Assembly (NCBI RefSeq): GCF_012910955.1
Contig: NZ_WTVQ01000017.1
Location: 1 to 64,000 of the forward strand
Source of the DNA: Aromatoleum diolicum
Lineage (GTDB): Bacteria; Pseudomonadota; Gammaproteobacteria; Burkholderiales; Rhodocyclaceae
Direction of reading: 5' to 3'
Length of the DNA stretch: 64,000 nucleotides
Part shown: positions 1-64,000 of the stretch, piece by piece
How the letters are laid out: each line of letters opens with the position of its first letter
Position numbering within the stretch: position 1 is the stretch's first letter
Made by a program: the position numbers and the translations under genes
The notes under the pieces: generated by a model
Databases searched by the model: none
Seen by the model: the letters and a program-made list of their open reading frames with translations, nothing else
Told to the model about the DNA's origin: nothing

Positions 1-558
1 TACCGCGCTCAGCGACACCGACTCCAGCTCGCAGGTGACCTTCACCTTCAGCGAAGCGCCGGTCGGCTTCACCGCGGGCGACATCGTCGCCGTCGGCGGC
101 ACCGTCACCAACCTGCAGGCCACCGCCGATTCGCTGGTCTACACCGCGATCTTCACGGCAACCGACGGCTTCGCCGGCACCGCCAGCGTGAGTGTGGCCA
201 ATGACCTCTATACCGATGCCGCGGGCAACCTCGGCTCGGGCGGCAGCGACACCGTGCCGGTCGATCGCAGCAACCCGACGCTGACCGTCAACATCGTCGA
301 TACCGCGCTCAGCGACACCGACACCAGCTCGCAGGTGACCTTCACCTTCAGCGAAGCGCCGGTCGGCTTCACCGCGGGCGACATCGTCGCCGTCGGCGGC
401 ACCGTCACCAACCTGCAGGCGACCGCCGATCCGCTGGTCTACACCGCGACCTTCACGACCGATGGAACCTTCACCGGTACGGCCAGCGTGAGCGTAGCCA
501 ATGACCTCTACACCGATGCCACTGGCAACCTCGGCTCGGGTGGCAGCGACACGGTGCA
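1..558 (+). repeat. Tandem ~300-bp direct repeat encoding Ig-like modules
   Basis: Bases 1-300 and 301-558 are two copies of one unit. The first ~150 bases are almost identical, and later parts diverge slightly, including a 3-base length difference. Each unit encodes one Ig-like domain of the secreted protein. The repeat probably continues upstream of the window edge. Near-identity at DNA level points to recent duplication or gene conversion. Confidence 0.92.
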
Positions 559-1711
559 GGTGACGATACCTCCGGTCATTTACGATGGCTCGGACTGGCA
601 GGTCCAGAACGGCGCCATCCAGCCAAAGGGGCAAGGCAGCATCACCTTCACCGCTGGGGCATCGATCCACTTTGACTTCCATGTCAAGGATGGCGACGCA
701 GTGCTTGCGCTGGACGCGGCCAGCAAGTTCTTCGCCAAGACGGGCATGACGGCGTCGATCGACAAGATCTTCAACGATGCCAATGAGACCGTGTACCGCG
801 TAACGCTGACCAACACGACCGCTCAGCAGATCTCGATCGGCAACAGTGAGCAACTGGGGCTCGTCTGGAGCAACGTCAACAATGTTGCCAATGACGTCTC
901 GCTCATCAACTCGGACGAGTACGTACTGCTGAACAACGACGGTGCGTCGATCAAGGTGGCGACATCGGCGTTTGCCGGCACCACCACCGTGAGTGGCGAC
1001 CAGGACTATATCTGGCTGTCGAGCAGCAAGACCGGCCAGGAATTCGTGAAGGCGCCGATTTCCACCGGCGAGGTCGGCGACACGGTCGCGGGCAGCGGCG
1101 GGGACGACATTATTTACGGCAACCCCGGAGCGAACATCGCAGGGCTATCCAACGACAACCTTGCGGGTGGCGACGGCAACGACCTGATCGATGGCCGGTC
1201 GGGCAACGACATCCTGGATGGCGGCGCCGGCAATGACCACGTCCTTGGCGGATACGGCAACGACGCGCTGCTGGGCGGCACAGGCAACGACATGCTCTGG
1301 GGTGACGCGGGTAACGATACCCTGTCCGGAGGTGCCGGCAACGACATCCTCCACGGCGGATTGGGCGCCGACACCTTCAAGTGGACGCTTGCCGATGCCA
1401 GCTCCGTGGATGTCCCAACTGACGTGATCAAGGACTTCGACGCAGCCGCGTTTGGTTCGGGTGGCGACCGGCTGGATCTGAAAGATCTGCTGGAAGGCAC
1501 GTCCGCAACAAACGAGAGCTTGGGCAATTACCTGGACTTCAGCTTCGACAGCGGCACGAACTCCACGACCATCGCCGTGCACTCCGGCGGCACCGGCGCA
1601 CCGGTCGATCAAGTCATTGTGCTGGAGAACGTGAATCTCGCCGGCAGCTTTGCTGACGATGCGGCCATCATTTCCGACCTCTTAAGCAAGGGCAAACTCA
1701 TCACCGACTGA
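1..1711 (+). CDS. Giant Ig-like/RTX type I-secreted protein, C-terminal part (5' truncated by window)
   Basis: The reading frame is open from base 2, so this is only the C-terminal ~570 residues of a larger protein. It begins with two near-identical ~100-residue bacterial Ig-like (Big_12-like) modules with the [16 protein letters not shown] signature. A ~170-residue linker domain follows, then a block of RTX calcium-binding nonapeptides (GGxGNDxLx type, about bases 1090-1380), and a C-terminal domain typical of type I secretion substrates (DVIKDFD...[10 protein letters not shown]). Family knowledge: such proteins are exported through an ABC/MFP/TolC system and act as surface adhesins or exoproteins. 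The transporter genes are not in this window. The TGA at 1709-1711 is followed directly by a strong terminator. Function beyond surface adhesin is inference. Confidence 0.88.
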
Positions 1712-1721
1712 GGTCCTTGCG

Positions 1722-1757
1722 AACCACCCGGCAGCTCGTCTCGCCGGGTGGTTTTTT
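1722..1757 (+). terminator. Rho-independent terminator after the RTX gene
   Basis: An 11-bp stem (AACCACCCGGC / GCCGGGTGGTT) with a ~10-base loop runs into a T tract. It lies 10 bases after the stop codon and between two convergent genes, so it may also help end transcription from the minus strand. Confidence 0.9.
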
Positions 1758-1777
1758 CCTTTCAGCGGCCCCCCGCC

Positions 1778-4700
1778 TCACGCCATCCCGCGCAGCTCCC
1801 GCAGCAGCACCGACAGCATCGACATTTCGATGCTCGACGCCGATTTCACGTCGGCGAGCAGATGGCGGTAGCGTTCGATGTGCCGCAGATGCGCCGTCTC
1901 CCACGCGGCGACCAGCACATCCGGCGTGGCGAGCTCCGGCGACAGTTTCACGACGTCGGCGGCGAGCGCGCGCGCCTGGTTCGACAGGTCTATGCGCAGC
2001 GCCCCGCGCGCGAGCGCCTGCCAGCGCGTGTCGGCCGGCAGGGCCGAAATGTGCGCACCGAGCCAGTACAGGTCGAGGTGACCGCCAAGGGTGAAATACA
2101 CCGCCGCGACGGTCGCTTCGGGACGCCCGCTGTCCGCTGCGACTTCGACGAGGTCAAGCGCGGAGTACAGCTCATCGAGCGAGGCGACGCGCCGGGCGAG
2201 TTCGTCGGGCACGCCGCGCTCGACATAGCGCCCGGCCATCGCGTCGAGTTCGGCGCGATAGTCGTCCGACACCAGTTCGTGCAGATCCGCCGACAGCGCC
2301 GCGACACCGGGCGAGAAGTAGGCGCGCGTCGCCTGCAGATCGGTGAGCCATTCGCGGTGGCGCAGGAACCAGAGCGTGCCGCGCTGCACGAGGCGACCGC
2401 AGTCGAGGATCATCGCGGTCTGCACGGCGTCCTCGACGAGGTTGTCGAGGGCCTCGATCGCGCGCCAGGTGGGCACCAGCCCGAACACCTCGCGCGTCGC
2501 CATGTAGGCGCGCACGATGTCCGGTGCCGACGCGCCGACTTCACCCTGCAGGCGGCTGACGAAACTCGGGCCGACGCGGTTGATCATGCTGTTGACGACG
2601 TGCGTGGAGATGATTTCGCGGCGCAGCGGATGTCGGGCGATCTGCGTCGCAAAGCGCTCGCGCAGCGGCTGCGGGAAGTAGCGCGACAGCGCAGTGCTGA
2701 TGTAGGGGTCTTCCGGCACGTCCGAGGCAAGCACCTCGTCGTACAGTTCGATCTTGCTGTAGGCGAGCAGCACGGCGAGTTCCGGCGCAACCAAACCCAT
2801 GCGTGCCGCGGCGCGGTCGGCGATCTCGTCGTCCATCGGCAGGAATTCGAGCTTGCGGTTGAGGCGCCCGGCAATGCTCAGGCGGCGGATGAAGTCTCCC
2901 TGCTCGTCGAGCAGGGTCGCCCCACGCGAGCACGTCACCGACAGCACCTGCGTCTGCGCGTAGTTGTCACGCAGCACCAGCGCGGCGACTTCGTCGGTCA
3001 TCTCGACCAGCAGTGCATCGCGCTGCTTGCCGGTAAGCTCGCCTTCGATCACGACGCTGTTGAGCAGGATCTTGATGTTGACCTCGTGATCCGAACAATC
3101 GACGCCGCCGGAGTTGTCGATCGCATCGGTGTAGAGCTTGCCGCCCTTGAGCGCGAACTCGATGCGCCCGAGCTGGGTCATGCCGAGGTTGCCGCCCTCG
3201 CCGATGACGCGGCAGTGCAGTTCGGCGCCATTGACCCGCACCGCGTCGTTGGCACGGTCGCCGACTGCGGCGTCGGTCTCGCTCGCCGCCTTGACGTAGG
3301 TGCCGATGCCGCCGTTGTAGAGCAGATCGACCGGGGCGCGCAGGATCATGCGGATCAGATCGGACGGCGCCAAGGCTTCGGCATCGATGGCCAGCACTTC
3401 GCGCATTTGCGGCGACAGCGTGATCGACTTGGCGCTGCGCGGCCATACGCCACCGCCTGCCGAGATCAGGCTTTTGTCGTAGTCGCCCCAGGACGAGCGC
3501 GGCAACGCGAACAGGCGCGCGCGCTCGGCAAACGAAGTCTCCGGATCGGGATCCGGGTCGATGAACACGTGGCGGTGGTCGAACGCGGCGACCAGGCGGA
3601 TCTGCCGCGACTGCAGCATGCCGTTGCCGAACACGTCGCCGGACATGTCGCCGATGCCGACGACTGTGAAAGGCTGCTCCTGCGTATTGAGTCCGAGTTC
3701 GCGGAAATGGCGCTTGACCGACTCCCATGCGCCGCGCGCGGTAATGGCCATCTTCTTGTGGTCGTAGCCGGCCGAACCGCCCGACGCGAATGCGTCGCCG
3801 AGCCAGAAGCCGTATTCGGCGGCGACCGCGTTGGCGTAGTCGGAGAAGCTCGCCGTGCCCTTGTCGGCAGCGACCACCAGATAGGGGTCGTCTGCGTCGT
3901 GGCGCACGACGTCGGGCGGCGGCACGACCTGCCCCTGCACAAGATTGTCGGTGAGATCGAGCAGCCCGCGCAGGTACAGGCGGTAGCACGCGATGCCCTC
4001 GGCGAGCACCGCCTCGCGGTCGCCGCCGACCGGGGGATTCTTGACGACGAAGCCACCCTTCGAGCCGACCGGCACGATCACCGCGTTCTTGACGATCTGC
4101 GCCTTCACCAGCCCGAGGATCTCGGTGCGGAAGTCCTCCATGCGGTCGGACCAGCGCAGGCCGCCACGCGCGACCTTGCCGCCGCGCAGGTGCACGCCCT
4201 CGAAGCGCGGCGCATAGACGAAGATCTCGAACATCGGCAGCGGCTGCGGCAGGTTCGGAATGCGCTTCGGATCAAACTTGAACGACAGGTAGGGTTTCAG
4301 TTCGTCGTCCGCGCCGCGCTGGTAGTAGTTGGTGCGCAGCGTCGCACGCACCATCGCGAGGAATTGCCGCAGGATGCGGTCCTCGTCGAGGTTGGCGACA
4401 TTGTTGAGCGCGTCGTCGATGCCGGCGAGCAACGCGGGCGCATGGCGCTCGCGGGCACTCTCGCGCGCCGGATCGAAGCGCAGCGCGAACAGTTCGATCA
4501 GTTGCCGCGCGAGCCGCGGATAGGCCGCCAGCGTCTGCTCCATGTAGGCCTGGCTGAACGTGAATGCCGCCTGCTTCATGTGCTTCGCGTAGGCGCGCAA
4601 CACCGTGATCTCGCGCCAGGTCAGGCCTGCGAGCAGGGTCAGGCGGTTGAAATCGTCGCTTTCGATCTGGCCGCGCCATGCGCGCAGGAAGGCCTCGTGG

Positions 4701-6598
4701 AACAAGGGCCGCAGCCTGTCGATGTCGAGTTCCTCGGCGCCCGGATAGGCCAACCCGAAGTCGTGGATCCACACGTTGCGCCCGTCCTGGCGCTCGATCT
4801 GCGACGGGCGCTCGTCGATCACTTTCACGCCCATGCGTTCGAGCATCGGCAGGCTCTGCGACAGCGGCACCGGCGCGCCCGTGCGGTAGATCTTGAAATT
4901 GAGCCGCCCCGGCGGCGCCTCGAGCGGGATGTAGAGGCTCATCGCCAGCCCGTCGTCGTCGATCGACTCCATCTGCTCGATGTCGAACACCGCCACGCGC
5001 GGCGAATATTCCTCGCGGTAGCCGGCGGGGAAGCCCGTGCCATAGCAACGCAGCAAGGCCATGCCGCGCTCCTCGCCGCAATGCTCGAGCAGCACACGCT
5101 GCAGTTCGTCCTCCCAGCGCCGCGTCGCACGCACCAGGCGCTGTTCCAGCTCATACACCTCGAACGGCGGGATCACCGAGTCGCGCGTGCGCACGATGAT
5201 CAGGATGCGCGCCAGCGCCGACTCGGAAAACTGCACGTCGAAGTCCGAGCTGCTGCCGTTGAAAGCTTCCATCAACACCGCCTGCATGCGCAGCCGCTGG
5301 TCGGTGTTGTAGTGTTCGCGCGGCACGTAGATCAGGCAGGAGACGAAGCGCGCGAACGGATCGCAGCGTACGAACAGGCGCGTGCGCTGACGCTCGCCGA
5401 GCCGCAGGATGCCCATGGCCTGGGGGTAGAGTTCCTCGGTCTCGATCTGGAACAGCTCGTCGCGCGGATAACGTTCGAGTATCGTCAGCAGCGCCTTCGC
5501 GGCATGGCTCTTGGGCATCAGGCCGGCGCGCTCGATCACCGCATTGACCTTGCGACGCAGGAAGGGGATCAGCTTCGGGCTGGTGCTGTAGGCCGTGGAC
5601 GCGAGCAAGCCGATGACGCGCCGCTCGCCGCACACGTGGCCGCTGGCGTCGAAGCTCTTGATGCTGAAACGATCGATGTAGCCGCCGCGATGCACGGTCG
5701 AACGCGTGTTCGACTTCGTCACCGTCAGCAGGATCGGCAGGTTCGGCAGCGTCGTCTTGAGTTGCGCGGGCAGCGCACCGAAGGAGCGCGACAACCCCTC
5801 GCCCGCCTTCTCCCGGAGCAGGCCGAGCCCGGAACCGGTGCGAATGCGCAGTTCGGGCTCGCTCTCGGTCGCGGTCAGCTCGTAATCGCGGCAGCCGAGC
5901 AGGACGAGGTTGTCGTCCATCAGCCACTTCAGGAAAGCCGCGGTCTCGGCCGTTTCCTCGGCGGGCACGGGCAGCGGATTCTGTTCGATCTCGCGCGTGA
6001 TGTCCGCCATGCGCTGCTGCATCGCCGGCCAGTCGGTGACCGCCGCGCGCACGTCGGCGAGCACGCCCTCGAGGCCGCAGCGCAGCGCTTCGAGATCGGT
6101 CGCCTCGGTGCGCCGGTCGACCTCGACATGGATGATCGACTCATAGTGCCCCTGCTGCGCGTCGGCCCCTTCGGCAAGCTTCAGGTACTGGCCGGCGTCG
6201 TCGCGCACGATGCGCATCACGGGATGGATGATCAGATGCAGCGTCAACCCCTGGCGATTGACCTCCATGGTGATCGAGTCAACCAGGAAGGGCATGTCGT
6301 CATTGACGATTTCGACCACCGTATGGGTCGACTCCCAGCCATGCTCCTCGAGTTTCGGGTTGTACACCCGCACGCGCGTGCCGCCGCGATGCTTGCGGCT
6401 GAAGTGCCAGTGGCTGAGCACCGCACCATACAGATCCTCGACCGAACGATCGGCGAGATCCTCCGGGGCCACCTGACCGAACCAGCGCCGCGCAAACGGC
6501 GCGACCAGGGCGACCTGATCTGCGGGCAAACGGGTTTCGATCTGCTCCAGAACCGCTTCACTACTCGCGGCACCGCTTTCCGAATGGCGTGACTGCAT
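1778..6598 (-). CDS. gdhB: Large (180-kDa class) NAD-dependent glutamate dehydrogenase
   Basis: The 1606-residue product matches the very long bacterial NAD-GDH family (about 1600 residues), which oxidatively deaminates glutamate to 2-oxoglutarate and ammonia with NAD. The catalytic segment with GGLRWSDRMEDFRTE and the lysine in VPVGSKGGFV lies near residues 820-850. A nucleotide-binding stretch (VVGIGDMSGDVFGNG) is near residue 980. The long N-terminal region is the regulatory part known for this family. I chose the ATG at 6598 because GGGAGA precedes it at good distance; an in-frame ATG 54 bases upstream lacks this. It is a single-gene unit convergent with the RTX gene. Paired with the arginase-OAT gene downstream it would complete arginine to 2-oxoglutarate catabolism (inference). 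Confidence 0.95.
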   Translation of the reverse strand: MQSRHSESGAASSEAVLEQIETRLPADQVALVAPFARRWFGQVAPEDLADRSVEDLYGAVLSHWHFSRKHRGGTRVRVYNPKLEEHGWESTHTVVEIVNDDMPFLVDSITMEVNRQGLTLHLIIHPVMRIVRDDAGQYLKLAEGADAQQGHYESIIHVEVDRRTEATDLEALRCGLEGVLADVRAAVTDWPAMQQRMADITREIEQNPLPVPAEETAETAAFLKWLMDDNLVLLGCRDYELTATESEPELRIRTGSGLGLLREKAGEGLSRSFGALPAQLKTTLPNLPILLTVTKSNTRSTVHRGGYIDRFSIKSFDASGHVCGERRVIGLLASTAYSTSPKLIPFLRRKVNAVIERAGLMPKSHAAKALLTILERYPRDELFQIETEELYPQAMGILRLGERQRTRLFVRCDPFARFVSCLIYVPREHYNTDQRLRMQAVLMEAFNGSSSDFDVQFSESALARILIIVRTRDSVIPPFEVYELEQRLVRATRRWEDELQRVLLEHCGEERGMALLRCYGTGFPAGYREEYSPRVAVFDIEQMESIDDDGLAMSLYIPLEAPPGRLNFKIYRTGAPVPLSQSLPMLERMGVKVIDERPSQIERQDGRNVWIHDFGLAYPGAEELDIDRLRPLFHEAFLRAWRGQIESDDFNRLTLLAGLTWREITVLRAYAKHMKQAAFTFSQAYMEQTLAAYPRLARQLIELFALRFDPARESARERHAPALLAGIDDALNNVANLDEDRILRQFLAMVRATLRTNYYQRGADDELKPYLSFKFDPKRIPNLPQPLPMFEIFVYAPRFEGVHLRGGKVARGGLRWSDRMEDFRTEILGLVKAQIVKNAVIVPVGSKGGFVVKNPPVGGDREAVLAEGIACYRLYLRGLLDLTDNLVQGQVVPPPDVVRHDADDPYLVVAADKGTASFSDYANAVAAEYGFWLGDAFASGGSAGYDHKKMAITARGAWESVKRHFRELGLNTQEQPFTVVGIGDMSGDVFGNGMLQSRQIRLVAAFDHRHVFIDPDPDPETSFAERARLFALPRSSWGDYDKSLISAGGGVWPRSAKSITLSPQMREVLAIDAEALAPSDLIRMILRAPVDLLYNGGIGTYVKAASETDAAVGDRANDAVRVNGAELHCRVIGEGGNLGMTQLGRIEFALKGGKLYTDAIDNSGGVDCSDHEVNIKILLNSVVIEGELTGKQRDALLVEMTDEVAALVLRDNYAQTQVLSVTCSRGATLLDEQGDFIRRLSIAGRLNRKLEFLPMDDEIADRAAARMGLVAPELAVLLAYSKIELYDEVLASDVPEDPYISTALSRYFPQPLRERFATQIARHPLRREIISTHVVNSMINRVGPSFVSRLQGEVGASAPDIVRAYMATREVFGLVPTWRAIEALDNLVEDAVQTAMILDCGRLVQRGTLWFLRHREWLTDLQATRAYFSPGVAALSADLHELVSDDYRAELDAMAGRYVERGVPDELARRVASLDELYSALDLVEVAADSGRPEATVAAVYFTLGGHLDLYWLGAHISALPADTRWQALARGALRIDLSNQARALAADVVKLSPELATPDVLVAAWETAHLRHIERYRHLLADVKSASSIEMSMLSVLLRELRGMA

Positions 6599-6740
6599 CG
6601 CTGTCTCCCGCTTATCGGGGGCCGCGCCGCGACAGGTCATGCAGCCGGACATCGCCGCCCCACATTATTCGGATAACCATACGCGGATCGCGTGCGACGG
6701 GGAAGAGGCGGCGTTGCTGAAGCGGAAACCGCAAGCCGGA

Positions 6741-7652
6741 TCAGCGTGCGGCGACGACGACGGCGCCGGAACGATTGGCCAGAAAGACCCCCGATACCAC
6801 CATCGCGCCGCCGACGAGACTCGCCAGCACCGGGCGTTCGCCGAGGAAAATCACCGAGAAGATCACCGCGAACACCGGCACCAGATTGGTGAACAGCGTC
6901 GCGCGCGCCGGGCCGATCGCGGCAACCGCCTGGTTGTACCAGACAAAGGCGAGCGCGGTGCCGCACACGCCGAGGTAGGCCATCGCCAGCCACGACGCGC
7001 TGTCCGGCCAGCTCACCGCGCCCCCGGCGAGTTCCGCCAGCGCCGGCACCGCCAGCATCAGCGTGCCCCACAAGGTCGACCAGGTCGTGGCCGCCGTCGC
7101 CGACAGGCCCTCGAGCGCGCGTTTGCCGATGATGGTGTAGGCGACCCACGCCACCACGGCGAGGAAGATCCACAGCTCGCCGAGCCCCACCGCGCCGCTG
7201 AACGCGGCGGCCACGTCGCCGTGCGTGATCACCAGCGCCACGCCCGCCAGCGAGATCGCCACGCCGACAAAGCGCATCGCGCTCCAGCGCTCGCGCATCA
7301 ACACGCGCATCACCAACATCGTCATGATCGGCGACAGCGCGACGATCAGCGCCGCGCGCGATGCCGGGATGAGCGCGAGGCCGGCGAAGAAGAAGGCGTT
7401 ATAGGCGAACACGCCGGTCGCCCCGAGCAGCAGCGTCGCCACCACCTGGCGCCGCGCGAGCCGCGGGAAATTGCCCGTGGCGACCGCGAACACCAGCAGC
7501 GGCAGCAGCGCCGCGACGAAACGTCCGGTCGCGGCGAGGAAATGCGGCATGTGCTGCGCGAGATGGCGACCGGCAATGAACGCCCCGCCCCAGAACGCCG
7601 TGGTCAGCACCAGCTTGAAATAGCCGCCGAAGGAATGCGCGCCTGCGCTCAT
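6741..7652 (-). CDS. EamA/DMT-family transporter
   Basis: The 303-residue hydrophobic protein has about ten predicted membrane helices arranged as two EamA repeats, the usual size and plan of drug/metabolite transporters (RhaT/YdcZ-like exporters). The second repeat carries the typical GTALAFVWYNQAVAAIGPARAT segment. It lies 12 bases downstream of the SDR gene on the same strand, so the two are probably co-transcribed. The substrate cannot be told from sequence; metabolite efflux is the family expectation. Confidence 0.88.
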   Translation of the reverse strand: MSAGAHSFGGYFKLVLTTAFWGGAFIAGRHLAQHMPHFLAATGRFVAALLPLLVFAVATGNFPRLARRQVVATLLLGATGVFAYNAFFFAGLALIPASRAALIVALSPIMTMLVMRVLMRERWSAMRFVGVAISLAGVALVITHGDVAAAFSGAVGLGELWIFLAVVAWVAYTIIGKRALEGLSATAATTWSTLWGTLMLAVPALAELAGGAVSWPDSASWLAMAYLGVCGTALAFVWYNQAVAAIGPARATLFTNLVPVFAVIFSVIFLGERPVLASLVGGAMVVSGVFLANRSGAVVVAAR

Positions 7653-7664
7653 CCGCGGCGCGCG

Positions 7665-8480
7665 CTACAAGGGCAGATCGCGCGGCTTGCGGCCGGCGCG
7701 GGCGAACAGCGCATCGAACACCGGGTTCGGCAGCGCCCGCAGCACGCTTGCGACCAGGCCCATCTGCCACGGCACCACGGCATACCCGCGGCCCGCATCG
7801 ATCACCTTCGCCATCCGGCGCGCGGCATCGTCGGGCTGCAGCATGAAGGGCATCGGGTACGGGTTGCCGGCGGTCATCGGCGTGGCGATGTAGCCCGGCG
7901 CCAGCGTGACGACGCGCACGCCGCTGCCGTGCATTTCCACCCGCAGGCTTTCCAGATAGGCAATCGCCGCCGCCTTCGACGCACTGTAAGCGCCTGCGCC
8001 GGGCAGGCCGCGGATGCCGGCGACCGAGGCGATCCCGACCAGACGGCCGGAACCACGCCCACGCATCGCCTCGACGAAAGGCTGGAAGCTCGCGACCATG
8101 CCATTCACGTTGGTGCGCAGTACGCGCTCGAAGGCGTGAAGATCCTCGGCGCATTCGGTCAGCGTTCCGACCGACACGCCGGCATTGGCGATGACGATGT
8201 CGGGCACGCCGAAATGGTCGATATAGGTCCTGGCGGCCAGCGCCAGCGCCGCGGCGTCACCGACGTCGGCCGGCAGGGCCAGATGCCGGCCGGGCAGCGC
8301 GGCCGACAGGGCGGCCAACGCGTCGCCGCGCCGCGCCACCAGCCCGAGACTGGCGCCACGCTGTGCATAGTGACGCGCGAAGGCCTGCCCCAGGCCGCTC
8401 GACGCGCCAGTCAGAAAAACACGAAGTCCGGCCGGAGCCGGACTTGTGCGGGACGCAGCGGCGTCGGATCGGTGCGTCAC
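7665..8480 (-). CDS. Short-chain dehydrogenase/reductase
   Basis: The 271-residue protein has a Rossmann NAD(P) motif TGASSGLGQ near residue 25, the NAG motif (IVIANAGVS), a catalytic serine (GIASVAG) and YxxxK (YSASK). It therefore has a complete classical SDR active site. The Gly-rich motif and length suit a cytoplasmic NADP-dependent reductase. The start is GTG at 8480; the first ~20 residues are low-complexity. The substrate is unknown. It heads a two-gene unit with the DMT transporter. Confidence 0.9.
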   Translation of the reverse strand: MTHRSDAAASRTSPAPAGLRVFLTGASSGLGQAFARHYAQRGASLGLVARRGDALAALSAALPGRHLALPADVGDAAALALAARTYIDHFGVPDIVIANAGVSVGTLTECAEDLHAFERVLRTNVNGMVASFQPFVEAMRGRGSGRLVGIASVAGIRGLPGAGAYSASKAAAIAYLESLRVEMHGSGVRVVTLAPGYIATPMTAGNPYPMPFMLQPDDAARRMAKVIDAGRGYAVVPWQMGLVASVLRALPNPVFDALFARAGRKPRDLPL

Positions 8481-8520
8481 GTATGCATCGCTTGAGTCAT
8501 GACTTGCGAAGGCGGAATCC

Positions 8521-8548
8521 GGCAGGAGCGGCTGAAACCGCTCCTACA
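8521..8548. repeat. REP-like palindromic element
   Basis: AGGAGCGG and CCGCTCCT (8524-8531 and 8538-8545) form a perfect 8-bp stem around CTGAAA. The sequence resembles the dispersed GGAGCGGCTTCAGCCGC extragenic palindromes of Gammaproteobacteria and Betaproteobacteria, and a related element occurs at 26854. It lies between dsbA and the SDR gene, where it could act as an mRNA 3' stabiliser. Confidence 0.65.
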
Positions 8549-8575
8549 CGGCCATCTGCATCGCAACCGTGGCGA

Positions 8576-9220
8576 TCAGGACTTGCCCTTTTCCGAACGC
8601 GAACGCGCGATCAGTTCGGTCACCGTCTTGAGCATCGCCTCGTGACTGCCGGCGGTACTCGCCGACACCATGAAGCGGCCGTCGACCGCCATCAAGGGCA
8701 CGCCGCTGACGCGGTAGGCCGCGGCAATCTGGTTGGCACGCTGCACGCGCGACTGCACGCCGAAGGACTTGTAGGTCTCGGTGAAGCGCTTCGCGTCGGT
8801 GACGCTGCCGATCCAGTCGAACAGCACGTCTTCCTTGTGCAGCTGGCGCTTCTGCTCGTGGATCGCGGCGAACACCGCCGGTCCGTGCTTGCCTGCCTCG
8901 CCCATCGCCTCGAGCGTGTAATAAATGCGCGCAAGCGTGGTCCATTCGGCACGGTTGAAGGTGATCGGCACCTTGATGAAATGAACGTCCGCCGGCAGGG
9001 CCTTGCTCCAGGTGTTCAGCAGCGGCTCGAAATCATTGCAGTGCGGGCAACCGTAGGAAAAGAACTCGATCACTTCCACCTTGCCGGGAAGCTCGGTCGG
9101 CACCTTGGCGCCGAGCGTCTGGAAGGGCTGGGCACCGGCACGCTGGGCATAGGCCGCGCCGCCGAGGGCCGCGAAGGCGACCAGGGCGGACAATTGCTTG
9201 AGTGCGACACGACGATTCAT
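8576..9220 (-). CDS. dsbA: Thiol:disulfide interchange protein DsbA
   Basis: The 214-residue protein has an N-terminal signal peptide (cleavage probably after AYA, about residue 25) and a thioredoxin fold with active-site CPHC at residues 58-61. The cis-proline region (SGVPLMAVDG) lies near the C terminus. It oxidises cysteine pairs in exported proteins in the periplasm. Placement after argS and the SPOR gene on the same strand is a common betaproteobacterial order. Possible clients here include the cysteine-paired periplasmic protein at 45475 and the c-type cytochrome fusion at 57803 (inference). Confidence 0.95.
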   Translation of the reverse strand: MNRRVALKQLSALVAFAALGGAAYAQRAGAQPFQTLGAKVPTELPGKVEVIEFFSYGCPHCNDFEPLLNTWSKALPADVHFIKVPITFNRAEWTTLARIYYTLEAMGEAGKHGPAVFAAIHEQKRQLHKEDVLFDWIGSVTDAKRFTETYKSFGVQSRVQRANQIAAAYRVSGVPLMAVDGRFMVSASTAGSHEAMLKTVTELIARSRSEKGKS

Positions 9221-9295
9221 TCATTGCTCCCGAGTTGATGACAGGGTCTCAGACGGCAAACGCTGGCGGATGTTCCCGCAATCGCGTCCGCATAT

Positions 9296-9889
9296 TCAGT
9301 TTGTTGCCGGCGATGCGGAATTGGCTTTCACCACCGAGGCGGTGAAACCGGCTTCGGCCAGCCGCGCACGCACCGGGTTCATGTCTTCCGGCTTGCCGAA
9401 CGGGCCGACGCGCACGCGATGCATTGTCCGGCCATCGGGCAGTTGCGCGCGTTGGGCGCTCGCTTCGATGCCATTGAGCGCAAGCTTGGCCTTGAGGTTG
9501 TCGGCTTCGGCCGGATTTTCGAAGGCACCGATCTGCAGGTACAGCTTTTCGGCCTTCGCAGGCGCGGCCACCGGCGTGGCAGGCTTGCTCTCGGTCGGTG
9601 CGCCGTCGCCCTGGGGCAGAATCTTGTAGAACTCGAAGTCCGGCTTCACCACCGGACGATCACCGGGTTTGCCCGGCAGCGAGGCCGGTTGGTCTGCCGC
9701 AGGCGCGCGCGACGCGGTCGGAGCCGCCGCCGGGGGCGCCTGGAACGGCGAATTGCGGGTGAAATACCAGGCGGCTCCGGCCGCGAACACGGCCCCGAGC
9801 ACCAGGCCGATGAAGATGCCGACGATGACGCCGCCGCGGCTCTTTGCCGGCTGGCGGGTCTTCGGGCGGGGCTTGCGGTCACGGCTCAC
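9296..9889 (-). CDS. SPOR-domain membrane protein (FtsN/DedD-like)
   Basis: The 197-residue protein has a short basic cytoplasmic N terminus and one membrane helix (about residues 19-42). A Pro/Ala-rich periplasmic linker leads to a C-terminal SPOR domain of ~75 residues (LYLQIGAFENPAEADNLKAK...). SPOR domains bind denuded peptidoglycan at the division septum, so a role in cell division or wall remodelling is expected. It starts at GTG 9889 with GGAGAAG upstream and follows argS by 15 bases. It is probably co-transcribed with argS and perhaps dsbA. Confidence 0.9.
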   Translation of the reverse strand: MSRDRKPRPKTRQPAKSRGGVIVGIFIGLVLGAVFAAGAAWYFTRNSPFQAPPAAAPTASRAPAADQPASLPGKPGDRPVVKPDFEFYKILPQGDGAPTESKPATPVAAPAKAEKLYLQIGAFENPAEADNLKAKLALNGIEASAQRAQLPDGRTMHRVRVGPFGKPEDMNPVRARLAEAGFTASVVKANSASPATN

Positions 9890-9904
9890 TAACTTCTCCG
9901 GAAA

Positions 9905-11668
9905 TTACATCGACTGCGGCGCGGATACGCCGAGCAGCGCCAGCCCGGAAACCAGCACCTGACGCACGGCCGCAGCGAGTGCCAGACGCGCGAGACGCAG
10001 CGCGGCATCATCGACCAGCATGCGTTCGGCGTTGTACCAGCTGTGGAATTCGCCGGCGAGATCCTTCAGGTAGAAGGCGATCTGGTGCGGCGCGTAGTCG
10101 GCGGCGGCGTTCTGCACGAGCTCGGGGAAGCTGCCGAGACGGGCGCACAGCGCCAGTTCGCGCTCATTCTCCAGGCACGCGAGATCGGCGGCGCCCAGTT
10201 CGGCGAGGTCGCCGCCCCATTGCTGCAGCACCGAACACACGCGGGCGTGAGCGTATTGCACGTAATAGACCGGGTTCTCGTTGCTCTGGCTCTTCGCCAG
10301 ATCGAGGTCGAAGTCCAGATGCTGATCGCTCTTCCTCAGCACGTAGAAGAAGCGGCACGCATCGTTGCCCACCTCGCGGCGCAGTTCGCGCAGCGTGACG
10401 AATTCGCCCGAGCGCGTCGACATCGCGGCCTTCTGGCCGTTGCGGTACAGCACCGCGAACTGCACCAGCGCCACCTCGAGCTTCTCCGGCGGCAGGCCGA
10501 GCGCGGCGAGCGCACCCTTCACGCGCGGGATGTAGCCGTGGTGGTCGGCGCCCCAGATGTCGATGATGCGATCGAAGCCGCGCTCGTACTTGTTCAGGTG
10601 GTAGGCGATGTCGGACGCAAAGTACGTATACAGGCCGTTCTCGCGCTGCACCACGCGGTCCTTCTCGTCGCCGAAAGCGGTCGAGCGGAACCACTTGGCG
10701 CCGTCCTGCACGTAGATGTGGCCGTGCTTTTCGAGCTGCGCCACCGCGCGCTCGACCAGCCCGGTGTCGAACAGGCTCTTCTCCGAGAACCACTTGTCGA
10801 AATGCACGCCGAACTCTTCGAGGTCCTCGCGCCCGTCGCCAAGCTGCTCGTTCAGCGCGAAGCCATGCACCCAGTGGTAGTCCTCGCCGAGCAGGCGCTT
10901 GGCGTTGGCAATCAGCACGTCGAGATGCTCCTCGCGCTGCTGCTTGGCCTCGTCGTCCTTGCGCTCGACCGCCGGCAGGCCGGGAGCGCCGTCGAGGAGC
11001 TGCACCGCGGTGAATTTGGCGAAGCGGTCCTGGTGGCCCTCGCGCATCTCGCGCGCCATGTTGATGACGTAGTCCCCCTGATAGGCGTTGGGCGGAAACG
11101 CGATCTCGATGTTGAAGAAGGCGAGGTAGCGCAGCCAGGTCGACAGCGCGAGGATGTCCATCTGCCGACCGGCATCGTTGATGTAGTACTCGCGCGTCAC
11201 GTCGTGCCCGGCGAAGTCGAGCACCGACGCCAGCGACGCGCCGTAGGCCGCACCGCGGCCGTGGCCGACATGCAGCGGACCGGTCGGGTTGGCCGAGACG
11301 AACTCGAGCTGCACCTTCTGGCCGCTGCGCGCACCGCGGCCGAAGTCGCCGGCGCGTGCCAGCACCTCACTGACAACGCCGGTCTTGGCGCCGGCCGCGA
11401 GAGTGAAGTTGATGAAGCCGGCACCGGCAATTTCGGTCGCGGCGACCATCTTCGACGCGGGCAGTTCGGCCATCAGCATCGTCGCGAGATCGCGCGGACT
11501 GCGGCGCAGCGGCTTGGCAAGCTGCAGCGCGAGATTGGTCGCGAAGTCGCCATGTCCGGCCTGTTTCGGGCGTTCGAGATGGATCGGGGTATCGGTCAGG
11601 TCGGGCGCCACGCTCTTCAGCGCAGTACGCAACAGCTCGGCAAGATGGACTTTCGGATCGGCGCTCAT
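9905..11668 (-). CDS. argS: Arginyl-tRNA synthetase
   Basis: The 587-residue class I synthetase charges tRNA-Arg with arginine using ATP. Visible are the N-terminal Add-1 domain (RPKQAGHGDFATN), the HIGH-type motif in NPTGPLHVGHGRG near residue 135, the MSTRSG segment that replaces KMSK in this family, and the anticodon-binding C-terminal domain. The length is standard. A TATAAT -10 box lies ~30 bases upstream of the start. Confidence 0.97.
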   Translation of the reverse strand: MSADPKVHLAELLRTALKSVAPDLTDTPIHLERPKQAGHGDFATNLALQLAKPLRRSPRDLATMLMAELPASKMVAATEIAGAGFINFTLAAGAKTGVVSEVLARAGDFGRGARSGQKVQLEFVSANPTGPLHVGHGRGAAYGASLASVLDFAGHDVTREYYINDAGRQMDILALSTWLRYLAFFNIEIAFPPNAYQGDYVINMAREMREGHQDRFAKFTAVQLLDGAPGLPAVERKDDEAKQQREEHLDVLIANAKRLLGEDYHWVHGFALNEQLGDGREDLEEFGVHFDKWFSEKSLFDTGLVERAVAQLEKHGHIYVQDGAKWFRSTAFGDEKDRVVQRENGLYTYFASDIAYHLNKYERGFDRIIDIWGADHHGYIPRVKGALAALGLPPEKLEVALVQFAVLYRNGQKAAMSTRSGEFVTLRELRREVGNDACRFFYVLRKSDQHLDFDLDLAKSQSNENPVYYVQYAHARVCSVLQQWGGDLAELGAADLACLENERELALCARLGSFPELVQNAAADYAPHQIAFYLKDLAGEFHSWYNAERMLVDDAALRLARLALAAAVRQVLVSGLALLGVSAPQSM

Positions 11669-11696
11669 GGCACTCGGGATTGCGGAAAAGGGCTGA

Positions 11697-11702
11697 ATTA
11701 TA
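11697..11702 (-). promoter_or_regulatory. -10 element of the argS promoter
   Basis: A perfect TATAAT on the minus strand lies 28 bases before the argS ATG. No good -35 hexamer is visible at 17-base spacing (CCGGTC there). It lies in the intergenic region shared with the divergent ubiB gene. Confidence 0.55.
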
Positions 11703-11813
11703 GCGGATCGGCCTCATCAGACCGGTGCTGCATCGCACAGTGCACGGAATCTCGGCTTTCACCGGGCAGCCTTTCGGGCTAAAGTCCGCGCTTTGCCTCT
11801 TCCGCCTCGTCCC

Positions 11814-13343
11814 GTGCGCCTGTTCCGCCTCGCCAAGATCGTCACCGTGGGCCTTCGCTTCGGCCTTGACCAGATGGTGCTCGACGCCGATTCGAGCGGC
11901 CGCCTGCTGCGCGTCTGGCACGCCGTGTTCTTCTGGCGCCATCCCAAGGAGCCGCGCGGCATGCGGCTGCGCCAGGCGCTGGAGTCGCTCGGCCCGATCT
12001 TCGTCAAGTTCGGCCAGATGCTGTCGACGCGCCGCGATCTGCTGCCGCCGGACCTTGCCGACGAACTCGCGCTGCTGCAGGACCGCGTGCCGCCCTTCCC
12101 CACCGAGCAGGCGCTGGCGGTGCTGGAAGGTTTCTACCGCAAGCCGGTCGACGACGTGTTCGTCAATTTCGAACGCACGCCGGTCGCTTCCGCCTCGGTC
12201 GCGCAGGTGCATTTCGCCGAACTGCCGGACGGCACCGAAGTCGCGGTGAAGATCCTGCGCCCGGGCATCGAGCGCGTCATCGAACACGATCTCGCCCTGC
12301 TCGAAACCGCGGCGATCCTGCTCGACAAGCTGTGGGTCGAAGGCCGGCGCCTGAAGCCGCGCGAAGTGGTGGCGGAGTTCAGCAAGTACCTGCACGACGA
12401 GCTCGACCTGATGCGCGAGGCGGCGAACTGCTCGCAGCTGCGGCGCAACTTCACCGATTCGAAGCTGCTGCAGGTGCCCGAAGTGTATTGGGACTGGTGC
12501 GGCAAGTCGGTGATGGTGATGGAGCGCATGCACGGCGTGCCGATCTCGCAGATCGAGGCGCTGAAGGCGCAGGGCACGGACCTGTCGCAGCTGTCGCGCG
12601 CCGGCGTCGAAATCTTCTTCACGCAGGTGTTCCGCGACGGTTTCTTCCACGCCGACATGCACCCCGGCAATATCTTCGTGCATGCCGACGGACGCTACAT
12701 CGCGCTCGATTTCGGCATCGTCGGCACGCTCACCGAAGTCGACAAGAACTACCTGGCGCAGAACTTCCTCGCCTTCTTCAAGCGCGATTACAACCGCGTC
12801 GCGCGCGCCCATATCGAAGCCGGCTGGGTGCCGGCCAACACCCGCGTCGATGAATTCGAAGGCGCGATCCGCGCGGTGTGCGAACCGATCTTCGACCGTC
12901 CGCTGAAGGACATCTCCTTCGGCAAGACGCTGCTGCGCCTGTTCCAGACCGCGCGCCGCTTCGAGATGGAAGTGCAGCCGCAGCTCGTGCTGCTGCAGAA
13001 GACGCTGCTCAACATCGAGGGTCTCGGGCGCCAGCTCGACCCGGACCTCGACCTGTGGAAGACCGCCAAGCCTTTCCTCGAACGCTGGATGGACGAGCAG
13101 ATGGGCTGGCGCGGGCTGCTGCGCGGCATCAAGGAAGAAGCCCCGACGTGGGCCGCGACACTGCCGCAACTGCCGCGCCTGGTGCATCAGACACTCACCG
13201 ACACGGCGCACCAGCAGACCGCGCAGCGCGAGGAGCTGGCCCGTCTGGCCGCGAACCAGCAGCGTCAGGACCGCGTGCTCCGACTGGTCGGGGTGCTGCT
13301 GGCGGCCATGGTCGGGATCGAGCTGTACCGCATGTTCGGTTGA
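11814..13343 (+). CDS. ubiB: UbiB-type ABC1/ADCK atypical kinase for ubiquinone biosynthesis
   Basis: The ~509-residue protein carries the signature KxGQ motif ([11 protein letters not shown]), the ATP-site segment SASVAQVH with [16 protein letters not shown] in the catalytic loop and DFG. This defines the UbiB/COQ8 family. A hydrophobic C-terminal helix ([18 protein letters not shown]) would anchor it in the inner membrane, as in known UbiB. The family supports ubiquinone synthesis, probably by ATP-dependent handling of lipid intermediates. I prefer the GTG at 11814 (VRLFRLAKI, family-like N terminus); a TTG at 11793 is possible. No clear ribosome binding site is present. Confidence 0.92.
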
Positions 13344-13433
13344 CCCGCGCCTGAACGTTTTTTGCGGGCGGATATCGAACGCTTAAGCGCTTCGACTATT
13401 CGTCCGCAGCCTCTGCGGGCAGGGAGGATGGTC

Positions 13434-15590
13434 ATGACTCACTCGGCCCCGCTTCATGTCCCGGCACATGGAGCCGCGCGCACCGACGTGCGCATCATCG
13501 GCGTCGCTTCGGCGCTCGGCGCCCCCGCTGCGGGCCCCGACGCCGGCCCCGCCGCGCTCGAACACGGCGAACTGCTGCATCGACTGCGCGGCCTCGGCAT
13601 TGCCGCAAGCTGGCACGAAACCGTGACGCCCCTGCAGGTGCCGCACGCCGGGGCGCCGATGCATGAACGCCTGGCCGCCGTCGGCGATGTCGCGCAGCGC
13701 GTGGCCGATCATCTCACCGCGCTGGCGCCCGAGGCTTTTCCCTTCATCATCGGCGGTGACCACGCGGTCGGCATCGGCACCTGGCGCGGCGTGGCGAGCC
13801 GCGTCGCGGCGCGCGGCGAACTCGGCCTGATCTGGATCGACGCGCATCTGGACAGCCACACCGACCACAGCACCCATTCCGGCAATATCCACGGCATGCC
13901 GCTGGCGGCACTACTCGGCGAAGGCAACCCGGCCCTGACCGGGGTGAGCGGCCCGCCGCTGAATCCCGCCAACGTCTGCATCATCGGCGCACGCGCCTGG
14001 GAGCCGGAAGAACGGGAGCGTCTGCAGCGCCTCGGGCTGCGCATCTTCGACATGGCCGAAGTCCGCGAACGCGGCATGGCGGCGGTGTTCTGCGACGCGC
14101 TGAGCGTGGTGCGCCGGTGCAGCGTGGCCTTCGGTGTCAGCATCGACCTCGACGCGCTCGACCCGCAGGACTTCCCCGCCACCACCTGCCCGGAAGCGGA
14201 CGGCATCGCGCCGGAGGATCTGTGCAACGCACTGCTTGCGCTGCGCGCCTGCGGCGACTTTGTCGCGCTGGAAATCGTCGAATACCTGCCGCATCTCGAC
14301 CCCGCCGGCACGGGCGCCGCGTGGGTCGCGAACCTTGCCGGCGCGGCGCTGGGGCCGGGCACCTATCCCTTGCGGGCGAAGGAACGCCACTTCGGCGCGC
14401 ACAACTACGCACCACTGCCGGTCGTGTTCCATCGCGGCCAGGGCGTGTGGCTGTGGGATGTCGAAGGCCGGCGTTACCTCGACATGATGAGCGCCTATTC
14501 GGCGGTCAGCTTCGGCCACGCCCACCCGCGCCTGCTGCGCGCGCTGAACGACCAGGCGCAGCGGCTTGCGCTGACCTCGCGTGCGTATTCCAACGACCGC
14601 CTGCCGCTGCTGCTGGAGCGTCTGAGCGGACTGTTCGGCTACGATCGCGTGCTGCCGGTGAATACCGGACTCGAAGCGGTCGAGACGGCCCTCAAGGCGG
14701 CGCGCAAATGGGCCTACAAGATCAAGGGTGTGGCCGGCGAAAAGGCCGAAATCATCGCCTGCGAAGGCAATTTCCACGGCCGCTCGATCACCATCGTCGG
14801 CATGTCGTCGGAAGCGCAGTACCGCGACGGCTTCGGCCCCTTCCCGGCAGGCTTCAAGCGCGTACCGTATGGCGACACCGCGGCGCTGGAAGCGGCGATC
14901 ACGCCGGACACCGCGGCCTTTCTGGTCGAAGCGATCCAGGGTGAAGGCGGCATCATCGTGCCACCGGCCGGTTACCTCGCGCGTTGCGCCGAGATCTGCC
15001 GGCGCCACAACGTCCTGTTGATCGTCGACGAGATCCAGACCGGCCTCGGGCGCACCGGGCGGCTACTCGCCTGCGACCACGACGGCGTGCATCCGGACGG
15101 GCTGATCCTCGGCAAGGCGCTCGGCGGGGGGCTGCTGCCGGTGTCGGCCTTCCTCGCCGACGCGGCGGTAATGGACGTCTTCCACCCCGGCGACCACGGC
15201 TCGACTTTCGGCGGTAATCCGCTCAGTGCCGCGGTGGCGCTGGAAGTGCTCGACCTGCTGGAAGAAACCCGTCCGTGGGAGCGTGCCGCACGCCTCGGCG
15301 AGCGCCTGATGAAGAAACTAAGCGAAGCGCACCTGCCCTGCATACGTGCGGTACGCGGCCGCGGCCTGCTGATCGGGGTCGAACTCGATCCCGCGGTGCT
15401 GCACGCAAGCACCGCCGCCGAACTGCTGCTCGCGCACGGCATCGCCACCAAGGACACGCACCACACGGTGATCCGTTTCGCGCCGCCGCTGGTGATCACC
15501 GAGGCGGAGCTCGACCACGCCGCCGATGTCGTCATCGACACGCTCGGCGCCGCCTGCCGACGCCACGCGAGCGGGCCGCTGCAGCCCTGA
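13434..15590 (+). CDS. Fused arginase - ornithine aminotransferase
   Basis: One continuous 718-residue frame joins two enzymes. Residues ~20-315 are an arginase/agmatinase-family domain with metal ligands in GGDHAV (H110), DAHLD (D136, H138, D140) and SIDLDALD (D238, D240). Residues ~320-718 are a class III PLP aminotransferase close to ornithine aminotransferase, with the cofactor lysine near residue 561 (LGKALGGG) and DEIQTGLGRTG before it. Together they would turn arginine to ornithine plus urea, then to glutamate semialdehyde and glutamate. The start at 13434 follows GGAGG by 6 bases. No frameshift or stop separates the halves. The arginase half could instead act on another guanidino compound. 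Confidence 0.88.
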   Translation: MTHSAPLHVPAHGAARTDVRIIGVASALGAPAAGPDAGPAALEHGELLHRLRGLGIAASWHETVTPLQVPHAGAPMHERLAAVGDVAQRVADHLTALAPEAFPFIIGGDHAVGIGTWRGVASRVAARGELGLIWIDAHLDSHTDHSTHSGNIHGMPLAALLGEGNPALTGVSGPPLNPANVCIIGARAWEPEERERLQRLGLRIFDMAEVRERGMAAVFCDALSVVRRCSVAFGVSIDLDALDPQDFPATTCPEADGIAPEDLCNALLALRACGDFVALEIVEYLPHLDPAGTGAAWVANLAGAALGPGTYPLRAKERHFGAHNYAPLPVVFHRGQGVWLWDVEGRRYLDMMSAYSAVSFGHAHPRLLRALNDQAQRLALTSRAYSNDRLPLLLERLSGLFGYDRVLPVNTGLEAVETALKAARKWAYKIKGVAGEKAEIIACEGNFHGRSITIVGMSSEAQYRDGFGPFPAGFKRVPYGDTAALEAAITPDTAAFLVEAIQGEGGIIVPPAGYLARCAEICRRHNVLLIVDEIQTGLGRTGRLLACDHDGVHPDGLILGKALGGGLLPVSAFLADAAVMDVFHPGDHGSTFGGNPLSAAVALEVLDLLEETRPWERAARLGERLMKKLSEAHLPCIRAVRGRGLLIGVELDPAVLHASTAAELLLAHGIATKDTHHTVIRFAPPLVITEAELDHAADVVIDTLGAACRRHASGPLQP

Positions 15591-15661
15591 GGCGCACGCC
15601 AGTTGCCGCACCGCGGCACGCCCGCAATGCCGCACCACAAAGGTGCGTCAACACCATGCCG

Positions 15662-15687
15662 CGCGCGGGGTTCACGCTCCCCGCGCG
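15662..15687 (+). terminator. GC-rich hairpin after the fusion gene
   Basis: CGCGCGGGG and CCCCGCGCG form a 9-bp stem with an 8-base loop, ~70 bases after the stop. There is no T tract, so it may be a transcript-end stabiliser or weak terminator. Confidence 0.4.
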
Positions 15688-15758
15688 GCGGCATTCATTG
15701 CTAAACTTCGCCCCCTGAATTCACTCCACCCAACGCGCTCCCGCGGAAAGGCCCAAGC

Positions 15759-17225
15759 ATGTTGATCGGCTTCGTCATCGCTTATCTTCTCGTCTCGATC
15801 GGCGTCGGCCTGTACGCCGCCACCAAGGTCAAGACCACTACCGACTACGTGGCGGCCGGTCGCCACTTGCCGCTGTACATCGTTACCGCCACGGTGTTCG
15901 CGACCTGGTTCGGCTCGGAGACGGTGCTCGGCATCTCCGCGACCTTCATCGACGAAGGCCTGCGCGGCCTGTGGTCCGACCCCTTCGGCGCATCGCTGTG
16001 CCTGATCCTTGTCGGCCTGTTCTTTGCACGTCCGCTGTACCGCATGAACCTGCTGACGCTGGGCGACTATTACCGCACGCGCTACGGTCGCACCGTCGAA
16101 GTGCTGTGCTCGCTCGCGATCGTGATCTCCTACCTCGGCTGGGTCGCAGCCCAGATCACCGCATTGGGCCTGGTGTTCAATATACTCACCGATGGCGCGA
16201 TCTCGAACGAGGCCGGCATGATGATCGGCGCCGCGGTGGTGCTCATCTACACGCTGTTCGGCGGCATGTGGTCGGTGGCGCTGACCGACTTCATGCAGAT
16301 GATCGTCATCATCATCGGCCTGTTCTACATCGCCTGGCTGGTCGGCGACATGGCCGGCGGCGTCGGCATGGTGTTGAATCATGCCAGCGAGGCCGGGAAA
16401 TTCAACTTCCTGCCCGCATTCGAGGCCAAGGACATCATCGCATTCCTTGCCGGCATCCTGACCATGGGCTTCGGCTCGATTCCCCAGCAGGACGTATTCC
16501 AGCGGCTGAACTCCGCGCGCAACGAAAAGATTGCCGTGCGCGGGACCCTGCTCGGCGGCTCGGGCTACTTCGTCTTCGCCTTCGTGCCCCTGTTCATCGC
16601 CTACTCGGCCGCACTGATCGACCCCGAACTGGTCGCGGAGTACCAGGACAGCGACAGCCAACAGATCCTGCCACAGCTCATCCTCACGCACACGCCGCTG
16701 TTCGCGCAGGTGATGTTCTTCGGCGCACTGCTGTCGGCAATCATGAGCACCGCGTCCGGCACGCTGCTGGCGCCTTCGGTGACTTTCTCCGAGAACATCC
16801 TGCGCGGCACCTTCCCCAGGATGAAGGACCACAGCTTCCTGTGGCTTACGCGCAGCGTCGTCGTTGCCTTCGCGCTGTTGATCACCTGGTATGCGATGAA
16901 CACCGAAGAGAGCATCCACGGCATGGTCGAAAACGCTTACAAGGTCACCCTCGCGACCGCCTTCGTGCCGCTTGCCTTTGGCCTGTACTGGAAGCGCGCG
17001 AGCACGCAGGGCGCGCTGGCGTCGATCCTGCTCGGACTGGTCGTGTGGGTGCTGCTCGAGATCGTCGCACCCGAAGCCGACGTGCCGCCCCACTTCGCCG
17101 GCATGCTGGCCGGCATCATCGGCATGCTGGCCGGCTCGCTGCTGCCACAGACGCTGGTGAAGCCGGTGCACGGCCACGTCGCGAGCCATCTGCAGACTTC
17201 GCATCACGGCCACGCGGGGCACTGA
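15759..17225 (+). CDS. Sodium:solute symporter (SSS family)
   Basis: The 488-residue membrane protein has about 13 predicted helices with SSS-family features (DYxxAGRxLP at residues ~29-40, a GFGSIPQQDVFQR segment, ATAFVPLAFGLYWKR). It should take up an organic solute with Na+. The C terminus is unusually His-rich (HGHVASHLQTSHHGHAGH). It lies downstream of the arginase-OAT gene and may supply that pathway's substrate, but substrate assignment from sequence is not possible (inference only). Confidence 0.88.
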   Translation: MLIGFVIAYLLVSIGVGLYAATKVKTTTDYVAAGRHLPLYIVTATVFATWFGSETVLGISATFIDEGLRGLWSDPFGASLCLILVGLFFARPLYRMNLLTLGDYYRTRYGRTVEVLCSLAIVISYLGWVAAQITALGLVFNILTDGAISNEAGMMIGAAVVLIYTLFGGMWSVALTDFMQMIVIIIGLFYIAWLVGDMAGGVGMVLNHASEAGKFNFLPAFEAKDIIAFLAGILTMGFGSIPQQDVFQRLNSARNEKIAVRGTLLGGSGYFVFAFVPLFIAYSAALIDPELVAEYQDSDSQQILPQLILTHTPLFAQVMFFGALLSAIMSTASGTLLAPSVTFSENILRGTFPRMKDHSFLWLTRSVVVAFALLITWYAMNTEESIHGMVENAYKVTLATAFVPLAFGLYWKRASTQGALASILLGLVVWVLLEIVAPEADVPPHFAGMLAGIIGMLAGSLLPQTLVKPVHGHVASHLQTSHHGHAGH

Positions 17226-17264
17226 ACACTGCAAGGCGCACTCGCGCCCGGGAACCCCGCGCTC

Positions 17265-17298
17265 CGCCCCGCCTGCCCGACAGCCGGGGCGTTTTTTT
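17265..17298 (+). terminator. Rho-independent terminator after the SSS gene
   Basis: A CGCCCCG/CGGGGCG stem with a 13-base loop is followed by seven T. It ends the ubiB-to-symporter stretch; the rest of the 345-base gap before the molybdenum hydroxylase operon holds an operator-like palindrome. Confidence 0.88.
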
Positions 17299-17498
17299 CG
17301 CGACCAGAAATCCATGCGCGCCCGGCGGGCAAAAACCGCCGTGATTTGTTGCAGCAACGGGCCTGCGGCGCGTCGGCGCGCACGCGTCAATCGCGCTTGA
17401 GTCATGACGTTTCGCCCCGCCGGGCGATTATGGCGTATGCACTGACATTCATATTTCCCAACACCTCGAACGGTGCTAGCATCGCTTCACGTTAAATT

Positions 17499-17512
17499 GT
17501 TTGACGTCAAAC
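17499..17512. promoter_or_regulatory. Perfect 14-bp palindrome (operator candidate) before the molybdenum hydroxylase operon
   Basis: GTTTGACGTCAAAC is its own reverse complement and lies 59 bases before the GTG of the first gene. The half-sites abut, unlike FNR/CRP sites, which have a 4-6 base gap. A dimeric repressor or activator of another family is therefore more likely. The regulator is not identifiable in the window. Confidence 0.6.
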
Positions 17513-17570
17513 TATGTTGGCGGATCGACCTTGCCGGCCATGGCAGCGGCGATCCACAAGAGGAGGCGAT

Positions 17571-18047
17571 GTGAAGACCCTGCTGAGACTTTCGGTGAAT
17601 GGCCGGCTGCGCGAAGACGCGGTCGCCGAGAATGCGCTGTTGCTCGACTACCTGCGCGACACACTGGGCCTGACCGGCACCAAACAGGGCTGCGACGGCG
17701 GCGAGTGCGGCGCGTGTACGGTCCTCGTCGACGGCCAGCCGCGGCTCGCGTGCAGCACGCTGGCGCACAGCGTCGCCGGGCGCCGCATCGAGACGATCGA
17801 GGGCCTGAGCACCGAGGGCAACCTGTCGCGGCTGCAACGCGCCTTCCACGAGCACCTGGGTAGCCAGTGCGGCTTCTGCACCCCCGGCATGATCATGGCG
17901 GCCGAGGCGCTGCTGCGGCGCAATCCGCAGCCCTCGCGCGACGAGATCCGCGCCGCGCTCGCCGGCAACCTGTGCCGCTGCACCGGCTACGTGAAGATCG
18001 TCGAGTCGGTCGAGGCGGCGGCAGCTTGCGACGAGGTGTCGGCATGA
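17571..18047 (+). CDS. Molybdenum hydroxylase [2Fe-2S] subunit, 4-hydroxybenzoyl-CoA reductase gamma-like
   Basis: The 158-residue protein has an N-terminal plant-type ferredoxin fold ([11 protein letters not shown]) and a C-terminal four-helix domain with the second [2Fe-2S] site (CGFCTPG and CRCTGY). This is the small subunit of xanthine oxidase-family enzymes and would relay electrons between FAD and molybdenum cofactor. The GTG start follows AGGAGG at 4 bases; it is preferred over an upstream in-frame codon with no such site. Its stop overlaps the next gene by 4 bases (ATGA). Confidence 0.93.
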
Positions 18048-20434
18048 ACGCCCCGGACCGCCCCCTGCCGCGCCTTGAACGAACCACCGGCGAGCCGCGC
18101 GGCGTCGGTGCCCGCCTGCCCCTGGTCGATGGGGTCGAGAAGGTCACCGGCGCGGCCCGCTACACCGCCGACCTTCCGGCCGTCGGCGCGCTGGTCGGGA
18201 AGATCCTGCGCAGCGCCTGGGCGCACGCCGAGCTCCTCGAAATCGATATCAGCGAGGCGCAGAAGCTGCCGGGCGTGCGCGCAGTGATCACCGGCGACGC
18301 GTGCGACATGCCCTACGGCGTGATCCCCATCGCGCAGAACGAATTTCCGCTCGCGCGTGGCCGCGTGCGCTACCACGGCGACCCGATCGCCGCGGTCGCG
18401 GCGGTGGACGAAGCGACCGCCGACGCGGCCCTCGCGCTGATCCGCGTGAAAGTACGCGAACTGCCCGCCTATTTCAGCGCGTCAGACGCGCGCAAGCCCG
18501 ACGCGATGCTGCTGCACGACAACAAGCCGGGCAACATCGAGCGCGAGGTGCATAACGAGTTCGGCGACGTCGCAGCGGGCTTTGCAGCCGCCGATCTGGT
18601 CCGGGAGGAAAGCTACGAATGCGCCGAAGTCCATCACGCGATGATGGAGCCGAACGCGGCGCTCGCGACTTGGGACACCGAGCGCGGCCACCTGACGCTG
18701 TGGTCGGTGACGCAGGTCCCGTATTATGTACATCTGACGCTCGCGCGCTGCATGAGGATGGAAGCGGCGCATATCCGTGTCATCAAGCCCTACGTCGGCG
18801 GCGGCTTCGGCCACCGCGTCGAAGCCCTCAATTTCGAGATCATCTGCGCCCTGCTCGCCCGCGCTGCGCGCGGCACGGTGCGCCTGCTGCAGACGCGCGA
18901 GGAAGCCTTCCTCACGCACCGGGGCCGCCCCGAGACCCACATTCGCATGAAGCTGGGCCTGACGCGCGACGGCCGCCTCACTGCCTGTCAGACCGAGATG
19001 GTGCAGCGCGGCGGCGCTTACGGCGGCTACGGGCTCGTGACGATCCTCTACGCCGGCGCACTGCTCAACGGGCTGTACGACCTTCCGGCAGTGAAATACG
19101 ACGGCTATCGCGTGTATTCGAACACCCCGGCCTGCGGGGCGATGCGCGGCCACGGCACGGTCAATGCACGCTTCGCGTTCGAATCGCTACTCGACACGAT
19201 GGCCGCCGAACTCGGCCTCGATCCGATCGAAGTCCGCCGCAAGAACCTGCTCAAGGCGCCGACCGACACGATCAACGGCCTGAAAGTGATGAGTTACGGT
19301 CTGCCCGAGTGTATCGACTGGGTCGAACAGGCGAGCGGCTGGCGCGAGCGGCGCGGCAAGCTCGCCGGCGATGGTCCGATCAAGCGCGGCCTCGGCGTCG
19401 CGTGTTCGCACTTCGTCAGCGGTTCGGCAAAACCGGTGCATTGGTCGGGCGAACCGCACGCGGTGATCGTGCTGAAGGTCGACTTCGACGCCAGCGTGAC
19501 GATCCTGACCGGCGCCTCCGACATCGGCCAGGGCTCCTCGACGATCATCACGCAGGTCGTCGCCGAGGTGCTGGGCATCGACTACTCGCGCATCCGCCTG
19601 ATCGCTACCGACTCGGCGATCACGCCGAAGGACAACGGATCGTACTCGTCGCGGGTGACCTTCATGGTCGGCAACGCGGCGCTCGATGCGGCCGAGAACC
19701 TCAAGCGCGTGCTCGTCACCGCAGCGGCGAAGCGACTCGAAATCAGCGAGGCCGAGGTCGACTGGCTGGGCGAAGCGGCGGCCGTCGCAGGCGATCCCGC
19801 ACGCCAGATTCCGTTCGCCGAGGTCGTCGAGGAGGCGCTGGTCGCGACCGGCACGATCACCGCGAAAGGCACCTTCACCTGCCCGCCCGAGTTCCAGGGC
19901 GGCAAGCAGCGCGGCGGGGCGGTCGGCTCGACGATGGGCTTCTCCTACGCCGCTCAGGCCGTCGAGGTCAGCGTCGACACCGAACTCGGCAAGGTCACGA
20001 TCGACAAGGTGTGGGTGGCGATCGACTGCGGCTTCGCGCTCAACCCGATGTCGGTCGAAGGCCAAGTGCAGGGCGCGGTGTGGATGGGCATGGGGCAGGC
20101 GCTGTCGGAGGAAACGGTGTACGAGAACGGCCGCCACAAGGCCGCGAACCTGCTCGACTACCGCGTGCCGACGATCGTCGAATCGCCCGACATCGAGGTG
20201 CATATCGTCGAGAGCATCGACCCGAACGGCCCGTTCGGCGCCAAGGAGGCGAGCGAAGGCCCGCTGTCGGGCTTCATGTCGGCGCTCGCCGCGGCGGTCG
20301 AGGACGCCACCGGCACGCGCATCCGGGCGCTGCCCTTCACCCCTGACCGCGTGTTCAACGCACTCAACCGCAAACCCCGCGTCGGCACCGCTGCGCCGGC
20401 GAATATGGCCACAACGGCGAAAGGAGAAGCATGA
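18044..20434 (+). CDS. Molybdenum hydroxylase catalytic subunit, 4-hydroxybenzoyl-CoA reductase alpha-like
   Basis: The 796-residue large subunit of the xanthine oxidase family binds the molybdopterin cofactor. Visible are the aldehyde oxidase a/b hammerhead domain at the N terminus ([12 protein letters not shown]), cofactor-contact motif [14 protein letters not shown], and the conserved glutamate region [12 protein letters not shown] near the C terminus. The neighbouring FAD subunit has the extra iron-sulfur insert of 4-hydroxybenzoyl-CoA reductase. A reductive dehydroxylation of a phenolic CoA ester, or a related hydroxylation, is therefore the best guess. The exact substrate is not proven. 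Start and stop both overlap neighbours by 4 bases, indicating tight coupling. Confidence 0.88.
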
Positions 20435-21414
20435 TGGGTGCCCTGTCCGAATTCCGTCTGCTGAGTCCGGCGAGCGCCGCCGAGGCGGTGCGCCTGCGCG
20501 GCGCGCACCCGGCGAGCCGCTTCATCGCCGGCGGCACCGATCTGCTGCCGAACATGCGCCGCGGCCTTGTCGGCGCCGAAGTCGTCATTGACCTGGCCGG
20601 CATCGGCGAAATGCGCGAAGTGCAGCACACGGGCGACGTCCTGCGCATCGGTGCCCGCGTCACGCTCGCAACCCTCGCCGCCGACGCCACCGTGCTTGCC
20701 CGCCTGCCCGCGCTCGCCCAGGCCGCGCTGGCGGTCGCCGGGCCGACGCACCGCAACGCGGCGACGCTCGGCGGCAACCTGTGCCTCGAGACGCGCTGCC
20801 AGTATTTCAACCAGAGTGAGCATTGGCGCCAGGCCAACCAGTACTGCATGAAGCTCGCTGGCGACGTCTGCCGCGTCGCGCCGAAGTCGAGCCGCTGCTA
20901 CGCGGCCTTCAGCGGCGACGTCGCGCCGGCACTGCTGGCGCTCGGCGCCGACGTCGAGATCCTCGGCCCGCAGGGCGTCCGCCGCCTGCCGCTCGCGGAG
21001 TTCTATGTCGATGACGGTATGCGCTGGCTCGCGCTCGGGCCCGACGAACTGCTGCTGGCAGTAACGATGCCGCTCGCCAATGGCTGGGTCAGCACCTACG
21101 AGAAGCTGCGCGTGCGCGGCGCGATCGACTTTCCGCTGACCGGTGTCGCAGTCGCCTTGCGGCGCGACGGCGACACAATCGGCGAACTGCGCATCGCCTG
21201 CACCGGCGTGTCGTCGCGCCCGGAATTCATCGCGGGCCTCGACGAACTCGCCGGCAAGCCGCTCGACGATGCGGCCTTGGCTACAGCGGAACGCCACATC
21301 AAGCGCGGCATCCAGCCGATGGAAACGACGCTCGTGAGCGTGCCCTACCGTCGCCGCGCGACGCCGGTGCTCGCCAAGCGCCTGGTGCGCCGGCTGTGGG
21401 ACGAAGGGAGCTGA
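20431..21414 (+). CDS. FAD subunit with extra [4Fe-4S] insert, 4-hydroxybenzoyl-CoA reductase beta-like
   Basis: The ~327-residue protein has the CO-dehydrogenase flavoprotein fold ([15 protein letters not shown], and [15 protein letters not shown] for FAD). It also has an insert with four cysteines, C123, C139, C147 and C156, spaced as in the [4Fe-4S]-binding loop that distinguishes the beta subunit of 4-hydroxybenzoyl-CoA reductase from ordinary family members. In that enzyme the extra cluster lets electrons flow in reverse, toward the substrate. This is the strongest clue to function of the operon. A second ATG at 20434 has slightly better spacing from AAGGAG. Confidence 0.9.
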
Positions 21415-21415
21415 C

Positions 21416-22411
21416 ATGGACAGCGTCAATCTCGAAGTACTGCGTCAGGCGGTCGCGTGGTCTGCGGCCGGCGTGCCGGTCACGCTCGCGACGGTCGTAC
21501 GGACCTGGGGTTCGTCGCCGCGCCCCGAAGGCGCGCTGCTCGCGATCGCCGGCGACGGTCGCCTCGTCGGCTCGGTGTCCGGCGGCTGCATCGAGGACGA
21601 CCTGCTCGACCGCCTGCGCAACGAACGCCCCAAGCGGCCCGAGCACGTCACCTACGGCATCACCGCCGAGCAGACGCGCCGCTTCGGCCTGCCCTGCGGC
21701 GGCAAGCTTGAATTGGTGCTCGAACCGGTAGGGGCCGACAACCGCCTCGCCGAGGTGCTCGCCGGCATCGAGCGCGGCGAAATGGTCGCGCGCCGCCTCG
21801 ATCTCGCGAGCGGAGCGGTCGATCTGCTGGCCGATGTTCCCGACAGCGCGGTGGTGTTCGACGGCCGCACGCTGGTGGCGGCTTTCGGCCCGCGCTGGCG
21901 CATGCTGATCATCGGCGCCGGCCAGCTGTCGCGCTACCTCGCCGAGTTCGCGCTGGCGCTCGACTACCAGGTGACGATCAGCGAACCGCGCGAGGAGTAT
22001 CGCGAAAGCTGGGCCGTGCCGGGCGCCAGTGTGACGATCGAGATGCCCGACGACGCGGTGATCGCACTGCGCCCCGACCGCCGCACCGTGATCATCGGCG
22101 CGACGCACGACCCCAAGCTCGACGACCTCGCGCTGATCGACGCACTGAAGACCAACGCCTTCTACATCGGTGCGATCGGCTCGCGCGCGAACAGTGAACG
22201 GCGGCGCGAACGGCTGAAACTCTTCGACCTCACCGATGCCGACGTCGACCGCCTGCTCGGCCCGGTCGGCCTGCCGCTGGGCAGCCGCACCCCGCCCGAA
22301 ATCGCGCTCGCGATCCTCGCCGACGTCACCGCGCGCCGGAACGGCGTGCGTCTGATCGCCGCCGACGCGCGTCCCGAATCGGTCGACGACGCCTGCCCGA
22401 CACTCGCCTGA
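21416..22411 (+). CDS. XdhC/CoxI-family molybdenum-cofactor maturation protein
   Basis: The 331-residue protein has an N-terminal XdhC_CoxI domain (WGSSPRPEGALLAI, VGSVSGGCIE) and a C-terminal Rossmann XdhC domain (MLIIGAGQLSRYLAEFA). Members bind molybdenum cofactor and help its sulfuration and insertion into xanthine oxidase-family enzymes. It starts one base after the FAD-subunit stop, clearly in the same operon. It supports the view that the enzyme needs a mature mono-oxo or sulfurated cofactor. Confidence 0.9.
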   Translation: MDSVNLEVLRQAVAWSAAGVPVTLATVVRTWGSSPRPEGALLAIAGDGRLVGSVSGGCIEDDLLDRLRNERPKRPEHVTYGITAEQTRRFGLPCGGKLELVLEPVGADNRLAEVLAGIERGEMVARRLDLASGAVDLLADVPDSAVVFDGRTLVAAFGPRWRMLIIGAGQLSRYLAEFALALDYQVTISEPREEYRESWAVPGASVTIEMPDDAVIALRPDRRTVIIGATHDPKLDDLALIDALKTNAFYIGAIGSRANSERRRERLKLFDLTDADVDRLLGPVGLPLGSRTPPEIALAILADVTARRNGVRLIAADARPESVDDACPTLA

Positions 22412-22619
22412 TCGGAGAGCCCCGAACGTCTCGCCCCCCGGCGACAGCCGGGATGAGGAATTTCTTGATAGCGCAACGCGTGATTGTTGCCAGTCTCGCC
22501 CCCAAGCCTCTATGCTGCATAGCAACACAAGCTAAACGCGGCGCGCCCCGTCATGTGGGCCGTCACCACGCCACGCTGCGTGCTTGTATCCAGCACAGTC
22601 GTCGAGATGAGGCCCGCAC

Positions 22620-24275
22620 ATGGTTGCCGAACCAAGCCGAACCCGCTGTCGCGCCTGCCTGGATTCGGCGTGCCTGGCGCTCCTGTATTTCGCCAGCGCA
22701 AAAATCGGTCTGGTCTACGCCGTTGTCGGCGGCGCAATATCGCTGGTCTGGCCGCCCAGCGGGATCGCATTGGTGGCAGTGCTGGCCTTCGGCAAGCGCG
22801 TGTCTCCCGGCATCGCCGCGGGCTCGTTTCTGGCCAACGTGTCGGCAGACGTCCCGCTACCGGCTGCGGCGGGCATTGCCACCGGGGCCACACTCGCAGC
22901 CCTGGCCGCCGCGCACCTCCTGCAACATCAGGCCCGGTTTCAGATCGCCCTGAATCGCACGCGGGATGTCCTGGCCCTGATCCTGCTCGCCGCCATCCTT
23001 GGCACGACCATCAGCGCCTTCGTCGGCGTGACGTCCCTGGTGGCGGGCGGCCTTGTACCACTCCCCGGGTTCGCCTCGGCATGGTTGAAATGGTGGCTGG
23101 GAGACATGATCGGCGTGCTCGTCGTGGCCCCGCCGCTGCTGGTCTGGCTCAGCCACCCGCACCCGATCGCATCGACGCGCAAGGCCGTCGAGGCGGCCGG
23201 GCTGGTCGCAGCCCTCGGCTGCGTCAGCTACCTGATCTTCGGCGCCCCCGAACTCGCGGGGCACGGCTACTACCCGGCAGCGCTCGCGATCGTGCCCTTC
23301 ATCATCTGGGCAGCCCTGCGCTTCGATCACTGGGGAGCCAGCCTCGCCATCCTGGCGGTTTCCATCGTGGCGATCTGGGGAACGACCGGGGGAACCGGCC
23401 CACTTGCGGCGGACTCGCCGGTCGACAGCCTGGTGCGCTGGAGCACCTTCGTCAATCTGCTGGCTGTCACCGGGCTCCTGCTCGTCGCCTCGCATGCCGA
23501 GACACAGCGCGCCCAGACCGAACTCAGAGCGTCGCACGCCGAGCTCGAACGACGCGTCCGGGAACGCACCGCCAGTCTGGCCAGGACGAATGCCGAACTG
23601 CGCGAGGAAATGACCGCGCGCAGGCGCCTCGAACGCAAACTGGTGCGGGTCGGCGACGAACAGCTGAAGGCCACCGGCCGGGAATTGCATGACGGACTCG
23701 GACAACACCTGACCAGCATCGGACTCTACGGTGCAACCCTGGAGCACAAGCTCAGGGCCCAGGGACATCCGGAGGCCTGCGACGCGGAACGCATCGTGAC
23801 CCTGGTGAAACAGGCCGTCGCCATGATCCAGGCGATTGCCCGAGGTCTCTACCCGGCCGCCCTGGAATCCGCGGGGCTCGTCGCAGCACTCAGAAATCTG
23901 GCGGAGAGCACGCATTCGCTCAAGAAGATCGACTGTGTCCTGCGTAGCGCGCCGGAACTGCAGCTCCGCGATTCGCTCGTCGTCATCAATCTCTATCGGA
24001 TCGCCCAGGAAGCGATCAACAACGCACTGAAATACAGCCAGGCCCGCCACATCTGGATCGACCTGAGCTGCAGCGATGGCATGCTGACGCTCTCGGTCAG
24101 CGATGACGGCATCGGGATCGATCCGGCATCGGCCGACCGCAGCGAGGGGCTGGGACTGCACAACATGCGCCACCGCGCGAACCTGCTCGGGGGGTCGTGC
24201 GCCATCGACCGGAATGCGCACGGCGGTACGACGGTCGCCATCAGTTACCCCGTAGCGGAGGCAAGCGCATCATGA
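22620..24275 (+). CDS. MASE1-type membrane sensor histidine kinase (NarX/UhpB class)
   Basis: The 551-residue protein has about eight N-terminal membrane helices resembling MASE1 (VWPPSGIALVAVLAFG, WWLGDMIGVLVVAPP), then a coiled coil (residues ~300-350). A HisKA_3 domain follows with the phospho-acceptor in RELHDGLGQHL, then a HATPase domain (NNALKYS, DDGIGI, GLGLHNMRHRA). This class signals to LuxR/NarL-type regulators, and exactly such a gene overlaps its stop codon (ATGA). The stimulus is unknown. Confidence 0.92.
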   Translation: MVAEPSRTRCRACLDSACLALLYFASAKIGLVYAVVGGAISLVWPPSGIALVAVLAFGKRVSPGIAAGSFLANVSADVPLPAAAGIATGATLAALAAAHLLQHQARFQIALNRTRDVLALILLAAILGTTISAFVGVTSLVAGGLVPLPGFASAWLKWWLGDMIGVLVVAPPLLVWLSHPHPIASTRKAVEAAGLVAALGCVSYLIFGAPELAGHGYYPAALAIVPFIIWAALRFDHWGASLAILAVSIVAIWGTTGGTGPLAADSPVDSLVRWSTFVNLLAVTGLLLVASHAETQRAQTELRASHAELERRVRERTASLARTNAELREEMTARRRLERKLVRVGDEQLKATGRELHDGLGQHLTSIGLYGATLEHKLRAQGHPEACDAERIVTLVKQAVAMIQAIARGLYPAALESAGLVAALRNLAESTHSLKKIDCVLRSAPELQLRDSLVVINLYRIAQEAINNALKYSQARHIWIDLSCSDGMLTLSVSDDGIGIDPASADRSEGLGLHNMRHRANLLGGSCAIDRNAHGGTTVAISYPVAEASAS

Positions 24276-24937
24276 ACGACGCAATTCCTCCGGCCGCCCG
24301 CCGCCGCATCCTGATGGTCGATGACCACCCGATCATCCGCGAGGGCATGGCCAAGTTTCTCAATCTTCAGGACGACCTCGACCTCTGCTACGAAGCCGGC
24401 AACGCCCGGGAAGCCCTGGCCACGATGCAGGCGTACAGGCCCGACATGGCGATCGTCGACATGACACTGCAGGGCGACTCGGGACTGGAACTCGTGAAAA
24501 CGCTGCGCCACCGCTATCCGGAACTGCCGATCCTGGTGATGAGCATGCACGATGAAGGCCTGTTCGCCGAACGCGTGCTGCGCGCCGGCGCCAACGGTTA
24601 CCTGATGAAGCTCGAGGTCACCGCGCATATCCTCGCGGCCATCCGCCAGGTGCTGGCCGGCAATATCTATCTCAGCGAGGCCATGCACGAGCGCATCGCC
24701 CAGCGGCTGGTCGGGCCCAGCAAAGCCCCCAGCGGCCCGATCGCCAGCCTGACCGAGCGCGAGTTCGAAGTCCTGCACCTGATCGGACTCGGCTTCGGCA
24801 CCCGGCAGATCGCTGAAAAGCTCAGCCGCAGCATCAAGACCATCGAAGCCCACCGCGCCAATCTCAAGGAGAAGCTGCACCTGCCGAACGGCCCCGATCT
24901 GGTGCGCTTCGCGGTTCAATGGCTCGACAGCGAATGA
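24272..24937 (+). CDS. NarL/LuxR-family response regulator
   Basis: The 221-residue protein has an N-terminal receiver domain (MVDDHPIIREG; phospho-acceptor Asp in MAIVDMTLQGDSG) and a C-terminal LuxR helix-turn-helix (LTEREFEVLHLIGLGFGTRQIAEKL). Its ATG overlaps the kinase stop by 4 bases, so the pair is translationally coupled and surely cognate. A likely local target is the secreted protein gene 180 bases downstream (inference). Confidence 0.94.
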   Translation: MNDAIPPAARRRILMVDDHPIIREGMAKFLNLQDDLDLCYEAGNAREALATMQAYRPDMAIVDMTLQGDSGLELVKTLRHRYPELPILVMSMHDEGLFAERVLRAGANGYLMKLEVTAHILAAIRQVLAGNIYLSEAMHERIAQRLVGPSKAPSGPIASLTEREFEVLHLIGLGFGTRQIAEKLSRSIKTIEAHRANLKEKLHLPNGPDLVRFAVQWLDSE

Positions 24938-25026
24938 GCGAACGGGCATTTCATCTGAATAGGGGATTCCACTAGCGCAAATCAGGGAGCATCCCCGATA
25001 TGTGAATGTGCTGGCGGCACGTACAT

Positions 25027-25042
25027 TGGCATCGTGCCTGCA
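25027..25042 (+). promoter_or_regulatory. Candidate sigma-54 promoter for the small secreted protein
   Basis: TGGCAT-N5-CTGCA has GG and GC ten bases apart, with one mismatch in each element from TGGCAC-N5-TTGCA. It lies 78 bases before the ATG at 25121. Weaker than the sites near 43-45 kb; chance occurrence is possible. Confidence 0.35.
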
Positions 25043-25120
25043 CGTGAACCGAAGCCGTTATGCGGTGCGTACTCGAAGGCATGGAAGTGACCGGATCACA
25101 TGCACTGCGAGGATAGCCCC

Positions 25121-25567
25121 ATGAAACTCGAAATGACACTGCTGGCCATTGCGGCCGCAACGGTTGCAACGCTGGCCGGATCAGCGTTTGCCGCCCCGGA
25201 CAGCGCGCACGGCGCCGGAAGGGCGCGAGCGCCGGGCGCCAACAACGGCGAAGTCCTGGTACTCGTCACCAAGGGCAGCTGCGACGCGGCCGCCCGCGGC
25301 ACGATCACCGCGACACCCGCCAGGGTCTCCGGCGACAGCGCGCCCGTGCAGAACGTGAAGAGCGCACGGGGCGCGGGGCGGGCTCGCGCGCCCAGCCCTA
25401 ATGATGCCGGGGCCCGGGCACTCGTCCCGAAGGGCGCCTGCGAGAAAGTCGCCAGCGGCATCGATACCGTCACGCCCGGCAACGTGGCAAGACCGACGAA
25501 CGGACGGAGCTCAGGAAGAGCGCGAGCGACGAGCATTACGAAATACCTGGCAGCATGGTGGGGATGA
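25121..25567 (+). CDS. Small secreted protein with internal repeats, unknown function
   Basis: The 148-residue product has a signal peptide (MKLEMTLLAIAAATVATLAGSAFA). The mature part is mostly two related ~40-residue units that start GAGRARAP and contain VTKGSCDAAARGTITATP or VPKGACEKVASGIDTVTP, plus a third partial GRARAT near the end. Each full unit has one cysteine (KGSC/KGAC). I do not recognise the family. An upstream ATG at 25100 is possible, but 25121 follows GAGGATAG and gives the signal peptide. It lies just after a two-component pair. Confidence 0.65.
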   Translation: MKLEMTLLAIAAATVATLAGSAFAAPDSAHGAGRARAPGANNGEVLVLVTKGSCDAAARGTITATPARVSGDSAPVQNVKSARGAGRARAPSPNDAGARALVPKGACEKVASGIDTVTPGNVARPTNGRSSGRARATSITKYLAAWWG

Positions 25568-25645
25568 AGAAGCACGCCCATAAGCCGTGCCTTCGACACT
25601 TTCCGGGGACTGCGGCGGCCTCATTGGCAGGCTGCACCGGTCGTT

Positions 25646-26749
25646 CTACTTGTACCAGGGCAGCGTGCGCCGCAGCGACACGATCTCGCCCGCGGCTTCG
25701 GCGTCGTAGCCCGGCACGGCCGCGGCCTGCCGGCGGAAGGCCGCGCCGCGCAGCGCGGCCAGCACCGCCTGCATCGCCGGCGTTTCCAGCACGTCCTTGA
25801 TACACACGAGGAAATACTGCTCGTGCGCGAGGGGCACGAAGCCGAGTCCGAAACGATCGGCCGCGGCACGCAGGCCGAAGCCGCAGTTCGCCGCACCGGC
25901 GGCGACATTCGCCGCGACCGACAGATGGGTGTGCTCCCCGCTTGCATAGCCGGCGATGTCGGCCGACCAGACGCCCGCGCGCACCAGCAGTTCGTCGAAA
26001 ATCAGCCGCGTGCCGGAGCCCTGCAGCCGATTGACGAACACGACGCCGGGTCGGGCGAGGTCGTTCAGCGTGCTCAGCCCGAGCGGGTTGCCGGCGGCGA
26101 CCATCAGGCCCTGCTCGCGGCGCGCGACGCGGATCAGCTTGTGCGTGCCGAGACGCAGTTCGCGCCCGAGCGCGGCATGGATGCGCGAACCGCGCCGGCA
26201 CAGGTGCTCGTCGTCGAGCGGCAGGTGGATGCCGGCAAGTGCGCAGGCGCCGGCGTTGAGGCGTTCGAGCGCCTGCGTGCTGCCGACGTATTCGACATCG
26301 AGCAGCACCCGCGCGTCGCGCAACAGCGCCTCGCGCAGCGCACCAAACAGCAGATCGTGACTGGCGCAGGTCGGCAACAACTGCAGCCCCGGATCGACCG
26401 CCAGCAGCAATTCGCGGTCGATCTGGCCGGCGAGGCTCTCGGCCTGCGGCAGCAGGCGCGCGAGGATGCGCTTCTCGGCCCACAGCAGGCGTTCGCCGAA
26501 AGCCGACAGCTGCGCCGCGCGCCCCTGGCCGCCAGTGATCAGCGCCTGGCCGAAGGCCGCCTCGTGCCGTTTCAGCTCGCCCCAGAGGTGACGATAGGAC
26601 AAGTTGAGCTGCGTCGCAGCCTTGCCGATCGAGCCCTGCGCGTGAATCGCATCAAGCATCGCCAGCAGCGGATTCTGCAGCTGCAATGCGCCACCGGGCC
26701 GCACATCCGCGGCCCCGGCGACGAAGCGGTAGTCGAGTGTCACGCTCAT
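25646..26749 (-). CDS. ModE-like HTH regulator with periplasmic-binding-like effector domain
   Basis: The 367-residue protein has an N-terminal winged helix like ModE/LysR (LAMLDAIHAQGSIGKAATQLNLSYRHLW) and a C-terminal ~230-residue type 2 periplasmic-binding-like domain (VFVNRLQGSGTRLIFDELL, GEHTHLSVAANVAAGAANCGFG). This architecture is found in regulators that sense molybdate/tungstate or molybdopterin-linked ligands. It is divergent from a TupA-type gene, which supports oxyanion sensing. It may control that gene through the inverted repeat in the 376-base gap between them. Confidence 0.82.
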   Translation of the reverse strand: MSVTLDYRFVAGAADVRPGGALQLQNPLLAMLDAIHAQGSIGKAATQLNLSYRHLWGELKRHEAAFGQALITGGQGRAAQLSAFGERLLWAEKRILARLLPQAESLAGQIDRELLLAVDPGLQLLPTCASHDLLFGALREALLRDARVLLDVEYVGSTQALERLNAGACALAGIHLPLDDEHLCRRGSRIHAALGRELRLGTHKLIRVARREQGLMVAAGNPLGLSTLNDLARPGVVFVNRLQGSGTRLIFDELLVRAGVWSADIAGYASGEHTHLSVAANVAAGAANCGFGLRAAADRFGLGFVPLAHEQYFLVCIKDVLETPAMQAVLAALRGAAFRRQAAAVPGYDAEAAGEIVSLRRTLPWYK

Positions 26750-26853
26750 CCGAAAAGCTTAACCGAAAACGCTGCACGCCCCTCCCGGCGGGGGCGCACA
26801 AAAAGCAACACGCATTCTTGCCGCGGCCGATTCGCATGAGGCGGCGCCATCGT

Positions 26854-26923
26854 CCTGCAGGAGCGACTTCAACCGCGAATCGGCCGCCGTAAGACCGTTC
26901 GCGGCTAAAGCCTCTCCCACGAA
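26854..26923. repeat. Paired REP element (BIME-like)
   Basis: Two inverted copies of a ~24-base unit, GGAGCGACTTCAACCGCGAA and the complement of GGAGAGGCTTTAGCCGCGAA, are separated by ~13 bases. This is the layout of paired extragenic palindromes moved by RAYT transposases. The single palindrome at 8524 is related. No RAYT gene is in the window. Confidence 0.72.
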
Positions 26924-26930
26924 CTGCTTC

Positions 26931-26994
26931 ATGCAAACACGATCGCGATGACAAATGGAATCGTCGCGACATCGCGATCGAACTTATGCAAACA
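26931..26994. promoter_or_regulatory. Operator-like repeat cluster between the ModE-like regulator and tupA
   Basis: An 11-bp perfect inverted repeat (CGATCGCGATG at 26940-26950, CATCGCGATCG at 26970-26980) is flanked by a direct repeat ATGCAAACA at 26931 and 26986. Such symmetry in a divergent regulator-target gap suggests the binding region of the ModE-like protein. It could instead be a hairpin in a leader. Confidence 0.6.
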
Positions 26995-27125
26995 ATTTCC
27001 GAAGCAGCGGCATTTCATCCCGCATCGAACTGGCGGCTCATGCACGGCTTTGATACAAACAGCCACGGCATGCGCACGGATTCGCCCACGGCAGGTCCGT
27101 TTCCCCCATCACACGGAGATCCTTC

Positions 27126-27947
27126 ATGGCACGTCTGCTTCGCCCCCTGCTGCTCACCTTCGCCTGCCTGCTCGGCCTCGCCGGCGCCCAGGCCGAGGAC
27201 AAGTTCATCATCGTCTCGTCGACCACCTCGACGGAGCAGTCCGGGCTGTTCGGCCACATCCTGCCGGCCTTCGAGCAGCAGTCCGGCATCAAGGTGCGCG
27301 TCGTCGCGCTGGGGACTGGCCAGGCGCTCGACACCGCGCGCCGCGGCGATGCCGACGTGGTGTTCGTGCATGACCGGGCGGCCGAGGAGAAATTTGTCGC
27401 CGAGGGCTTCGGCGTCGAACGCAAGGAAGTGATGTACAACGACTTCATCCTCATCGGCCCGAAAACCGACCCGGCGAAAGTCGCCGGTGGCCGCGACATC
27501 GTCGAGGCGCTGAAGAAAGTCGAGACAGCGAAAGCGCCGTTCGTGTCGCGCGGCGACAAGAGCGGCACCCACGCCGCCGAACTGCGTCTGTGGAAGGCCA
27601 CCGGCATCGATCTCGAGCAGGCGAAAGGGCCGTGGTACCGCGACTCGGGCTCGGGCATGGGCCCGGCGCTGAACATGGCGGCCTCGCTCGGCGCCTACAT
27701 CCTCGCCGACCGCGGCACCTGGCTGTCGTTCAAGAATCGCCAGGATCTGACAATCGCCGTCGAAGGCGACAAGCGCTTGTTCAACCAGTACGGCGTGATC
27801 CTCGTGAACCCGGCCAGGCACCCGCACGTCAAGCGCGAGCTGGGCCAGCAGTTCATCGACTGGATCGTCTCGCCGGCGGGCCAGAAGGCGATCGCCGATT
27901 ACAAGATCGACGGCGAGCAGCTGTTCTTCCCGAACGCGGCCCGGTAA
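27126..27947 (+). CDS. tupA: Tungstate-binding periplasmic protein, TupA-type
   Basis: The 273-residue protein has a signal peptide (cleavage after AQA) and the TupA hallmark STTSTEQSG at the start of the mature domain, followed by RGDADVVFVHD and SRGDKSGTHAAE. TupA proteins bind tungstate tightly for ABC import. No tupB permease or tupC ATPase follows: the next gene is ubiU. It either works with a transporter encoded elsewhere or acts as a sensor. A role in molybdenum/tungsten supply for the window's molybdoenzymes is plausible. Confidence 0.88.
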   Translation: MARLLRPLLLTFACLLGLAGAQAEDKFIIVSSTTSTEQSGLFGHILPAFEQQSGIKVRVVALGTGQALDTARRGDADVVFVHDRAAEEKFVAEGFGVERKEVMYNDFILIGPKTDPAKVAGGRDIVEALKKVETAKAPFVSRGDKSGTHAAELRLWKATGIDLEQAKGPWYRDSGSGMGPALNMAASLGAYILADRGTWLSFKNRQDLTIAVEGDKRLFNQYGVILVNPARHPHVKRELGQQFIDWIVSPAGQKAIADYKIDGEQLFFPNAAR

Positions 27948-27998
27948 TCCCGGCGGGCGTCCGGCCGGGCACTTTTGTGCGCCCGACCGGACCCGCCC

Positions 27999-28040
27999 TT
28001 GACCCCGGTCAACGCGGTCGCGCCCGAGTCGCACTATGGT
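27999..28040 (+). promoter_or_regulatory. FNR/Anr-type site and class II promoter for ubiUVT
   Basis: TTGACCCCGGTCAA (27999-28012) is a perfect 14-bp dyad of the form TTGAC-N4-GTCAA, close to the FNR consensus TTGAT-N4-ATCAA. A -10-like TATGGT lies at 28035-28040. If used, it puts the site centre at about -41.5, the class II activation position. This predicts oxygen-limited induction of ubiUVT. Confidence 0.75.
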
Positions 28041-28069
28041 TGCGGAGCTTTTTTCCCCAGCCCCCCGCC

Positions 28070-29083
28070 ATGACCTCCAATACAAAGATCGAACTCGTCT
28101 GCCCGGCAGGAAGCCTGCCGGCGCTGAAGACGGCCGTCGACCATGGTGCCGATTGTGTCTATCTCGGCTTCAAGGACGCGACCAACGCGCGCAACTTCAC
28201 CGGCCTGAACTTCGACGCCAAGGCGATGAACGAAGGCGTGCGCTACGCCCACGACCGCAAGCGCAAGGTATTGCTGGCGCTCAACACCTACCCGCAGGCC
28301 AGTAACTGGTCCGGCTGGACCGCGGCCGTCGACCGTGCCGCCGACCTGGGCATCGACGCGATCATCGTCGCCGACCCCGGCCTCATGGCCTACGCGCAGA
28401 AGACCCACCCGCAACTGCGTCTGCACCTGTCGGTGCAGGGCTCGGCGACCAGCTACGAGGCGATCAATTTCTACGCCGAACGCTTCGACATCCAGCGCGC
28501 GGTGCTGCCGCGCGTGCTGTCGCTGCCGCAGGTCGAGCACGTCATCGCCAACACCCAGGTCGAGATCGAAGTCTTCGGTTTCGGCGGCCTGTGCGTGATG
28601 GTCGAGGGGCGCTGTGCGCTGTCAGCCTACGCCACCGGCGAATCGCCGAACTGCAACGGCGCCTGCTCGCCGGGCAAGCACGTGCGCTGGGAACAGACGC
28701 CGCAGGGCATGGAAACACGCCTCAACGGCATCCTCATCGACCGCTTCGACGACGGCGAGCGCGCCGGCTACCCGACGCTGTGCAAGGGCCGCTTCGACGT
28801 CAATGGCGAGACCTATTACGCCATCGAGGAACCGACCAGCCTCAACACCCTGGAGCTGCTGCCCGAACTCGCCCGCGCCGGCGTGCGCGCGATCAAGATC
28901 GAAGGCCGCCAGCGCAGCCCCGCCTACACCGGCCAGGTCACGCGCGTGTGGCGCGAGGCGCTCGACCGCGTGATGCGCGACGCCGACAGTTTCACCGTGC
29001 AGCCGGCGTGGATCGCCGAACTCGACAAGATCTCCGAAGGCCGCAGCCATACGCTGGGCGCGTACTACCGGCCGTGGAAATGA
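28070..29083 (+). CDS. ubiU: O2-independent ubiquinone hydroxylation protein UbiU (U32 family)
   Basis: The 337-residue U32-family protein has cysteines C175, C182, C199 and C238 with exactly the spacing known for the [4Fe-4S] ligands of E. coli UbiU (x6, x16, x38). UbiU works with UbiV and UbiT to hydroxylate the ubiquinone ring without oxygen, using prephenate as oxygen donor in the studied system. The ATG at 28070 gives the family N terminus (TKIELVCPAGSLPALK). The stop overlaps the ubiV start. Confidence 0.95.
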   Translation: MTSNTKIELVCPAGSLPALKTAVDHGADCVYLGFKDATNARNFTGLNFDAKAMNEGVRYAHDRKRKVLLALNTYPQASNWSGWTAAVDRAADLGIDAIIVADPGLMAYAQKTHPQLRLHLSVQGSATSYEAINFYAERFDIQRAVLPRVLSLPQVEHVIANTQVEIEVFGFGGLCVMVEGRCALSAYATGESPNCNGACSPGKHVRWEQTPQGMETRLNGILIDRFDDGERAGYPTLCKGRFDVNGETYYAIEEPTSLNTLELLPELARAGVRAIKIEGRQRSPAYTGQVTRVWREALDRVMRDADSFTVQPAWIAELDKISEGRSHTLGAYYRPWK

Positions 29084-29985
29084 ACAGCATGAAAATCGCT
29101 CTGGGTCCCCTGCTCTACTACTGGTCGCGCCAGGCTACGCTCGACTTCTACGCGCAGATCGCTGCGAGCCCCGCCGACATCGTCTATCTCGGCGAAACCG
29201 TGTGCTCGCGGCGCCACGAACTGCGTCACGACGACTGGCTCGACGTCGCCGCGATGCTCAAGGCCGCCGGCAAGGAAGCCATCCTGTCGTCGCAGTCGCT
29301 GATCGAATCGGAATCCGACCTCAAGGCGCTGCGCCGCATCGTCGCCCAGTCCGATTTCCGCGTCGAAGCCAACGACATGTCGGCGGTGCGCCTGCTGACG
29401 GTGGCCGGACGGCGCGACTGGGTCGCCGGTCCGACACTCAACATCTTCAACCCGCCGACCCTGTCGCTGATGGCCGAATCCGGCGCGACGCGCTGGATGG
29501 CGCCGCCGGAAATGTCCGGCGCGGTGCTCGCCGAACTGCTCGCCTCCGGCGCGCCCGCGATCGAGACCGAAATCATGGCCTGGGGTCGCCTGCCGCTGGC
29601 CCATTCGGCGCGCTGCTTCACCGCGCGCCACTTCAACCTGCAGAAGGACACCTGCGAGTTCCGCTGTCTCGACATGCAGGACGGCCTGGCACTGCGCACC
29701 CGCGAAGGGGAAGCCTTCCTGACGCTCAACGGCGTGCAGACGCAGTCCGCGCGGGTGCATAACCTGCTCGCCGACCTGCCCTCGACCCGCCAGGCGGCGC
29801 AGGTCCTGCGCGTCAGTCCGCAGGGCGAGAACACCGTGCGCGTGCTCGAACTGTTCCGCGACGCGCTCGGCGGCAGCATATCGCCGCAGGACGCCTTCCG
29901 CCGCAGTGCCGACTGGATGGTCGAAGCCCCGTGCAACGGTTTCTGGCACGGCCGCCCCGGCGTCGAGCAATACGTGACAACCTGA
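29080..29985 (+). CDS. ubiV: O2-independent ubiquinone hydroxylation protein UbiV (U32 family)
   Basis: The ~301-residue partner of UbiU has a cysteine in GETVCSRRHELR and a C-x12-C-x3-C motif (RCFTARHFNLQKDTCEFRC). This reproduces the four iron-sulfur ligands of UbiV. The ATG overlaps the ubiU stop; an in-frame ATG at 29089 (MKIALGP) would give family-standard numbering (C39) and is equally possible. It acts in the cytoplasm as a UbiU-UbiV heterodimer. Confidence 0.94.
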   Translation: MNSMKIALGPLLYYWSRQATLDFYAQIAASPADIVYLGETVCSRRHELRHDDWLDVAAMLKAAGKEAILSSQSLIESESDLKALRRIVAQSDFRVEANDMSAVRLLTVAGRRDWVAGPTLNIFNPPTLSLMAESGATRWMAPPEMSGAVLAELLASGAPAIETEIMAWGRLPLAHSARCFTARHFNLQKDTCEFRCLDMQDGLALRTREGEAFLTLNGVQTQSARVHNLLADLPSTRQAAQVLRVSPQGENTVRVLELFRDALGGSISPQDAFRRSADWMVEAPCNGFWHGRPGVEQYVTT

Positions 29986-30010
29986 ACCAAATTTCCGGAG
30001 TCCGACCCCC

Positions 30011-30517
30011 ATGAGCTCATTCCGCATCCCGGCCTTCACGCTGCCCGCAGCGCTCGCACGCATCGCCGCGCGCCTGCCGCAGCGCCCGCCGACCCTCGCG
30101 CTGACCACCGCGTTGAACCTCGCGCTGGGCCGCATCCTGTCGCGTGAAGATCTCGAACCGCTGACGGGACGCCACCTGCGCATGCGTGTGCGCGACGCCG
30201 GCCTGACGCTGGATTTCACCCTCGGCCCGCGCGGCTTCGTCGCCCTGTCCGGCGGCGGCGAGCCCGACCTGACGCTGACCGCCAACGTGCGCGACTACAT
30301 GGCACTCGCGTTGCGCGAGGAAGACGCCGACACGTTGTTCTTCGGCCGGCGCCTGCTGATGGAAGGCGCGACCGACCTCGGCCTGCTGGTCAAGAACACG
30401 CTCGACGCCGTCGACTGGGACGCCTTGCAAACGGAATACGCCCCGGCCAACGTCCTGCGCCGCCTCAACCCGCTGACGCGCAGCCGTCCGCAGCAGCACA
30501 CGCTCGGCATCCGCTAA
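30011..30517 (+). CDS. ubiT: SCP2-domain ubiquinone accessory factor UbiT
   Basis: The 168-residue protein has one sterol-carrier-like (SCP2) domain (LDFTLGPRGFVALSGGGEPDLTLTA) of the size of UbiT. UbiT binds isoprenoid quinone intermediates and is the third component of anaerobic ubiquinone synthesis. It lies 25 bases after ubiV in the same FNR-preceded operon. UbiB at 11814 is shared by both the aerobic and anaerobic routes. Confidence 0.92.
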   Translation: MSSFRIPAFTLPAALARIAARLPQRPPTLALTTALNLALGRILSREDLEPLTGRHLRMRVRDAGLTLDFTLGPRGFVALSGGGEPDLTLTANVRDYMALALREEDADTLFFGRRLLMEGATDLGLLVKNTLDAVDWDALQTEYAPANVLRRLNPLTRSRPQQHTLGIR

Positions 30518-30571
30518 GCCATTCCCGCGCGCCCGACGACACGTCCGGGCGCCACGTGAGGCATCCGGGCT

Positions 30572-30593
30572 AGAATCGAGGCTTCTCGATTCT
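30572..30593 (+). promoter_or_regulatory. Hairpin overlapping a -10-like TAGAAT before the VanZ gene
   Basis: AGAATCGAG and CTCGATTCT form a perfect 9-bp stem around GCTT. The left arm overlaps TAGAAT (30571-30576), a common betaproteobacterial -10. It could mark a VanZ-gene promoter with a leader hairpin, or end the ubiUVT transcript. Confidence 0.45.
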
Positions 30594-30610
30594 TGTGCCC
30601 GGACCCGCCG

Positions 30611-31690
30611 ATGCCCGCCGCGCGTGCCGTTTCCCCATTGCCGCGCTACCTCGCCGTCGCCTACGGACTGTTGATCGTCTACGCCTGTCTGCACCCGCTG
30701 ACCGGCTGGAAGCCCACCGGGCTGCCGCTGCTCGACTTCCTCTCCGCACCGTGGCCGAAGTACTACCGCAGCGCCGACCTCATCCTCAACGTGCTCGGCT
30801 TCCTGCCCTTCGGCTTCGTGCTCGCGCCCGCACTGCCGCAGCGCCTCGGGCTCAGCGGGGCGGTGATCGCCACCACCCTGATCGCCGGCCTGCTGAGTTT
30901 CGGCATGGAAATCACGCAGAACTTCCTGCCGACGCGCGTATCGTCCAACGTCGATCTCGGCTGCAACGTGCTCGGCGCATTGCTTGGTGCGCTACTCGGC
31001 GCGCGCTGGGGCCACCCGTTGTTCGACGAGCGCGGCTGGCTGCACCGCTGGCGCTCGGCGCGCATCATTGCCGGCCACCTCGGCGATCTCGGGCTGATCC
31101 TGCTGGGATTGTGGCTACTCGCCCAGTTGACGCCCGACCGTGTGCTGTTCGGCAGCGGCGACCTGCGCCAGTTGCTCGGCCTGCCGACCCCGCTGCAATT
31201 CGAGCCGGAGCGTTTCATCCTGCTCGAAACGACGTTGGTGGCGATCACGGTGGTCGGGGTCGGGCTGTTTACGCGCTGCATGATGCACGCCGCCAGTCCC
31301 TTGGCGATTGCGCTGCTATTGCTGCTGGGGCTGGGCGCGAAGACGCTCGCCACCGCCTCCTTTTTCCTGCCCGGAGCGCCGCTGCTCTGGCTCACCCCGG
31401 GCACGCAGCAGGGCCTGCTGATCGGCCTCCCGCTGCTCGCCGGTGCGCTATTGCTGCCGCGCGTGTTCCAGCACGCGCTGGCGGGGGTCGCGTTGCTGGC
31501 GGCGACGACTTTGACCAACCTGCTGCCGGAGAATCCGTATTTCCAGGTCGGTCAGCAGATGCTGCAACAAGGCAACTTCCTCAATTTTCACGGTCTGACC
31601 CAGCTCAGCGCCAACCTGTGGCCGTTTCTCGCGCTCGCTTACCTGTCGGCCGTCGGTCTCCTGCGTGGCGAGCATCTGGCGAAGCGCTGA
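30611..31690 (+). CDS. VanZ-like family membrane protein
   Basis: The 359-residue protein has about 9-10 predicted membrane helices. The N-terminal third matches VanZ-like proteins (DLILNVLGFLPFGFVLA...SFGMEITQNFLPTRVSSNVDLGCNVLGALLG), including the conserved E-x3-Q and N-D motifs. The C-terminal part is a poorly conserved membrane extension. VanZ-like proteins are linked to envelope or glycopeptide tolerance in some bacteria, but the function is generally unknown. The ATG at 30611 is chosen over one 12 bases upstream in the same frame. Confidence 0.82.
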   Translation: MPAARAVSPLPRYLAVAYGLLIVYACLHPLTGWKPTGLPLLDFLSAPWPKYYRSADLILNVLGFLPFGFVLAPALPQRLGLSGAVIATTLIAGLLSFGMEITQNFLPTRVSSNVDLGCNVLGALLGALLGARWGHPLFDERGWLHRWRSARIIAGHLGDLGLILLGLWLLAQLTPDRVLFGSGDLRQLLGLPTPLQFEPERFILLETTLVAITVVGVGLFTRCMMHAASPLAIALLLLLGLGAKTLATASFFLPGAPLLWLTPGTQQGLLIGLPLLAGALLLPRVFQHALAGVALLAATTLTNLLPENPYFQVGQQMLQQGNFLNFHGLTQLSANLWPFLALAYLSAVGLLRGEHLAKR

Positions 31691-31715
31691 GGGCGCCCGG
31701 CGGCGGCGCCACGGC

Positions 31716-31721
31716 TATAAT
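31716..31721 (+). promoter_or_regulatory. -10 element (TATAAT) before the ferredoxin operon
   Basis: A perfect TATAAT lies 53 bases before the ATG at 31775. The 17 bases upstream are GC-rich with no clear -35 hexamer. It would drive the ferredoxin-hydrolase-GST-ABC run. Confidence 0.55.
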
Positions 31722-31774
31722 CGGGCGCATGCGGGCGGCCACGGGCCGGTCCGGTCACCTCTGCGGAGTCCCTG

Positions 31775-32095
31775 ATGAGTTACTTCAAGCACCACGTGTT
31801 TTTCTGCTGCAACCAGCGCGAACCCGGTGATACCTGCTGCAACGACCACAAGGCCACGGTGATGCAGGCCTATGCGAAGGATCGCATCGGCGCGCTCGGG
31901 CTGAAGGGCCGCGGCAAGGTGCGCATCAACAAGGCGGGCTGCCTCGACCGCTGCGACGAAGGGCCGGTGCTGGTGGTGTACCCCGACAACGTCTGGTACA
32001 CCTACATCGACCAGGAAGACATCGACGAGATCATCGACGAGCATCTCGTCCATGGCCGCATCGTCTCCCGCCTGCGCCTGCCCGATAATCCATGA
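31775..32095 (+). CDS. Thioredoxin-like [2Fe-2S] ferredoxin
   Basis: The 106-residue protein has the Cys pattern of thioredoxin-fold ferredoxins: CCNQREPGDTCC near residue 11 and GCLDRCDEGPVLVVYP near residue 55. Cluster ligands are the first cysteines and C-x3-C. These small ferredoxins are common as solitary genes in Betaproteobacteria; the partner enzymes are unknown. Its stop overlaps the hydrolase start by 4 bases (ATGA). Confidence 0.92.
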   Translation: MSYFKHHVFFCCNQREPGDTCCNDHKATVMQAYAKDRIGALGLKGRGKVRINKAGCLDRCDEGPVLVVYPDNVWYTYIDQEDIDEIIDEHLVHGRIVSRLRLPDNP

Positions 32096-32739
32096 CCCGT
32101 CCGCTGCCCACCCAGAGCGTCCTGCTGCGCGGCCCGGACGGCGCCATCGATGCCCTCATCGACGCCCCGGAGACGGCACGCGGCATCGCGCTCGTGTGCC
32201 ATCCGCACCCGTTGTTCGGCGGCGCCAACACCAACAAGATCGCCCACACGCTGGCGCGCAGCCTGCGCGACCTCGGCTACGCGGTGATCCGGCCCAATTT
32301 CCGCGGCGTCGGCAAGAGCGACGGCGTGCATGACCACGGCACCGCCGAGACCGAGGACATGCTGTCGGTGCTCGCGTGGGCACAATCGCGCTGGGGCAGT
32401 CTGCCGCTGGCACTGGGCGGCTTCTCGTTCGGCGCCTTCGTGCAGACGCGCGTGGCCGAGCGCCTGGCCGGCGGCGTGACGCCGGTGCAGCGCATGGTGC
32501 TGGTCGGCACTGCCACCGGTGAAGTCAGTGGCGCGCGCAGTTATACGACCAGCCCGGTGCCCAAGGACACGCTGGTGATCCACGGCGAGCAGGACGAAAC
32601 CGTTGCCCTCGCCAACGTGCTCGACTGGGCGCGACTGCAGGAACTGCCGGTGGTCGTCGTCCCCGGCGCCGACCATTTCTTCCACGGCAAGCTGCACCTG
32701 ATCCGCGACATCATCGCCCGTAACTGGGCGCCGCTCTGA
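32092..32739 (+). CDS. Alpha/beta hydrolase
   Basis: The 215-residue alpha/beta hydrolase has the nucleophile elbow GGFSFGAF (G-x-S-x-G), an acid-loop candidate (IHGEQDETVAL) and a catalytic His in PGADHFFHGKL. The HPHPLFGGANTNKIA segment is typical of a family of small cytoplasmic hydrolases often annotated as dienelactone- or peptidase-like. Translation is probably coupled to the ferredoxin gene. The substrate is unknown. Confidence 0.88.
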   Translation: MTRPLPTQSVLLRGPDGAIDALIDAPETARGIALVCHPHPLFGGANTNKIAHTLARSLRDLGYAVIRPNFRGVGKSDGVHDHGTAETEDMLSVLAWAQSRWGSLPLALGGFSFGAFVQTRVAERLAGGVTPVQRMVLVGTATGEVSGARSYTTSPVPKDTLVIHGEQDETVALANVLDWARLQELPVVVVPGADHFFHGKLHLIRDIIARNWAPL

Positions 32740-32766
32740 GCGGCCGCCCCCTCGCAGGAGATCGCC

Positions 32767-33378
32767 ATGAAGCTTTTCGCCTCGCTCACCAGCCCGTACG
32801 CGCGCAAGATCCGCATCATCCTCGCGGAAAAGCGCTTGCCGTTCGAACTGGTGGTGGATTCGCCGTGGGAAGGCAACACGCGCATTCCGAGCATCAACCC
32901 GCTGGGCAAGGTACCCGCACTGGTTACCGAGAACGACGAGGTGTTCTTCGATTCGCCGGTGATCGCCGGCTACCTCGAAACGCTCGATGCCACGCCGCGC
33001 CTGGTGCCGAACGATCCGCTCGACGCGGTGCGCGTGCGCCAGCTCGAGGCACTGGCTGACGGCGTGACCGACGCCGCGGTGACGGCGCTGCTCGAGTCGC
33101 GCCGGCCCGACGGCCAGCGCAGCGAGCTGGAAATGGATAGGCAGATGGAAAAAATCGATCGCGGCCTCGACGAGCTGGAACGGCGCGCCAGCGGGCGTAC
33201 CTGGCTGCACGGCGACAGCCTGAGCCTGGGCGACATCGCCGTCGCCGTCGCGCTCGGCTACCTCGATCTGCGCTTTGCCCACCACGAGTGGCGCGACACA
33301 CACCCGGCACTGGCGGCGCTTGCCGATCGCATGTTCGCGCGCCCGAGCTTCACCAGCACCAGGCCGCCGGTAGGCTGA
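32767..33378 (+). CDS. Glutathione S-transferase family protein
   Basis: The 203-residue protein has an N-terminal thioredoxin-fold GST domain ([24 protein letters not shown], and [10 protein letters not shown] for glutathione contact) and an all-helical C-terminal domain. The residue count and fold order are those of bacterial GSTs. Electrophile detoxification is the general family role; the specific substrate is unknown. It starts behind CAGGAG. Confidence 0.92.
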
Positions 33379-33382
33379 TGCC

Positions 33383-34417
33383 GTGACCGGCGCCCGTGTC
33401 GGCTCCGTGCATCCACCCGCCGCCGTCGGGCGCCTGAGCGTCGCCCCTGCGGCGCGTTCGGCGCTCGCGCTGCCGCTGGAAATCCGCGGTCTGCGCAAAC
33501 GTTACGGCGACACCGAAGTGGTCGCCGGCATCGACCTGACCCTGCGAGCGGGCGAGTGCTTCACCCTGCTCGGCCCCAACGGTGCCGGCAAGACCACGAC
33601 GCTGCGCTGCGCACTGGGGCTGACCGCACCATCGGCCGGCGAGATCCGCCTGGCCGGACTGCCGGTGCCCGAACGCGCGCGCGAGGCGCGGGCGCGCGTG
33701 GGCGTCGTGCCGCAGCAGGACAACCTCGACCCGGATTTCACCTGCGCCGAGAACCTGCTGGTATATGGCCGCTACTTCGGCCTCGACGACGCCACCATCA
33801 ACGCGCGCATTCCCGAGCTGCTGGCCTTCGCCGGCCTCGAGAGCAAGCGCGACGCACGCATCCAGTCGCTGTCGGGCGGCATGAAGCGGCGCCTGACGCT
33901 GGCGCGCGCACTGGTCAATCGCCCCGAACTGCTGATCCTCGACGAGCCGACCACCGGCCTCGACCCGCAGGCCCGGCACCTGATCTGGGAACGCCTGAAG
34001 CAGCTGATCCGCGCCGGCACAACGGTGCTGCTGACGACCCACTTCATGGACGAAGCGGAACGGCTCGCCGACCGGCTGGCGATCCTTGACGCCGGGCGCA
34101 TGCTCACCGAAGGCAGCCCGCGCGAAGTCATCGCCGCGCAGATCGAACCGCAGGTGGTCGAGGTGTATGGCGACTGGAACGGCAGCGGCGAACGCGCAGA
34201 GGGCACGATCAGCGGCGCGCAGGCGTGGGCCGAAACGCATGCGGGGGCGTTTTCGCGGCGCTTCGAAGTCAGCGGCGAGACCGCCTTCTGCTACCTCGAG
34301 GACGCCGCGCCGCTGCTCGCCCACCTTGCCCAGCAGCCCGGGCTGCGTTACCTGCGGCGGCCGGCAAACCTCGAGGACGTGTTCCTCAAGCTCACCGGGC
34401 GTGAGCTGAGAGACTGA
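33383..34417 (+). CDS. NodI-type ABC transporter ATP-binding protein
   Basis: The 344-residue ABC ATPase has Walker [10 protein letters not shown]-loop [12 protein letters not shown], signature LSGGMKRR and Walker [14 protein letters not shown]. The C-terminal extension is typical of NodI/DrrA-like exporters. The first ~35 residues are not conserved; the GTG at 33383 has no clear ribosome binding site and the true start may be further in. It is followed at 3 bases by the permease gene. Cargo is unknown: nodulation genes are absent here. Confidence 0.9.
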
Positions 34418-34419
34418 GC

Positions 34420-35217
34420 ATGCAGACCACCCTCGTCCGCTCGCGCTTTCGCCCGCCGCAGGTTTCGCGCCGCTTCATCCCGGTGTGGCGGCGCAATTTC
34501 CTCGTGTGGCGCAAGCTCGCGCTGCCCTCGGTGCTGGGCAACCTCGCCGACCCGATGATCTACCTGTTCGGTCTGGGCTTCGGCATCGGCATGCTGGTGC
34601 CGGAGATCGGCGGCGTGTCCTACATCAGCTTCCTCGCTGCCGGCATGGTGTGCTCGTCGACGATGAACAGCGCCTCCTTCGAGGTGCTGTACTCGGCATT
34701 CTCGCGCATGCACGTGCAGAAGACCTGGGACGCGATCATGAACGCCCCCGTCGATCTCGACGACATCGTGTTCGCCGAACTGGTGTGGGCGGCGTCGAAG
34801 GCGCTGCTGTCGGGCGTGGCGATCCTGCTCGTCATCGCCGCCTTCAGCCTCGTCGACACCCGCTACGTGCTGTGGCTGCTGCCGCTGATTTTCATCATCG
34901 GCGTGAGCTTCGGCGCGCTCGGTCTGGTGATGACCGCACTCGCCCCGAGTTACGACTTCTTCATGTACTACTTCACGCTGTTCATCACGCCGATGACGCT
35001 GGTGTCGGGTGTGTTCTTTCCCGCCGAACAACTGCCCGCCGCGGTGCAGTTCGTCGCATCGCTGCTGCCGCTGACGCACGCCGTCGAACTCGCGCGCCCG
35101 CTGCTGCTGGGCAAGGCGCCGGACGACATCGTGCTGCACCTGGGAGTGCTCGTCGCCTATGGCGCAGCCGGCTTCTGGATCGCGCTGGGCTTGACGCGGC
35201 GGCGACTGCTCGGCTGA
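34420..35217 (+). CDS. NodJ-type ABC transporter permease
   Basis: The 265-residue ABC-2 permease has six predicted helices and the NodJ-like stretch AGMVCSSTMNSASFEVLYSAFSRM. The family motif LTHAVELARPLLLG is near the C terminus. It forms an exporter with the preceding ATPase for an unknown hydrophobic or lipid-linked cargo. Confidence 0.92.
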   Translation: MQTTLVRSRFRPPQVSRRFIPVWRRNFLVWRKLALPSVLGNLADPMIYLFGLGFGIGMLVPEIGGVSYISFLAAGMVCSSTMNSASFEVLYSAFSRMHVQKTWDAIMNAPVDLDDIVFAELVWAASKALLSGVAILLVIAAFSLVDTRYVLWLLPLIFIIGVSFGALGLVMTALAPSYDFFMYYFTLFITPMTLVSGVFFPAEQLPAAVQFVASLLPLTHAVELARPLLLGKAPDDIVLHLGVLVAYGAAGFWIALGLTRRRLLG

Positions 35218-35616
35218 CAGCACCGCGCCGGCAGTCGCGCGCGCCATTTCCGCTCATGAAACTTGTTTGGTCCGGATGCCAGTCTTCACGGACGGGCTCC
35301 TGGCCGCGTTGCGCGCGATCCGTCCTGCTTCCGGATCCAGCCGACCCGCTGGTCCCCCTGGTCCCACGACGAACACTGCGGCGTCATGCAACGCTCGATA
35401 CCGCCAAATTGCAGACTGGTACAGTTCATCCATCGTGCGCGGGTTACCTGCAATCGGCGTGCCTTGCAGACGCATGGCGATGCCCCCCAACCTTCAGGGC
35501 AGTGAAAAATCAGCTACGGTGTCAGACCGCGGGGCGCAACGTGGAGTCGCGCAAGGGGCGTCTTCGACCACCGTCGGCGTAGTCGATGCAGTGCTCGAAC
35601 CAGTCTGGCGCCCCAC
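35218..35616. other. Gene-poor 399-base gap between convergent NodJ and hybrid-kinase genes
   Basis: No convincing gene or terminator. A minus-strand frame at 35254-35490 could encode 78 residues behind a G-rich stretch, but I recognise no domain. Local composition is less GC-biased than the flanks, so a degraded insertion is possible. Confidence 0.4.
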
Positions 35617-37272
35617 TCATTCTGTGGTGGAAGTGCGCTCCGGCGGCTCGCTGTCGCGCGGCCCGGCGAGCACAGCGATGGCATCGATCAGCCGGCTCGG
35701 TTCGACCGGCTTGGCGAGACACTCCTGAAATCCGGCTGCAGTGAACTCGCTACGATCCAGGTGGGTGATCGCGGTGACTGCGATCGCCGGAATGAAGGGC
35801 AGCGCGTCGATGGCACGGACCTTCGCCAACACGCTGAAACCATCTTCTCCTGGCATCGCGATGTCGAGCAGCATGACCGTCGGCACGAGGAAGGTATGGG
35901 TGTCGCGAAGCATTGCCAGCAGGTCGCTCCCCGCGGCGAAGGTGTGCACCCGCCCCCCCGCGCCGGTGACGACAAGTTCCGTCACATCACGCACATCGGG
36001 GTCATCATCGACCACCAGCACCAGAACGCCACGCAGCGTTGCGCCGGACTCCGGTGACCCGCTAGTCGCGATCGCCGGCACGACGCAAGACGTCGCGCCA
36101 CCGGTCGCGGGCAGTTCGACAGTGAAGGTGGTCCCGGCATCCGCGCCCGGACTCGCGACCCGCACTGTCCCGCCATGCAGTTCCACCAGATGGCGCACCA
36201 GCGCGAGACCGATCCCCAGGCCCCGGTAGCGGCGCGTCGTGGACGAATCGGCCTGGCTGAAGCGGTCGAAGACCAGGGGCAGGAAATCCGCATCGATGCC
36301 GACACCGGTATCCGATACCGACAGTTCGATCAGCTCGCCGAAGCGACGCAGATCGATTTCGACGACACCGCCCTCGGGCGTGAACTTGATCCCGTTCGAC
36401 AGCAGGTTGATGACCACCTGCTGCAGACGGCCCGGATCGCCGTCGGCGGTGACGACCGGATGATCGGAGGAAAACCGCAGGTCGATGTTCTTTGCGAGGG
36501 CGCTGGCACGCGAGACGTCGATGGCGGAATGGACGAGCTCCACCAGATTCACCGGTTGTCGCTCCAGAACCAGCTTGCCGCAGATGATCCGCGAAATGTC
36601 GAGCAGGTCGTCGATGAGGCGCGTCTGGTGCTCGACGTTGCGACGGATCGCCTGCGCCGACCGCGTCACCAGGATCGGGTCCGGATGCGGCGTGCCGGAA
36701 AGGAGATGGCTCCAGCCCTTCAAGGCATTGAGAGGCGAGCGCAGTTCGTGGGAGACAATCGCGAGGAACTCGTCCTTCGCACGGTTCGCCTGCTCGGCCT
36801 GCCCGCGCCGGCGGTGCTCGGTGACGAGCAACTGTTCGAGTTCCCCCTGCGCACGCTTGTGCGCGGTGATGTCGGTGGCAACCCCCACGACGCCGAGGAT
36901 CTTGCCTTGCTCGTCGCGCAGCGGCGACTTCGTGACCAGGAAGGTTTGCACGCCGGAAGCGGTCCGGTGGGACTGTTCGAGGGTGATCGGTTCGCCCCTC
37001 TCGAGCACGCGCTGGTCGCTCTCGCGGATCCGGCCGGCGTCGTCGGCCTCGCCGAACAGCACGATGTCGTTGCGCCCGAGGACCTGTTCAAGGCTCAGTT
37101 CCAGCGCGTGCAACACGGCCGGATTGGCCATCAGGATGCGGCCATCGCGATCCTTGGCGAAAATCAGTTCCGGGGTGCCGGCCGCAAAGATCTGTAGCAG
37201 CAAGGCACTTTCGCGCCAGCCCTCTTGCGCCCGATTCAGAGCCGCCGATTGCTGGTCCATTCGCTCATCCAT
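35617..37272 (-). CDS. Hybrid histidine kinase (PAS-HisKA-HATPase-REC)
   Basis: The 551-residue soluble kinase has a PAS domain (residues ~25-145), HisKA with phospho-acceptor H175 (VSHELRSPLN), HATPase (NLLSNGIKFTPEGG, GVGID, GLGIGLALVRHL) and a C-terminal receiver (LVVDDDPDVRD, acceptor Asp in VMLLDIAMPGEDG). No membrane helix is seen, so it probably senses a cytoplasmic signal. It starts 52 bases after the sigma-54 activator and is surely in the same operon. The receiver may regulate or relay phosphate to that activator. Start 37272 or 37260; neither has a strong ribosome site. Confidence 0.9.
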   Translation of the reverse strand: MDERMDQQSAALNRAQEGWRESALLLQIFAAGTPELIFAKDRDGRILMANPAVLHALELSLEQVLGRNDIVLFGEADDAGRIRESDQRVLERGEPITLEQSHRTASGVQTFLVTKSPLRDEQGKILGVVGVATDITAHKRAQGELEQLLVTEHRRRGQAEQANRAKDEFLAIVSHELRSPLNALKGWSHLLSGTPHPDPILVTRSAQAIRRNVEHQTRLIDDLLDISRIICGKLVLERQPVNLVELVHSAIDVSRASALAKNIDLRFSSDHPVVTADGDPGRLQQVVINLLSNGIKFTPEGGVVEIDLRRFGELIELSVSDTGVGIDADFLPLVFDRFSQADSSTTRRYRGLGIGLALVRHLVELHGGTVRVASPGADAGTTFTVELPATGGATSCVVPAIATSGSPESGATLRGVLVLVVDDDPDVRDVTELVVTGAGGRVHTFAAGSDLLAMLRDTHTFLVPTVMLLDIAMPGEDGFSVLAKVRAIDALPFIPAIAVTAITHLDRSEFTAAGFQECLAKPVEPSRLIDAIAVLAGPRDSEPPERTSTTE

Positions 37273-37324
37273 TCGCGCCGGCGCGACATCGCTGCCACAC
37301 CCGTCTCCCTTCGCCCCCCGGCGC

Positions 37325-38761
37325 TCACGGCGGAGGGGCTGCAGGGCCTTCTTCGGTCCACCCGATCGGATCCGCTGCGTCGTCGCCGAATGCCTCCTCC
37401 GCTTCCGCTTCGTCGGCGGCATCGGCATTACCGCCGTGGTAGACGGCAAGGCGGTTGTATAGCGTCTTCAGGCTGATGCCCAGGATTTCAGCGGCTTTGC
37501 GCTTGACGTTGCCACAGTCGAGCAGCGTGGCTTCGATCAGTCGCCGGTTGACGTCTTCAAGGGTGCTGCCGATGCGCACCGTCAGCAGCGAAGTCGGCAT
37601 CGGCTGGACGAAGGTTTCGGGTGCCAGCGCGACGTCGATGACGTCGTCGGCGAGAATGAAGACGCGCTGCACGTAGTTCTTCAGCTCACGCACGTTGCCC
37701 GGCCAGGAATGGGCGTAGAGGGCGGCGATGGCGGCCGGCGAGAAATGCTTGTCGGTGTGTTCCTCGGCATTGAGCCGGGCGAGGAAGTGCTGCGCCAGCA
37801 GTTCGAGATCGGTGCCGCGCTCGCGCAGCGGCGGCAACTGGATCGGGAACACGTTGAGCCGGTGATAGAGATCCTCGCGCAGGCGTCCGTCGGCCACTGC
37901 CTGCTCGATCGGGCGGTTGGTGGCGGCGATGAGACGCACATCGGCGGCGATGGGTTCGTTGGTGCCGACGCGCATGAAGGTGCCGGTCTCCAGCACGCGC
38001 AGCAGCTTCACCTGCAGTTCGGGCGGGGTCTCGGTGACTTCGTCGAGGAACAGGGTGCCGCCGTGCGCACGCTCGAAAAATCCGCGGTGCTGCCGGTCGG
38101 CCCCGGTGAAGCTGCCCTTCTCATGGCCGAACAGCTCGCTTTCGATGAGCTGCGGCGAGACCGCCCCGCAGTTGAGTGGCAGGAAGGGTTGGCGTTTGCG
38201 TCGCGAGAGATCGTGGATGGTCTGGGCCGCGACTTCCTTGCCGGTTCCGCTTTCGCCGATCAGCAGCACGGTCGCCGAGGTGGGCGCCACGCGCGTCAGT
38301 TGGTCATACAGACGGTGCATGACCGGTGAGGCGCCGAGAAACTGCCCGAAGTGGCCGAGCTGGCGCAACTCCTTGCGCAGTTCGCCGATTTCCTCGCGGA
38401 AGTGTTCCGGTTTCGGCACCCGCTGGAGAATGCCGCGCAGGCGCTCGACGTCAATCGGCTTGACCAGGTAATCGGTGGCACCCGCGCGCAGCGCCTCGAT
38501 GGCGCTCTCCATGCTGGCGTGACCGGTGACGACCACAAACTCGGTCGATCCGCCCGATTCGAGCGACTCCACCAGTTCGATACCCTGGCCATCGGGCAAC
38601 ATCAGATCCGTCAACACCACATCCGGCTGGGAACGGCTCAACACGGTGCGGGCCGCGCGCAGGGAATCGGCGCTCGCCACGGTGAAGCCCTCGGCGCGAA
38701 CGAATTCCCTCATCCATTCGATCGCCTCGGGATCGTCGTCAACCAGCAGTACCTGCGGCAT
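37325..38761 (-). CDS. Sigma-54-dependent response regulator (NtrC family)
   Basis: The 478-residue activator has an N-terminal receiver (VLLVDDDPEA; Asp in VVLTDLMLPDG) and a central AAA+ domain with Walker A GESGTGKE and the sigma-54 contact loop GSFTGAD. A C-terminal Fis-type helix-turn-helix (CGNVKRKAAEILGISLKTLYNRL) follows, then an acidic tail. The loop has Ser where most family members have Ala (GAFTGA); Ser occurs in some active proteins. The start at 38761 follows GGGAGGGGAC. It faces the rpoN gene across the PAS gene, pointing to a dedicated sigma-54 circuit. Confidence 0.94.
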   Translation of the reverse strand: MPQVLLVDDDPEAIEWMREFVRAEGFTVASADSLRAARTVLSRSQPDVVLTDLMLPDGQGIELVESLESGGSTEFVVVTGHASMESAIEALRAGATDYLVKPIDVERLRGILQRVPKPEHFREEIGELRKELRQLGHFGQFLGASPVMHRLYDQLTRVAPTSATVLLIGESGTGKEVAAQTIHDLSRRKRQPFLPLNCGAVSPQLIESELFGHEKGSFTGADRQHRGFFERAHGGTLFLDEVTETPPELQVKLLRVLETGTFMRVGTNEPIAADVRLIAATNRPIEQAVADGRLREDLYHRLNVFPIQLPPLRERGTDLELLAQHFLARLNAEEHTDKHFSPAAIAALYAHSWPGNVRELKNYVQRVFILADDVIDVALAPETFVQPMPTSLLTVRIGSTLEDVNRRLIEATLLDCGNVKRKAAEILGISLKTLYNRLAVYHGGNADAADEAEAEEAFGDDAADPIGWTEEGPAAPPP

Positions 38762-38775
38762 GTCCCCTCCCGTCG

Positions 38776-38805
38776 TGCTCACCATCGTAGCTGCGATGGT
38801 GAGCA
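38776..38805. promoter_or_regulatory. 30-base near-perfect palindrome before the sigma-54 activator gene
   Basis: TGCTCACCATCG (38776-38787) and CGATGGTGAGCA (38794-38805) are perfect 12-bp arms around TAGCTG. The element ends 6 bases before the activator's ribosome site. It could be an autoregulatory operator or an RNA hairpin controlling translation. Confidence 0.7.
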
Positions 38806-38888
38806 TTCCTACCTATTCATTGTAACTTTTACATACAACCCCCTCCACGGGGCGAGGGTTCCCCCCGATCCTTCCGTCAGGGCGGGCA

Positions 38889-40130
38889 CTAGCGTCGCGC
38901 CTGATCGGTGACGTCCTCCGTCACGCCGAGAACACGCATCACGCGGCCGCTGGAATCGCGGCTGACGACCCCGCGGTCGCGCATCCGCCGCGTTCCGCGC
39001 GGGGTACGCACGCGGTACTCATGGTCGAAGCGACCGCTGGCAACCTTGCCCGCCAGGACCTGCCCGACGCGCTCCCGGTCATCCGGATGCACCGCCCGCA
39101 ACCATTTTTCCGGATCCGGCTGATCGCCGGACTGGTCTTCACGCAGACCGAACAGCCGGCGGTACGCCGGGCTGACGTAAAGCCACTTGTGGCGGACCGG
39201 ATCGAGCACCCAGAAGATTTCGCTGATGGTCTCGGCCAGTTGGCGAAAGCGCTCCTCGCTTTCGCGCAACGCTGCTTCGGCGCGTTTGGACGGCGTGATG
39301 TCGATCATCACACCGAAGAGGCTCAAGGGATTTTCGAAGTCGTCGCAGTGGCACTCGGCCGAGGCCCGTACCCAGCGTTCCTCGCCACCCGGCAACAGGA
39401 TGCGAAACTCCACTTCGAACCTGCCGCCCACCTCCACCGCCCGCTCGAACAGGAGCGTGACCCGCGGACGATCGAGCGCATGAACCGTGGCGAGGAACCC
39501 TTTGTAAGTCGGCTGCGACTCCGCCGGCCAGGCGAACAAGTGGCGTGATTCGTCGCTCCAGCTCAGCACACCGGTGCCAAACTCATACGTCCACCAGCCC
39601 AACCGGGCGCTGCGCACGATCAGGGCGAAGCGCTCGGCCTGCTCCCGCAGGGCCTGTTCGAGGTGCCGACGCTCGATGAGGCTCTCGGGTGCCTGCTCGA
39701 GCACGCCCGCGAGCACGGAAGGCGCGTCCGTCTCGCCCGCCGCGTCGGCCGTGATCACGGTTCCCAGAATTGCGGCCGGACGGTCCGCCGCGTCACGTGT
39801 GAACACGGCCACCTGCAGGCGCACCGCACGCCAGCCTCCATCGGCATGGCGCAGCTGCAAGGTCGCGCCGGCCGAGTCGCCGTTGCGCAGCGCGCTCACC
39901 CTTTGAATCAGCGCCTCCAACCGCGTGCGGTCATCTTGATGGACCAGCGACCGCAGCGCCGCAGCATCCATCGCAGCGAGATACTCCTTGGGATACCCGA
40001 GCATGGAGGTAAAGCCATTCGATCCGAGAGGGATGAGGTGTCCGCCCTCGGCATCAAAGATCCCCACTCCGCCGGGTACCGCGGCGGCGGCGCGCTCCAG
40101 TGCGTGAAGAACTGCATCGCTTGCGAACAT
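38889..40130 (-). CDS. Triple-PAS protein without output domain
   Basis: The 413-residue protein consists of three PAS modules (about residues 10-140, 165-285 and 290-410). The last two are PAS_3-like with clear PAC motifs (VEFRILLPGGEERWVRA, HEYRVRTPRGTRRMRD). No kinase, GGDEF or HTH domain follows; translation stops at TAG right after the third PAC motif. It may act as a soluble sensor partner for the nearby hybrid kinase, or be a truncated kinase. It lies between the activator and rpoN, divergent from rpoN. Confidence 0.85.
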   Translation of the reverse strand: MFASDAVLHALERAAAAVPGGVGIFDAEGGHLIPLGSNGFTSMLGYPKEYLAAMDAAALRSLVHQDDRTRLEALIQRVSALRNGDSAGATLQLRHADGGWRAVRLQVAVFTRDAADRPAAILGTVITADAAGETDAPSVLAGVLEQAPESLIERRHLEQALREQAERFALIVRSARLGWWTYEFGTGVLSWSDESRHLFAWPAESQPTYKGFLATVHALDRPRVTLLFERAVEVGGRFEVEFRILLPGGEERWVRASAECHCDDFENPLSLFGVMIDITPSKRAEAALRESEERFRQLAETISEIFWVLDPVRHKWLYVSPAYRRLFGLREDQSGDQPDPEKWLRAVHPDDRERVGQVLAGKVASGRFDHEYRVRTPRGTRRMRDRGVVSRDSSGRVMRVLGVTEDVTDQARR

Positions 40131-40501
40131 GGTTGGAACGGCCTCTCGAGTCTTGAAAGTTCAAATCGTCCACTTGCTACCGGGTCCTCCGAGTAAGCCG
40201 GGCCACTGGCCCGACAGCGGATTGGCTCGTCGTACCTGATTTGCCAACCCGCATCCAAGCCTTCGTCCGCGGCGCAGGCGGCGTCCTCTATTTCTCAGCA
40301 ATTGATGTTCCCGGCGCCCGGCGGTCGGGCGGTTCGGCGGGCCGGCAATTCTTACTCGCGGCTTGTAAGACTTTCCCGCGCGTCTCACCCCGTCTGTCAC
40401 CACGTGGCCGCATTGCAGGGCTTGCATCACTGGGAATGGATCTTGCGCCGTCAAGGGAAGTGGATAGACCGGCCTGCAAACGGCACGCCCAGGAGGACGT
40501 C
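40131..40501. promoter_or_regulatory. Divergent control region between the PAS gene and rpoN
   Basis: This 371-base gap holds no gene. On the minus strand a sigma-54-like element GGGAAC-N5-TTGCT (40297-40312) points to the PAS gene. Upstream of it (40351-40377) is a dyad CTTAC-N9-GTAAG followed by ACTTTCCC that resembles the motifs upstream of the csbD/dgcZ and PRC promoters. A good ribosome site (AGGAGG) serves rpoN at 40492. Confidence 0.45.
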
Positions 40502-41980
40502 ATGAGTCTCGGATTGGAGCTTCGGCTGCGCCACCACCTTGCGATCACGCCACAACTTCAGCAGGCCCTGCGCCTGCTGCAGCTGTCGTCGCCGGAATTC
40601 GCGCAGGAGGTCGAGCAGGCGCTCGCCACCAACCCCTTCCTTGAAGAGGACGACGACTCGCCCCGACACGGCACGCCACCGGCTCCCCCCGCCGAGGCAC
40701 CGCCGCACGAGGACGCGGCTGCCGCTGCCCGCGCGGACGTCGAAGCGGACGCTACCGCCGACGGCGGATGGCAGGCCATCGGCACGGACGGCGCGCGTAG
40801 CGGCATGGCAAGTGACAAGGACGACGACTGGACCGAATGGTCTCCCGCGCCGGTGAGCCTGCACGAGAACCTTCGCCAGCAGTTGATGCTCTCGCCGATG
40901 AGCGACCGTGACCGCGCGCTGGCCTACCTGCTGATCGACGAGATCGGCGATACGGGTTATCTCGAAACGTCCCTCGAGGAGCTGGCGGCGCAGGTGGCGC
41001 CCGAAGACCAGGTCGAGCCGGAGGAACTGGCGGCGCTGCTCAAGCTCGTGCAGCAGCTCGACCCGCCGGGGATCGCCGCCCGCTCGCTGCAGGAATGCCT
41101 GTTGCTGCAACTTGCAGCGGTGCCGCAGGACCACCCCGGCCGGGCGGTCGCGCTGCAACTCGTCGGCGAGCATTTCGAACTGCTGGCGCGGCGTGAATTC
41201 ACCCATCTGCAACAGCTCACGGGCTGCAACGAGGCGGCCCTGCACACTGCGCGCGCCCTGATCCGCTGCCTCGACCCCAAGCCGGGCCTGCTGCTGGGGC
41301 CGGACGACACACGCTATGTCGTCCCCGACGTTCTCGTCAGCCATGTGCGTGGCCGCTGGGTGGCGGCCCTGAACCCGGCAGCGCAGCCGCGCGTGCGCAT
41401 CAACCGCACTTATGCCGAGATCGCCGCCTGCCGCCACGGCGGCGAATCGTCGTTCGGCCGCCAGTTGCAGGAGGCCCGCTGGCTGCTGCGTCACGTCGAA
41501 CAGCGCTTCACCACCATCCAGCGCGTCGCCGATGCCATCGTGGCGCGCCAGAGCGCCTTCTTCGAATACGGCGAGGCAGCCATGCGGCCACTGGTCCTGA
41601 AGGACATCGCCGACGAACTGGGCCTGCATGAATCGACCGTTTGCCGCGTCACCAACGACAAGTACATGGCCACCCCGCGCGGCCTGTTCGAATTCAAGTA
41701 TTTCTTTTCGCGCCAGCTCGTGATGGACGACGGCGGGGCCTGCTCCGGCACGGCCATCCGCGCCGTACTGAAGGCGCTGATCGCTGCCGAAGACCCGAAG
41801 GATCCGCTGTCCGACGCGCAGCTCACGCGCCTGCTGGCCGAACAGGGCCTGCGCCTGGCGCGGCGCACCGTCACCAAGTACCGTGGCCTGATGCATGTGC
41901 CGAGCGTCGAACTGCGGCGCGTTGCGGCGCGGCGCCTACAAGTGCGGGTTGCCAGCGCCGAACAACCCGATTTCGCCTGA
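40502..41980 (+). CDS. rpoN: RNA polymerase sigma-54 factor, probable second copy
   Basis: The 492-residue sigma-54 is complete. The Gln/Leu-rich activator-interacting region is at residues 1-50 (RHHLAITPQLQQALRLLQLS). An acidic linker (~50-115), the core-binding domain, an HTH (ESTVCRVTNDKYMATPRGLFEFKYFFSR region) and the RpoN box ARRTVTKYRG (residues ~453-462; usual ARRTVAKYRE) follow. The DNA-reading residues are kept, so recognition of TGGCAC-N5-TTGCA is expected. The usual betaproteobacterial neighbours lptB, hpf and ptsN are absent and an activator, kinase and PAS gene flank it. I therefore infer a paralog dedicated to this locus. Confidence 0.94.
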   Translation: MSLGLELRLRHHLAITPQLQQALRLLQLSSPEFAQEVEQALATNPFLEEDDDSPRHGTPPAPPAEAPPHEDAAAAARADVEADATADGGWQAIGTDGARSGMASDKDDDWTEWSPAPVSLHENLRQQLMLSPMSDRDRALAYLLIDEIGDTGYLETSLEELAAQVAPEDQVEPEELAALLKLVQQLDPPGIAARSLQECLLLQLAAVPQDHPGRAVALQLVGEHFELLARREFTHLQQLTGCNEAALHTARALIRCLDPKPGLLLGPDDTRYVVPDVLVSHVRGRWVAALNPAAQPRVRINRTYAEIAACRHGGESSFGRQLQEARWLLRHVEQRFTTIQRVADAIVARQSAFFEYGEAAMRPLVLKDIADELGLHESTVCRVTNDKYMATPRGLFEFKYFFSRQLVMDDGGACSGTAIRAVLKALIAAEDPKDPLSDAQLTRLLAEQGLRLARRTVTKYRGLMHVPSVELRRVAARRLQVRVASAEQPDFA

Positions 41981-42015
41981 TCGCGCCGCGATGTTCGCCA
42001 GACATCGCCGCCGCG

Positions 42016-42031
42016 GGGAACACGCCTTGCA
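42016..42031 (+). promoter_or_regulatory. Candidate sigma-54 promoter for the ChaB gene
   Basis: GGGAAC-N5-TTGCA has the invariant GG and GC ten bases apart and a perfect -12 element; the -24 element has two mismatches to TGGCAC. It lies ~90 bases before the ATG at 42122. Confidence 0.45.
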
Positions 42032-42121
42032 ACCCGGTGCACGGCGCGCAAGCGTCGGCGCGGTCGAAATGCACCGACCGAATCGCACTGACTTGCACCG
42101 CGCAACGACAAGGAGGAAATC

Positions 42122-42511
42122 ATGCCCAAGCACGGAGTCAATCTACCGCGGACACTTCAGCGTTCCCCCGCCAAGGCGCAGCGAACCTATGCGGAGGTGT
42201 TGAAGAACGCCGAGGAACAGTACGGAAGCGGCGAACGGGTGGCCAGGACGGCCTATGCCGCACTCAAGCACAGCTTCGAGAAGGTCGGAGATCATTGGGA
42301 GTCGAAAAAGCACCCCGGACCTTCCGATTCCCGCTCGCAGCAAACAAGCGCGGACAAGCGCCGCGGTCGCGGCGAGACCTTTGGCGGCGTCGATGTCGAA
42401 GGTCACACCCGCCAGGAACTCTACGCCCGTGCACGGGCCCTGGACATTCCGCGACGCTCCACCATGAACAAGGAAGAGCTGGCGCTGGCGATCAGCAAGA
42501 AGCAGGATTGA
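42122..42511 (+). CDS. ChaB-domain protein
   Basis: The 129-residue protein has an N-terminal ChaB domain (LPRTLQRSPAKAQRTYAEVLKNAEEQYG, AYAALKHSFEKVGDHW) and a C-terminal Rho-N/SAP-like helical segment (TRQELYARARALDIPRRSTMNKEELALAI), with a charged linker between. ChaB-family proteins are small and poorly understood; this fusion to a nucleic-acid-binding-like segment is common in environmental Proteobacteria. It has a strong ribosome site (AAGGAGG). It is the first gene of the putative sigma-54 stress cluster. Confidence 0.88.
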   Translation: MPKHGVNLPRTLQRSPAKAQRTYAEVLKNAEEQYGSGERVARTAYAALKHSFEKVGDHWESKKHPGPSDSRSQQTSADKRRGRGETFGGVDVEGHTRQELYARARALDIPRRSTMNKEELALAISKKQD

Positions 42512-42615
42512 GCGGGTGACGAAAGGAATCCGGAGTGTGGCCGGGGGCCGATGTCGCCGGCTCTGCGCGGTTCGTCGACGCGCAGATGACGACCGGCGCG
42601 ACGCCGGCAGGCAAC

Positions 42616-42745
42616 TTTGACGTCCGGTGTGTAATTTCTTCCCTGCACCGATGGGCGCCCAGCCGCAAGCGGGATCCGCGGCCGAAGGGCCCGCCCGGCA
42701 GCAGCGGCGCAACGTGTTCCCCCTGCGCCGGGCACGACGATTGCC
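42616..42745 (+). promoter_or_regulatory. Sigma-54 promoter and upstream activator motif for the PRC-barrel gene
   Basis: GGGCAC-GACGA-TTGCC at 42730-42745 fits the sigma-54 -24/-12 consensus at all but two positions. Its first 15 bases are identical to the element before the DUF1328 gene at 43545. About 85 bases upstream, TTTGAC...TGTGTAATTTCTTCCCTG (42616-42645) parallels a motif upstream of csbD. The promoter is ~195 bases before the PRC ATG; the rest of the 427-base gap shows no gene. Confidence 0.65.
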
Positions 42746-42938
42746 CCAGCACTGGAGCGCCCAGCACGCCGAAAACCGGCTGCATGCAGTATCCAGGACG
42801 GCGCTCGGCGCCTGGTCGTCCATCGCCCTTTGCCGGCGACGGCAGGATCGTCCAGGCAGTAGCGGACGACTTGAAGGGCAGTGGCTGCTGTTCAGCACCG
42901 GCGCCACGCCCATCCATCAACCCGCAGGAGATACAGCA

Positions 42939-43379
42939 ATGGCAAGCGTACATTCTGGTAGCACCGCCCGGGGCGAAACGCGCATCATCGGCACCCAGCA
43001 CGAGCCCGGTTCCGGCCCCGGTCCGGAAATCATGGCCGCGGACACCCTCGAAGGCGATGACGTGGTGAACCATCAGGGCGAAGACCTCGGCATGATCAAG
43101 GAAATCATGATCGACGTCGCGGCCGGCCGGGTCGCCTATGCGGTATTGGCTTCGGGCGGCTTCCTCGGTATTGGCGACAAGTATTTCGCGATCCCGTGGA
43201 GCGCGCTGACCCTGGACGCCGACAACAAGCGTTTCGTCCTCGACGTCGACAAGGAGCAGCTGAAAAACGCCCCGGGCTTCGACAAGGACCACTGGCCGAC
43301 GATGGCCGACCCCGCCTGGGCCACCGAAGTGCATCGCTACTACGGTCAGCCGACTTACTGGTCGCCACCGGAGCTATGA
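42939..43379 (+). CDS. PRC-barrel domain protein
   Basis: The 146-residue protein has one PRC-barrel domain (MAADTLEGDDVVNHQGEDLGMIKEIMID, then GGFLGIGDKYFAIPWSAL) and a C-terminal DKDHWPTMADPAWATEVHRYYG tail. This is the usual form of the stress-associated PRC proteins found near CsbD and other small stress genes. PRC barrels are thought to mediate protein contacts. The ATG follows AGGAG; a far longer upstream reading is unsupported. Confidence 0.9.
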   Translation: MASVHSGSTARGETRIIGTQHEPGSGPGPEIMAADTLEGDDVVNHQGEDLGMIKEIMIDVAAGRVAYAVLASGGFLGIGDKYFAIPWSALTLDADNKRFVLDVDKEQLKNAPGFDKDHWPTMADPAWATEVHRYYGQPTYWSPPEL

Positions 43380-43420
43380 CCGGCTCAAACTGCGCCCACG
43401 GCGCAGTTTGAGGCTCACTT

Positions 43421-43459
43421 CGCTCACCCCGGGCAGCGCATCGGGGTGAGCGTTTTTTT
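43421..43459 (+). terminator. Rho-independent terminator after the PRC gene
   Basis: An 11-bp stem (CGCTCACCCCG / CGGGGTGAGCG) with a 10-base loop is followed by seven T. A smaller hairpin (AAACTGCG/CGCAGTTT) precedes it at 43387-43409. Confidence 0.92.
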
Positions 43460-43544
43460 CGTTCGTTCTGCCATACCCGACCGCCAGCTGCGTACCAGCC
43501 CTCTCGGCCGGCGGAATCAGCGGTGATGGTGTGCGGAGATTCCT

Positions 43545-43560
43545 GGGCACGACGATTGCA
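43545..43560 (+). promoter_or_regulatory. Sigma-54 promoter of the first DUF1328 gene
   Basis: GGGCAC-GACGA-TTGCA matches the consensus TGGCAC-N5-TTGCA with one mismatch. The expected start point is ~27 bases before the ATG at 43599. Fifteen bases are identical to the site at 42730. Confidence 0.75.
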
Positions 43561-43598
43561 GTGGCCATTGGCACCACATCAGTCAATGGAGGTGTGCC

Positions 43599-43760
43599 AT
43601 GTTGCACTACGCTGCAGTGTTTCTGGTGATTGCGCTGGTCGCGGCGCTACTGGGCTTTGGCGGCATCGCCGCCGGTGCCGCGGAGATCGGCAAGATCTTG
43701 TTCTACATCTTCCTGGTGATCGCACTGGTGTCATTGGTTGTCGGACTTCTCCGACGATGA
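43599..43760 (+). CDS. DUF1328 small membrane protein
   Basis: The 53-residue protein has two hydrophobic helices ([47 protein letters not shown] region) ending in RR. This is the typical form of the DUF1328/YtjA family of tiny inner-membrane proteins, often seen among stress-induced genes. It is preceded by GGAGG and by a sigma-54-type promoter. Function is unknown. A second family member lies at 46188. Confidence 0.9.
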
Positions 43761-43901
43761 AGCGGTCCTGATGAACCCGAAGCGTACCAAGGACGATGGA
43801 AGCCACTCCGCGCCGGGCCAGGGATCCGGAAGTCAAGGCCTGTCAGGTCGCTGTCGAAAACTGCCGCGGCGTGGTTCAGCGGCCGGGGATCAGTCCCTTC
43901 C

Positions 43902-44840
43902 TCATCGCCGGCCTGCGGCGGCAGGGTTTGCTGACCGCCGTTTGGGGGTGCGCTCCGCAAGCTCGACGCGGTTTCGGCCCCCTTGCTTGGCCCGGTAGAG
44001 CGCCGCGTCGGCATCCGCAATCAAACGCTTGATGCTGCGTCCGGACGCAAATTCGGACACTCCGATCGACAAGGTCACCGTCGCCACGACGTTGCCGTCA
44101 CGAATTTCGGCCGCACCGATACGTTCCCGCAGGCGATCCAGCACGCTCCGCGCCTCCTCCCCGGAAGTCTCCGGCAGCAGCACCAGGAACTCCTCTCCGC
44201 CATAGCGAAAGACCTGGTCATAGGGGCGCAGACCGTCCGTGAGCCGAGCGGCCAGTTCGGCCAGCACATGGTCGCCGAAGGGGTGCCCGTGCGTGTCATT
44301 GACCGCCTTGAAGTGATCGATGTCGGCCATGGCCACGGTGAACGGAATTTTTCCGCGGCGCGCGCGGGCGAGTTCTTCCTTCAATTCGCGCTCCATGACA
44401 TGGCGCGTAAATACGCCGGTGACCTCGTCCACTTCGATAAGCGTGGCGGCGGTATTCGAATGCAGGCGATCGGCGAAGTCCTGGAATGCTTCGACGGCGC
44501 GCAGTAGACGGGCGAGCTTCGCGGGTTTCAGCGTGTCCGCGCGAGATCGGGCAAGGCAATCCTCGGCGAGCGCATGCACGGCGCGGTGGCGCGCGAGCAG
44601 GCTGCGGTACGCTCCGCTGGCCTCGATCTCGGGACCATATCCGCCCGCCACGGCCTCTTCAAAACGACATGCCAGCGTGGAATCGAAACCCGCATCGGAA
44701 GCGTCGCGCGAATCGGGAAAGCGCAAGCTGAACATCACGCTCATGAGATGTTCCAGATGCGCCTTCAACCCGCGCCGGAGATCTCTCAGGAAGTGATCCA
44801 GTTGCAGGTTGCTGACTTCGCTGGGGAGGCTGTCTGCCAT
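43902..44840 (-). CDS. Zinc-sensing diguanylate cyclase, DgcZ-like (CZB-GGDEF)
   Basis: The 312-residue protein has an N-terminal CZB zinc-binding domain with H28, C58, H85 and H89. Their spacing (30, 27, 4) equals that of the zinc ligands of E. coli DgcZ. The C-terminal GGDEF domain has an intact active site (RYGGEEF) and an inhibitory RxxD site (RPYD) five residues before it. It would make c-di-GMP under control of zinc, affecting adhesion and biofilm. The start at 44840 is preferred because conservation begins there; no strong ribosome site is visible. A sigma-54-type promoter lies upstream on the same strand. Confidence 0.88.
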   Translation of the reverse strand: MADSLPSEVSNLQLDHFLRDLRRGLKAHLEHLMSVMFSLRFPDSRDASDAGFDSTLACRFEEAVAGGYGPEIEASGAYRSLLARHRAVHALAEDCLARSRADTLKPAKLARLLRAVEAFQDFADRLHSNTAATLIEVDEVTGVFTRHVMERELKEELARARRGKIPFTVAMADIDHFKAVNDTHGHPFGDHVLAELAARLTDGLRPYDQVFRYGGEEFLVLLPETSGEEARSVLDRLRERIGAAEIRDGNVVATVTLSIGVSEFASGRSIKRLIADADAALYRAKQGGRNRVELAERTPKRRSANPAAAGRR

Positions 44841-45013
44841 CACATGAACTCGGTTTGTCGGGCGCGCGGAAGTCCGTTTCGCAATCCACCACGCACCGAT
44901 CCAGCTCGGGGCACTGCGCGCATGGCGCAACTGAGGCTGGGCGGGACGGTCCGCAGCGCCCGCCCTCACGGTCAGGGCAAGACCGTACGAGCGAGCATAC
45001 ACCCTGCCCCGCG

Positions 45014-45029
45014 AGCAAGCCGTGTGCCC
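45014..45029 (-). promoter_or_regulatory. Candidate sigma-54 promoter for the diguanylate cyclase
   Basis: Read on the minus strand, GGGCAC-N5-TTGCT matches the consensus with one -24 mismatch. It shares the GGGCAC form of the PRC and DUF1328 sites and lies ~175 bases before the cyclase ATG. Confidence 0.6.
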
Positions 45030-45081
45030 CGCGCCGTCGCCGGGCGCCGAACCTGGCCTCCATCCGTGCCACCTTGAAATA

Positions 45082-45112
45082 TTTACATCGCAATGTGTAA
45101 TTCCTTGCCCTG
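45082..45112. promoter_or_regulatory. Shared upstream activator motif between dgcZ-like and csbD genes
   Basis: A TTACA-N8-TGTAA dyad (45083-45100) runs into TTCCTTGCCCTG. It lies 50 bases upstream of the csbD sigma-54 promoter and ~55 bases upstream of the opposite cyclase promoter. A closely similar sequence lies upstream of the PRC promoter. A binding site for the NtrC-family activator is the simplest reading. Confidence 0.5.
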
Positions 45113-45161
45113 ATGAACCGTGGAGTCACGCAAATACCTGATCTTTCGGGACGTGCACCGG

Positions 45162-45177
45162 TGGCACAGGGTTTGCA
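45162..45177 (+). promoter_or_regulatory. Perfect sigma-54 promoter of the csbD operon
   Basis: TGGCAC-AGGGT-TTGCA matches the sigma-54 -24/-12 consensus at every fixed position. It lies 57 bases before the csbD ATG. This is the strongest single promoter call in the window. Confidence 0.88.
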
Positions 45178-45234
45178 CGTCAAGTGCGGGTCGGCACTTC
45201 GCGCCGCATCCAACCTGACTGAAAGGAGAGCGAA

Positions 45235-45456
45235 ATGAACTGGGATCGTATCGAAGGGAACTGGAAGCAGTTCAAGGGGAAAGTCAAGGAAGAATGGGGG
45301 AAGCTGACCGACGACGAACTCGATCGGATGGCGGGGCAGCGCACGCAACTCAGCGGCAAGCTGCAGGAGCGTTACGGCATCGCGCGAGACGAAGCCGAAC
45401 GTCGGATCGACGAATGGCTCGACCAGCAGGCCGACCAGATCGACCGGACCCACTAA
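45235..45456 (+). CDS. CsbD-family stress protein
   Basis: The 73-residue hydrophilic protein has the CsbD signature (MNWDRIEGNWKQFKGKVKEEWGKLTDDEL) and a short helical C-terminal part. CsbD proteins are general-stress markers in many bacteria with no known biochemical activity. It follows AAGGAGAG and a perfect sigma-54 promoter. The next gene begins 18 bases later, so the two form an operon. Confidence 0.95.
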   Translation: MNWDRIEGNWKQFKGKVKEEWGKLTDDELDRMAGQRTQLSGKLQERYGIARDEAERRIDEWLDQQADQIDRTH

Positions 45457-45474
45457 GGATCAGGAGATGACGTC

Positions 45475-45930
45475 ATGATGAACCTGAAGATCACCACTGT
45501 CGCCGCAGCGATCGTGTTCGCGTGCTCGAGTGCCATCGCGACCGACGCCATGACAAAGGACGAAGTCAAGGCCGAGAAGGAACGGATCGAGTTGGACTAC
45601 AAGACGGCCAAGAAGGCGTGCGACGCCATGACGGCCAACGCGAAGGACATCTGCGTGGCCGAGGCCAAGGGCCAGGAGAAGATCGCGAAGGCGGAACTTG
45701 CGGCGAAGGAAAAGAGCACGCCCAAGTCGCAGTACGAAGTTACGATGGCCAGGGCCGATGCGCAATACGATGTCGCGAAGGAGCGCTGCGACGACATGAA
45801 GGGCGCCGAGAAGGACGTCTGCGTCAAGGACGCCAAGGCGGTCCATTCCCGCGCCAAGGAAGATGCCAAGGCCGCGCTCAAGACGAGCGACGCGCGCCGC
45901 GAGGCGGGCAGCGGCGTCGCACAAGCTTGA
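45475..45930 (+). CDS. Lysine-rich periplasmic protein with paired Cys repeats
   Basis: The 151-residue protein has a signal peptide (cleavage near SSAIA, residue ~22) and a highly charged helical mature part. It contains two copies of a motif, KKACDAMTANAKDICVAEAK and KERCDDMKGAEKDVCVKDAK, each with two cysteines ten residues apart that could form disulfides through DsbA. No named family is recognised; similar proteins occur beside CsbD genes in Betaproteobacteria. It belongs to the csbD operon. A structural or metal-binding envelope stress role is only inference. Confidence 0.8.
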   Translation: MMNLKITTVAAAIVFACSSAIATDAMTKDEVKAEKERIELDYKTAKKACDAMTANAKDICVAEAKGQEKIAKAELAAKEKSTPKSQYEVTMARADAQYDVAKERCDDMKGAEKDVCVKDAKAVHSRAKEDAKAALKTSDARREAGSGVAQA

Positions 45931-46187
45931 TGCCGCGTACCGGCCCACGCGCGAACGCCGCGACGGCATGGCTGGCGAGACAAGTAAATGCGTCAGTGAT
46001 GCAAGTCTGCGGCACGCGCCGCAGCAACGGCCTGCTTCGACACTCGGCCGGGCGCGCCCGCCCGGCTGGTGCCGGCGTGTTGGCCTAAGCCGCTGAACGG
46101 CTTCCACGCCGACTTGTCCACTGCCATGATCGGCAGTTGGCCGCGCGGCGATCGCAGCCGCCGGTCCCACGCACCGGAGGCATGCAC

Positions 46188-46361
46188 ATGCTGAAATGGG
46201 CCATCTTTTTCTTCCTGATCTCGCTGGTCGCCGGGATCCTGGGCTTCACCAATGTCGCCTCGGGTGCTGCGGCAATCTCCAAGGTGCTGTTCTTCATCGC
46301 GCTGACGCTCTTCCTGATCGTCCTGGTGTTCGGCGTGCTGCTCGGAGTTCTGGTGTTCTGA
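46188..46361 (+). CDS. Second DUF1328 small membrane protein
   Basis: The 57-residue protein has two membrane helices ([20 protein letters not shown]..., ...[21 protein letters not shown]). It is a DUF1328/YtjA family member distinct from the copy at 43599. The ATG at 46188 has GGAGG at 7 bases; the in-frame ATG at 46182 is too close. No clear sigma-54 element precedes it; it may be read from the csbD operon 257 bases upstream. Confidence 0.88.
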
Positions 46362-46642
46362 CCTGCGGACGGTGGCATGCCGGTCGCGGACGCTGCGGCT
46401 CGATGCGTTCGCGGGAGGGCGCCGCGACTCCCGGCTGCTTTAACGAACTGCGCTCCCGGCGCCCGTCCTCACGCGGGCCACGGAAACCTGACAGGCACTG
46501 AAAGCCAATCGAAAGCCCTCCTCCGTATCGTCCGTCTCCATGCAGGGACGGACCGCTTTGGCCCTGCAAGGAGCCAAGCCCGTCGAGACCGGATGCAAGA
46601 GAGACCGCACGACGGGGATCACATACCAAGGAGGAGATATTC

Positions 46643-47614
46643 ATGTTCAGGAACATCGTCAGGACCACTCTCGTCACCGGCGCACTCGGTTTCGGTTTCC
46701 TTGCCAGCGCACCGGCGCTCGCGCTCGACAGCATCAAGATTCTCGTGCCGGCGAACCCGGGCGGCGGCTGGGACCAGACCGGGCGGGCGCTGCAGGCGGC
46801 GATGAACGCCGAGGGCATCGTCAAGAAAGTCACCGTCGACAACAAGGGCGGGGCGGGCGGCACGATCGGGCTGGCGCAGTTCGTCAATGGCGCGAAAGGC
46901 GACGGCAGCGCGACGATGGTCGGTGGCATGGTGATGGTCGGCGCGATCGCGACCAACAAGTCGCCGGTGAATCTGACCCAGGTGACGCCGCTTGCGCGCC
47001 TGACCGGCGAATCGCTGGTGGTCGTGGTGCCCGCGAGTTCCAAGGTGCAAACGCTGAAAGAGCTGCTCGACCAGTTCAAGGCCAATCCCGGCTCGGTGTC
47101 GTGGGGCGGCGGCTCGGCCGGCGGTTCGGACCACATACTCGCCGGCATGATCGCGCAGGCAGTCGGCGTCGATCCGTCGAAAGTGAACTACATCGCCTAC
47201 GCCGGCGGCGGCGAGGCGCAGGCGGCGATCATGGGCGGCCACGTCGCGGCCGGCATCAGCGGCTTCGGCGAGTTCCAGTCGCAGATCAAGTCGGGCAAGC
47301 TGCGCGCGCTGGCGGTGTCGGGCACCGAGCGCATTCCGGGTGAAACCGTGCCGACGTTGAAGGAGCAAGGCGTCAATGTCGAACTGGTGAACTGGCGTGC
47401 GATCTTCGCCGCGCCGGGCATCAGCGACGCGCAACACAAGGAACTCGTCGCGGCGCTCGACAAGGCAGTCGCGTCGGCGTCGTGGAAGGAAACCCTGAAG
47501 CGTAACGACTGGACCGACATGTACCTCAGCGGCCCCGAGTTCAAGAAGTTTCTCGATGCGGACATCGAGCGCCTGACCAAGCTGGTCAACGACCTCGGCA
47601 TGGCCAAGAAATAA
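46643..47614 (+). CDS. Bug/TctC-family periplasmic solute-binding protein 1
   Basis: The 323-residue protein has a signal peptide (cleavage after ALA, about residue 27) and the Bug/TctC fold (ILVPANPGGGWDQTGRALQAAM, NKGGAGGTIGLAQFVNG). It would bind a carboxylate or similar anion for the tripartite tricarboxylate transporter (TctAB) encoded downstream. It has a strong ribosome site (AAGGAGGAG). It is a close paralog of the next gene, indicating tandem duplication. Confidence 0.92.
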   Translation: MFRNIVRTTLVTGALGFGFLASAPALALDSIKILVPANPGGGWDQTGRALQAAMNAEGIVKKVTVDNKGGAGGTIGLAQFVNGAKGDGSATMVGGMVMVGAIATNKSPVNLTQVTPLARLTGESLVVVVPASSKVQTLKELLDQFKANPGSVSWGGGSAGGSDHILAGMIAQAVGVDPSKVNYIAYAGGGEAQAAIMGGHVAAGISGFGEFQSQIKSGKLRALAVSGTERIPGETVPTLKEQGVNVELVNWRAIFAAPGISDAQHKELVAALDKAVASASWKETLKRNDWTDMYLSGPEFKKFLDADIERLTKLVNDLGMAKK

Positions 47615-47622
47615 GTCCGTCG

Positions 47623-47654
47623 GCGCCGCGGGCGGGAACCCCCGCGCGCGGCGC
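47623..47654 (+). other. Intercistronic hairpin between the two tctC genes
   Basis: GCGCCGCG and CGCGGCGC form a perfect 8-bp stem with further inner pairing, 9 bases after the first tctC stop and with no T tract. Such hairpins after binding-protein genes often protect the upstream mRNA, raising binding-protein output over the membrane subunits. Confidence 0.55.
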
Positions 47655-47723
47655 ACGCCTCAGCTCCCGAGCCCGGCCGCCAGCGCGGCACAGGCCGAAG
47701 CACACCGTCTGGAGACGCTCCGC

Positions 47724-48707
47724 ATGCTTCCCAACATCAATGGCGCCGGCATCGGCCGCGCGCTGAGGACCACCCTCGTCGGCGTCACGCTCGCGGCCGC
47801 CACCACCGTGGCGCTTGCCGCCGACTACAAGATCCTCGTGCCCGCCGCGCCCGGCGGCGGCTACGACCAGCTCGGCCGCGCGGTGCAGGCGGCGCTGCAG
47901 GCCAGCAAACTGGCCGATCGCGTACAGGTTACCAACGCGGCCGGTGCCGGCGGCACCATCGGCCTGGCGCAACTGATCAACAACAGCAAGGGTGACGGCC
48001 ACGCGCTGATGGCGAGCGGCAAGGGCATGGTGTCGGCGGTGTTCATCAACAAGTCGCCGGTGACTTTATCGAACGCCACGCCGATCGCGCGCCTGACCGG
48101 CGAATACGAGGTGCTGGTGGTGCCGGCGAGTTCGCCGCTGAAGACCATGGCCGACCTCGTCGCCGCCTATAAGGCCAACCCCGGCGCGGTGTCATGGGCG
48201 GGCGGCTTCGCCGGCGGCGTCGACCAGCTCACCGCCGGCATGATCGTGCAGGCGATCGGCGGCGAAGCGGGCAAGTTCAACTACGTGGCCTTCGGCAGCG
48301 GCGGTGAGGTGCTGGCGCAGGTGCTCGGCGGGCATGTCACCGTCGGTCTGGGCGGCTATAACGAATTTGCCGGCCAGATCAAGGTGGGCAAGCTGCGCGC
48401 GCTGGCGGTCACGGCCCCCGCGCGCGTCAAGGACATCGACGTTGCGACGCTGAAGGAACAGGGCATCGACGTCGAATTCGTGAACTGGCGCGGTCTGATG
48501 GCGGCCCCGGGCATCACGGAGGCGCAGCGCCAGGAACTCGTGAAGGTGGTGACGCAGATGGCGAAGAGCGATCAATGGAAGGCGACACTGGAAAAGAACG
48601 AGTGGGTCGACATGCTGATGACCGGCGACGAGTTCAGGAACTACGTCGAGGCCGAGCAGAAGACCGTGCTCAAGCTGGTGAATGACCTCGGGCTGGTGAA
48701 GAAATGA
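47724..48707 (+). CDS. Bug/TctC-family periplasmic solute-binding protein 2
   Basis: The 327-residue paralog of the preceding protein has a signal peptide (cleavage after ALA near residue 33) and the same motifs (ILVPAAPGGGYDQLGRAVQAAL, NAAGAGGTIGLAQLINN). The two differ in the ligand-facing loop (GWDQT versus GYDQL), so they may bind different anions for one transporter. Its stop overlaps tctB by 4 bases. Confidence 0.92.
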   Translation: MLPNINGAGIGRALRTTLVGVTLAAATTVALAADYKILVPAAPGGGYDQLGRAVQAALQASKLADRVQVTNAAGAGGTIGLAQLINNSKGDGHALMASGKGMVSAVFINKSPVTLSNATPIARLTGEYEVLVVPASSPLKTMADLVAAYKANPGAVSWAGGFAGGVDQLTAGMIVQAIGGEAGKFNYVAFGSGGEVLAQVLGGHVTVGLGGYNEFAGQIKVGKLRALAVTAPARVKDIDVATLKEQGIDVEFVNWRGLMAAPGITEAQRQELVKVVTQMAKSDQWKATLEKNEWVDMLMTGDEFRNYVEAEQKTVLKLVNDLGLVKK

Positions 48708-49189
48708 GCACGCACGCGCGCATCCATCCCGGCGAGCTGCTGATCTCGCTCGCATTGCTGGCACTCGGCAGCTTCGTGGTGCTCGAGACCCAGGGCATCT
48801 CCGAGACCCAAGGCTACTCGCAGGTCGGACCGCGCCTGTTTCCCTATCTGATCGGCACCGGCCTGACGCTGTGCGGTGCCTGGCTCGGCTGGCAGGCGCT
48901 GACCGGCGGCTGGCGCAACGTGCCGCTCGACGATGGCACGCACGCCGCGCCGGACCGCATGGCCTTCGTCATCATCAGCGCCGGCGTGCTGCTGCACATG
49001 GTACTGATCGGCTGGGCCGGCTTCATCCTCGCCTCGACGCTGCTGTTCGTCTTGATCGCGCGCGGCTTCGGCAGCACCAAACCGGTACGCAACCTGATCA
49101 TCGCGGCGGTGCTGAGCGCCGTCGTGTTCTTCCTGTTCACGCAAGGCCTGGGGCTGACTCTGCCCGCGGGTCCGTTCGGAGGCGCATGA
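48704..49189 (+). CDS. tctB: Tripartite tricarboxylate transporter small subunit TctB
   Basis: The 161-residue protein has four predicted helices ([75 protein letters not shown]), the standard TctB plan. Translation is coupled to tctC2 (ATGA) and tctA begins one base after its stop. Confidence 0.92.
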
Positions 49190-49190
49190 G

Positions 49191-50708
49191 ATGGACACCC
49201 TGAACGCACTGATGTCGGGCTTCGCGGTGGCGCTGAGCCTGCAGAACCTGCTGCTCGGCTTCGTCGGCGTCACGCTCGGCACCGCGGTCGGCGTGCTGCC
49301 GGGCGTCGGCCCGGCGCTGACGGTGGCCTTGCTGCTGCCGGCCACCGCGAGCTTCGACCCCACCGGCGCGCTGATCATGTTCGCCGGCATCTACTACGGC
49401 GCGATGTTCGGCGGCTCGACGACCTCGATCCTGCTGAACACGCCGGGCGAATCGGCGACCATCGTCACCGCGATGGAAGGCAACATGATGGCCAAGCGCG
49501 GCCGTGCCGGTCCGGCGCTGGCGACCTCGGCGATCGGTTCCTTCGTCGCCGGCACGATCGCGACGCTGCTCCTGACCTTCGTGTCGCCGATGGCGGTCGA
49601 CGTCGCGCTGAAGTTCGGCCCCACCGAGTACTTCGCGGTGATGGTGCTGGCCTTCGTGACGGTGTCGGCGGTGCTCGGCGCCTCGCCCGCACGCGGTCTC
49701 GCGAGCCTGTTCCTCGGCCTGACGATCGGCCTCATCGGCCTGGACAGCCAGACCGGCCAGGCGCGCTTCACGCTGGGCATCCCGGAACTGCTCGACGGGC
49801 TCGACGTCGTCGTCGTCGCGGTGGGCCTGTTCGCGGTCGGCGAGACGCTGTACGTCGCGACCTACCTGAACCGCACGACCGACACGATTGAGCAGATGAA
49901 GGGCTCGATCTGGATGAGCAAGGAGGACTGGAAACGCTCGTGGAAACCTTGGCTGCGCGGCACCGCGCTGGGCTTCCCGTTCGGCTGCATCCCCGCCGGC
50001 GGCGCCGAGATCCCGACCTTCCTGTCCTACGCGACCGAGAAGAAACTCAGCAAGCATCCCGAGGAATTCGGCAAGGGCGCGATCGAGGGCGTCGCCGGGC
50101 CGGAAGCGGCGAACAACGCGTCCGCCAGCGGCACGCTGATGCCGCTGCTGACGCTGGGCCTGCCGACCACCGCGACCGCCGCGATCATCCTCGCCGCCTT
50201 CCAGCAATACGGCCTGCAGCCCGGCCCGCTGCTCTTCGACACGCAGCCAGAGCTGATCTGGGGCCTGATTGCAAGCATGTATATCGGGAACGTCATTCTG
50301 CTCGCGCTGAACCTGCCGCTCGTCGGCCTGTGGGTAAAATTGCTGACGATCCCGCGCCCGCTGCTCTACGCCGGCATCCTGATCTTCGCGACGATGGGCG
50401 CTTACGGTCTGCGCAATTCGTGGTTCGACCTGGCCTTGTTGTATGGTATCGGCGTGATGGGCTTCGTCATGCGTCGGTATGACATCCCGGTCGCACCGGT
50501 GCTCGTCGGCATGATCCTCGGGCCGCTGTCGGAACAGCAGTTCCGCCGCGCGCTGGCGATCAGCCAGGGCGACCTGACGATCTTCGTGACCCAGCCGATC
50601 TCCGCGACGGTACTCGCGATCACCGCGCTGGTGGTGATCGTACCGCAGGTGTGGCGCCTGATCCGCCGCATGCGGGCGAGCGCCATCGGCCACGAATCCC
50701 CTGTATGA
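49191..50708 (+). CDS. tctA: Tripartite tricarboxylate transporter large subunit TctA
   Basis: The 505-residue protein has about 11-12 membrane helices with TctA hallmarks ([21 protein letters not shown] near the N terminus, [20 protein letters not shown] mid-protein). It is the transport channel for the solute delivered by TctC proteins, probably Na+- or H+-driven. The substrate is unknown; citrate and other carboxylates are known for relatives. Confidence 0.95.
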
Positions 50709-50722
50709 AAGGAGACTGACCC

Positions 50723-51472
50723 GTGTTTGAATTCATGATGGACGGCGCCTTCTGGGTGTCGGTATTGCAGATCATCGCCATCGACATCCTGCTCGGCGGC
50801 GACAACGCGGTGGTGATCGCGCTGGCCTGCCGCAAGCTGCCCGAGCACCAGCGCAACAAGGGCATCGCGTGGGGCGTGCTCGGTGCGATCGGCTTGCGCG
50901 TCGTGCTGATCTTCTTTGCGCTGCAGCTGCTCGAACTGCCCTTCCTGAAGCTCGTCGGCGCGCTGCTGCTGCTGTGGATCGGCGTCAAGCTGATGCAGCC
51001 CGAGGACGAGGACGGCCACGGCAATGTCGAAGGCAGCACGCACCTGCTCGGCGCGATCAAGACGATCGTCATCGCCGACGCGGTGATGAGCCTCGACAAC
51101 GTCATCGCAGTGGCCGGCGCAGCGAAGGGCGATCTCTCGCTGGTGGTGTTCGGCATCGTGATCAGCATTCCGATCATCGTGTGGGGCAGCAAGTTCGTGC
51201 TCAAGCTGATGGACCGCTTCCCGGTCGTCATCACGCTGGGGGCCGCGCTGCTGGGCTGGATCGCCGGCGGCATGCTGGTCGGCGACGTGGTGCTGCGACC
51301 CTATATGGAAGGCATGCCGGGCTGGCTGCATTACGTGACCTCGGTGGTCGGCGCGCTCGCCGTTGTCGCCATCGGTGCCTGGCTGGCGAAACGCCAACGC
51401 GGCGAACCCTTGCCGCCACTGGTCGAACTGGCCGTCGAAAACGCCAACGACACCCCATCGCACGGCAAGTGA
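50723..51472 (+). CDS. TerC/YjbE-family membrane protein
   Basis: The 249-residue protein has seven predicted helices and the two family motifs with acidic residues in the membrane, LLGGDNAVVIALA and SLDNVIAVAG. TerC-like proteins are linked to metal (manganese) homeostasis or tellurite resistance. It starts at GTG with AAGGAG, 14 bases after tctA, so it is part of that operon, an uncommon association. Confidence 0.9.
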   Translation: MFEFMMDGAFWVSVLQIIAIDILLGGDNAVVIALACRKLPEHQRNKGIAWGVLGAIGLRVVLIFFALQLLELPFLKLVGALLLLWIGVKLMQPEDEDGHGNVEGSTHLLGAIKTIVIADAVMSLDNVIAVAGAAKGDLSLVVFGIVISIPIIVWGSKFVLKLMDRFPVVITLGAALLGWIAGGMLVGDVVLRPYMEGMPGWLHYVTSVVGALAVVAIGAWLAKRQRGEPLPPLVELAVENANDTPSHGK

Positions 51473-51493
51473 AGGATTGGAAAGGAGACAGCG

Positions 51494-51934
51494 ATGCTGA
51501 AAGTACTCGTACCGGTGGATGGTTCGGACAACGCCAACCGTGCGCTCGACCACCTGCTCAAGCTGCGCGCGACCAATGGCGAACTCGATATCCATCTGCT
51601 CAACGTGCAGATCCCGATCGACTCGGGCCACGCGCGCATGTTCGTCAGCCACGAGGACGTGGAGGGCTTCCACCGCGAGGAAGGGCTCGCGGCGCTCGCC
51701 GCCGCCCGGCGCACGCTTGACGAGGCCGGCGTGCCCTACACCCACCACATCGCGGTCGGCCACGTCGCGGACACGATCATCCGCTACGCGACCGAGCGGC
51801 ACTTCGACAAGATCGTGATGGGCACGCACGGCCGTGGTGCGCTCCTGGACGCGCTGCTGGGGTCGGTGGCGCACGCGGTGCTCGAGCGCTCGCCGATTCC
51901 GGTGACGCTGGTGAAGCCCAACGCAGCACGCTGA
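51494..51934 (+). CDS. Universal stress protein (UspA family) 1
   Basis: The 146-residue single-domain Usp has the ATP-binding motif MGTHGRGALLDALLGSVAHAVLERSPIPV (G-2x-G-9x-G-S) and N-terminal VPVDGSDNANRAL. It is placed 21 bases after the TerC-like gene in the transporter operon. ATP-binding Usps often modulate transporters or stress survival. Confidence 0.93.
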   Translation: MLKVLVPVDGSDNANRALDHLLKLRATNGELDIHLLNVQIPIDSGHARMFVSHEDVEGFHREEGLAALAAARRTLDEAGVPYTHHIAVGHVADTIIRYATERHFDKIVMGTHGRGALLDALLGSVAHAVLERSPIPVTLVKPNAAR

Positions 51935-51951
51935 CCCGTACGGAGATCCGC

Positions 51952-52944
51952 ATGACACACAAGACCCGCGGCCTGCCCGCCGCGCTGCTCGCGCTCGCCT
52001 GCGCGACCCAGGCCCTGCCCGCAGGCGCCGCCGACCAGCCGACCGCGCCGGCACGCAAGCCCGCGATCATGATCATCGTGCCCTTCACGCATGGCGGGCC
52101 GACCGACGAACTCGCGCGCCTCCTTCTCGCCCCGCTCGGCAAGGCACTGCAGCAGAAGGTCGTCGAGCGCAACATCCTCGGCGCCGGCGGCACGCTGGGC
52201 ACCGAAAAAGCCAGCAAGGCCAGGCCCGACGGCACCACCTTGCTGCTGTCGAACATCGGCCAAGCGACCAGCCCGAGCCTGTACCGCGACCTGCGCTACG
52301 ACCCCATCGGCGACTTCGAGCCGATCGGGCTGATTGCCGAAGTGCCGATGATGCTGGTCGCGCGCGCGGGACTGCCGGCCAAGGATCTCAAGGGGCTGCT
52401 CGCCAGCGACACCAGCGCGCTCAGTTACGCGCATGCCGGCGTCGGTTCCGCCTCGCATCTGTGCGGCCTGCTGTTCATGAACGCGACGCGCAGCAAACCG
52501 CGGGCGATCACTTACCAGGGCACGCAGGAAGCCTTGTCCGACCTGGTCGGCGGCCACGTCGATCTGCTGTGCGACCAGCCGACGAACACGCTCAAGGCGA
52601 TCAAGGCCGGCCAAGTACGTGCCTATGGCGTGACCAGCAAGGCGCGCACGGACGTGCTGCCGCAGGTGCCGACGCTGGCCGAAGCCGGCCTGGCGGACGT
52701 CGAGCTGGTGGTGTGGCACGGCCTCTATGCGCCGAAAGGCACGCCGCGCGAGACCATCGAGCGCCTTGCCACGGGATTGCGCGAGGCCCTCGCCGACCCG
52801 GCGCTGAAGACACGGATGGCCCAACTCGGCGCCATCCCCGCGAGCGCCGGGCAGGCGACCCCCGAGGGCCTGCGCCAACGGCTGACAGCCGAAGCACTGC
52901 GCTGGGAACCGATCCTCCGCGGGGCCAGCGTGCGCGCCGACTGA
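51952..52944 (+). CDS. Bug/TctC-family periplasmic solute-binding protein 3
   Basis: The 330-residue Bug protein has a signal peptide (cleavage after AGA, about residue 24). It is divergent from the two tctC products upstream, with classic Bug motifs (IIVPFTHGGPTDELARLLL, NILGAGGTLGTEKASKARPDG, YQGTQEALSDLVGGHVDL). It ends the operon 17 bases after usp1. It could serve the TctAB pair with another ligand or act in signalling. Confidence 0.92.
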   Translation: MTHKTRGLPAALLALACATQALPAGAADQPTAPARKPAIMIIVPFTHGGPTDELARLLLAPLGKALQQKVVERNILGAGGTLGTEKASKARPDGTTLLLSNIGQATSPSLYRDLRYDPIGDFEPIGLIAEVPMMLVARAGLPAKDLKGLLASDTSALSYAHAGVGSASHLCGLLFMNATRSKPRAITYQGTQEALSDLVGGHVDLLCDQPTNTLKAIKAGQVRAYGVTSKARTDVLPQVPTLAEAGLADVELVVWHGLYAPKGTPRETIERLATGLREALADPALKTRMAQLGAIPASAGQATPEGLRQRLTAEALRWEPILRGASVRAD

Positions 52945-53014
52945 GCCGGCACTGCGGAACGCGCCCCCGATCGCCGCATGCCGACGCATCCACTCTCAAT
53001 CTGAAGGAAGCACC

Positions 53015-53464
53015 ATGTTCAAGCACATCCTCGTTCCCACCGACGGCTCGCCACTGTCCGACGAAGCACTGGTCCGCGGGATCGCGCTCGCGCGCGACCT
53101 GCATGCACGGCTGACGATCCTCAACGCCACCGCCGAAGCTCCGTTTCCGGTGACCAACTTCGGCGAGGATGGCCACTATGACGCCGAAAAATCGCGCCGC
53201 TTCGCGCAACAGGCCGTGGCGCACGGGCAAAGCATCGTCGACGCCGCGGTCGCCCGCGCGCGCGACGCCGGCGTCGACGCCGAACCGGTCCTCGAAACCA
53301 ACGACACCCCCCACCAGGCCATCATCCGCACCGCCACCGAACGCGCCTGCGACCTCATCCTCATGGCCTCGCATGGCCGCCGCGGCATCAACGCACTGCT
53401 GCTCGGCAGCGAAACCAACAAGGTGCTCGCGTACTGCAAGATCCCGGTACTGATCTGCCGCTGA
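53015..53464 (+). CDS. Universal stress protein (UspA family) 2
   Basis: The 149-residue Usp has VPTDGSPLSDEAL at the N terminus and ASHGRRGINALLLGSETNKVLAYCKIPV at the C terminus. It differs from usp1 in the nucleotide loop (SHGRRG...GSET), typical of the group that also binds ATP. It has its own ribosome site (AAGGAAG) 70 bases after the Bug gene. Confidence 0.92.
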   Translation: MFKHILVPTDGSPLSDEALVRGIALARDLHARLTILNATAEAPFPVTNFGEDGHYDAEKSRRFAQQAVAHGQSIVDAAVARARDAGVDAEPVLETNDTPHQAIIRTATERACDLILMASHGRRGINALLLGSETNKVLAYCKIPVLICR

Positions 53465-53586
53465 CACCCGCCCGACACCGTGCCTGACGATCGCTGCCCC
53501 CGGCAGGCGCCACAGCGGTGAACTAGAGTGTAGCGAGGCGGCGTTCCGGAAGCCCCGACGCGGCGCGCGCAGACAAGGAGAACGAC

Positions 53587-54045
53587 ATGGCGGAACTCGA
53601 CAAGGAAGCAACCGTTTCGGTACTGAACCACATCCTCGAAGCGGAACTGGCCGGCGTCGTGCGCTACACGCACTACTCGTTTCTGGTGTTCGGCTTCGGC
53701 CGCATCCCGATCGTGTCGTGGCTGAATTCGCAGGCCGAGGAATCGCTGATGCACGCGCGCGCAGCAGGCGAATGGGTCGCGACGCTCGGCGCTCACCCCT
53801 CGCTCGCGATCGGCCCGCTGCTCGATTCGCACCAGCACGATATCGGCGCGATGCTGCGCGAATCGCTGGATGCCGAGCGTGCCGCGCTGAATCTCTACCG
53901 CGACCTGCTCACACTGGTCGCGGACCGCTCGGTGGCGCTGGAGGAATTCGCGCGCCAGATGATCCAGACGGAGGAACAGCACCTCGCGGAAGTCGACAAG
54001 ATGCTGCGCAAACCCGGCGACCTGTCGGCCTTCGCCCCCGCTTAG
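53587..54045 (+). CDS. Bacterioferritin-like/ferritin-like protein
   Basis: The 152-residue four-helix protein has ferritin-type di-iron ligands: E in LEAELAGVVRYTHY (helix A), E-x2-H in EESLMHA (helix B), E in LDAERAALNLY (helix C) and E-x2-H in TEEQHLAEV (helix D). It probably stores or detoxifies iron or peroxide. Its stop overlaps the stop codon of the convergent SagB gene. It joins the stress theme of the neighbouring Usp genes. Confidence 0.88.
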   Translation: MAELDKEATVSVLNHILEAELAGVVRYTHYSFLVFGFGRIPIVSWLNSQAEESLMHARAAGEWVATLGAHPSLAIGPLLDSHQHDIGAMLRESLDAERAALNLYRDLLTLVADRSVALEEFARQMIQTEEQHLAEVDKMLRKPGDLSAFAPA

Positions 54046-55625
54046 CGACCGGCGACCGGGTACGGCGGCAGCGAACTCAGCCGCACATCCTCGATCGGCC
54101 CGCCGACGGTGAAGTGATACAGGCTCTGCCACTCGCTTCCGGCGAGGCCGAGGAGCGTATGCATGGCATCGTCGAAATAGCAGCCGATGCCGGTGCCGCG
54201 CAGGCCGGCGGCCTCCGCCTCGAGATACAGCACCTGGCCGATCATGCCGCATTCGCGGAACAAGGCCGGGTAGCGCCACGGCTCGCGCAGGGCGAGGCCG
54301 AAACGCCCCAGCATGCCGAGCGCGAAGCACGAATCGGCGGCGATCTCCTGATGGCAGCAGATGTGTTGCGCCGCCGCTCGCAGGTCGTAGGGGATCAGCA
54401 GGTACAGCGGCAAGTGCGGCGGGCCGACCTTGTGCCACGCCCAGTCCTCGCGCAGCGCCGCGCGCAATTCGTCGAGCGCCGTTGCATCGCGCAGGAAAAC
54501 GTACAGCCCCGCGTCAAGCCCGGTGACACGATGGACGAATAGCGCCAGATGCACCTGCGGCCGCGTCGCCCACGCACTCCACGGCGGCACGCCGGGGCGC
54601 GGCAACAGGGTGTCGAGCATCGCGAAGAAGGCGTCCGCGCTCATGCCGGTCACTCCGTCGAAGGCGACCGCGCTGCGGCGCTGGCGGACCAGCGTTGCGA
54701 CGACCAGCTCGAGGGCCGGCTGCGCGGGCGGCGGCAAGGCCGGCGTGGCGGGTACCACCTCCGCCGTGATGCGCGGCTTGTGCGCAGCGGCATGCACCGC
54801 GTCGATGTCGTGCCAGTCCACATGGCTCGTGCTGAGCCGATTCGCCGCGCCCTGCCACGTGCAATGTCCACTGAGGGCGACGAGCGCATCCACGTCAACG
54901 GTCACCTGCGCCGCACCAAGCAGCATCAGCACGTCCGGCGCTTCGCGTTCGGCCGTGCCGAAGTCGGCCTCCCGATCGAGCCCGGCGAGACGTGCGATGT
55001 CGTCGTCGCCGACCGCATCGAGCACCCGCGCCGACCAACCGAGCGCCGCAGCCGCCAGCGAGACGGCGGCGATTGCATGACCGCAGTCGTGCTGGCAATA
55101 ACGGTAGGCGCGCATGCCGTACTTCCACGCCTCGCGCCAGTGGATTGAACTCAAGGCGACCAGCACCGCCGGCCCGCGAAACGCCGCATCCCAGTCGTCA
55201 CCGGCCTGCGCCCGCTGTTCCAGCACGTGCTTGCGGCTCAGATAGTGATACACGCCCGCGGCGACGCCGGGCAGTGCCGGCGCAATCAGGTAGCCTTCGG
55301 TCGGATGCAGGTTGCCGCTCGAAGGATTGCAGCGTAGCGCCCAGCGCGAGCCGCCGAATTCCTTCCACGCCGACAGCGCCAGCGACAGTTCGAACAGCAG
55401 GCCGACGTGTTCGCGATCGAGCGGCGCCGGCGCCGGCAAGCTGCCGCGGCGCACATCGTTGTAACGCGTCGCCAGCCCGTCCGCCGCCAGCGGCAGCGCC
55501 ACCTGTGGCGCACCCGCATAGCTGCGCCACGGATCCGGCTGATTTGCCCAGTCGAGCCGGCCCGGTCCTGGCGCATAACGCTCGGGTCGGTGCTTGCTAG
55601 TCTCATGATATGCACGGATGGTCAT
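54042..55625 (-). CDS. SagB/ThcOx-type double nitroreductase-domain protein
   Basis: The 527-residue protein has two flavin-dependent nitroreductase-like halves: residues ~60-260 (NPSSGNLHPTEGYL, CGHAIAAVSLAAAALG) and ~300-520 (VATLVRQRRSAVAFDG, ECGMIGQVLYLEAEAAGLRGTGIGCYFDD). This resembles SagB/ThcOx oxidases that oxidise azoline heterocycles in modified peptides. No cyclodehydratase (SagC/D) or precursor peptide is seen nearby. It is probably a free-standing member of unknown role. Convergent stops with the ferritin-like gene overlap. Confidence 0.85.
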   Translation of the reverse strand: MTIRAYHETSKHRPERYAPGPGRLDWANQPDPWRSYAGAPQVALPLAADGLATRYNDVRRGSLPAPAPLDREHVGLLFELSLALSAWKEFGGSRWALRCNPSSGNLHPTEGYLIAPALPGVAAGVYHYLSRKHVLEQRAQAGDDWDAAFRGPAVLVALSSIHWREAWKYGMRAYRYCQHDCGHAIAAVSLAAAALGWSARVLDAVGDDDIARLAGLDREADFGTAEREAPDVLMLLGAAQVTVDVDALVALSGHCTWQGAANRLSTSHVDWHDIDAVHAAAHKPRITAEVVPATPALPPPAQPALELVVATLVRQRRSAVAFDGVTGMSADAFFAMLDTLLPRPGVPPWSAWATRPQVHLALFVHRVTGLDAGLYVFLRDATALDELRAALREDWAWHKVGPPHLPLYLLIPYDLRAAAQHICCHQEIAADSCFALGMLGRFGLALREPWRYPALFRECGMIGQVLYLEAEAAGLRGTGIGCYFDDAMHTLLGLAGSEWQSLYHFTVGGPIEDVRLSSLPPYPVAGR

Positions 55626-55854
55626 GGCAGCGCCCCTCGGCGGCGATCCGCCGGTTCTTCATTATTCCACCTGCAAGCGGCACAAACGCTGGCAACTGCG
55701 ACGACAGCGTCCCGATCAACGCGCAAGAACCCTTCCAGCGCGAGGCCCCAAGACCGGCCATTTATATAACTTATTGGACAGACCATATAGCCCGCGACGC
55801 TGCATGGCCGCAGTACAATGCGCGCCTTCCGTGCAAAGAACAGAAAAAGCAGCC

Positions 55855-56631
55855 ATGGCAGCATACATCACCGAAAAGATCGTCAGCGTGCATCACTGGA
55901 ACGACACGCTGTTCTCCTTCACGACGACGCGCGACCGCGCGCTGCGCTACGAAAACGGCCAGTTCGTGATGATCGGACTGGAAGTCGACGGTCGCCCGCT
56001 GACGCGTGCCTATTCGATCGCCAGCGCAAACTACGAGGAAAACCTTGAGTTCTTCAGCATCAAGGTGGCCGACGGCCCGCTGACCTCGCGCCTGCAGAAA
56101 GTGCAGCCGGGCGACGAACTGCTGGTATCGCGCAAGCCGACCGGCACGCTGGTGCTGCACGACCTGTTGCCGGGCAAGCACCTGTACCTGTTCTCGACCG
56201 GCACCGGACTCGCGCCCTTCATGAGCGTGATCCGCGATCTCGACGTATATGAGCGCTTCGAGAAGGTCATCCTGATCCATGGCGTACGCACCGTCAGCGA
56301 AGTCGCCTACGAGCACTACATCACCCACGAGTTGCCGCAGCACGAGTTCCTCGGCGACGCGGTGCGCGAAAAGCTGATCTACTACCCGACCGTCACGCGC
56401 GAGCCTTTCCGCAACCAGGGCCGCCTCACCGACCTGATCGAAAGCGGCAAACTGTTCGAGGACATCGGCCTGCCGCCGCTCGACCCGGCCGTCGACCGCG
56501 TGATGATCTGCGGCAGCGCCGCGATGCTGAAGGACTCCCGCGAACTGCTCGACCGCCGCGGCTTCAAGATGTCCAGGCGCATCGGCGAGCCGGGCGACTA
56601 CGTCATCGAGCACGCCTTCGTCGAAAAGTAA
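55855..56631 (+). CDS. fpr: Ferredoxin--NADP reductase
   Basis: The 258-residue flavoprotein has the FAD-binding RAYSIAS motif, a TGTGLAPFMSVIRD NADP-site motif, and the C-terminal family ending GDYVIEHAFVEK. It exchanges electrons between NADPH and ferredoxin/flavodoxin. The start at 55855 gives the family N terminus (TEKIVSVHHWNDTLFSF). It is followed by a strong terminator. Confidence 0.95.
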   Translation: MAAYITEKIVSVHHWNDTLFSFTTTRDRALRYENGQFVMIGLEVDGRPLTRAYSIASANYEENLEFFSIKVADGPLTSRLQKVQPGDELLVSRKPTGTLVLHDLLPGKHLYLFSTGTGLAPFMSVIRDLDVYERFEKVILIHGVRTVSEVAYEHYITHELPQHEFLGDAVREKLIYYPTVTREPFRNQGRLTDLIESGKLFEDIGLPPLDPAVDRVMICGSAAMLKDSRELLDRRGFKMSRRIGEPGDYVIEHAFVEK

Positions 56632-56658
56632 GGCGGCACTTCGCCGCATGGCATCGCA

Positions 56659-56686
56659 GGGGCGCCGCGGCGCCCCTTGTGTTTTT
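56659..56686 (+). terminator. Rho-independent terminator after fpr
   Basis: An 18-base perfect palindrome GGGGCGCCGCGGCGCCCC is followed by TTGTGTTTTT. It lies between convergent fpr and the TorF-like gene. Confidence 0.88.
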
Positions 56687-56718
56687 CGGCGTGCCCCGTC
56701 GGGTGCCAAGCCTCGCCG

Positions 56719-57468
56719 TCAGAAACTCTTGGATACCGCGAACACGACGCGTTCCTTGAAGATCTTGCGTCCCGACGGACTGCCATAAACTTTGTGCCCG
56801 CGATCGATGTCGGTGTCGTGGTAGCGCAGGTCGAAGTCGAGGCCCCACAATTTTTTCGTGACGCCGACGTTCCAGTGGCGCCAGCCTTCGGCGCCGTCGC
56901 CGGTCAGCTCCTGGTAGCCGAAGGAGCCATCGACCGAAAAATCGTGGGGGAGCGCAACTTTCGGGTGGATCGCGTAGTTCACGCCTTTCCAGCCGTTGAC
57001 GCCGAACCAGTCGTCGAGCGTCGGCGTCACTTCCAGCTTCAGATTGACCGGCCCGAACTGCTTGCTGACGTACATGTAGAGTTCGGAATAGTTGTAACGG
57101 CTGGCGCCCGGGTACTGGTAGGCGAAGGCCATGACATTGTAAGCGACGCCGCTATCGCCGATGTCGCCGTACTTGCCGACGTAAGGGCCGACCACGGCGG
57201 AGATGTCGGGCGAGCCCTCGAACTTGTTGGTCGAGCCGAAGTAGCCGACATAGGCACCGCTCGAGTGGGTCCATGTCAGCGACGCCTGGACCGCGGGGAT
57301 CTCGCCGCTGACCGTTTCCGATTCGCCGCGGAAGACGTAGTCGGTGGCAAATTTGACCGATCCGCCGATCGTCCCGCCGAGCACTTCCGGCTTGTCCTCC
57401 GCGAAAGCGGTGTGGGTCAGCGCGACCGCGATGCTCGCGATCATCAGTCTTGAATAGTGGCCGTTCAT
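56719..57468 (-). CDS. TorF-family putative porin
   Basis: The 249-residue protein has a signal peptide (cleavage after AFA, residue ~23) and a beta-rich mature part with alternating hydrophobic strands ending in Phe (ERVVFAVSKSF), as in outer-membrane barrels. The start of the mature chain (GGSVKFATDYVFRGES) is the hallmark of the TorF-type family. It is divergent from the Tor-like reductase gene, suggesting it lets the substrate into the periplasm (inference). Confidence 0.85.
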   Translation of the reverse strand: MNGHYSRLMIASIAVALTHTAFAEDKPEVLGGTIGGSVKFATDYVFRGESETVSGEIPAVQASLTWTHSSGAYVGYFGSTNKFEGSPDISAVVGPYVGKYGDIGDSGVAYNVMAFAYQYPGASRYNYSELYMYVSKQFGPVNLKLEVTPTLDDWFGVNGWKGVNYAIHPKVALPHDFSVDGSFGYQELTGDGAEGWRHWNVGVTKKLWGLDFDLRYHDTDIDRGHKVYGSPSGRKIFKERVVFAVSKSF

Positions 57469-57802
57469 GGTGTTCTCCCGTCATCGTCGTTGCAATTCGT
57501 GCGCGGTCCGAGGGACCCGTTCGAGACTGGATGATGGGGATCGGCGATGAACGGCACTGTCGAAAATGGTGAATGACGGTGGCAGTTTGTAAGTCGTCAG
57601 AACGCGGCATATCGGTTTAAAAACAAGCCCATGGATTCGTGACGACCTGGCGGAAGGTGAATGGTCGGGCGTCCCGTTAACATCGATTAACCAAACTCAA
57701 CCAAGTCCCAACAAAACGAATCCGTCTGTTCATCGGCCGTCTCTAGGATGGTGGTCAGGTAGCGCTTTCGGGCAAGGCCGACACTGATCAGGAGATGCAA
57801 TC
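57469..57802. promoter_or_regulatory. Divergent control region between the porin and the Tor-like reductase
   Basis: No gene in 334 bases. A dyad GTTAA-N6-TTAAC is at 57676-57691. CTGTTCATCG at 57726-57735 matches 8 of 10 bases of the E. coli TorR box CTGTTCATAT. An AT-richer stretch of AACCAA/AACTCAA repeats lies between. AGGAGA precedes the reductase ATG. Confidence 0.4.
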
Positions 57803-60463
57803 ATGGGCATTACAAGAAGGGAATTTCTCAAGGCGTCCGTCGCCTCCGCCGTCGCGGCGAACGGTCTGACCTGGTTTGGCGCGAGCGACGTCTTCGGCGC
57901 CGACACCGTCGTGATTCCGAGCGCGAGCCACTGGGGACCGTTCAAGGCGGTGGTCAAGAAAGGCGTGCTGGTCGGTATTCAGCCGCTCACCGATATCGAC
58001 GCAATGCCGACCAAGATGCTCACCGAAGGGCTGATCAGCCGCGTTTATCACAAGACGCGCGTTCAGTACCCGATGGTGCGCAAGTCCTATCTCGCGAACC
58101 CGATGGGCGACACCAAGCCGCATCTGCGCGGCAAGGAACCTTTCGTGCGCGTGGGCTGGGACGAAATCCTCGCGATCACCGCGAACGCGATCCTGACGAC
58201 CGCCGAGAAATACGGCAACGAAGCCGTGTTCAGCAGCTCCTACGGCGGCTGGTCGCACGCCGGCCTGTTGCGCCCGCAAGTGTTGCAGGGGCGCCTGTTC
58301 GGCCTGATCGGCGGCCATTCGGTGACCACCGGCGACTATTCCGGCGGCGCCTCGCAGGTCAGCCTGCCGCACATCATCGGCGACATGGAAGTGTATTCGC
58401 CACAGACCGCGTGGGAAGTGATGGCCGAGCACACCGAAGTCATGGTGTGGATCGGCTGCGATCCGTGGAAGAACAATCGCATCGAATACACGGTGGCCGA
58501 CCACCAGATGTTCCCGCGCTGGAAGGCGATCAAGAATCGCGGCGTGAAGTTCATCTCGATCAACCCGCAATACACGACGACCGACGAGGCGCTCGGCTCG
58601 GAGTGGGTGAAGATCGTGCCCAACACCGACACCGCGCTGTTCCTCGCGATGGCCTACCACGTGTATACGACGGGCAAGTACGACAAGGCCTACCTCGACA
58701 AGTACACGGTCGGCTTCGACAAGTTCCTGCCCTACCTGCTCGGCAAGGATGCCGACGGCACGCCGCCCAAGACCCCCGAATGGGCGGCGAAGATCACCGG
58801 CATCCCGGCGCGGAAGATCGTCGAACTGGCGGAGCTGTTCGCGACCAAGCGCACCCAGTTCGCCGGCGCCTGGGCGCTGCAGCGCGCGCACCACGGCGAG
58901 ATGACGCACTGGGCGATCATCAACTTCGCCGCGATGCTCGGCAAGATCGGCAAGCCCGGCCAGGGTGTCGGCTTCAGCTGGCACTACGGCGGTGGCGGCA
59001 TGCCGCAGTCGAACCACCCGATGCCGGTCGGCCTGTCGCAGGGCCGCAACCCGGTGAAGGCGCGCTGCCCGGCGTCGCGCATCAGCGAGATGCTGATGAA
59101 CCCCGGCAAGCAATACACGCGTGACGGCGCGGTGCACACCTATCCGAACGCCAAGCTGATCTACAACGCCGGCAACAACTTCATGTCGCACCAGCAGAAC
59201 ACCAACGAGCTGCTGCGCGCGATGAACCGGCAGGTCGATACGGTGATCTGCCAGGACCCGTGGTGGTGCGCCTCGTCGCGCTTCGCCGACATCGTGCTGC
59301 CGGCGACTTCGGCGCTCGAACGTGACGACATGAGCTCCGGCGGCACCTACAGCAACGACAAGATCTACGCGATGCGCCAGGTGATCCAGCCGTACGGCGA
59401 GAGCCTCGACGACTTCGAGATCTTCCGCCGCCTGGGCGAGCTGATGGGCGTCGGCTTCCAGTTCTCCGAAGGCAAGACCGTGCAGCAGATCCTGCGCGAG
59501 TCGTACGACCGCACGAACCCGACCGTACCCTTCGACGAGTTCTGGGAAAAGGGCATGGTCAAGATCGACGTACCCGAGAAGATGCGCCAGTGGGTGCGAC
59601 ACGGCGACTTCTACACGGATCCGGTGAAGAGCCCGCTGCACACCAAGTCCGGCAAGATCGAGCTGTACTGCTCCGAGATCGACAGCTTCAAGATCGCCGA
59701 CTGCCCGCCGATCCCCAAATTCCTCGAACCGGCCGAATACCTCGGCAACGCCAAGCCCGGCCAGGTGCATGTCGTCAGCCCGCACCCGTTCAACCGCGTC
59801 CATTCGCAGATGGCGCAGGCCGACGTGCGCAAGTACGAGAACGTCAAGGGCCGCCAGCATGTGCGCATCAGCGTCGAGGACGCCAAGGCCAACGGCATCA
59901 AGGACGGCGACCTCGTCGAACTGCACAACGAGCGCGGCGCGCTGATCGCCGGGGCGGTGGTCACCGACCAGATCATGAAAGGCGTGGTCAGCCTCGAGGA
60001 AGGCAACTGGATCCAGCTCGACTCGCGCGGACGCTGCAACAGCGGCGCGATCAACATGATCACGACCAGCGTCGCGTCGAGCGGGCTGAGCCAGGCGACC
60101 AGCGCCAACACCTGCATCGCGAGCCTGAAGAAATGCACCGATGCCGAGTCCGAGAACCGCGCCTATGAGCCGCCCCCGATCGAGACCGCCGGCAAGCTTG
60201 CGCTCGACGTGGCGAGCATGAAGCTGATGGAGCGCGCCGCCGAGCTCAAGGGCGCGACGATGGCGAGCATGTCGGCAGGCGAAAAGCTCTTCTACGAACG
60301 CTGCACGCTATGCCATGTGCCGCGCGAACCGGGCGACTACACGAAGAAGCAGTGGCACGGCATCACGCAGAGCATGTTCCCGCGCGCCGGCCTCGACGAC
60401 ACGCAGAAGAAGATCGTGCTGGACTTCCTCGAGAAGAACGCCAAGGACGCCGCCGCAATGTAA
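57803..60463 (+). CDS. Tat-exported TorA-family molybdoenzyme fused to a C-terminal cytochrome c
   Basis: The 886-residue protein starts with a Tat signal (TRREFLK plus hydrophobic stretch). A type III DMSO-reductase-family domain follows with the molybdenum-ligand serine S180 in DYSGGA, characteristic of TMAO/DMSO/biotin-sulfoxide reductases, and typical motifs (WIGCDPWKNNRIE, WWCASSRFADIVLPATSALERDD). No N-terminal iron-sulfur cysteines are present. After a linker at ~790-815, residues ~820-880 hold a c-type heme site C834-TLC-H838 and a distal Met candidate (MFPRAG). That domain resembles the C-terminal monoheme part of TorC. It probably reduces an N- or S-oxide in the periplasm, receiving electrons through its own heme. 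No torC or torD is in the window. Confidence 0.9.
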   Translation: MGITRREFLKASVASAVAANGLTWFGASDVFGADTVVIPSASHWGPFKAVVKKGVLVGIQPLTDIDAMPTKMLTEGLISRVYHKTRVQYPMVRKSYLANPMGDTKPHLRGKEPFVRVGWDEILAITANAILTTAEKYGNEAVFSSSYGGWSHAGLLRPQVLQGRLFGLIGGHSVTTGDYSGGASQVSLPHIIGDMEVYSPQTAWEVMAEHTEVMVWIGCDPWKNNRIEYTVADHQMFPRWKAIKNRGVKFISINPQYTTTDEALGSEWVKIVPNTDTALFLAMAYHVYTTGKYDKAYLDKYTVGFDKFLPYLLGKDADGTPPKTPEWAAKITGIPARKIVELAELFATKRTQFAGAWALQRAHHGEMTHWAIINFAAMLGKIGKPGQGVGFSWHYGGGGMPQSNHPMPVGLSQGRNPVKARCPASRISEMLMNPGKQYTRDGAVHTYPNAKLIYNAGNNFMSHQQNTNELLRAMNRQVDTVICQDPWWCASSRFADIVLPATSALERDDMSSGGTYSNDKIYAMRQVIQPYGESLDDFEIFRRLGELMGVGFQFSEGKTVQQILRESYDRTNPTVPFDEFWEKGMVKIDVPEKMRQWVRHGDFYTDPVKSPLHTKSGKIELYCSEIDSFKIADCPPIPKFLEPAEYLGNAKPGQVHVVSPHPFNRVHSQMAQADVRKYENVKGRQHVRISVEDAKANGIKDGDLVELHNERGALIAGAVVTDQIMKGVVSLEEGNWIQLDSRGRCNSGAINMITTSVASSGLSQATSANTCIASLKKCTDAESENRAYEPPPIETAGKLALDVASMKLMERAAELKGATMASMSAGEKLFYERCTLCHVPREPGDYTKKQWHGITQSMFPRAGLDDTQKKIVLDFLEKNAKDAAAM

Positions 60464-60470
60464 GCACCGG

Positions 60471-60520
60471 CGCCCCGACCGGGGCGTCCCGGCACGAAGC
60501 CCGGCCACGAGCCGGGCTTC
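60471..60520. terminator. Double hairpin between the reductase and torT (convergent)
   Basis: CGCCCC-N4-GGGGCG (60471-60486) and GAAGCCCGGC-N5-GCCGGGCTTC (60496-60520) lie just after the reductase stop. The second overlaps the torT stop codon region. T tracts are weak, but the location between converging genes suits a bidirectional terminator. Confidence 0.7.
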
Positions 60521-61598
60521 ATTTCGTCGACGCGGGCGGAAAACTGAACTGCGGCGTGAAGGTGCTCGGCGGCAGCGAATCGTCGAGATCGATGCGTTTC
60601 AGCCCATCGCGGTCGACGACCTGTACGTGCGGACCGATATGTCGCGCAAACCTCCGCCCTTCGAGCAGATCGACCGCCTGGCCGACCGACAGCCGCCCCT
60701 GCAGCACCGGCGCGTCGGACGGCGCCGCGACGATGCGGCCGCGCAGGATGCCGCGATACACCGCCGGGGTGAAATAGGTCGCGACGATGCCGACGCCGTC
60801 CTGCCGGCCGCGCTCGCGCAGCACGCTGATCGCCGCCTCGGCCATCAGCGCATTGCCGACCAGGTAGCGGACTTCGGGATGCTGATCGAGGGTGCCCTGC
60901 ACGAGGTTGCGCTGGATCGATTTCGCGGTGTCGCCCCATGCGGTACTGCGGATCACGATGCGGCTGTTCGCGATCGCGTCGCGAAAGCCGCGGTCGACGA
61001 AAGGCACCCAGCCGGCGCCCTGCGGGCCCGGAAACCACGCGATCGGGATCTCCTCCCCGCGTCCCGGGTGACGCCGGACGAGGTATTCGCCGGTCAGTCG
61101 TCCCATCTCATGCCACGACACGCCGACCTTCGCCGCGATGCCTTCGCCAGCGACATCGTTGACGGTGGCGAGTACCGGAATGCGCCGCGCCACTTCGCCG
61201 ATCACGTCGGACAGGCCGTCGAACGACACCGTGCCGACGATGACCGCGTCGACCGCCGGGTCGCTGCCGCAGGCCTTGAACTGCTCGCGCTGGATCTGCA
61301 GGTTCGGATAGCCGCCGGCCTCGACGAAGCGCACCTCGACGCCGAGCCGCCGCGCCTCGTCGATCATGCCGTAATTGACGCCCAGCCAGTACGCGTCCTT
61401 GATGTGCGGAAACGCCGCGCACAAGGTCCAGCGACGCGTTGCGGGCCGCACGGGCGCGTAGGCTACCGGCGTGCCGGGCTGCGTGTAGTCGTCAGGAGCT
61501 TCCCAGCGCATGATTTCCCGCGCGGCGACTGCCGGCAACGGAACGCTGCCGCACAGATCCAGCAGCACGCTCGCAACGACGACGGGGAAACGCCGCAT
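60519..61598 (-). CDS. torT: TorT-like periplasmic sensor protein
   Basis: The 359-residue protein has a signal peptide (MRRFPVVVASVLLDLCGSVPLPAVAA) and a type 1 periplasmic-binding fold (AFPHIKDAYWLGVNYGMIDEARRLGVEVRFVEAGGYPN). The pattern is that of TorT, which binds TMAO and signals through the TorS kinase. The adjacent divergent kinase and the TorA-like gene support the call. The ATG at 61598 is preferred because it yields the signal peptide; a longer reading exists. Confidence 0.88.
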   Translation of the reverse strand: MRRFPVVVASVLLDLCGSVPLPAVAAREIMRWEAPDDYTQPGTPVAYAPVRPATRRWTLCAAFPHIKDAYWLGVNYGMIDEARRLGVEVRFVEAGGYPNLQIQREQFKACGSDPAVDAVIVGTVSFDGLSDVIGEVARRIPVLATVNDVAGEGIAAKVGVSWHEMGRLTGEYLVRRHPGRGEEIPIAWFPGPQGAGWVPFVDRGFRDAIANSRIVIRSTAWGDTAKSIQRNLVQGTLDQHPEVRYLVGNALMAEAAISVLRERGRQDGVGIVATYFTPAVYRGILRGRIVAAPSDAPVLQGRLSVGQAVDLLEGRRFARHIGPHVQVVDRDGLKRIDLDDSLPPSTFTPQFSFPPASTK

Positions 61599-61807
61599 GG
61601 ATGGTCTCTCGAGGGGGAAGGCGGGCGTTCGCAGCGCCGCCACCGAACCCGCGGTCGCGCCGCGGGATGCCGCAAACACCCGCCGTTGCCTGACACCGGG
61701 CGGGCGCGCAAAATGTTAGTCCAATCGCCAAGCGGGGACAACGTCATTCCCACTAGACTTTCCGTCGTCGTCCCTCCACGGCACCGCCGGCAAGCGGGCC
61801 AGGAATG

Positions 61808-64000
61808 ATGGCTTGGATCAAGCGCCTCGACGCGCGCCTCGGCCTGATCGGCAAGCTCATCGTCGTCCTGGCCGCGGGCGCACTGCTCACCGTGGTCATC
61901 GCCGCGACCGCGTGGGTGAGCTTTCAGCAGGTGGTCGCCACGCAGCGCGCGATCATCGACGACGCGGTGCCTGCGATGAGTGCGGTGCAGGCGGTGGCGC
62001 GTCTCAACATGCGTGTCGCCACGGTGGTCGAACAACTTGGCCGCGCGGAATCGACCGCCGAAGTCGATCGCCTGCAGCAGGCGTCGGGCGAGCAGCTTTC
62101 CGAGATGCGCGGCCTGCTGCAGCGTCTTGAGCAACGGCATTTCGAACCGGGCCTCGGCACGGCGGTCGCCGCAACGCTCGATTCGATCGGCACGAACCTC
62201 GTGCGTCAGGCGGACGAAGTGCGCCGCCGCCTGGAACTCGGGCAACGCGAACAGACCCTGCGCGCCGAGCATCAGCGTGCCGTGCTGGCGCTGGTGATGC
62301 TGTCCGAGTCGCTCGCGGCGAACGCCTCGACGGCGACAACGGCGACCATTTCCAGCCTGTATCCGCTGATCGGCGGCAATCCGCCGAAGGAGCGTGTCTT
62401 CGCATCGCTCGACCGCCTGATCGAGGTCAACATCGACCGCATGGAGCGCATGGCCGAATTCCAGCTCGTGTGTTTTAACCTCAAGACACTGCTCGAACGC
62501 CTCGAACGCGAGGAGAACCCGGACGCACTCCCGCCCCTGCAGGCAAGTTTCAGCACGAATCTGGAAATCCTGCAGCGCCGCCTGCAGGACATTGGCGATC
62601 CGGGCCGCAAGGCGAGCGGGCTCGGGCATTACGCAGTCCTCACGACCGGTACAGCACCCGACGGGCTGTTCGCGATCCGCCGGCAACGGCTCGAACTGAC
62701 GCAATCGTTTCAGCGCCTGAGCGACGACGGCGGCGCGCTGGCCGCGCAATTCGGCGACCAGGCCGGTGAGCTCGTCGCCGCCGCCGGCCGCGCGATCGAC
62801 GTCGCCGGCGACCAGTCGAAGCGCGCGGTCGAACGCGGCATCATCGGTTTTCTTGCCGTCGCGGCGATGCTGTTTTTCGCCCTCATGGCGACCCTGTGGG
62901 TGCTGTTCCGCTACCACGTGCTCGGCCGGCTGCAGGGCATGGAGGCGGCGGTGCGCTCGCTGGCAAGCGGCAATCTCGACATCAGCATCGCCACCACCGG
63001 CAACGATCCGCTCGCGCCGCTCGGCCGCGCCCTCGAACAGTTCCGCGACAACGCCCGCGAACGGCTTCGGCTGGAAGCCGAATTGCTGCGCCACCAGCAG
63101 GAACTCGAAGACCAGGTCGCGTTACGCACCGCCGAACTGCAGCACAGCAACGCATTGCTCGAGCGCGAAGTCTCCGAACATGCCATCGCGCGCCGCGAAG
63201 CCGAGGAAGCCAACCGTGCGAAGAACGTGTTCCTCGCGACCCTCAGCCACGAACTGCGCACCCCGCTCAGCGGCGTCAGCGGCAGCGTGCAGTTGTTGCG
63301 CGACACCGGCCTTGACGCGCGCCAGCAGGAATATGTGCGCATGATCGGCTACGCGAACGCGACGCTGCTGGAGACCCTTGAGGACATGCTGAGCTTCTCG
63401 CGGCTGGAAGCGGGCAAACTCGATTTCGAGCATGTTCCCTTCGCGCTGAGCGACACGATCGACAACATGCTGGCGCTGCAGACCGTCTCGGCACGCGCCA
63501 AGGGCATCGCGCTGATTCGCGATATCGCCGCGACGGTGCCCGAAATCGTCGTCGGTGACCGCCGCAAGCTCAACCAGATCCTGCTCAATACCATCGGCAA
63601 CGCGATCAAGTTCACCGACGAGGGCTCGGTGACGGTGTCGGTGCAAGGCGGGCCTGCGGCCGCGGGAGAGCGGGTGCGGCTGCGCTTCACGGTCAGCGAT
63701 ACCGGCATCGGCATCCCGGCCGATCAATGCACGGAAGTGTTCAAGCCCTTCGTGCAGGTCGAGGAGACCGCCCACCGGCGGCACGGCGGCACCGGCCTGG
63801 GGCTGGCGATCTGCCAGCGCCTGGTCGAGCTGATGGACGGCCGGATCGGACTCGAAAGCGTTCCGGGACAAGGCACACAACTCAGCTTCGAGTTGCCCTT
63901 CGAAGTCGGCAGCGACATTCCGCAGCCGCTTGCAGCCGCCCCGGTGGCGCGCTCGCCGCAACGGCCGCTCGACGTGCTCGTCGTCGAGGACGACGAGATC
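61808..64000 (+). CDS. torS: TorS-like hybrid sensor kinase (3' end outside window)
   Basis: The frame is open to the last base (731 codons present). There is a membrane helix at residues ~15-37, a helical periplasmic sensor region, and a second helix at ~338-362 (GIIGFLAVAAMLFFALMATLWVLF). HAMP, a coiled coil, HisKA with H481 (LSHELRTPLSG) and HATPase (GNAIKFTDEG, TGIGIP, GGTGLGLAICQRL) follow, then the start of a receiver (DVLVVEDDEI). TorS proteins are ~900 residues, so a receiver and Hpt domain should follow. It is divergent from torT. TorR is not in the window. Confidence 0.92.
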   Translation, partial: MAWIKRLDARLGLIGKLIVVLAAGALLTVVIAATAWVSFQQVVATQRAIIDDAVPAMSAVQAVARLNMRVATVVEQLGRAESTAEVDRLQQASGEQLSEMRGLLQRLEQRHFEPGLGTAVAATLDSIGTNLVRQADEVRRRLELGQREQTLRAEHQRAVLALVMLSESLAANASTATTATISSLYPLIGGNPPKERVFASLDRLIEVNIDRMERMAEFQLVCFNLKTLLERLEREENPDALPPLQASFSTNLEILQRRLQDIGDPGRKASGLGHYAVLTTGTAPDGLFAIRRQRLELTQSFQRLSDDGGALAAQFGDQAGELVAAAGRAIDVAGDQSKRAVERGIIGFLAVAAMLFFALMATLWVLFRYHVLGRLQGMEAAVRSLASGNLDISIATTGNDPLAPLGRALEQFRDNARERLRLEAELLRHQQELEDQVALRTAELQHSNALLEREVSEHAIARREAEEANRAKNVFLATLSHELRTPLSGVSGSVQLLRDTGLDARQQEYVRMIGYANATLLETLEDMLSFSRLEAGKLDFEHVPFALSDTIDNMLALQTVSARAKGIALIRDIAATVPEIVVGDRRKLNQILLNTIGNAIKFTDEGSVTVSVQGGPAAAGERVRLRFTVSDTGIGIPADQCTEVFKPFVQVEETAHRRHGGTGLGLAICQRLVELMDGRIGLESVPGQGTQLSFELPFEVGSDIPQPLAAAPVARSPQRPLDVLVVEDDEI

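Follow-up and report, generated by a model that had tools for sequence, protein, structure and literature searches.

The 64,000-nucleotide stretch of Aromatoleum diolicum DNA analysed here (the window) carries a paralogous sigma-54 gene, rpoN2, next to signalling and stress-type genes, and in our judgement this module quite probably represents, in compact form, a sigma-54 regulon of stress-type genes that is conserved mainly among the Burkholderiales. Paralogy, co-occurrence, clustering, and the enrichment of promoters and of a palindromic upstream site (UAS) were each computed directly. Since relatives retain much of the gene set, the stress circuit looks real, and it appears to be so far undescribed.

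Gene content of the module

A domain search of the window located all of the genes named in an earlier note on this DNA (Table 1), confirming both that rpoN lies beside genes for a PAS-only protein, an NtrC-family activator and a hybrid kinase, and that chaB, PRC-barrel, DUF1328, csbD and lysine-rich protein genes adjoin it. The rpoN2 product belongs to the sigma-54 family by TIGR02395 (432 bits against a cut-off of 277). PRK12469 was the best NCBIfam model for this protein and for the five RpoN2 proteins of relatives that were tested, and was rejected as an RpoN2 marker; the RpoN1 of this genome also exceeds its cut-off. The activator, with a DVVLTD receiver motif, GESGTGKE (Walker A) and GSFTGA in the AAA+ domain, and a Fis-type helix-turn-helix, is of the NtrC type (group I), the second position of GAFTGA being S rather than A. 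Homologues of the hybrid kinase, at 582-730 bits, were found in the islands of genomes G100, G137, G026, G130 and G003. In L005 (Azoarcus sp. BE2011), a homologue of the three-PAS protein (206 bits) is encoded ~2 kb away from rpoN2, and none above 41 bits was detected in the remaining islands compared. No Rfam match was found between positions 35000 and 46500.

Among the stress-type genes, chaB has one homologue per island in 5/5 family islands, and PRC homologues (176-225 bits) occur in the stretches of 19 of the 41 other genomes or records compared, including Burkholderia multivorans. CsbD matches of 27-102 bits were obtained in nine order-level stretches and homologues of the Lys/Ala-rich protein, at 56-81 bits, in G245, G264, G284 and G260; neither protein had a match in the five family islands. 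The Lys/Ala-rich gene is perhaps co-transcribed with csbD. The cyclase had been described as a CZB-GGDEF protein, and while its GGDEF domain is present, the CZB match (E=0.15) falls below the cut-off; of the NCBIfam models, PRK09894, representing the DgcZ type, matches best over the full length (212 bits, cut-off 256). Judging from its intact GGEEF site, this enzyme would raise c-di-GMP. Upstream of DUF1328b we found no -24/-12 site (best score 5.1) and no UAS, so its membership in the regulon is unsupported.

Table 1. Genes, predicted -24/-12 sites and UAS copies of the module (window positions)
Feature	Position	Strand	Basis or remark
Hybrid histidine kinase, PAS-HisKA-HATPase-REC	35617..37272	-	Pfam; last gene of PAS-activator-kinase unit; start codon called by our own script
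NtrC-family activator, REC-AAA+-Fis	37325..38761	-	Pfam and motifs
Three-PAS protein without output domain	38889..40130	-	Pfam; first gene of divergent unit
-24/-12 site GGGAACATCAATTGCT, PAS-activator-kinase unit	40297..40312	-	Score 11.0
UAS 1 GGCAATTCTTACTCGCGGCTTGTAAGACTTTCC	40344..40376	.	Between divergent rpoN2 and PAS-activator-kinase promoters
Degenerate -24/-12 site GGGAATGGATCTTGCG, rpoN2	40432..40447	+	Score 6.3; position of relatives' strong rpoN2 promoter
rpoN2, paralogous sigma-54	40502..41980	+	All three sigma-54 Pfam domains above cut-off; RpoN box ARRTVTKYR
-24/-12 site GGGAACACGCCTTGCA, before chaB	42016..42031	+	Score 12.3
ChaB-family protein, C-terminal Rho_N match	42122..42511	+	Pfam
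UAS 2 GGCAACTTTGACGTCCGGTGTGTAATTTCTTCC	42610..42642	.	Before PRC gene
-24/-12 site GGGCACGACGATTGCC, before PRC gene	42730..42745	+	Score 11.9
PRC-barrel protein	42939..43379	+	Pfam
-24/-12 site GGGCACGACGATTGCA, before DUF1328a	43545..43560	+	Score 15.6
DUF1328a, small membrane-type protein	43599..43760	+	Pfam/NCBIfam
Diguanylate cyclase, GGEEF and RxxD I-site, possibly DgcZ-like N-terminus	43902..44840	-	Domain search, motifs
-24/-12 site GGGCACACGGCTTGCT, before cyclase gene	45014..45029	-	Score 14.3
UAS 3 TGAAATATTTACATCGCAATGTGTAATTCCTTGC	45075..45108	.	10-bp spacer; between cyclase and csbD promoters
Near-perfect -24/-12 site TGGCACAGGGTTTGCA, before csbD	45162..45177	+	Score 19.3
CsbD-like protein	45235..45456	+	Pfam
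Lys/Ala-rich protein	45475..45930	+	No Pfam family; signal-like N-terminus read by eye
DUF1328b	46188..46361	+	Domain search

Sigma-54-type promoters and a shared palindrome

Candidate -24/-12 sites were scored with a matrix built from generally known sigma-54 promoter frequencies rather than from a retrieved compilation. With the module divided into eight transcription units, and a correctly oriented site scoring at least 11 sought within 350 bp upstream, six units, all but rpoN2 and DUF1328b, carried such a site compared to 14/399 control genes (binomial p about 5e-8), bearing out the proposal of sigma-54-type promoters, five of which had been claimed. Across the window and five islands, 32 strong, well-placed sites were found in 447 kb (counting G137, a near-copy of G100), compared to a single one in 437 kb of control DNA. 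The control regions of G003 and G130 sit on island contigs; region L135 shares 1.6 kb with the G003 island, and region L136 contains CsbD and DUF1328. Chance promoters were rejected on these two comparisons. Although rpoN2 in the window has no good -24 element upstream, sites scoring at least 11 precede rpoN2 at 33/37 loci, as opposed to 7/55 rpoN1 entries (three genes, G062, G147 and G112, are counted twice, none of them among the seven positives). Across 38 stretches representing B. multivorans and other families, sites were counted without control DNA from those genomes: 61 were well placed and 41 were not, and eight of these stretches lack a well-placed site scoring at least 13. The -24/-12 elements of the island promoters are ordinary, except that G is frequent at -26 (33/54).

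Counts of 7- and 8-mers and 4-mer dyads uncovered a palindrome, GGnAAnnnTTAC-N8-10-GTAAnnnTTnCC, exact 5- and 6-mer palindrome searches having yielded nothing useful. It lies 31-119 bp before 21/54 island promoters (G137 excluded), and three copies occur in the module. Matches of at least 12/18 within 200 bp were found at 21/54 island promoters compared to 6/370 control genes, a count in which island limits were set by eye and some of the data had also served to define the UAS; 33/54 have no UAS of at least 12. In held-out regions, a UAS was present at 18/156 promoters compared to 13/648 in-region genes without a site, and before 6/6 further rpoN2 genes, equivalent copies also preceding rpoN2 in relatives. 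UAS 1 is the sole match without mismatches in seven genomes searched. In this genome, matches with at most two mismatches (9-bp spacer) are confined to the module, and G044, a genome of the same genus without RpoN2, has none by the same search. The promoters before chaB and DUF1328a are present but no UAS above background was found there. The palindrome is probably the activator's site. The earlier note mentions neither this shared palindrome nor the fact that relatives have larger islands.

The second rpoN and its activator in relatives

This genome carries two rpoN genes, the window copy and a housekeeping copy, so the claim of paralogy stands and a single-rpoN genome is rejected. In a tree of RpoN sequences, the window copy groups with a clade that we name RpoN2, apart from housekeeping RpoN1. 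All 36 RpoN2 rows fall on one side of one branch, with an SH-aLRT of 93, just below the program's mark of 95. The tree was built by a quick method from 90 of the 116 extracted sequences, including three long rows and omitting every second family RpoN1, near-copies and one fragment; its order-level RpoN2 rows were selected because they lie near the activator or are the extra copy in a genome that carries it.

RpoN2 and the activator occur in the same 8/17 genus genomes (Fisher 4e-5), and among 150 family genomes RpoN2 (at least 68% identity) and the activator (at least 76%) were found in the same six. At least two rpoN genes are present in 26/34 activator-bearing genomes outside the family and 29/38 overall, compared to 1/20 activator-negative genomes (p 1e-7), the latter being the first listed rather than a random draw and the single positive being counted by a weak match. 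Linkage is not universal: the second rpoN lies on another contig in 4/26 (G290, G380, G397 and G527), 1.7 Mb separate RpoN2 from the activator in G542, of the same genus, and in G066 a second rpoN match was obtained without any activator match at the cut-off applied. The activator was found in 5/369 genomes of a class-level draw, this one included, and in 71 plasmid records, with rpoN on the same record in at least five among the best 40 of 95 rows. Conservation of the gene set was upheld for rpoN2 with the activator and nearby predicted targets but not for the exact composition, which varies between islands, as with the unmatched CsbD and Lys-rich proteins. Order-level genomes were mostly viewed as a single 20-kb stretch, and absences there therefore mean little.

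The idea of a dedicated sigma-54 is borne out insofar as a paralogous RpoN2 is kept with the activator and predicted targets, but RpoN2 is not strictly needed, given that 8/34 genomes with the activator outside the family contain a single rpoN, and G260, one of these eight, keeps both the -24/-12 site and the palindrome before csbD. Together with the ordinary -24/-12 elements of the islands, G at -26 excepted, these genomes are consistent with a regulon defined by the activator alone, in which RpoN1 and RpoN2 would have identical promoter specificity, either could read the regulon, and RpoN2 would top up the sigma-54 pool or shield the regulon from competition. This is a serious contender, if a somewhat doubtful one, given that no more than about 31 kb separates the activator from a second rpoN in 22/34 of the genomes outside the family and that the RpoN2 rows form one clade, in which T or S replaces the A of RpoN1 in the RpoN box in 29/36 rows, hinting at some specialisation.

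A nested cascade, in which rpoN2 is transcribed by RpoN1 with the activator before a late set of stress genes passes to RpoN2, is more doubtful still. The site and UAS preceding rpoN2 would suit it, as would, should its gene belong to the same clade, Ralstonia solanacearum, in which rpoN2 (RSp1671) is 44% identical to housekeeping rpoN1, requires rpoN1 for its expression, is induced in minimal medium and has a role called enigmatic (PMC4371752). However, a -24/-12 site cannot distinguish RpoN1 from RpoN2 input, and that of rpoN2 in the window is degenerate. It is highly improbable that ordinary stress-type genes simply lie near a spare rpoN with promoter-like sites arising by chance: sigma-54-like sites can indeed be found within genes and in control DNA, and islands vary in their gene sets, but the tree, the co-occurrence, the site enrichment over control DNA and the UAS tests on held-out regions all argue against it.

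Proposed circuit and known systems

In the conserved stress-type regulon that we favour, the hybrid kinase, and perhaps the PAS protein, would control phosphorylation of the activator, which would then bind the palindrome and open -24/-12 promoters held by sigma-54 RNA polymerase. RpoN2, probably helped by RpoN1, would drive ChaB, PRC, DUF1328, CsbD, the Lys-rich protein and the diguanylate cyclase. Given that one copy of the palindrome separates rpoN2 from the PAS-activator-kinase unit, induction could raise both RpoN2 and the activator, a double positive feedback.

The families behind predicted promoters include BON, PRC, CsbD, ferritin-like and DUF1328 proteins (116 genes from 25 hand-picked loci, with no control set scanned). 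Such predicted targets fit the general-stress type and would be controlled by one sigma factor, with stress, for example osmotic, drying or starvation, as the presumed inducer. The sigma-S, sigma-B and EcfG stress responses target CsbD, PRC, BON, ferritin-like, trehalose and glycogen genes; these factors are of other sigma classes, and sigma-54 requires an ATPase activator. The target proteins are similar, the class of sigma factor differs, and rpoS coexists with rpoN2 here: it was detected above the curated cut-off in this genome and in 7/10 others tested, with no match above cut-off in G187, G244 and G245. The presence of rpoS led us to reject the proposed replacement of sigma-S in this organism. 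RpoN2 and its activator could, tentatively, be an old sigma-54-based general stress response of the Burkholderiales, self-amplifying through the shared palindrome and operating beside sigma-S, perhaps in its place in lineages such as those three.

A search of one literature collection listed no publication that, judged by title and abstract, describes a system in which an rpoN paralogue is kept together with an activator of its own and adjacent predicted sigma-54 targets, in agreement with the claim that no such system had been described. In betaproteobacteria, the PEP-CTERM system PrsK/PrsR/RpoN pairs an NtrC-type response regulator with sigma-54. The window activator is likewise NtrC-type, but its identification as PrsR was rejected (TIGR02915, 354 bits against a cut-off of 502.6). 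Rhodobacter/Cereibacter species have several rpoN copies with dedicated partner activators, serving nitrogen fixation and flagella rather than stress genes. Beta-proteobacteria that have several replicons, many Burkholderiales among them, are described as generally carrying two rpoN copies (PMC4371752). As in the module, R. solanacearum rpoN2 is a second copy beside a housekeeping rpoN1, but in the parts of that paper covered it is connected neither with an activator or upstream site nor with a regulon or stress (PMC4371752). No Ralstonia appears among the plasmid matches listed (best 40 of 95 rows). A B. multivorans plasmid carries RpoN2, the activator, a second, shorter activator, DUF1328, PRC, BON, DUF4142, treY/treZ and Ku/LigD; we assume it to be the Burkholderia cepacia complex replicon pC3, reportedly credited with a stress role in the title of a 2014 paper by Agnoli et al., though no link between pC3 and RpoN2 came up.

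For the second rpoN of the Burkholderiales, these results supply an activator as partner, a candidate site on the DNA, a set of targets and a function that can be tested. If the proposed regulon is real, a sigma-54 route, with its ATP- and signal-driven activator, would join the known ways of switching on general stress genes, and the regulon may explain why stress genes are gathered into islands, both chromosomal and megaplasmid-borne.

A second sigma-54 gene and a co-occurring activator

The window contig is part of a 5.15-Mb genome in which a Sigma54_DBD search recovered two rpoN genes, confirming an earlier note's view that the window gene is a paralogue rather than the sole copy. The window RpoN shares 48% identity with the housekeeping RpoN. 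A quick maximum-likelihood tree was built from 90 sequences (36 RpoN2, 37 RpoN1 and 17 outside sequences); all 36 RpoN2-labelled sequences lie on one side of a single branch (SH-aLRT 93), and the window copy groups with RpoN2, apart from RpoN1. The grouping of the order-level RpoN2 rows is informative because they were picked by nearness to the activator or as the second copy in an activator-bearing genome; the family rows were partly picked by similarity, and three RpoN2 rows have long branches. At one position of the RpoN box, T or S is present in 29/36 RpoN2 sequences and A in 52/52 RpoN1 rows.

RpoN2 is found in 8 of the 17 genomes of the genus, and the activator in the identical eight. 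The distance between the two genes is 1.7 kb in the window, 15-22 kb in six other genomes and 1.7 Mb in the genus member G542. Within the family (150 genomes), RpoN2 with ≥68% identity occurs in six genomes, and the activator with ≥76% identity in the same six; G013, G075 and G135 carry more distant versions of both, and G043 has the activator at 56% identity with a single rpoN. Another genome, G066, has two rpoN matches and no activator at E≤1e-90; its second rpoN copy is left out of the 90-sequence tree. Across the order, the activator is present in 36/399 genomes, 34 of them outside the family, and 26 of these 34 have at least two rpoN genes, compared to one rpoN in 19/20 activator-negative genomes (the twentieth also has a weak second match). 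The second rpoN shares the activator's contig in 22 of the 26, at a distance of at most ~31 kb; in G290, G380, G397 and G527 it is on a different contig. In a class-level draw the activator was rare (5/369 genomes, including A. diolicum), and of 71 plasmid records with the activator, at least five, among the matches listed, also hold an rpoN match on the same record. The co-occurrence of this rpoN type with the activator, a check proposed in the earlier note, held in the genus and in most of the activator-bearing order genomes.

The window RpoN2 shows 68-69% identity to the copies of its congeners G100, G137 and L006 and does not group with them, and the RpoN1 of A. diolicum is 91% identical to that of G044. 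This difference in identity, together with presence in 8/17 genus genomes, suggests either transfer of RpoN2 or sorting of old copies.

Predicted promoters and an upstream palindrome

Features of the module and of a related plasmid locus
Feature	Location	Strand	Remarks
Hybrid kinase, NtrC-type activator and three-PAS protein genes	within 35.6-46.4 kb	minus	divergent from rpoN
NtrC-type activator	37325-38761	minus	
Window rpoN2	40502-41980		
ChaB, PRC-barrel, DUF1328, diguanylate cyclase, CsbD, Lys-rich protein and second DUF1328 genes	up to 46.4 kb		after rpoN
Strong -24/-12 site, AGGCACGCCGATTGCA	35449-35464	minus	score 15.4; points away from module into 400-bp gap
Second, shorter NtrC-like protein (L229, Burkholderia multivorans plasmid)	39442-40485		annotated; adjoins main activator

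The PAS, activator and kinase genes look like a single transcription unit, given their shared reading direction and short gaps. Candidate -24/-12 sites were scored with a matrix of generic sigma-54 promoter frequencies. Well-placed intergenic sites scoring ≥13 numbered 32 in the 446.8 kb of the window and five family islands (of which G100 and G137 are closely related), compared to one in 437.0 kb of control DNA from 22 regions; at ≥11 the counts were 73 and 16. Within the module, a predicted site ≥11 precedes 6/8 units, compared to 14/399 control genes, in line with the sigma-54-type promoters proposed earlier. The picture is weaker in 38 stretches from other families and B. multivorans, where, without control DNA from the same genomes, 61 sites ≥13 were well placed and 41 were not, and eight stretches had no well-placed site. 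Although the matrix favours T at -26, the base found in sigma-54 promoters elsewhere, G is commonest in the Rhodocyclaceae island promoters (33/54); in the other stretches, G occurs in 47 and T in 55 of 156.

A site ≥11 lies upstream of rpoN2 in 33/37 loci and of rpoN1 in 7/55 entries, three genes being entered twice in the latter. The site before the window rpoN2 is degenerate, which disfavours strong self-amplification here. Downstream of the strong site beside the module there is just a doubtful 59-codon frame with no Pfam match, and no UAS above background was found nearby; a small RNA from this promoter is possible.

The UAS, of general form GGnAAnnnTTAC-N8-10-GTAAnnnTTnCC, emerged from words enriched ahead of island promoters, the palindrome having been first noticed before rpoN2 in six genomes. 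Matches of ≥12/18 within 200 bp upstream occur at 21/54 island promoters and 6/370 control genes, a partly circular test. Less circular are the counts from other families and distant relatives (18/156 promoters compared to 13/648 same-region genes without a site) and the UAS before 6/6 further rpoN2 genes, matched by none of 300 shuffles each, although three of these genes are from close relatives of genomes used earlier and L010 also enters the 18/156 test. With a 9-bp spacer and ≤3 mismatches, the A. diolicum genome holds 10 matches compared to five for the reversed pattern, and seven pooled genomes hold 50 compared to 26. At ≤2 mismatches, the two A. diolicum matches are both inside the module, and a genome search of G044, which is without RpoN2, gave none. 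A third module UAS has a 10-bp spacer; no UAS was found upstream of chaB or DUF1328a.

Gene content of the islands

In the five family relatives, rpoN2 lies ~15-30 kb from the activator. The earlier note expected the stress genes to be kept together, and this was true in part: homologues of the window kinase, PRC and ChaB are present in 5/5 islands and DUF1328 in 4/5, but neither CsbD nor the Lys-rich protein had a match in any of the five. ChaB and PRC had no match in 20 control regions, one of which, itself on an island contig, contains CsbD and DUF1328; CsbD also matches in nine order-level stretches. Read from sequence, the neighbours of rpoN2 and the activator in the G100 island resemble glycogen and trehalose enzymes, a mechanosensitive channel and DUF4142-like, phospholipase-like and ferritin-like proteins, together with ChaB. 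The B. multivorans plasmid carries treZ, treY, Ku, LigD, DUF1328, rpoN2, CBS, PRC, DUF4142, BON and the activator. Among 116 genes behind predicted promoters at 25 hand-picked loci, scanned without a control set, the leading Pfam families were sigma-54 (10), BON (8) and PRC (6), followed by short-chain dehydrogenases, CsbD and DUF421 (4 each); CBS, ferritin and DUF1328 were among those with 3 each.

The shorter NtrC-like protein also adjoins the main activator in stretches of G013, G075, G245, G265, G284, G303, G454 and others; in G013 and G075 the match begins past the receiver, and G135 has an NtrC-like match without a receiver near rpoN2. This protein may work on the same promoters as the main activator. 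In L230, from a Paraburkholderia sabiae plasmid, the activator has a BREX defence locus and a gene for a diguanylate cyclase close by, and the incomplete PLSDB gene tables show no rpoN within the 37-kb stretch.

Proposed mechanism and relation to known systems

Most simply, the module is read as a two-component system, which would act via a sigma-54 activator both on the promoters of stress-type genes and on the genes of the system itself, a single palindrome probably serving both rpoN2 and the activator/kinase unit. Here we infer sensor input, phosphotransfer from the kinase, UAS binding and induction by stress. The absence of CsbD from the family islands, G542, G066 and the unlinked copies bear on the gene list and linkage, not on the promoter and UAS evidence, and so leave the odds of this mechanism unchanged. 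That the sigma-54 is dedicated, as previously proposed, is partly supported: RpoN2 tracks the activator, but eight of the 34 activator-bearing genomes (G170, G206, G260, G287, G297, G303, G392 and G454) have a single rpoN. Such genomes argue that RpoN1 can serve the predicted stress promoters, and RpoN2 may not be alone in reading them.

In a study of Ralstonia solanacearum (PMC4371752), expression of rpoN2 requires rpoN1 and no role for rpoN2 is known. This dependence would fit a sigma-54 promoter before rpoN2, the Ralstonia gene being a possible member of the clade. Single parts of the system are already known; their joint use in a stress regulon appears to be new, as the earlier note held. 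No paper describing an RpoN2 stress regulon was found by title and abstract in a largely open-access literature, with subscription journals mostly outside it.

The proposal that this system replaces sigma-S does not hold for A. diolicum, which is among the 8/11 genomes tested with rpoS above the cut-off; here, the RpoN2 system would be additional to sigma-S. Three RpoN2 genomes, G187, G244 and G245, gave no RpoS match above the curated cut-off, and in lineages such as these sigma-S has perhaps been replaced by the RpoN2 system.
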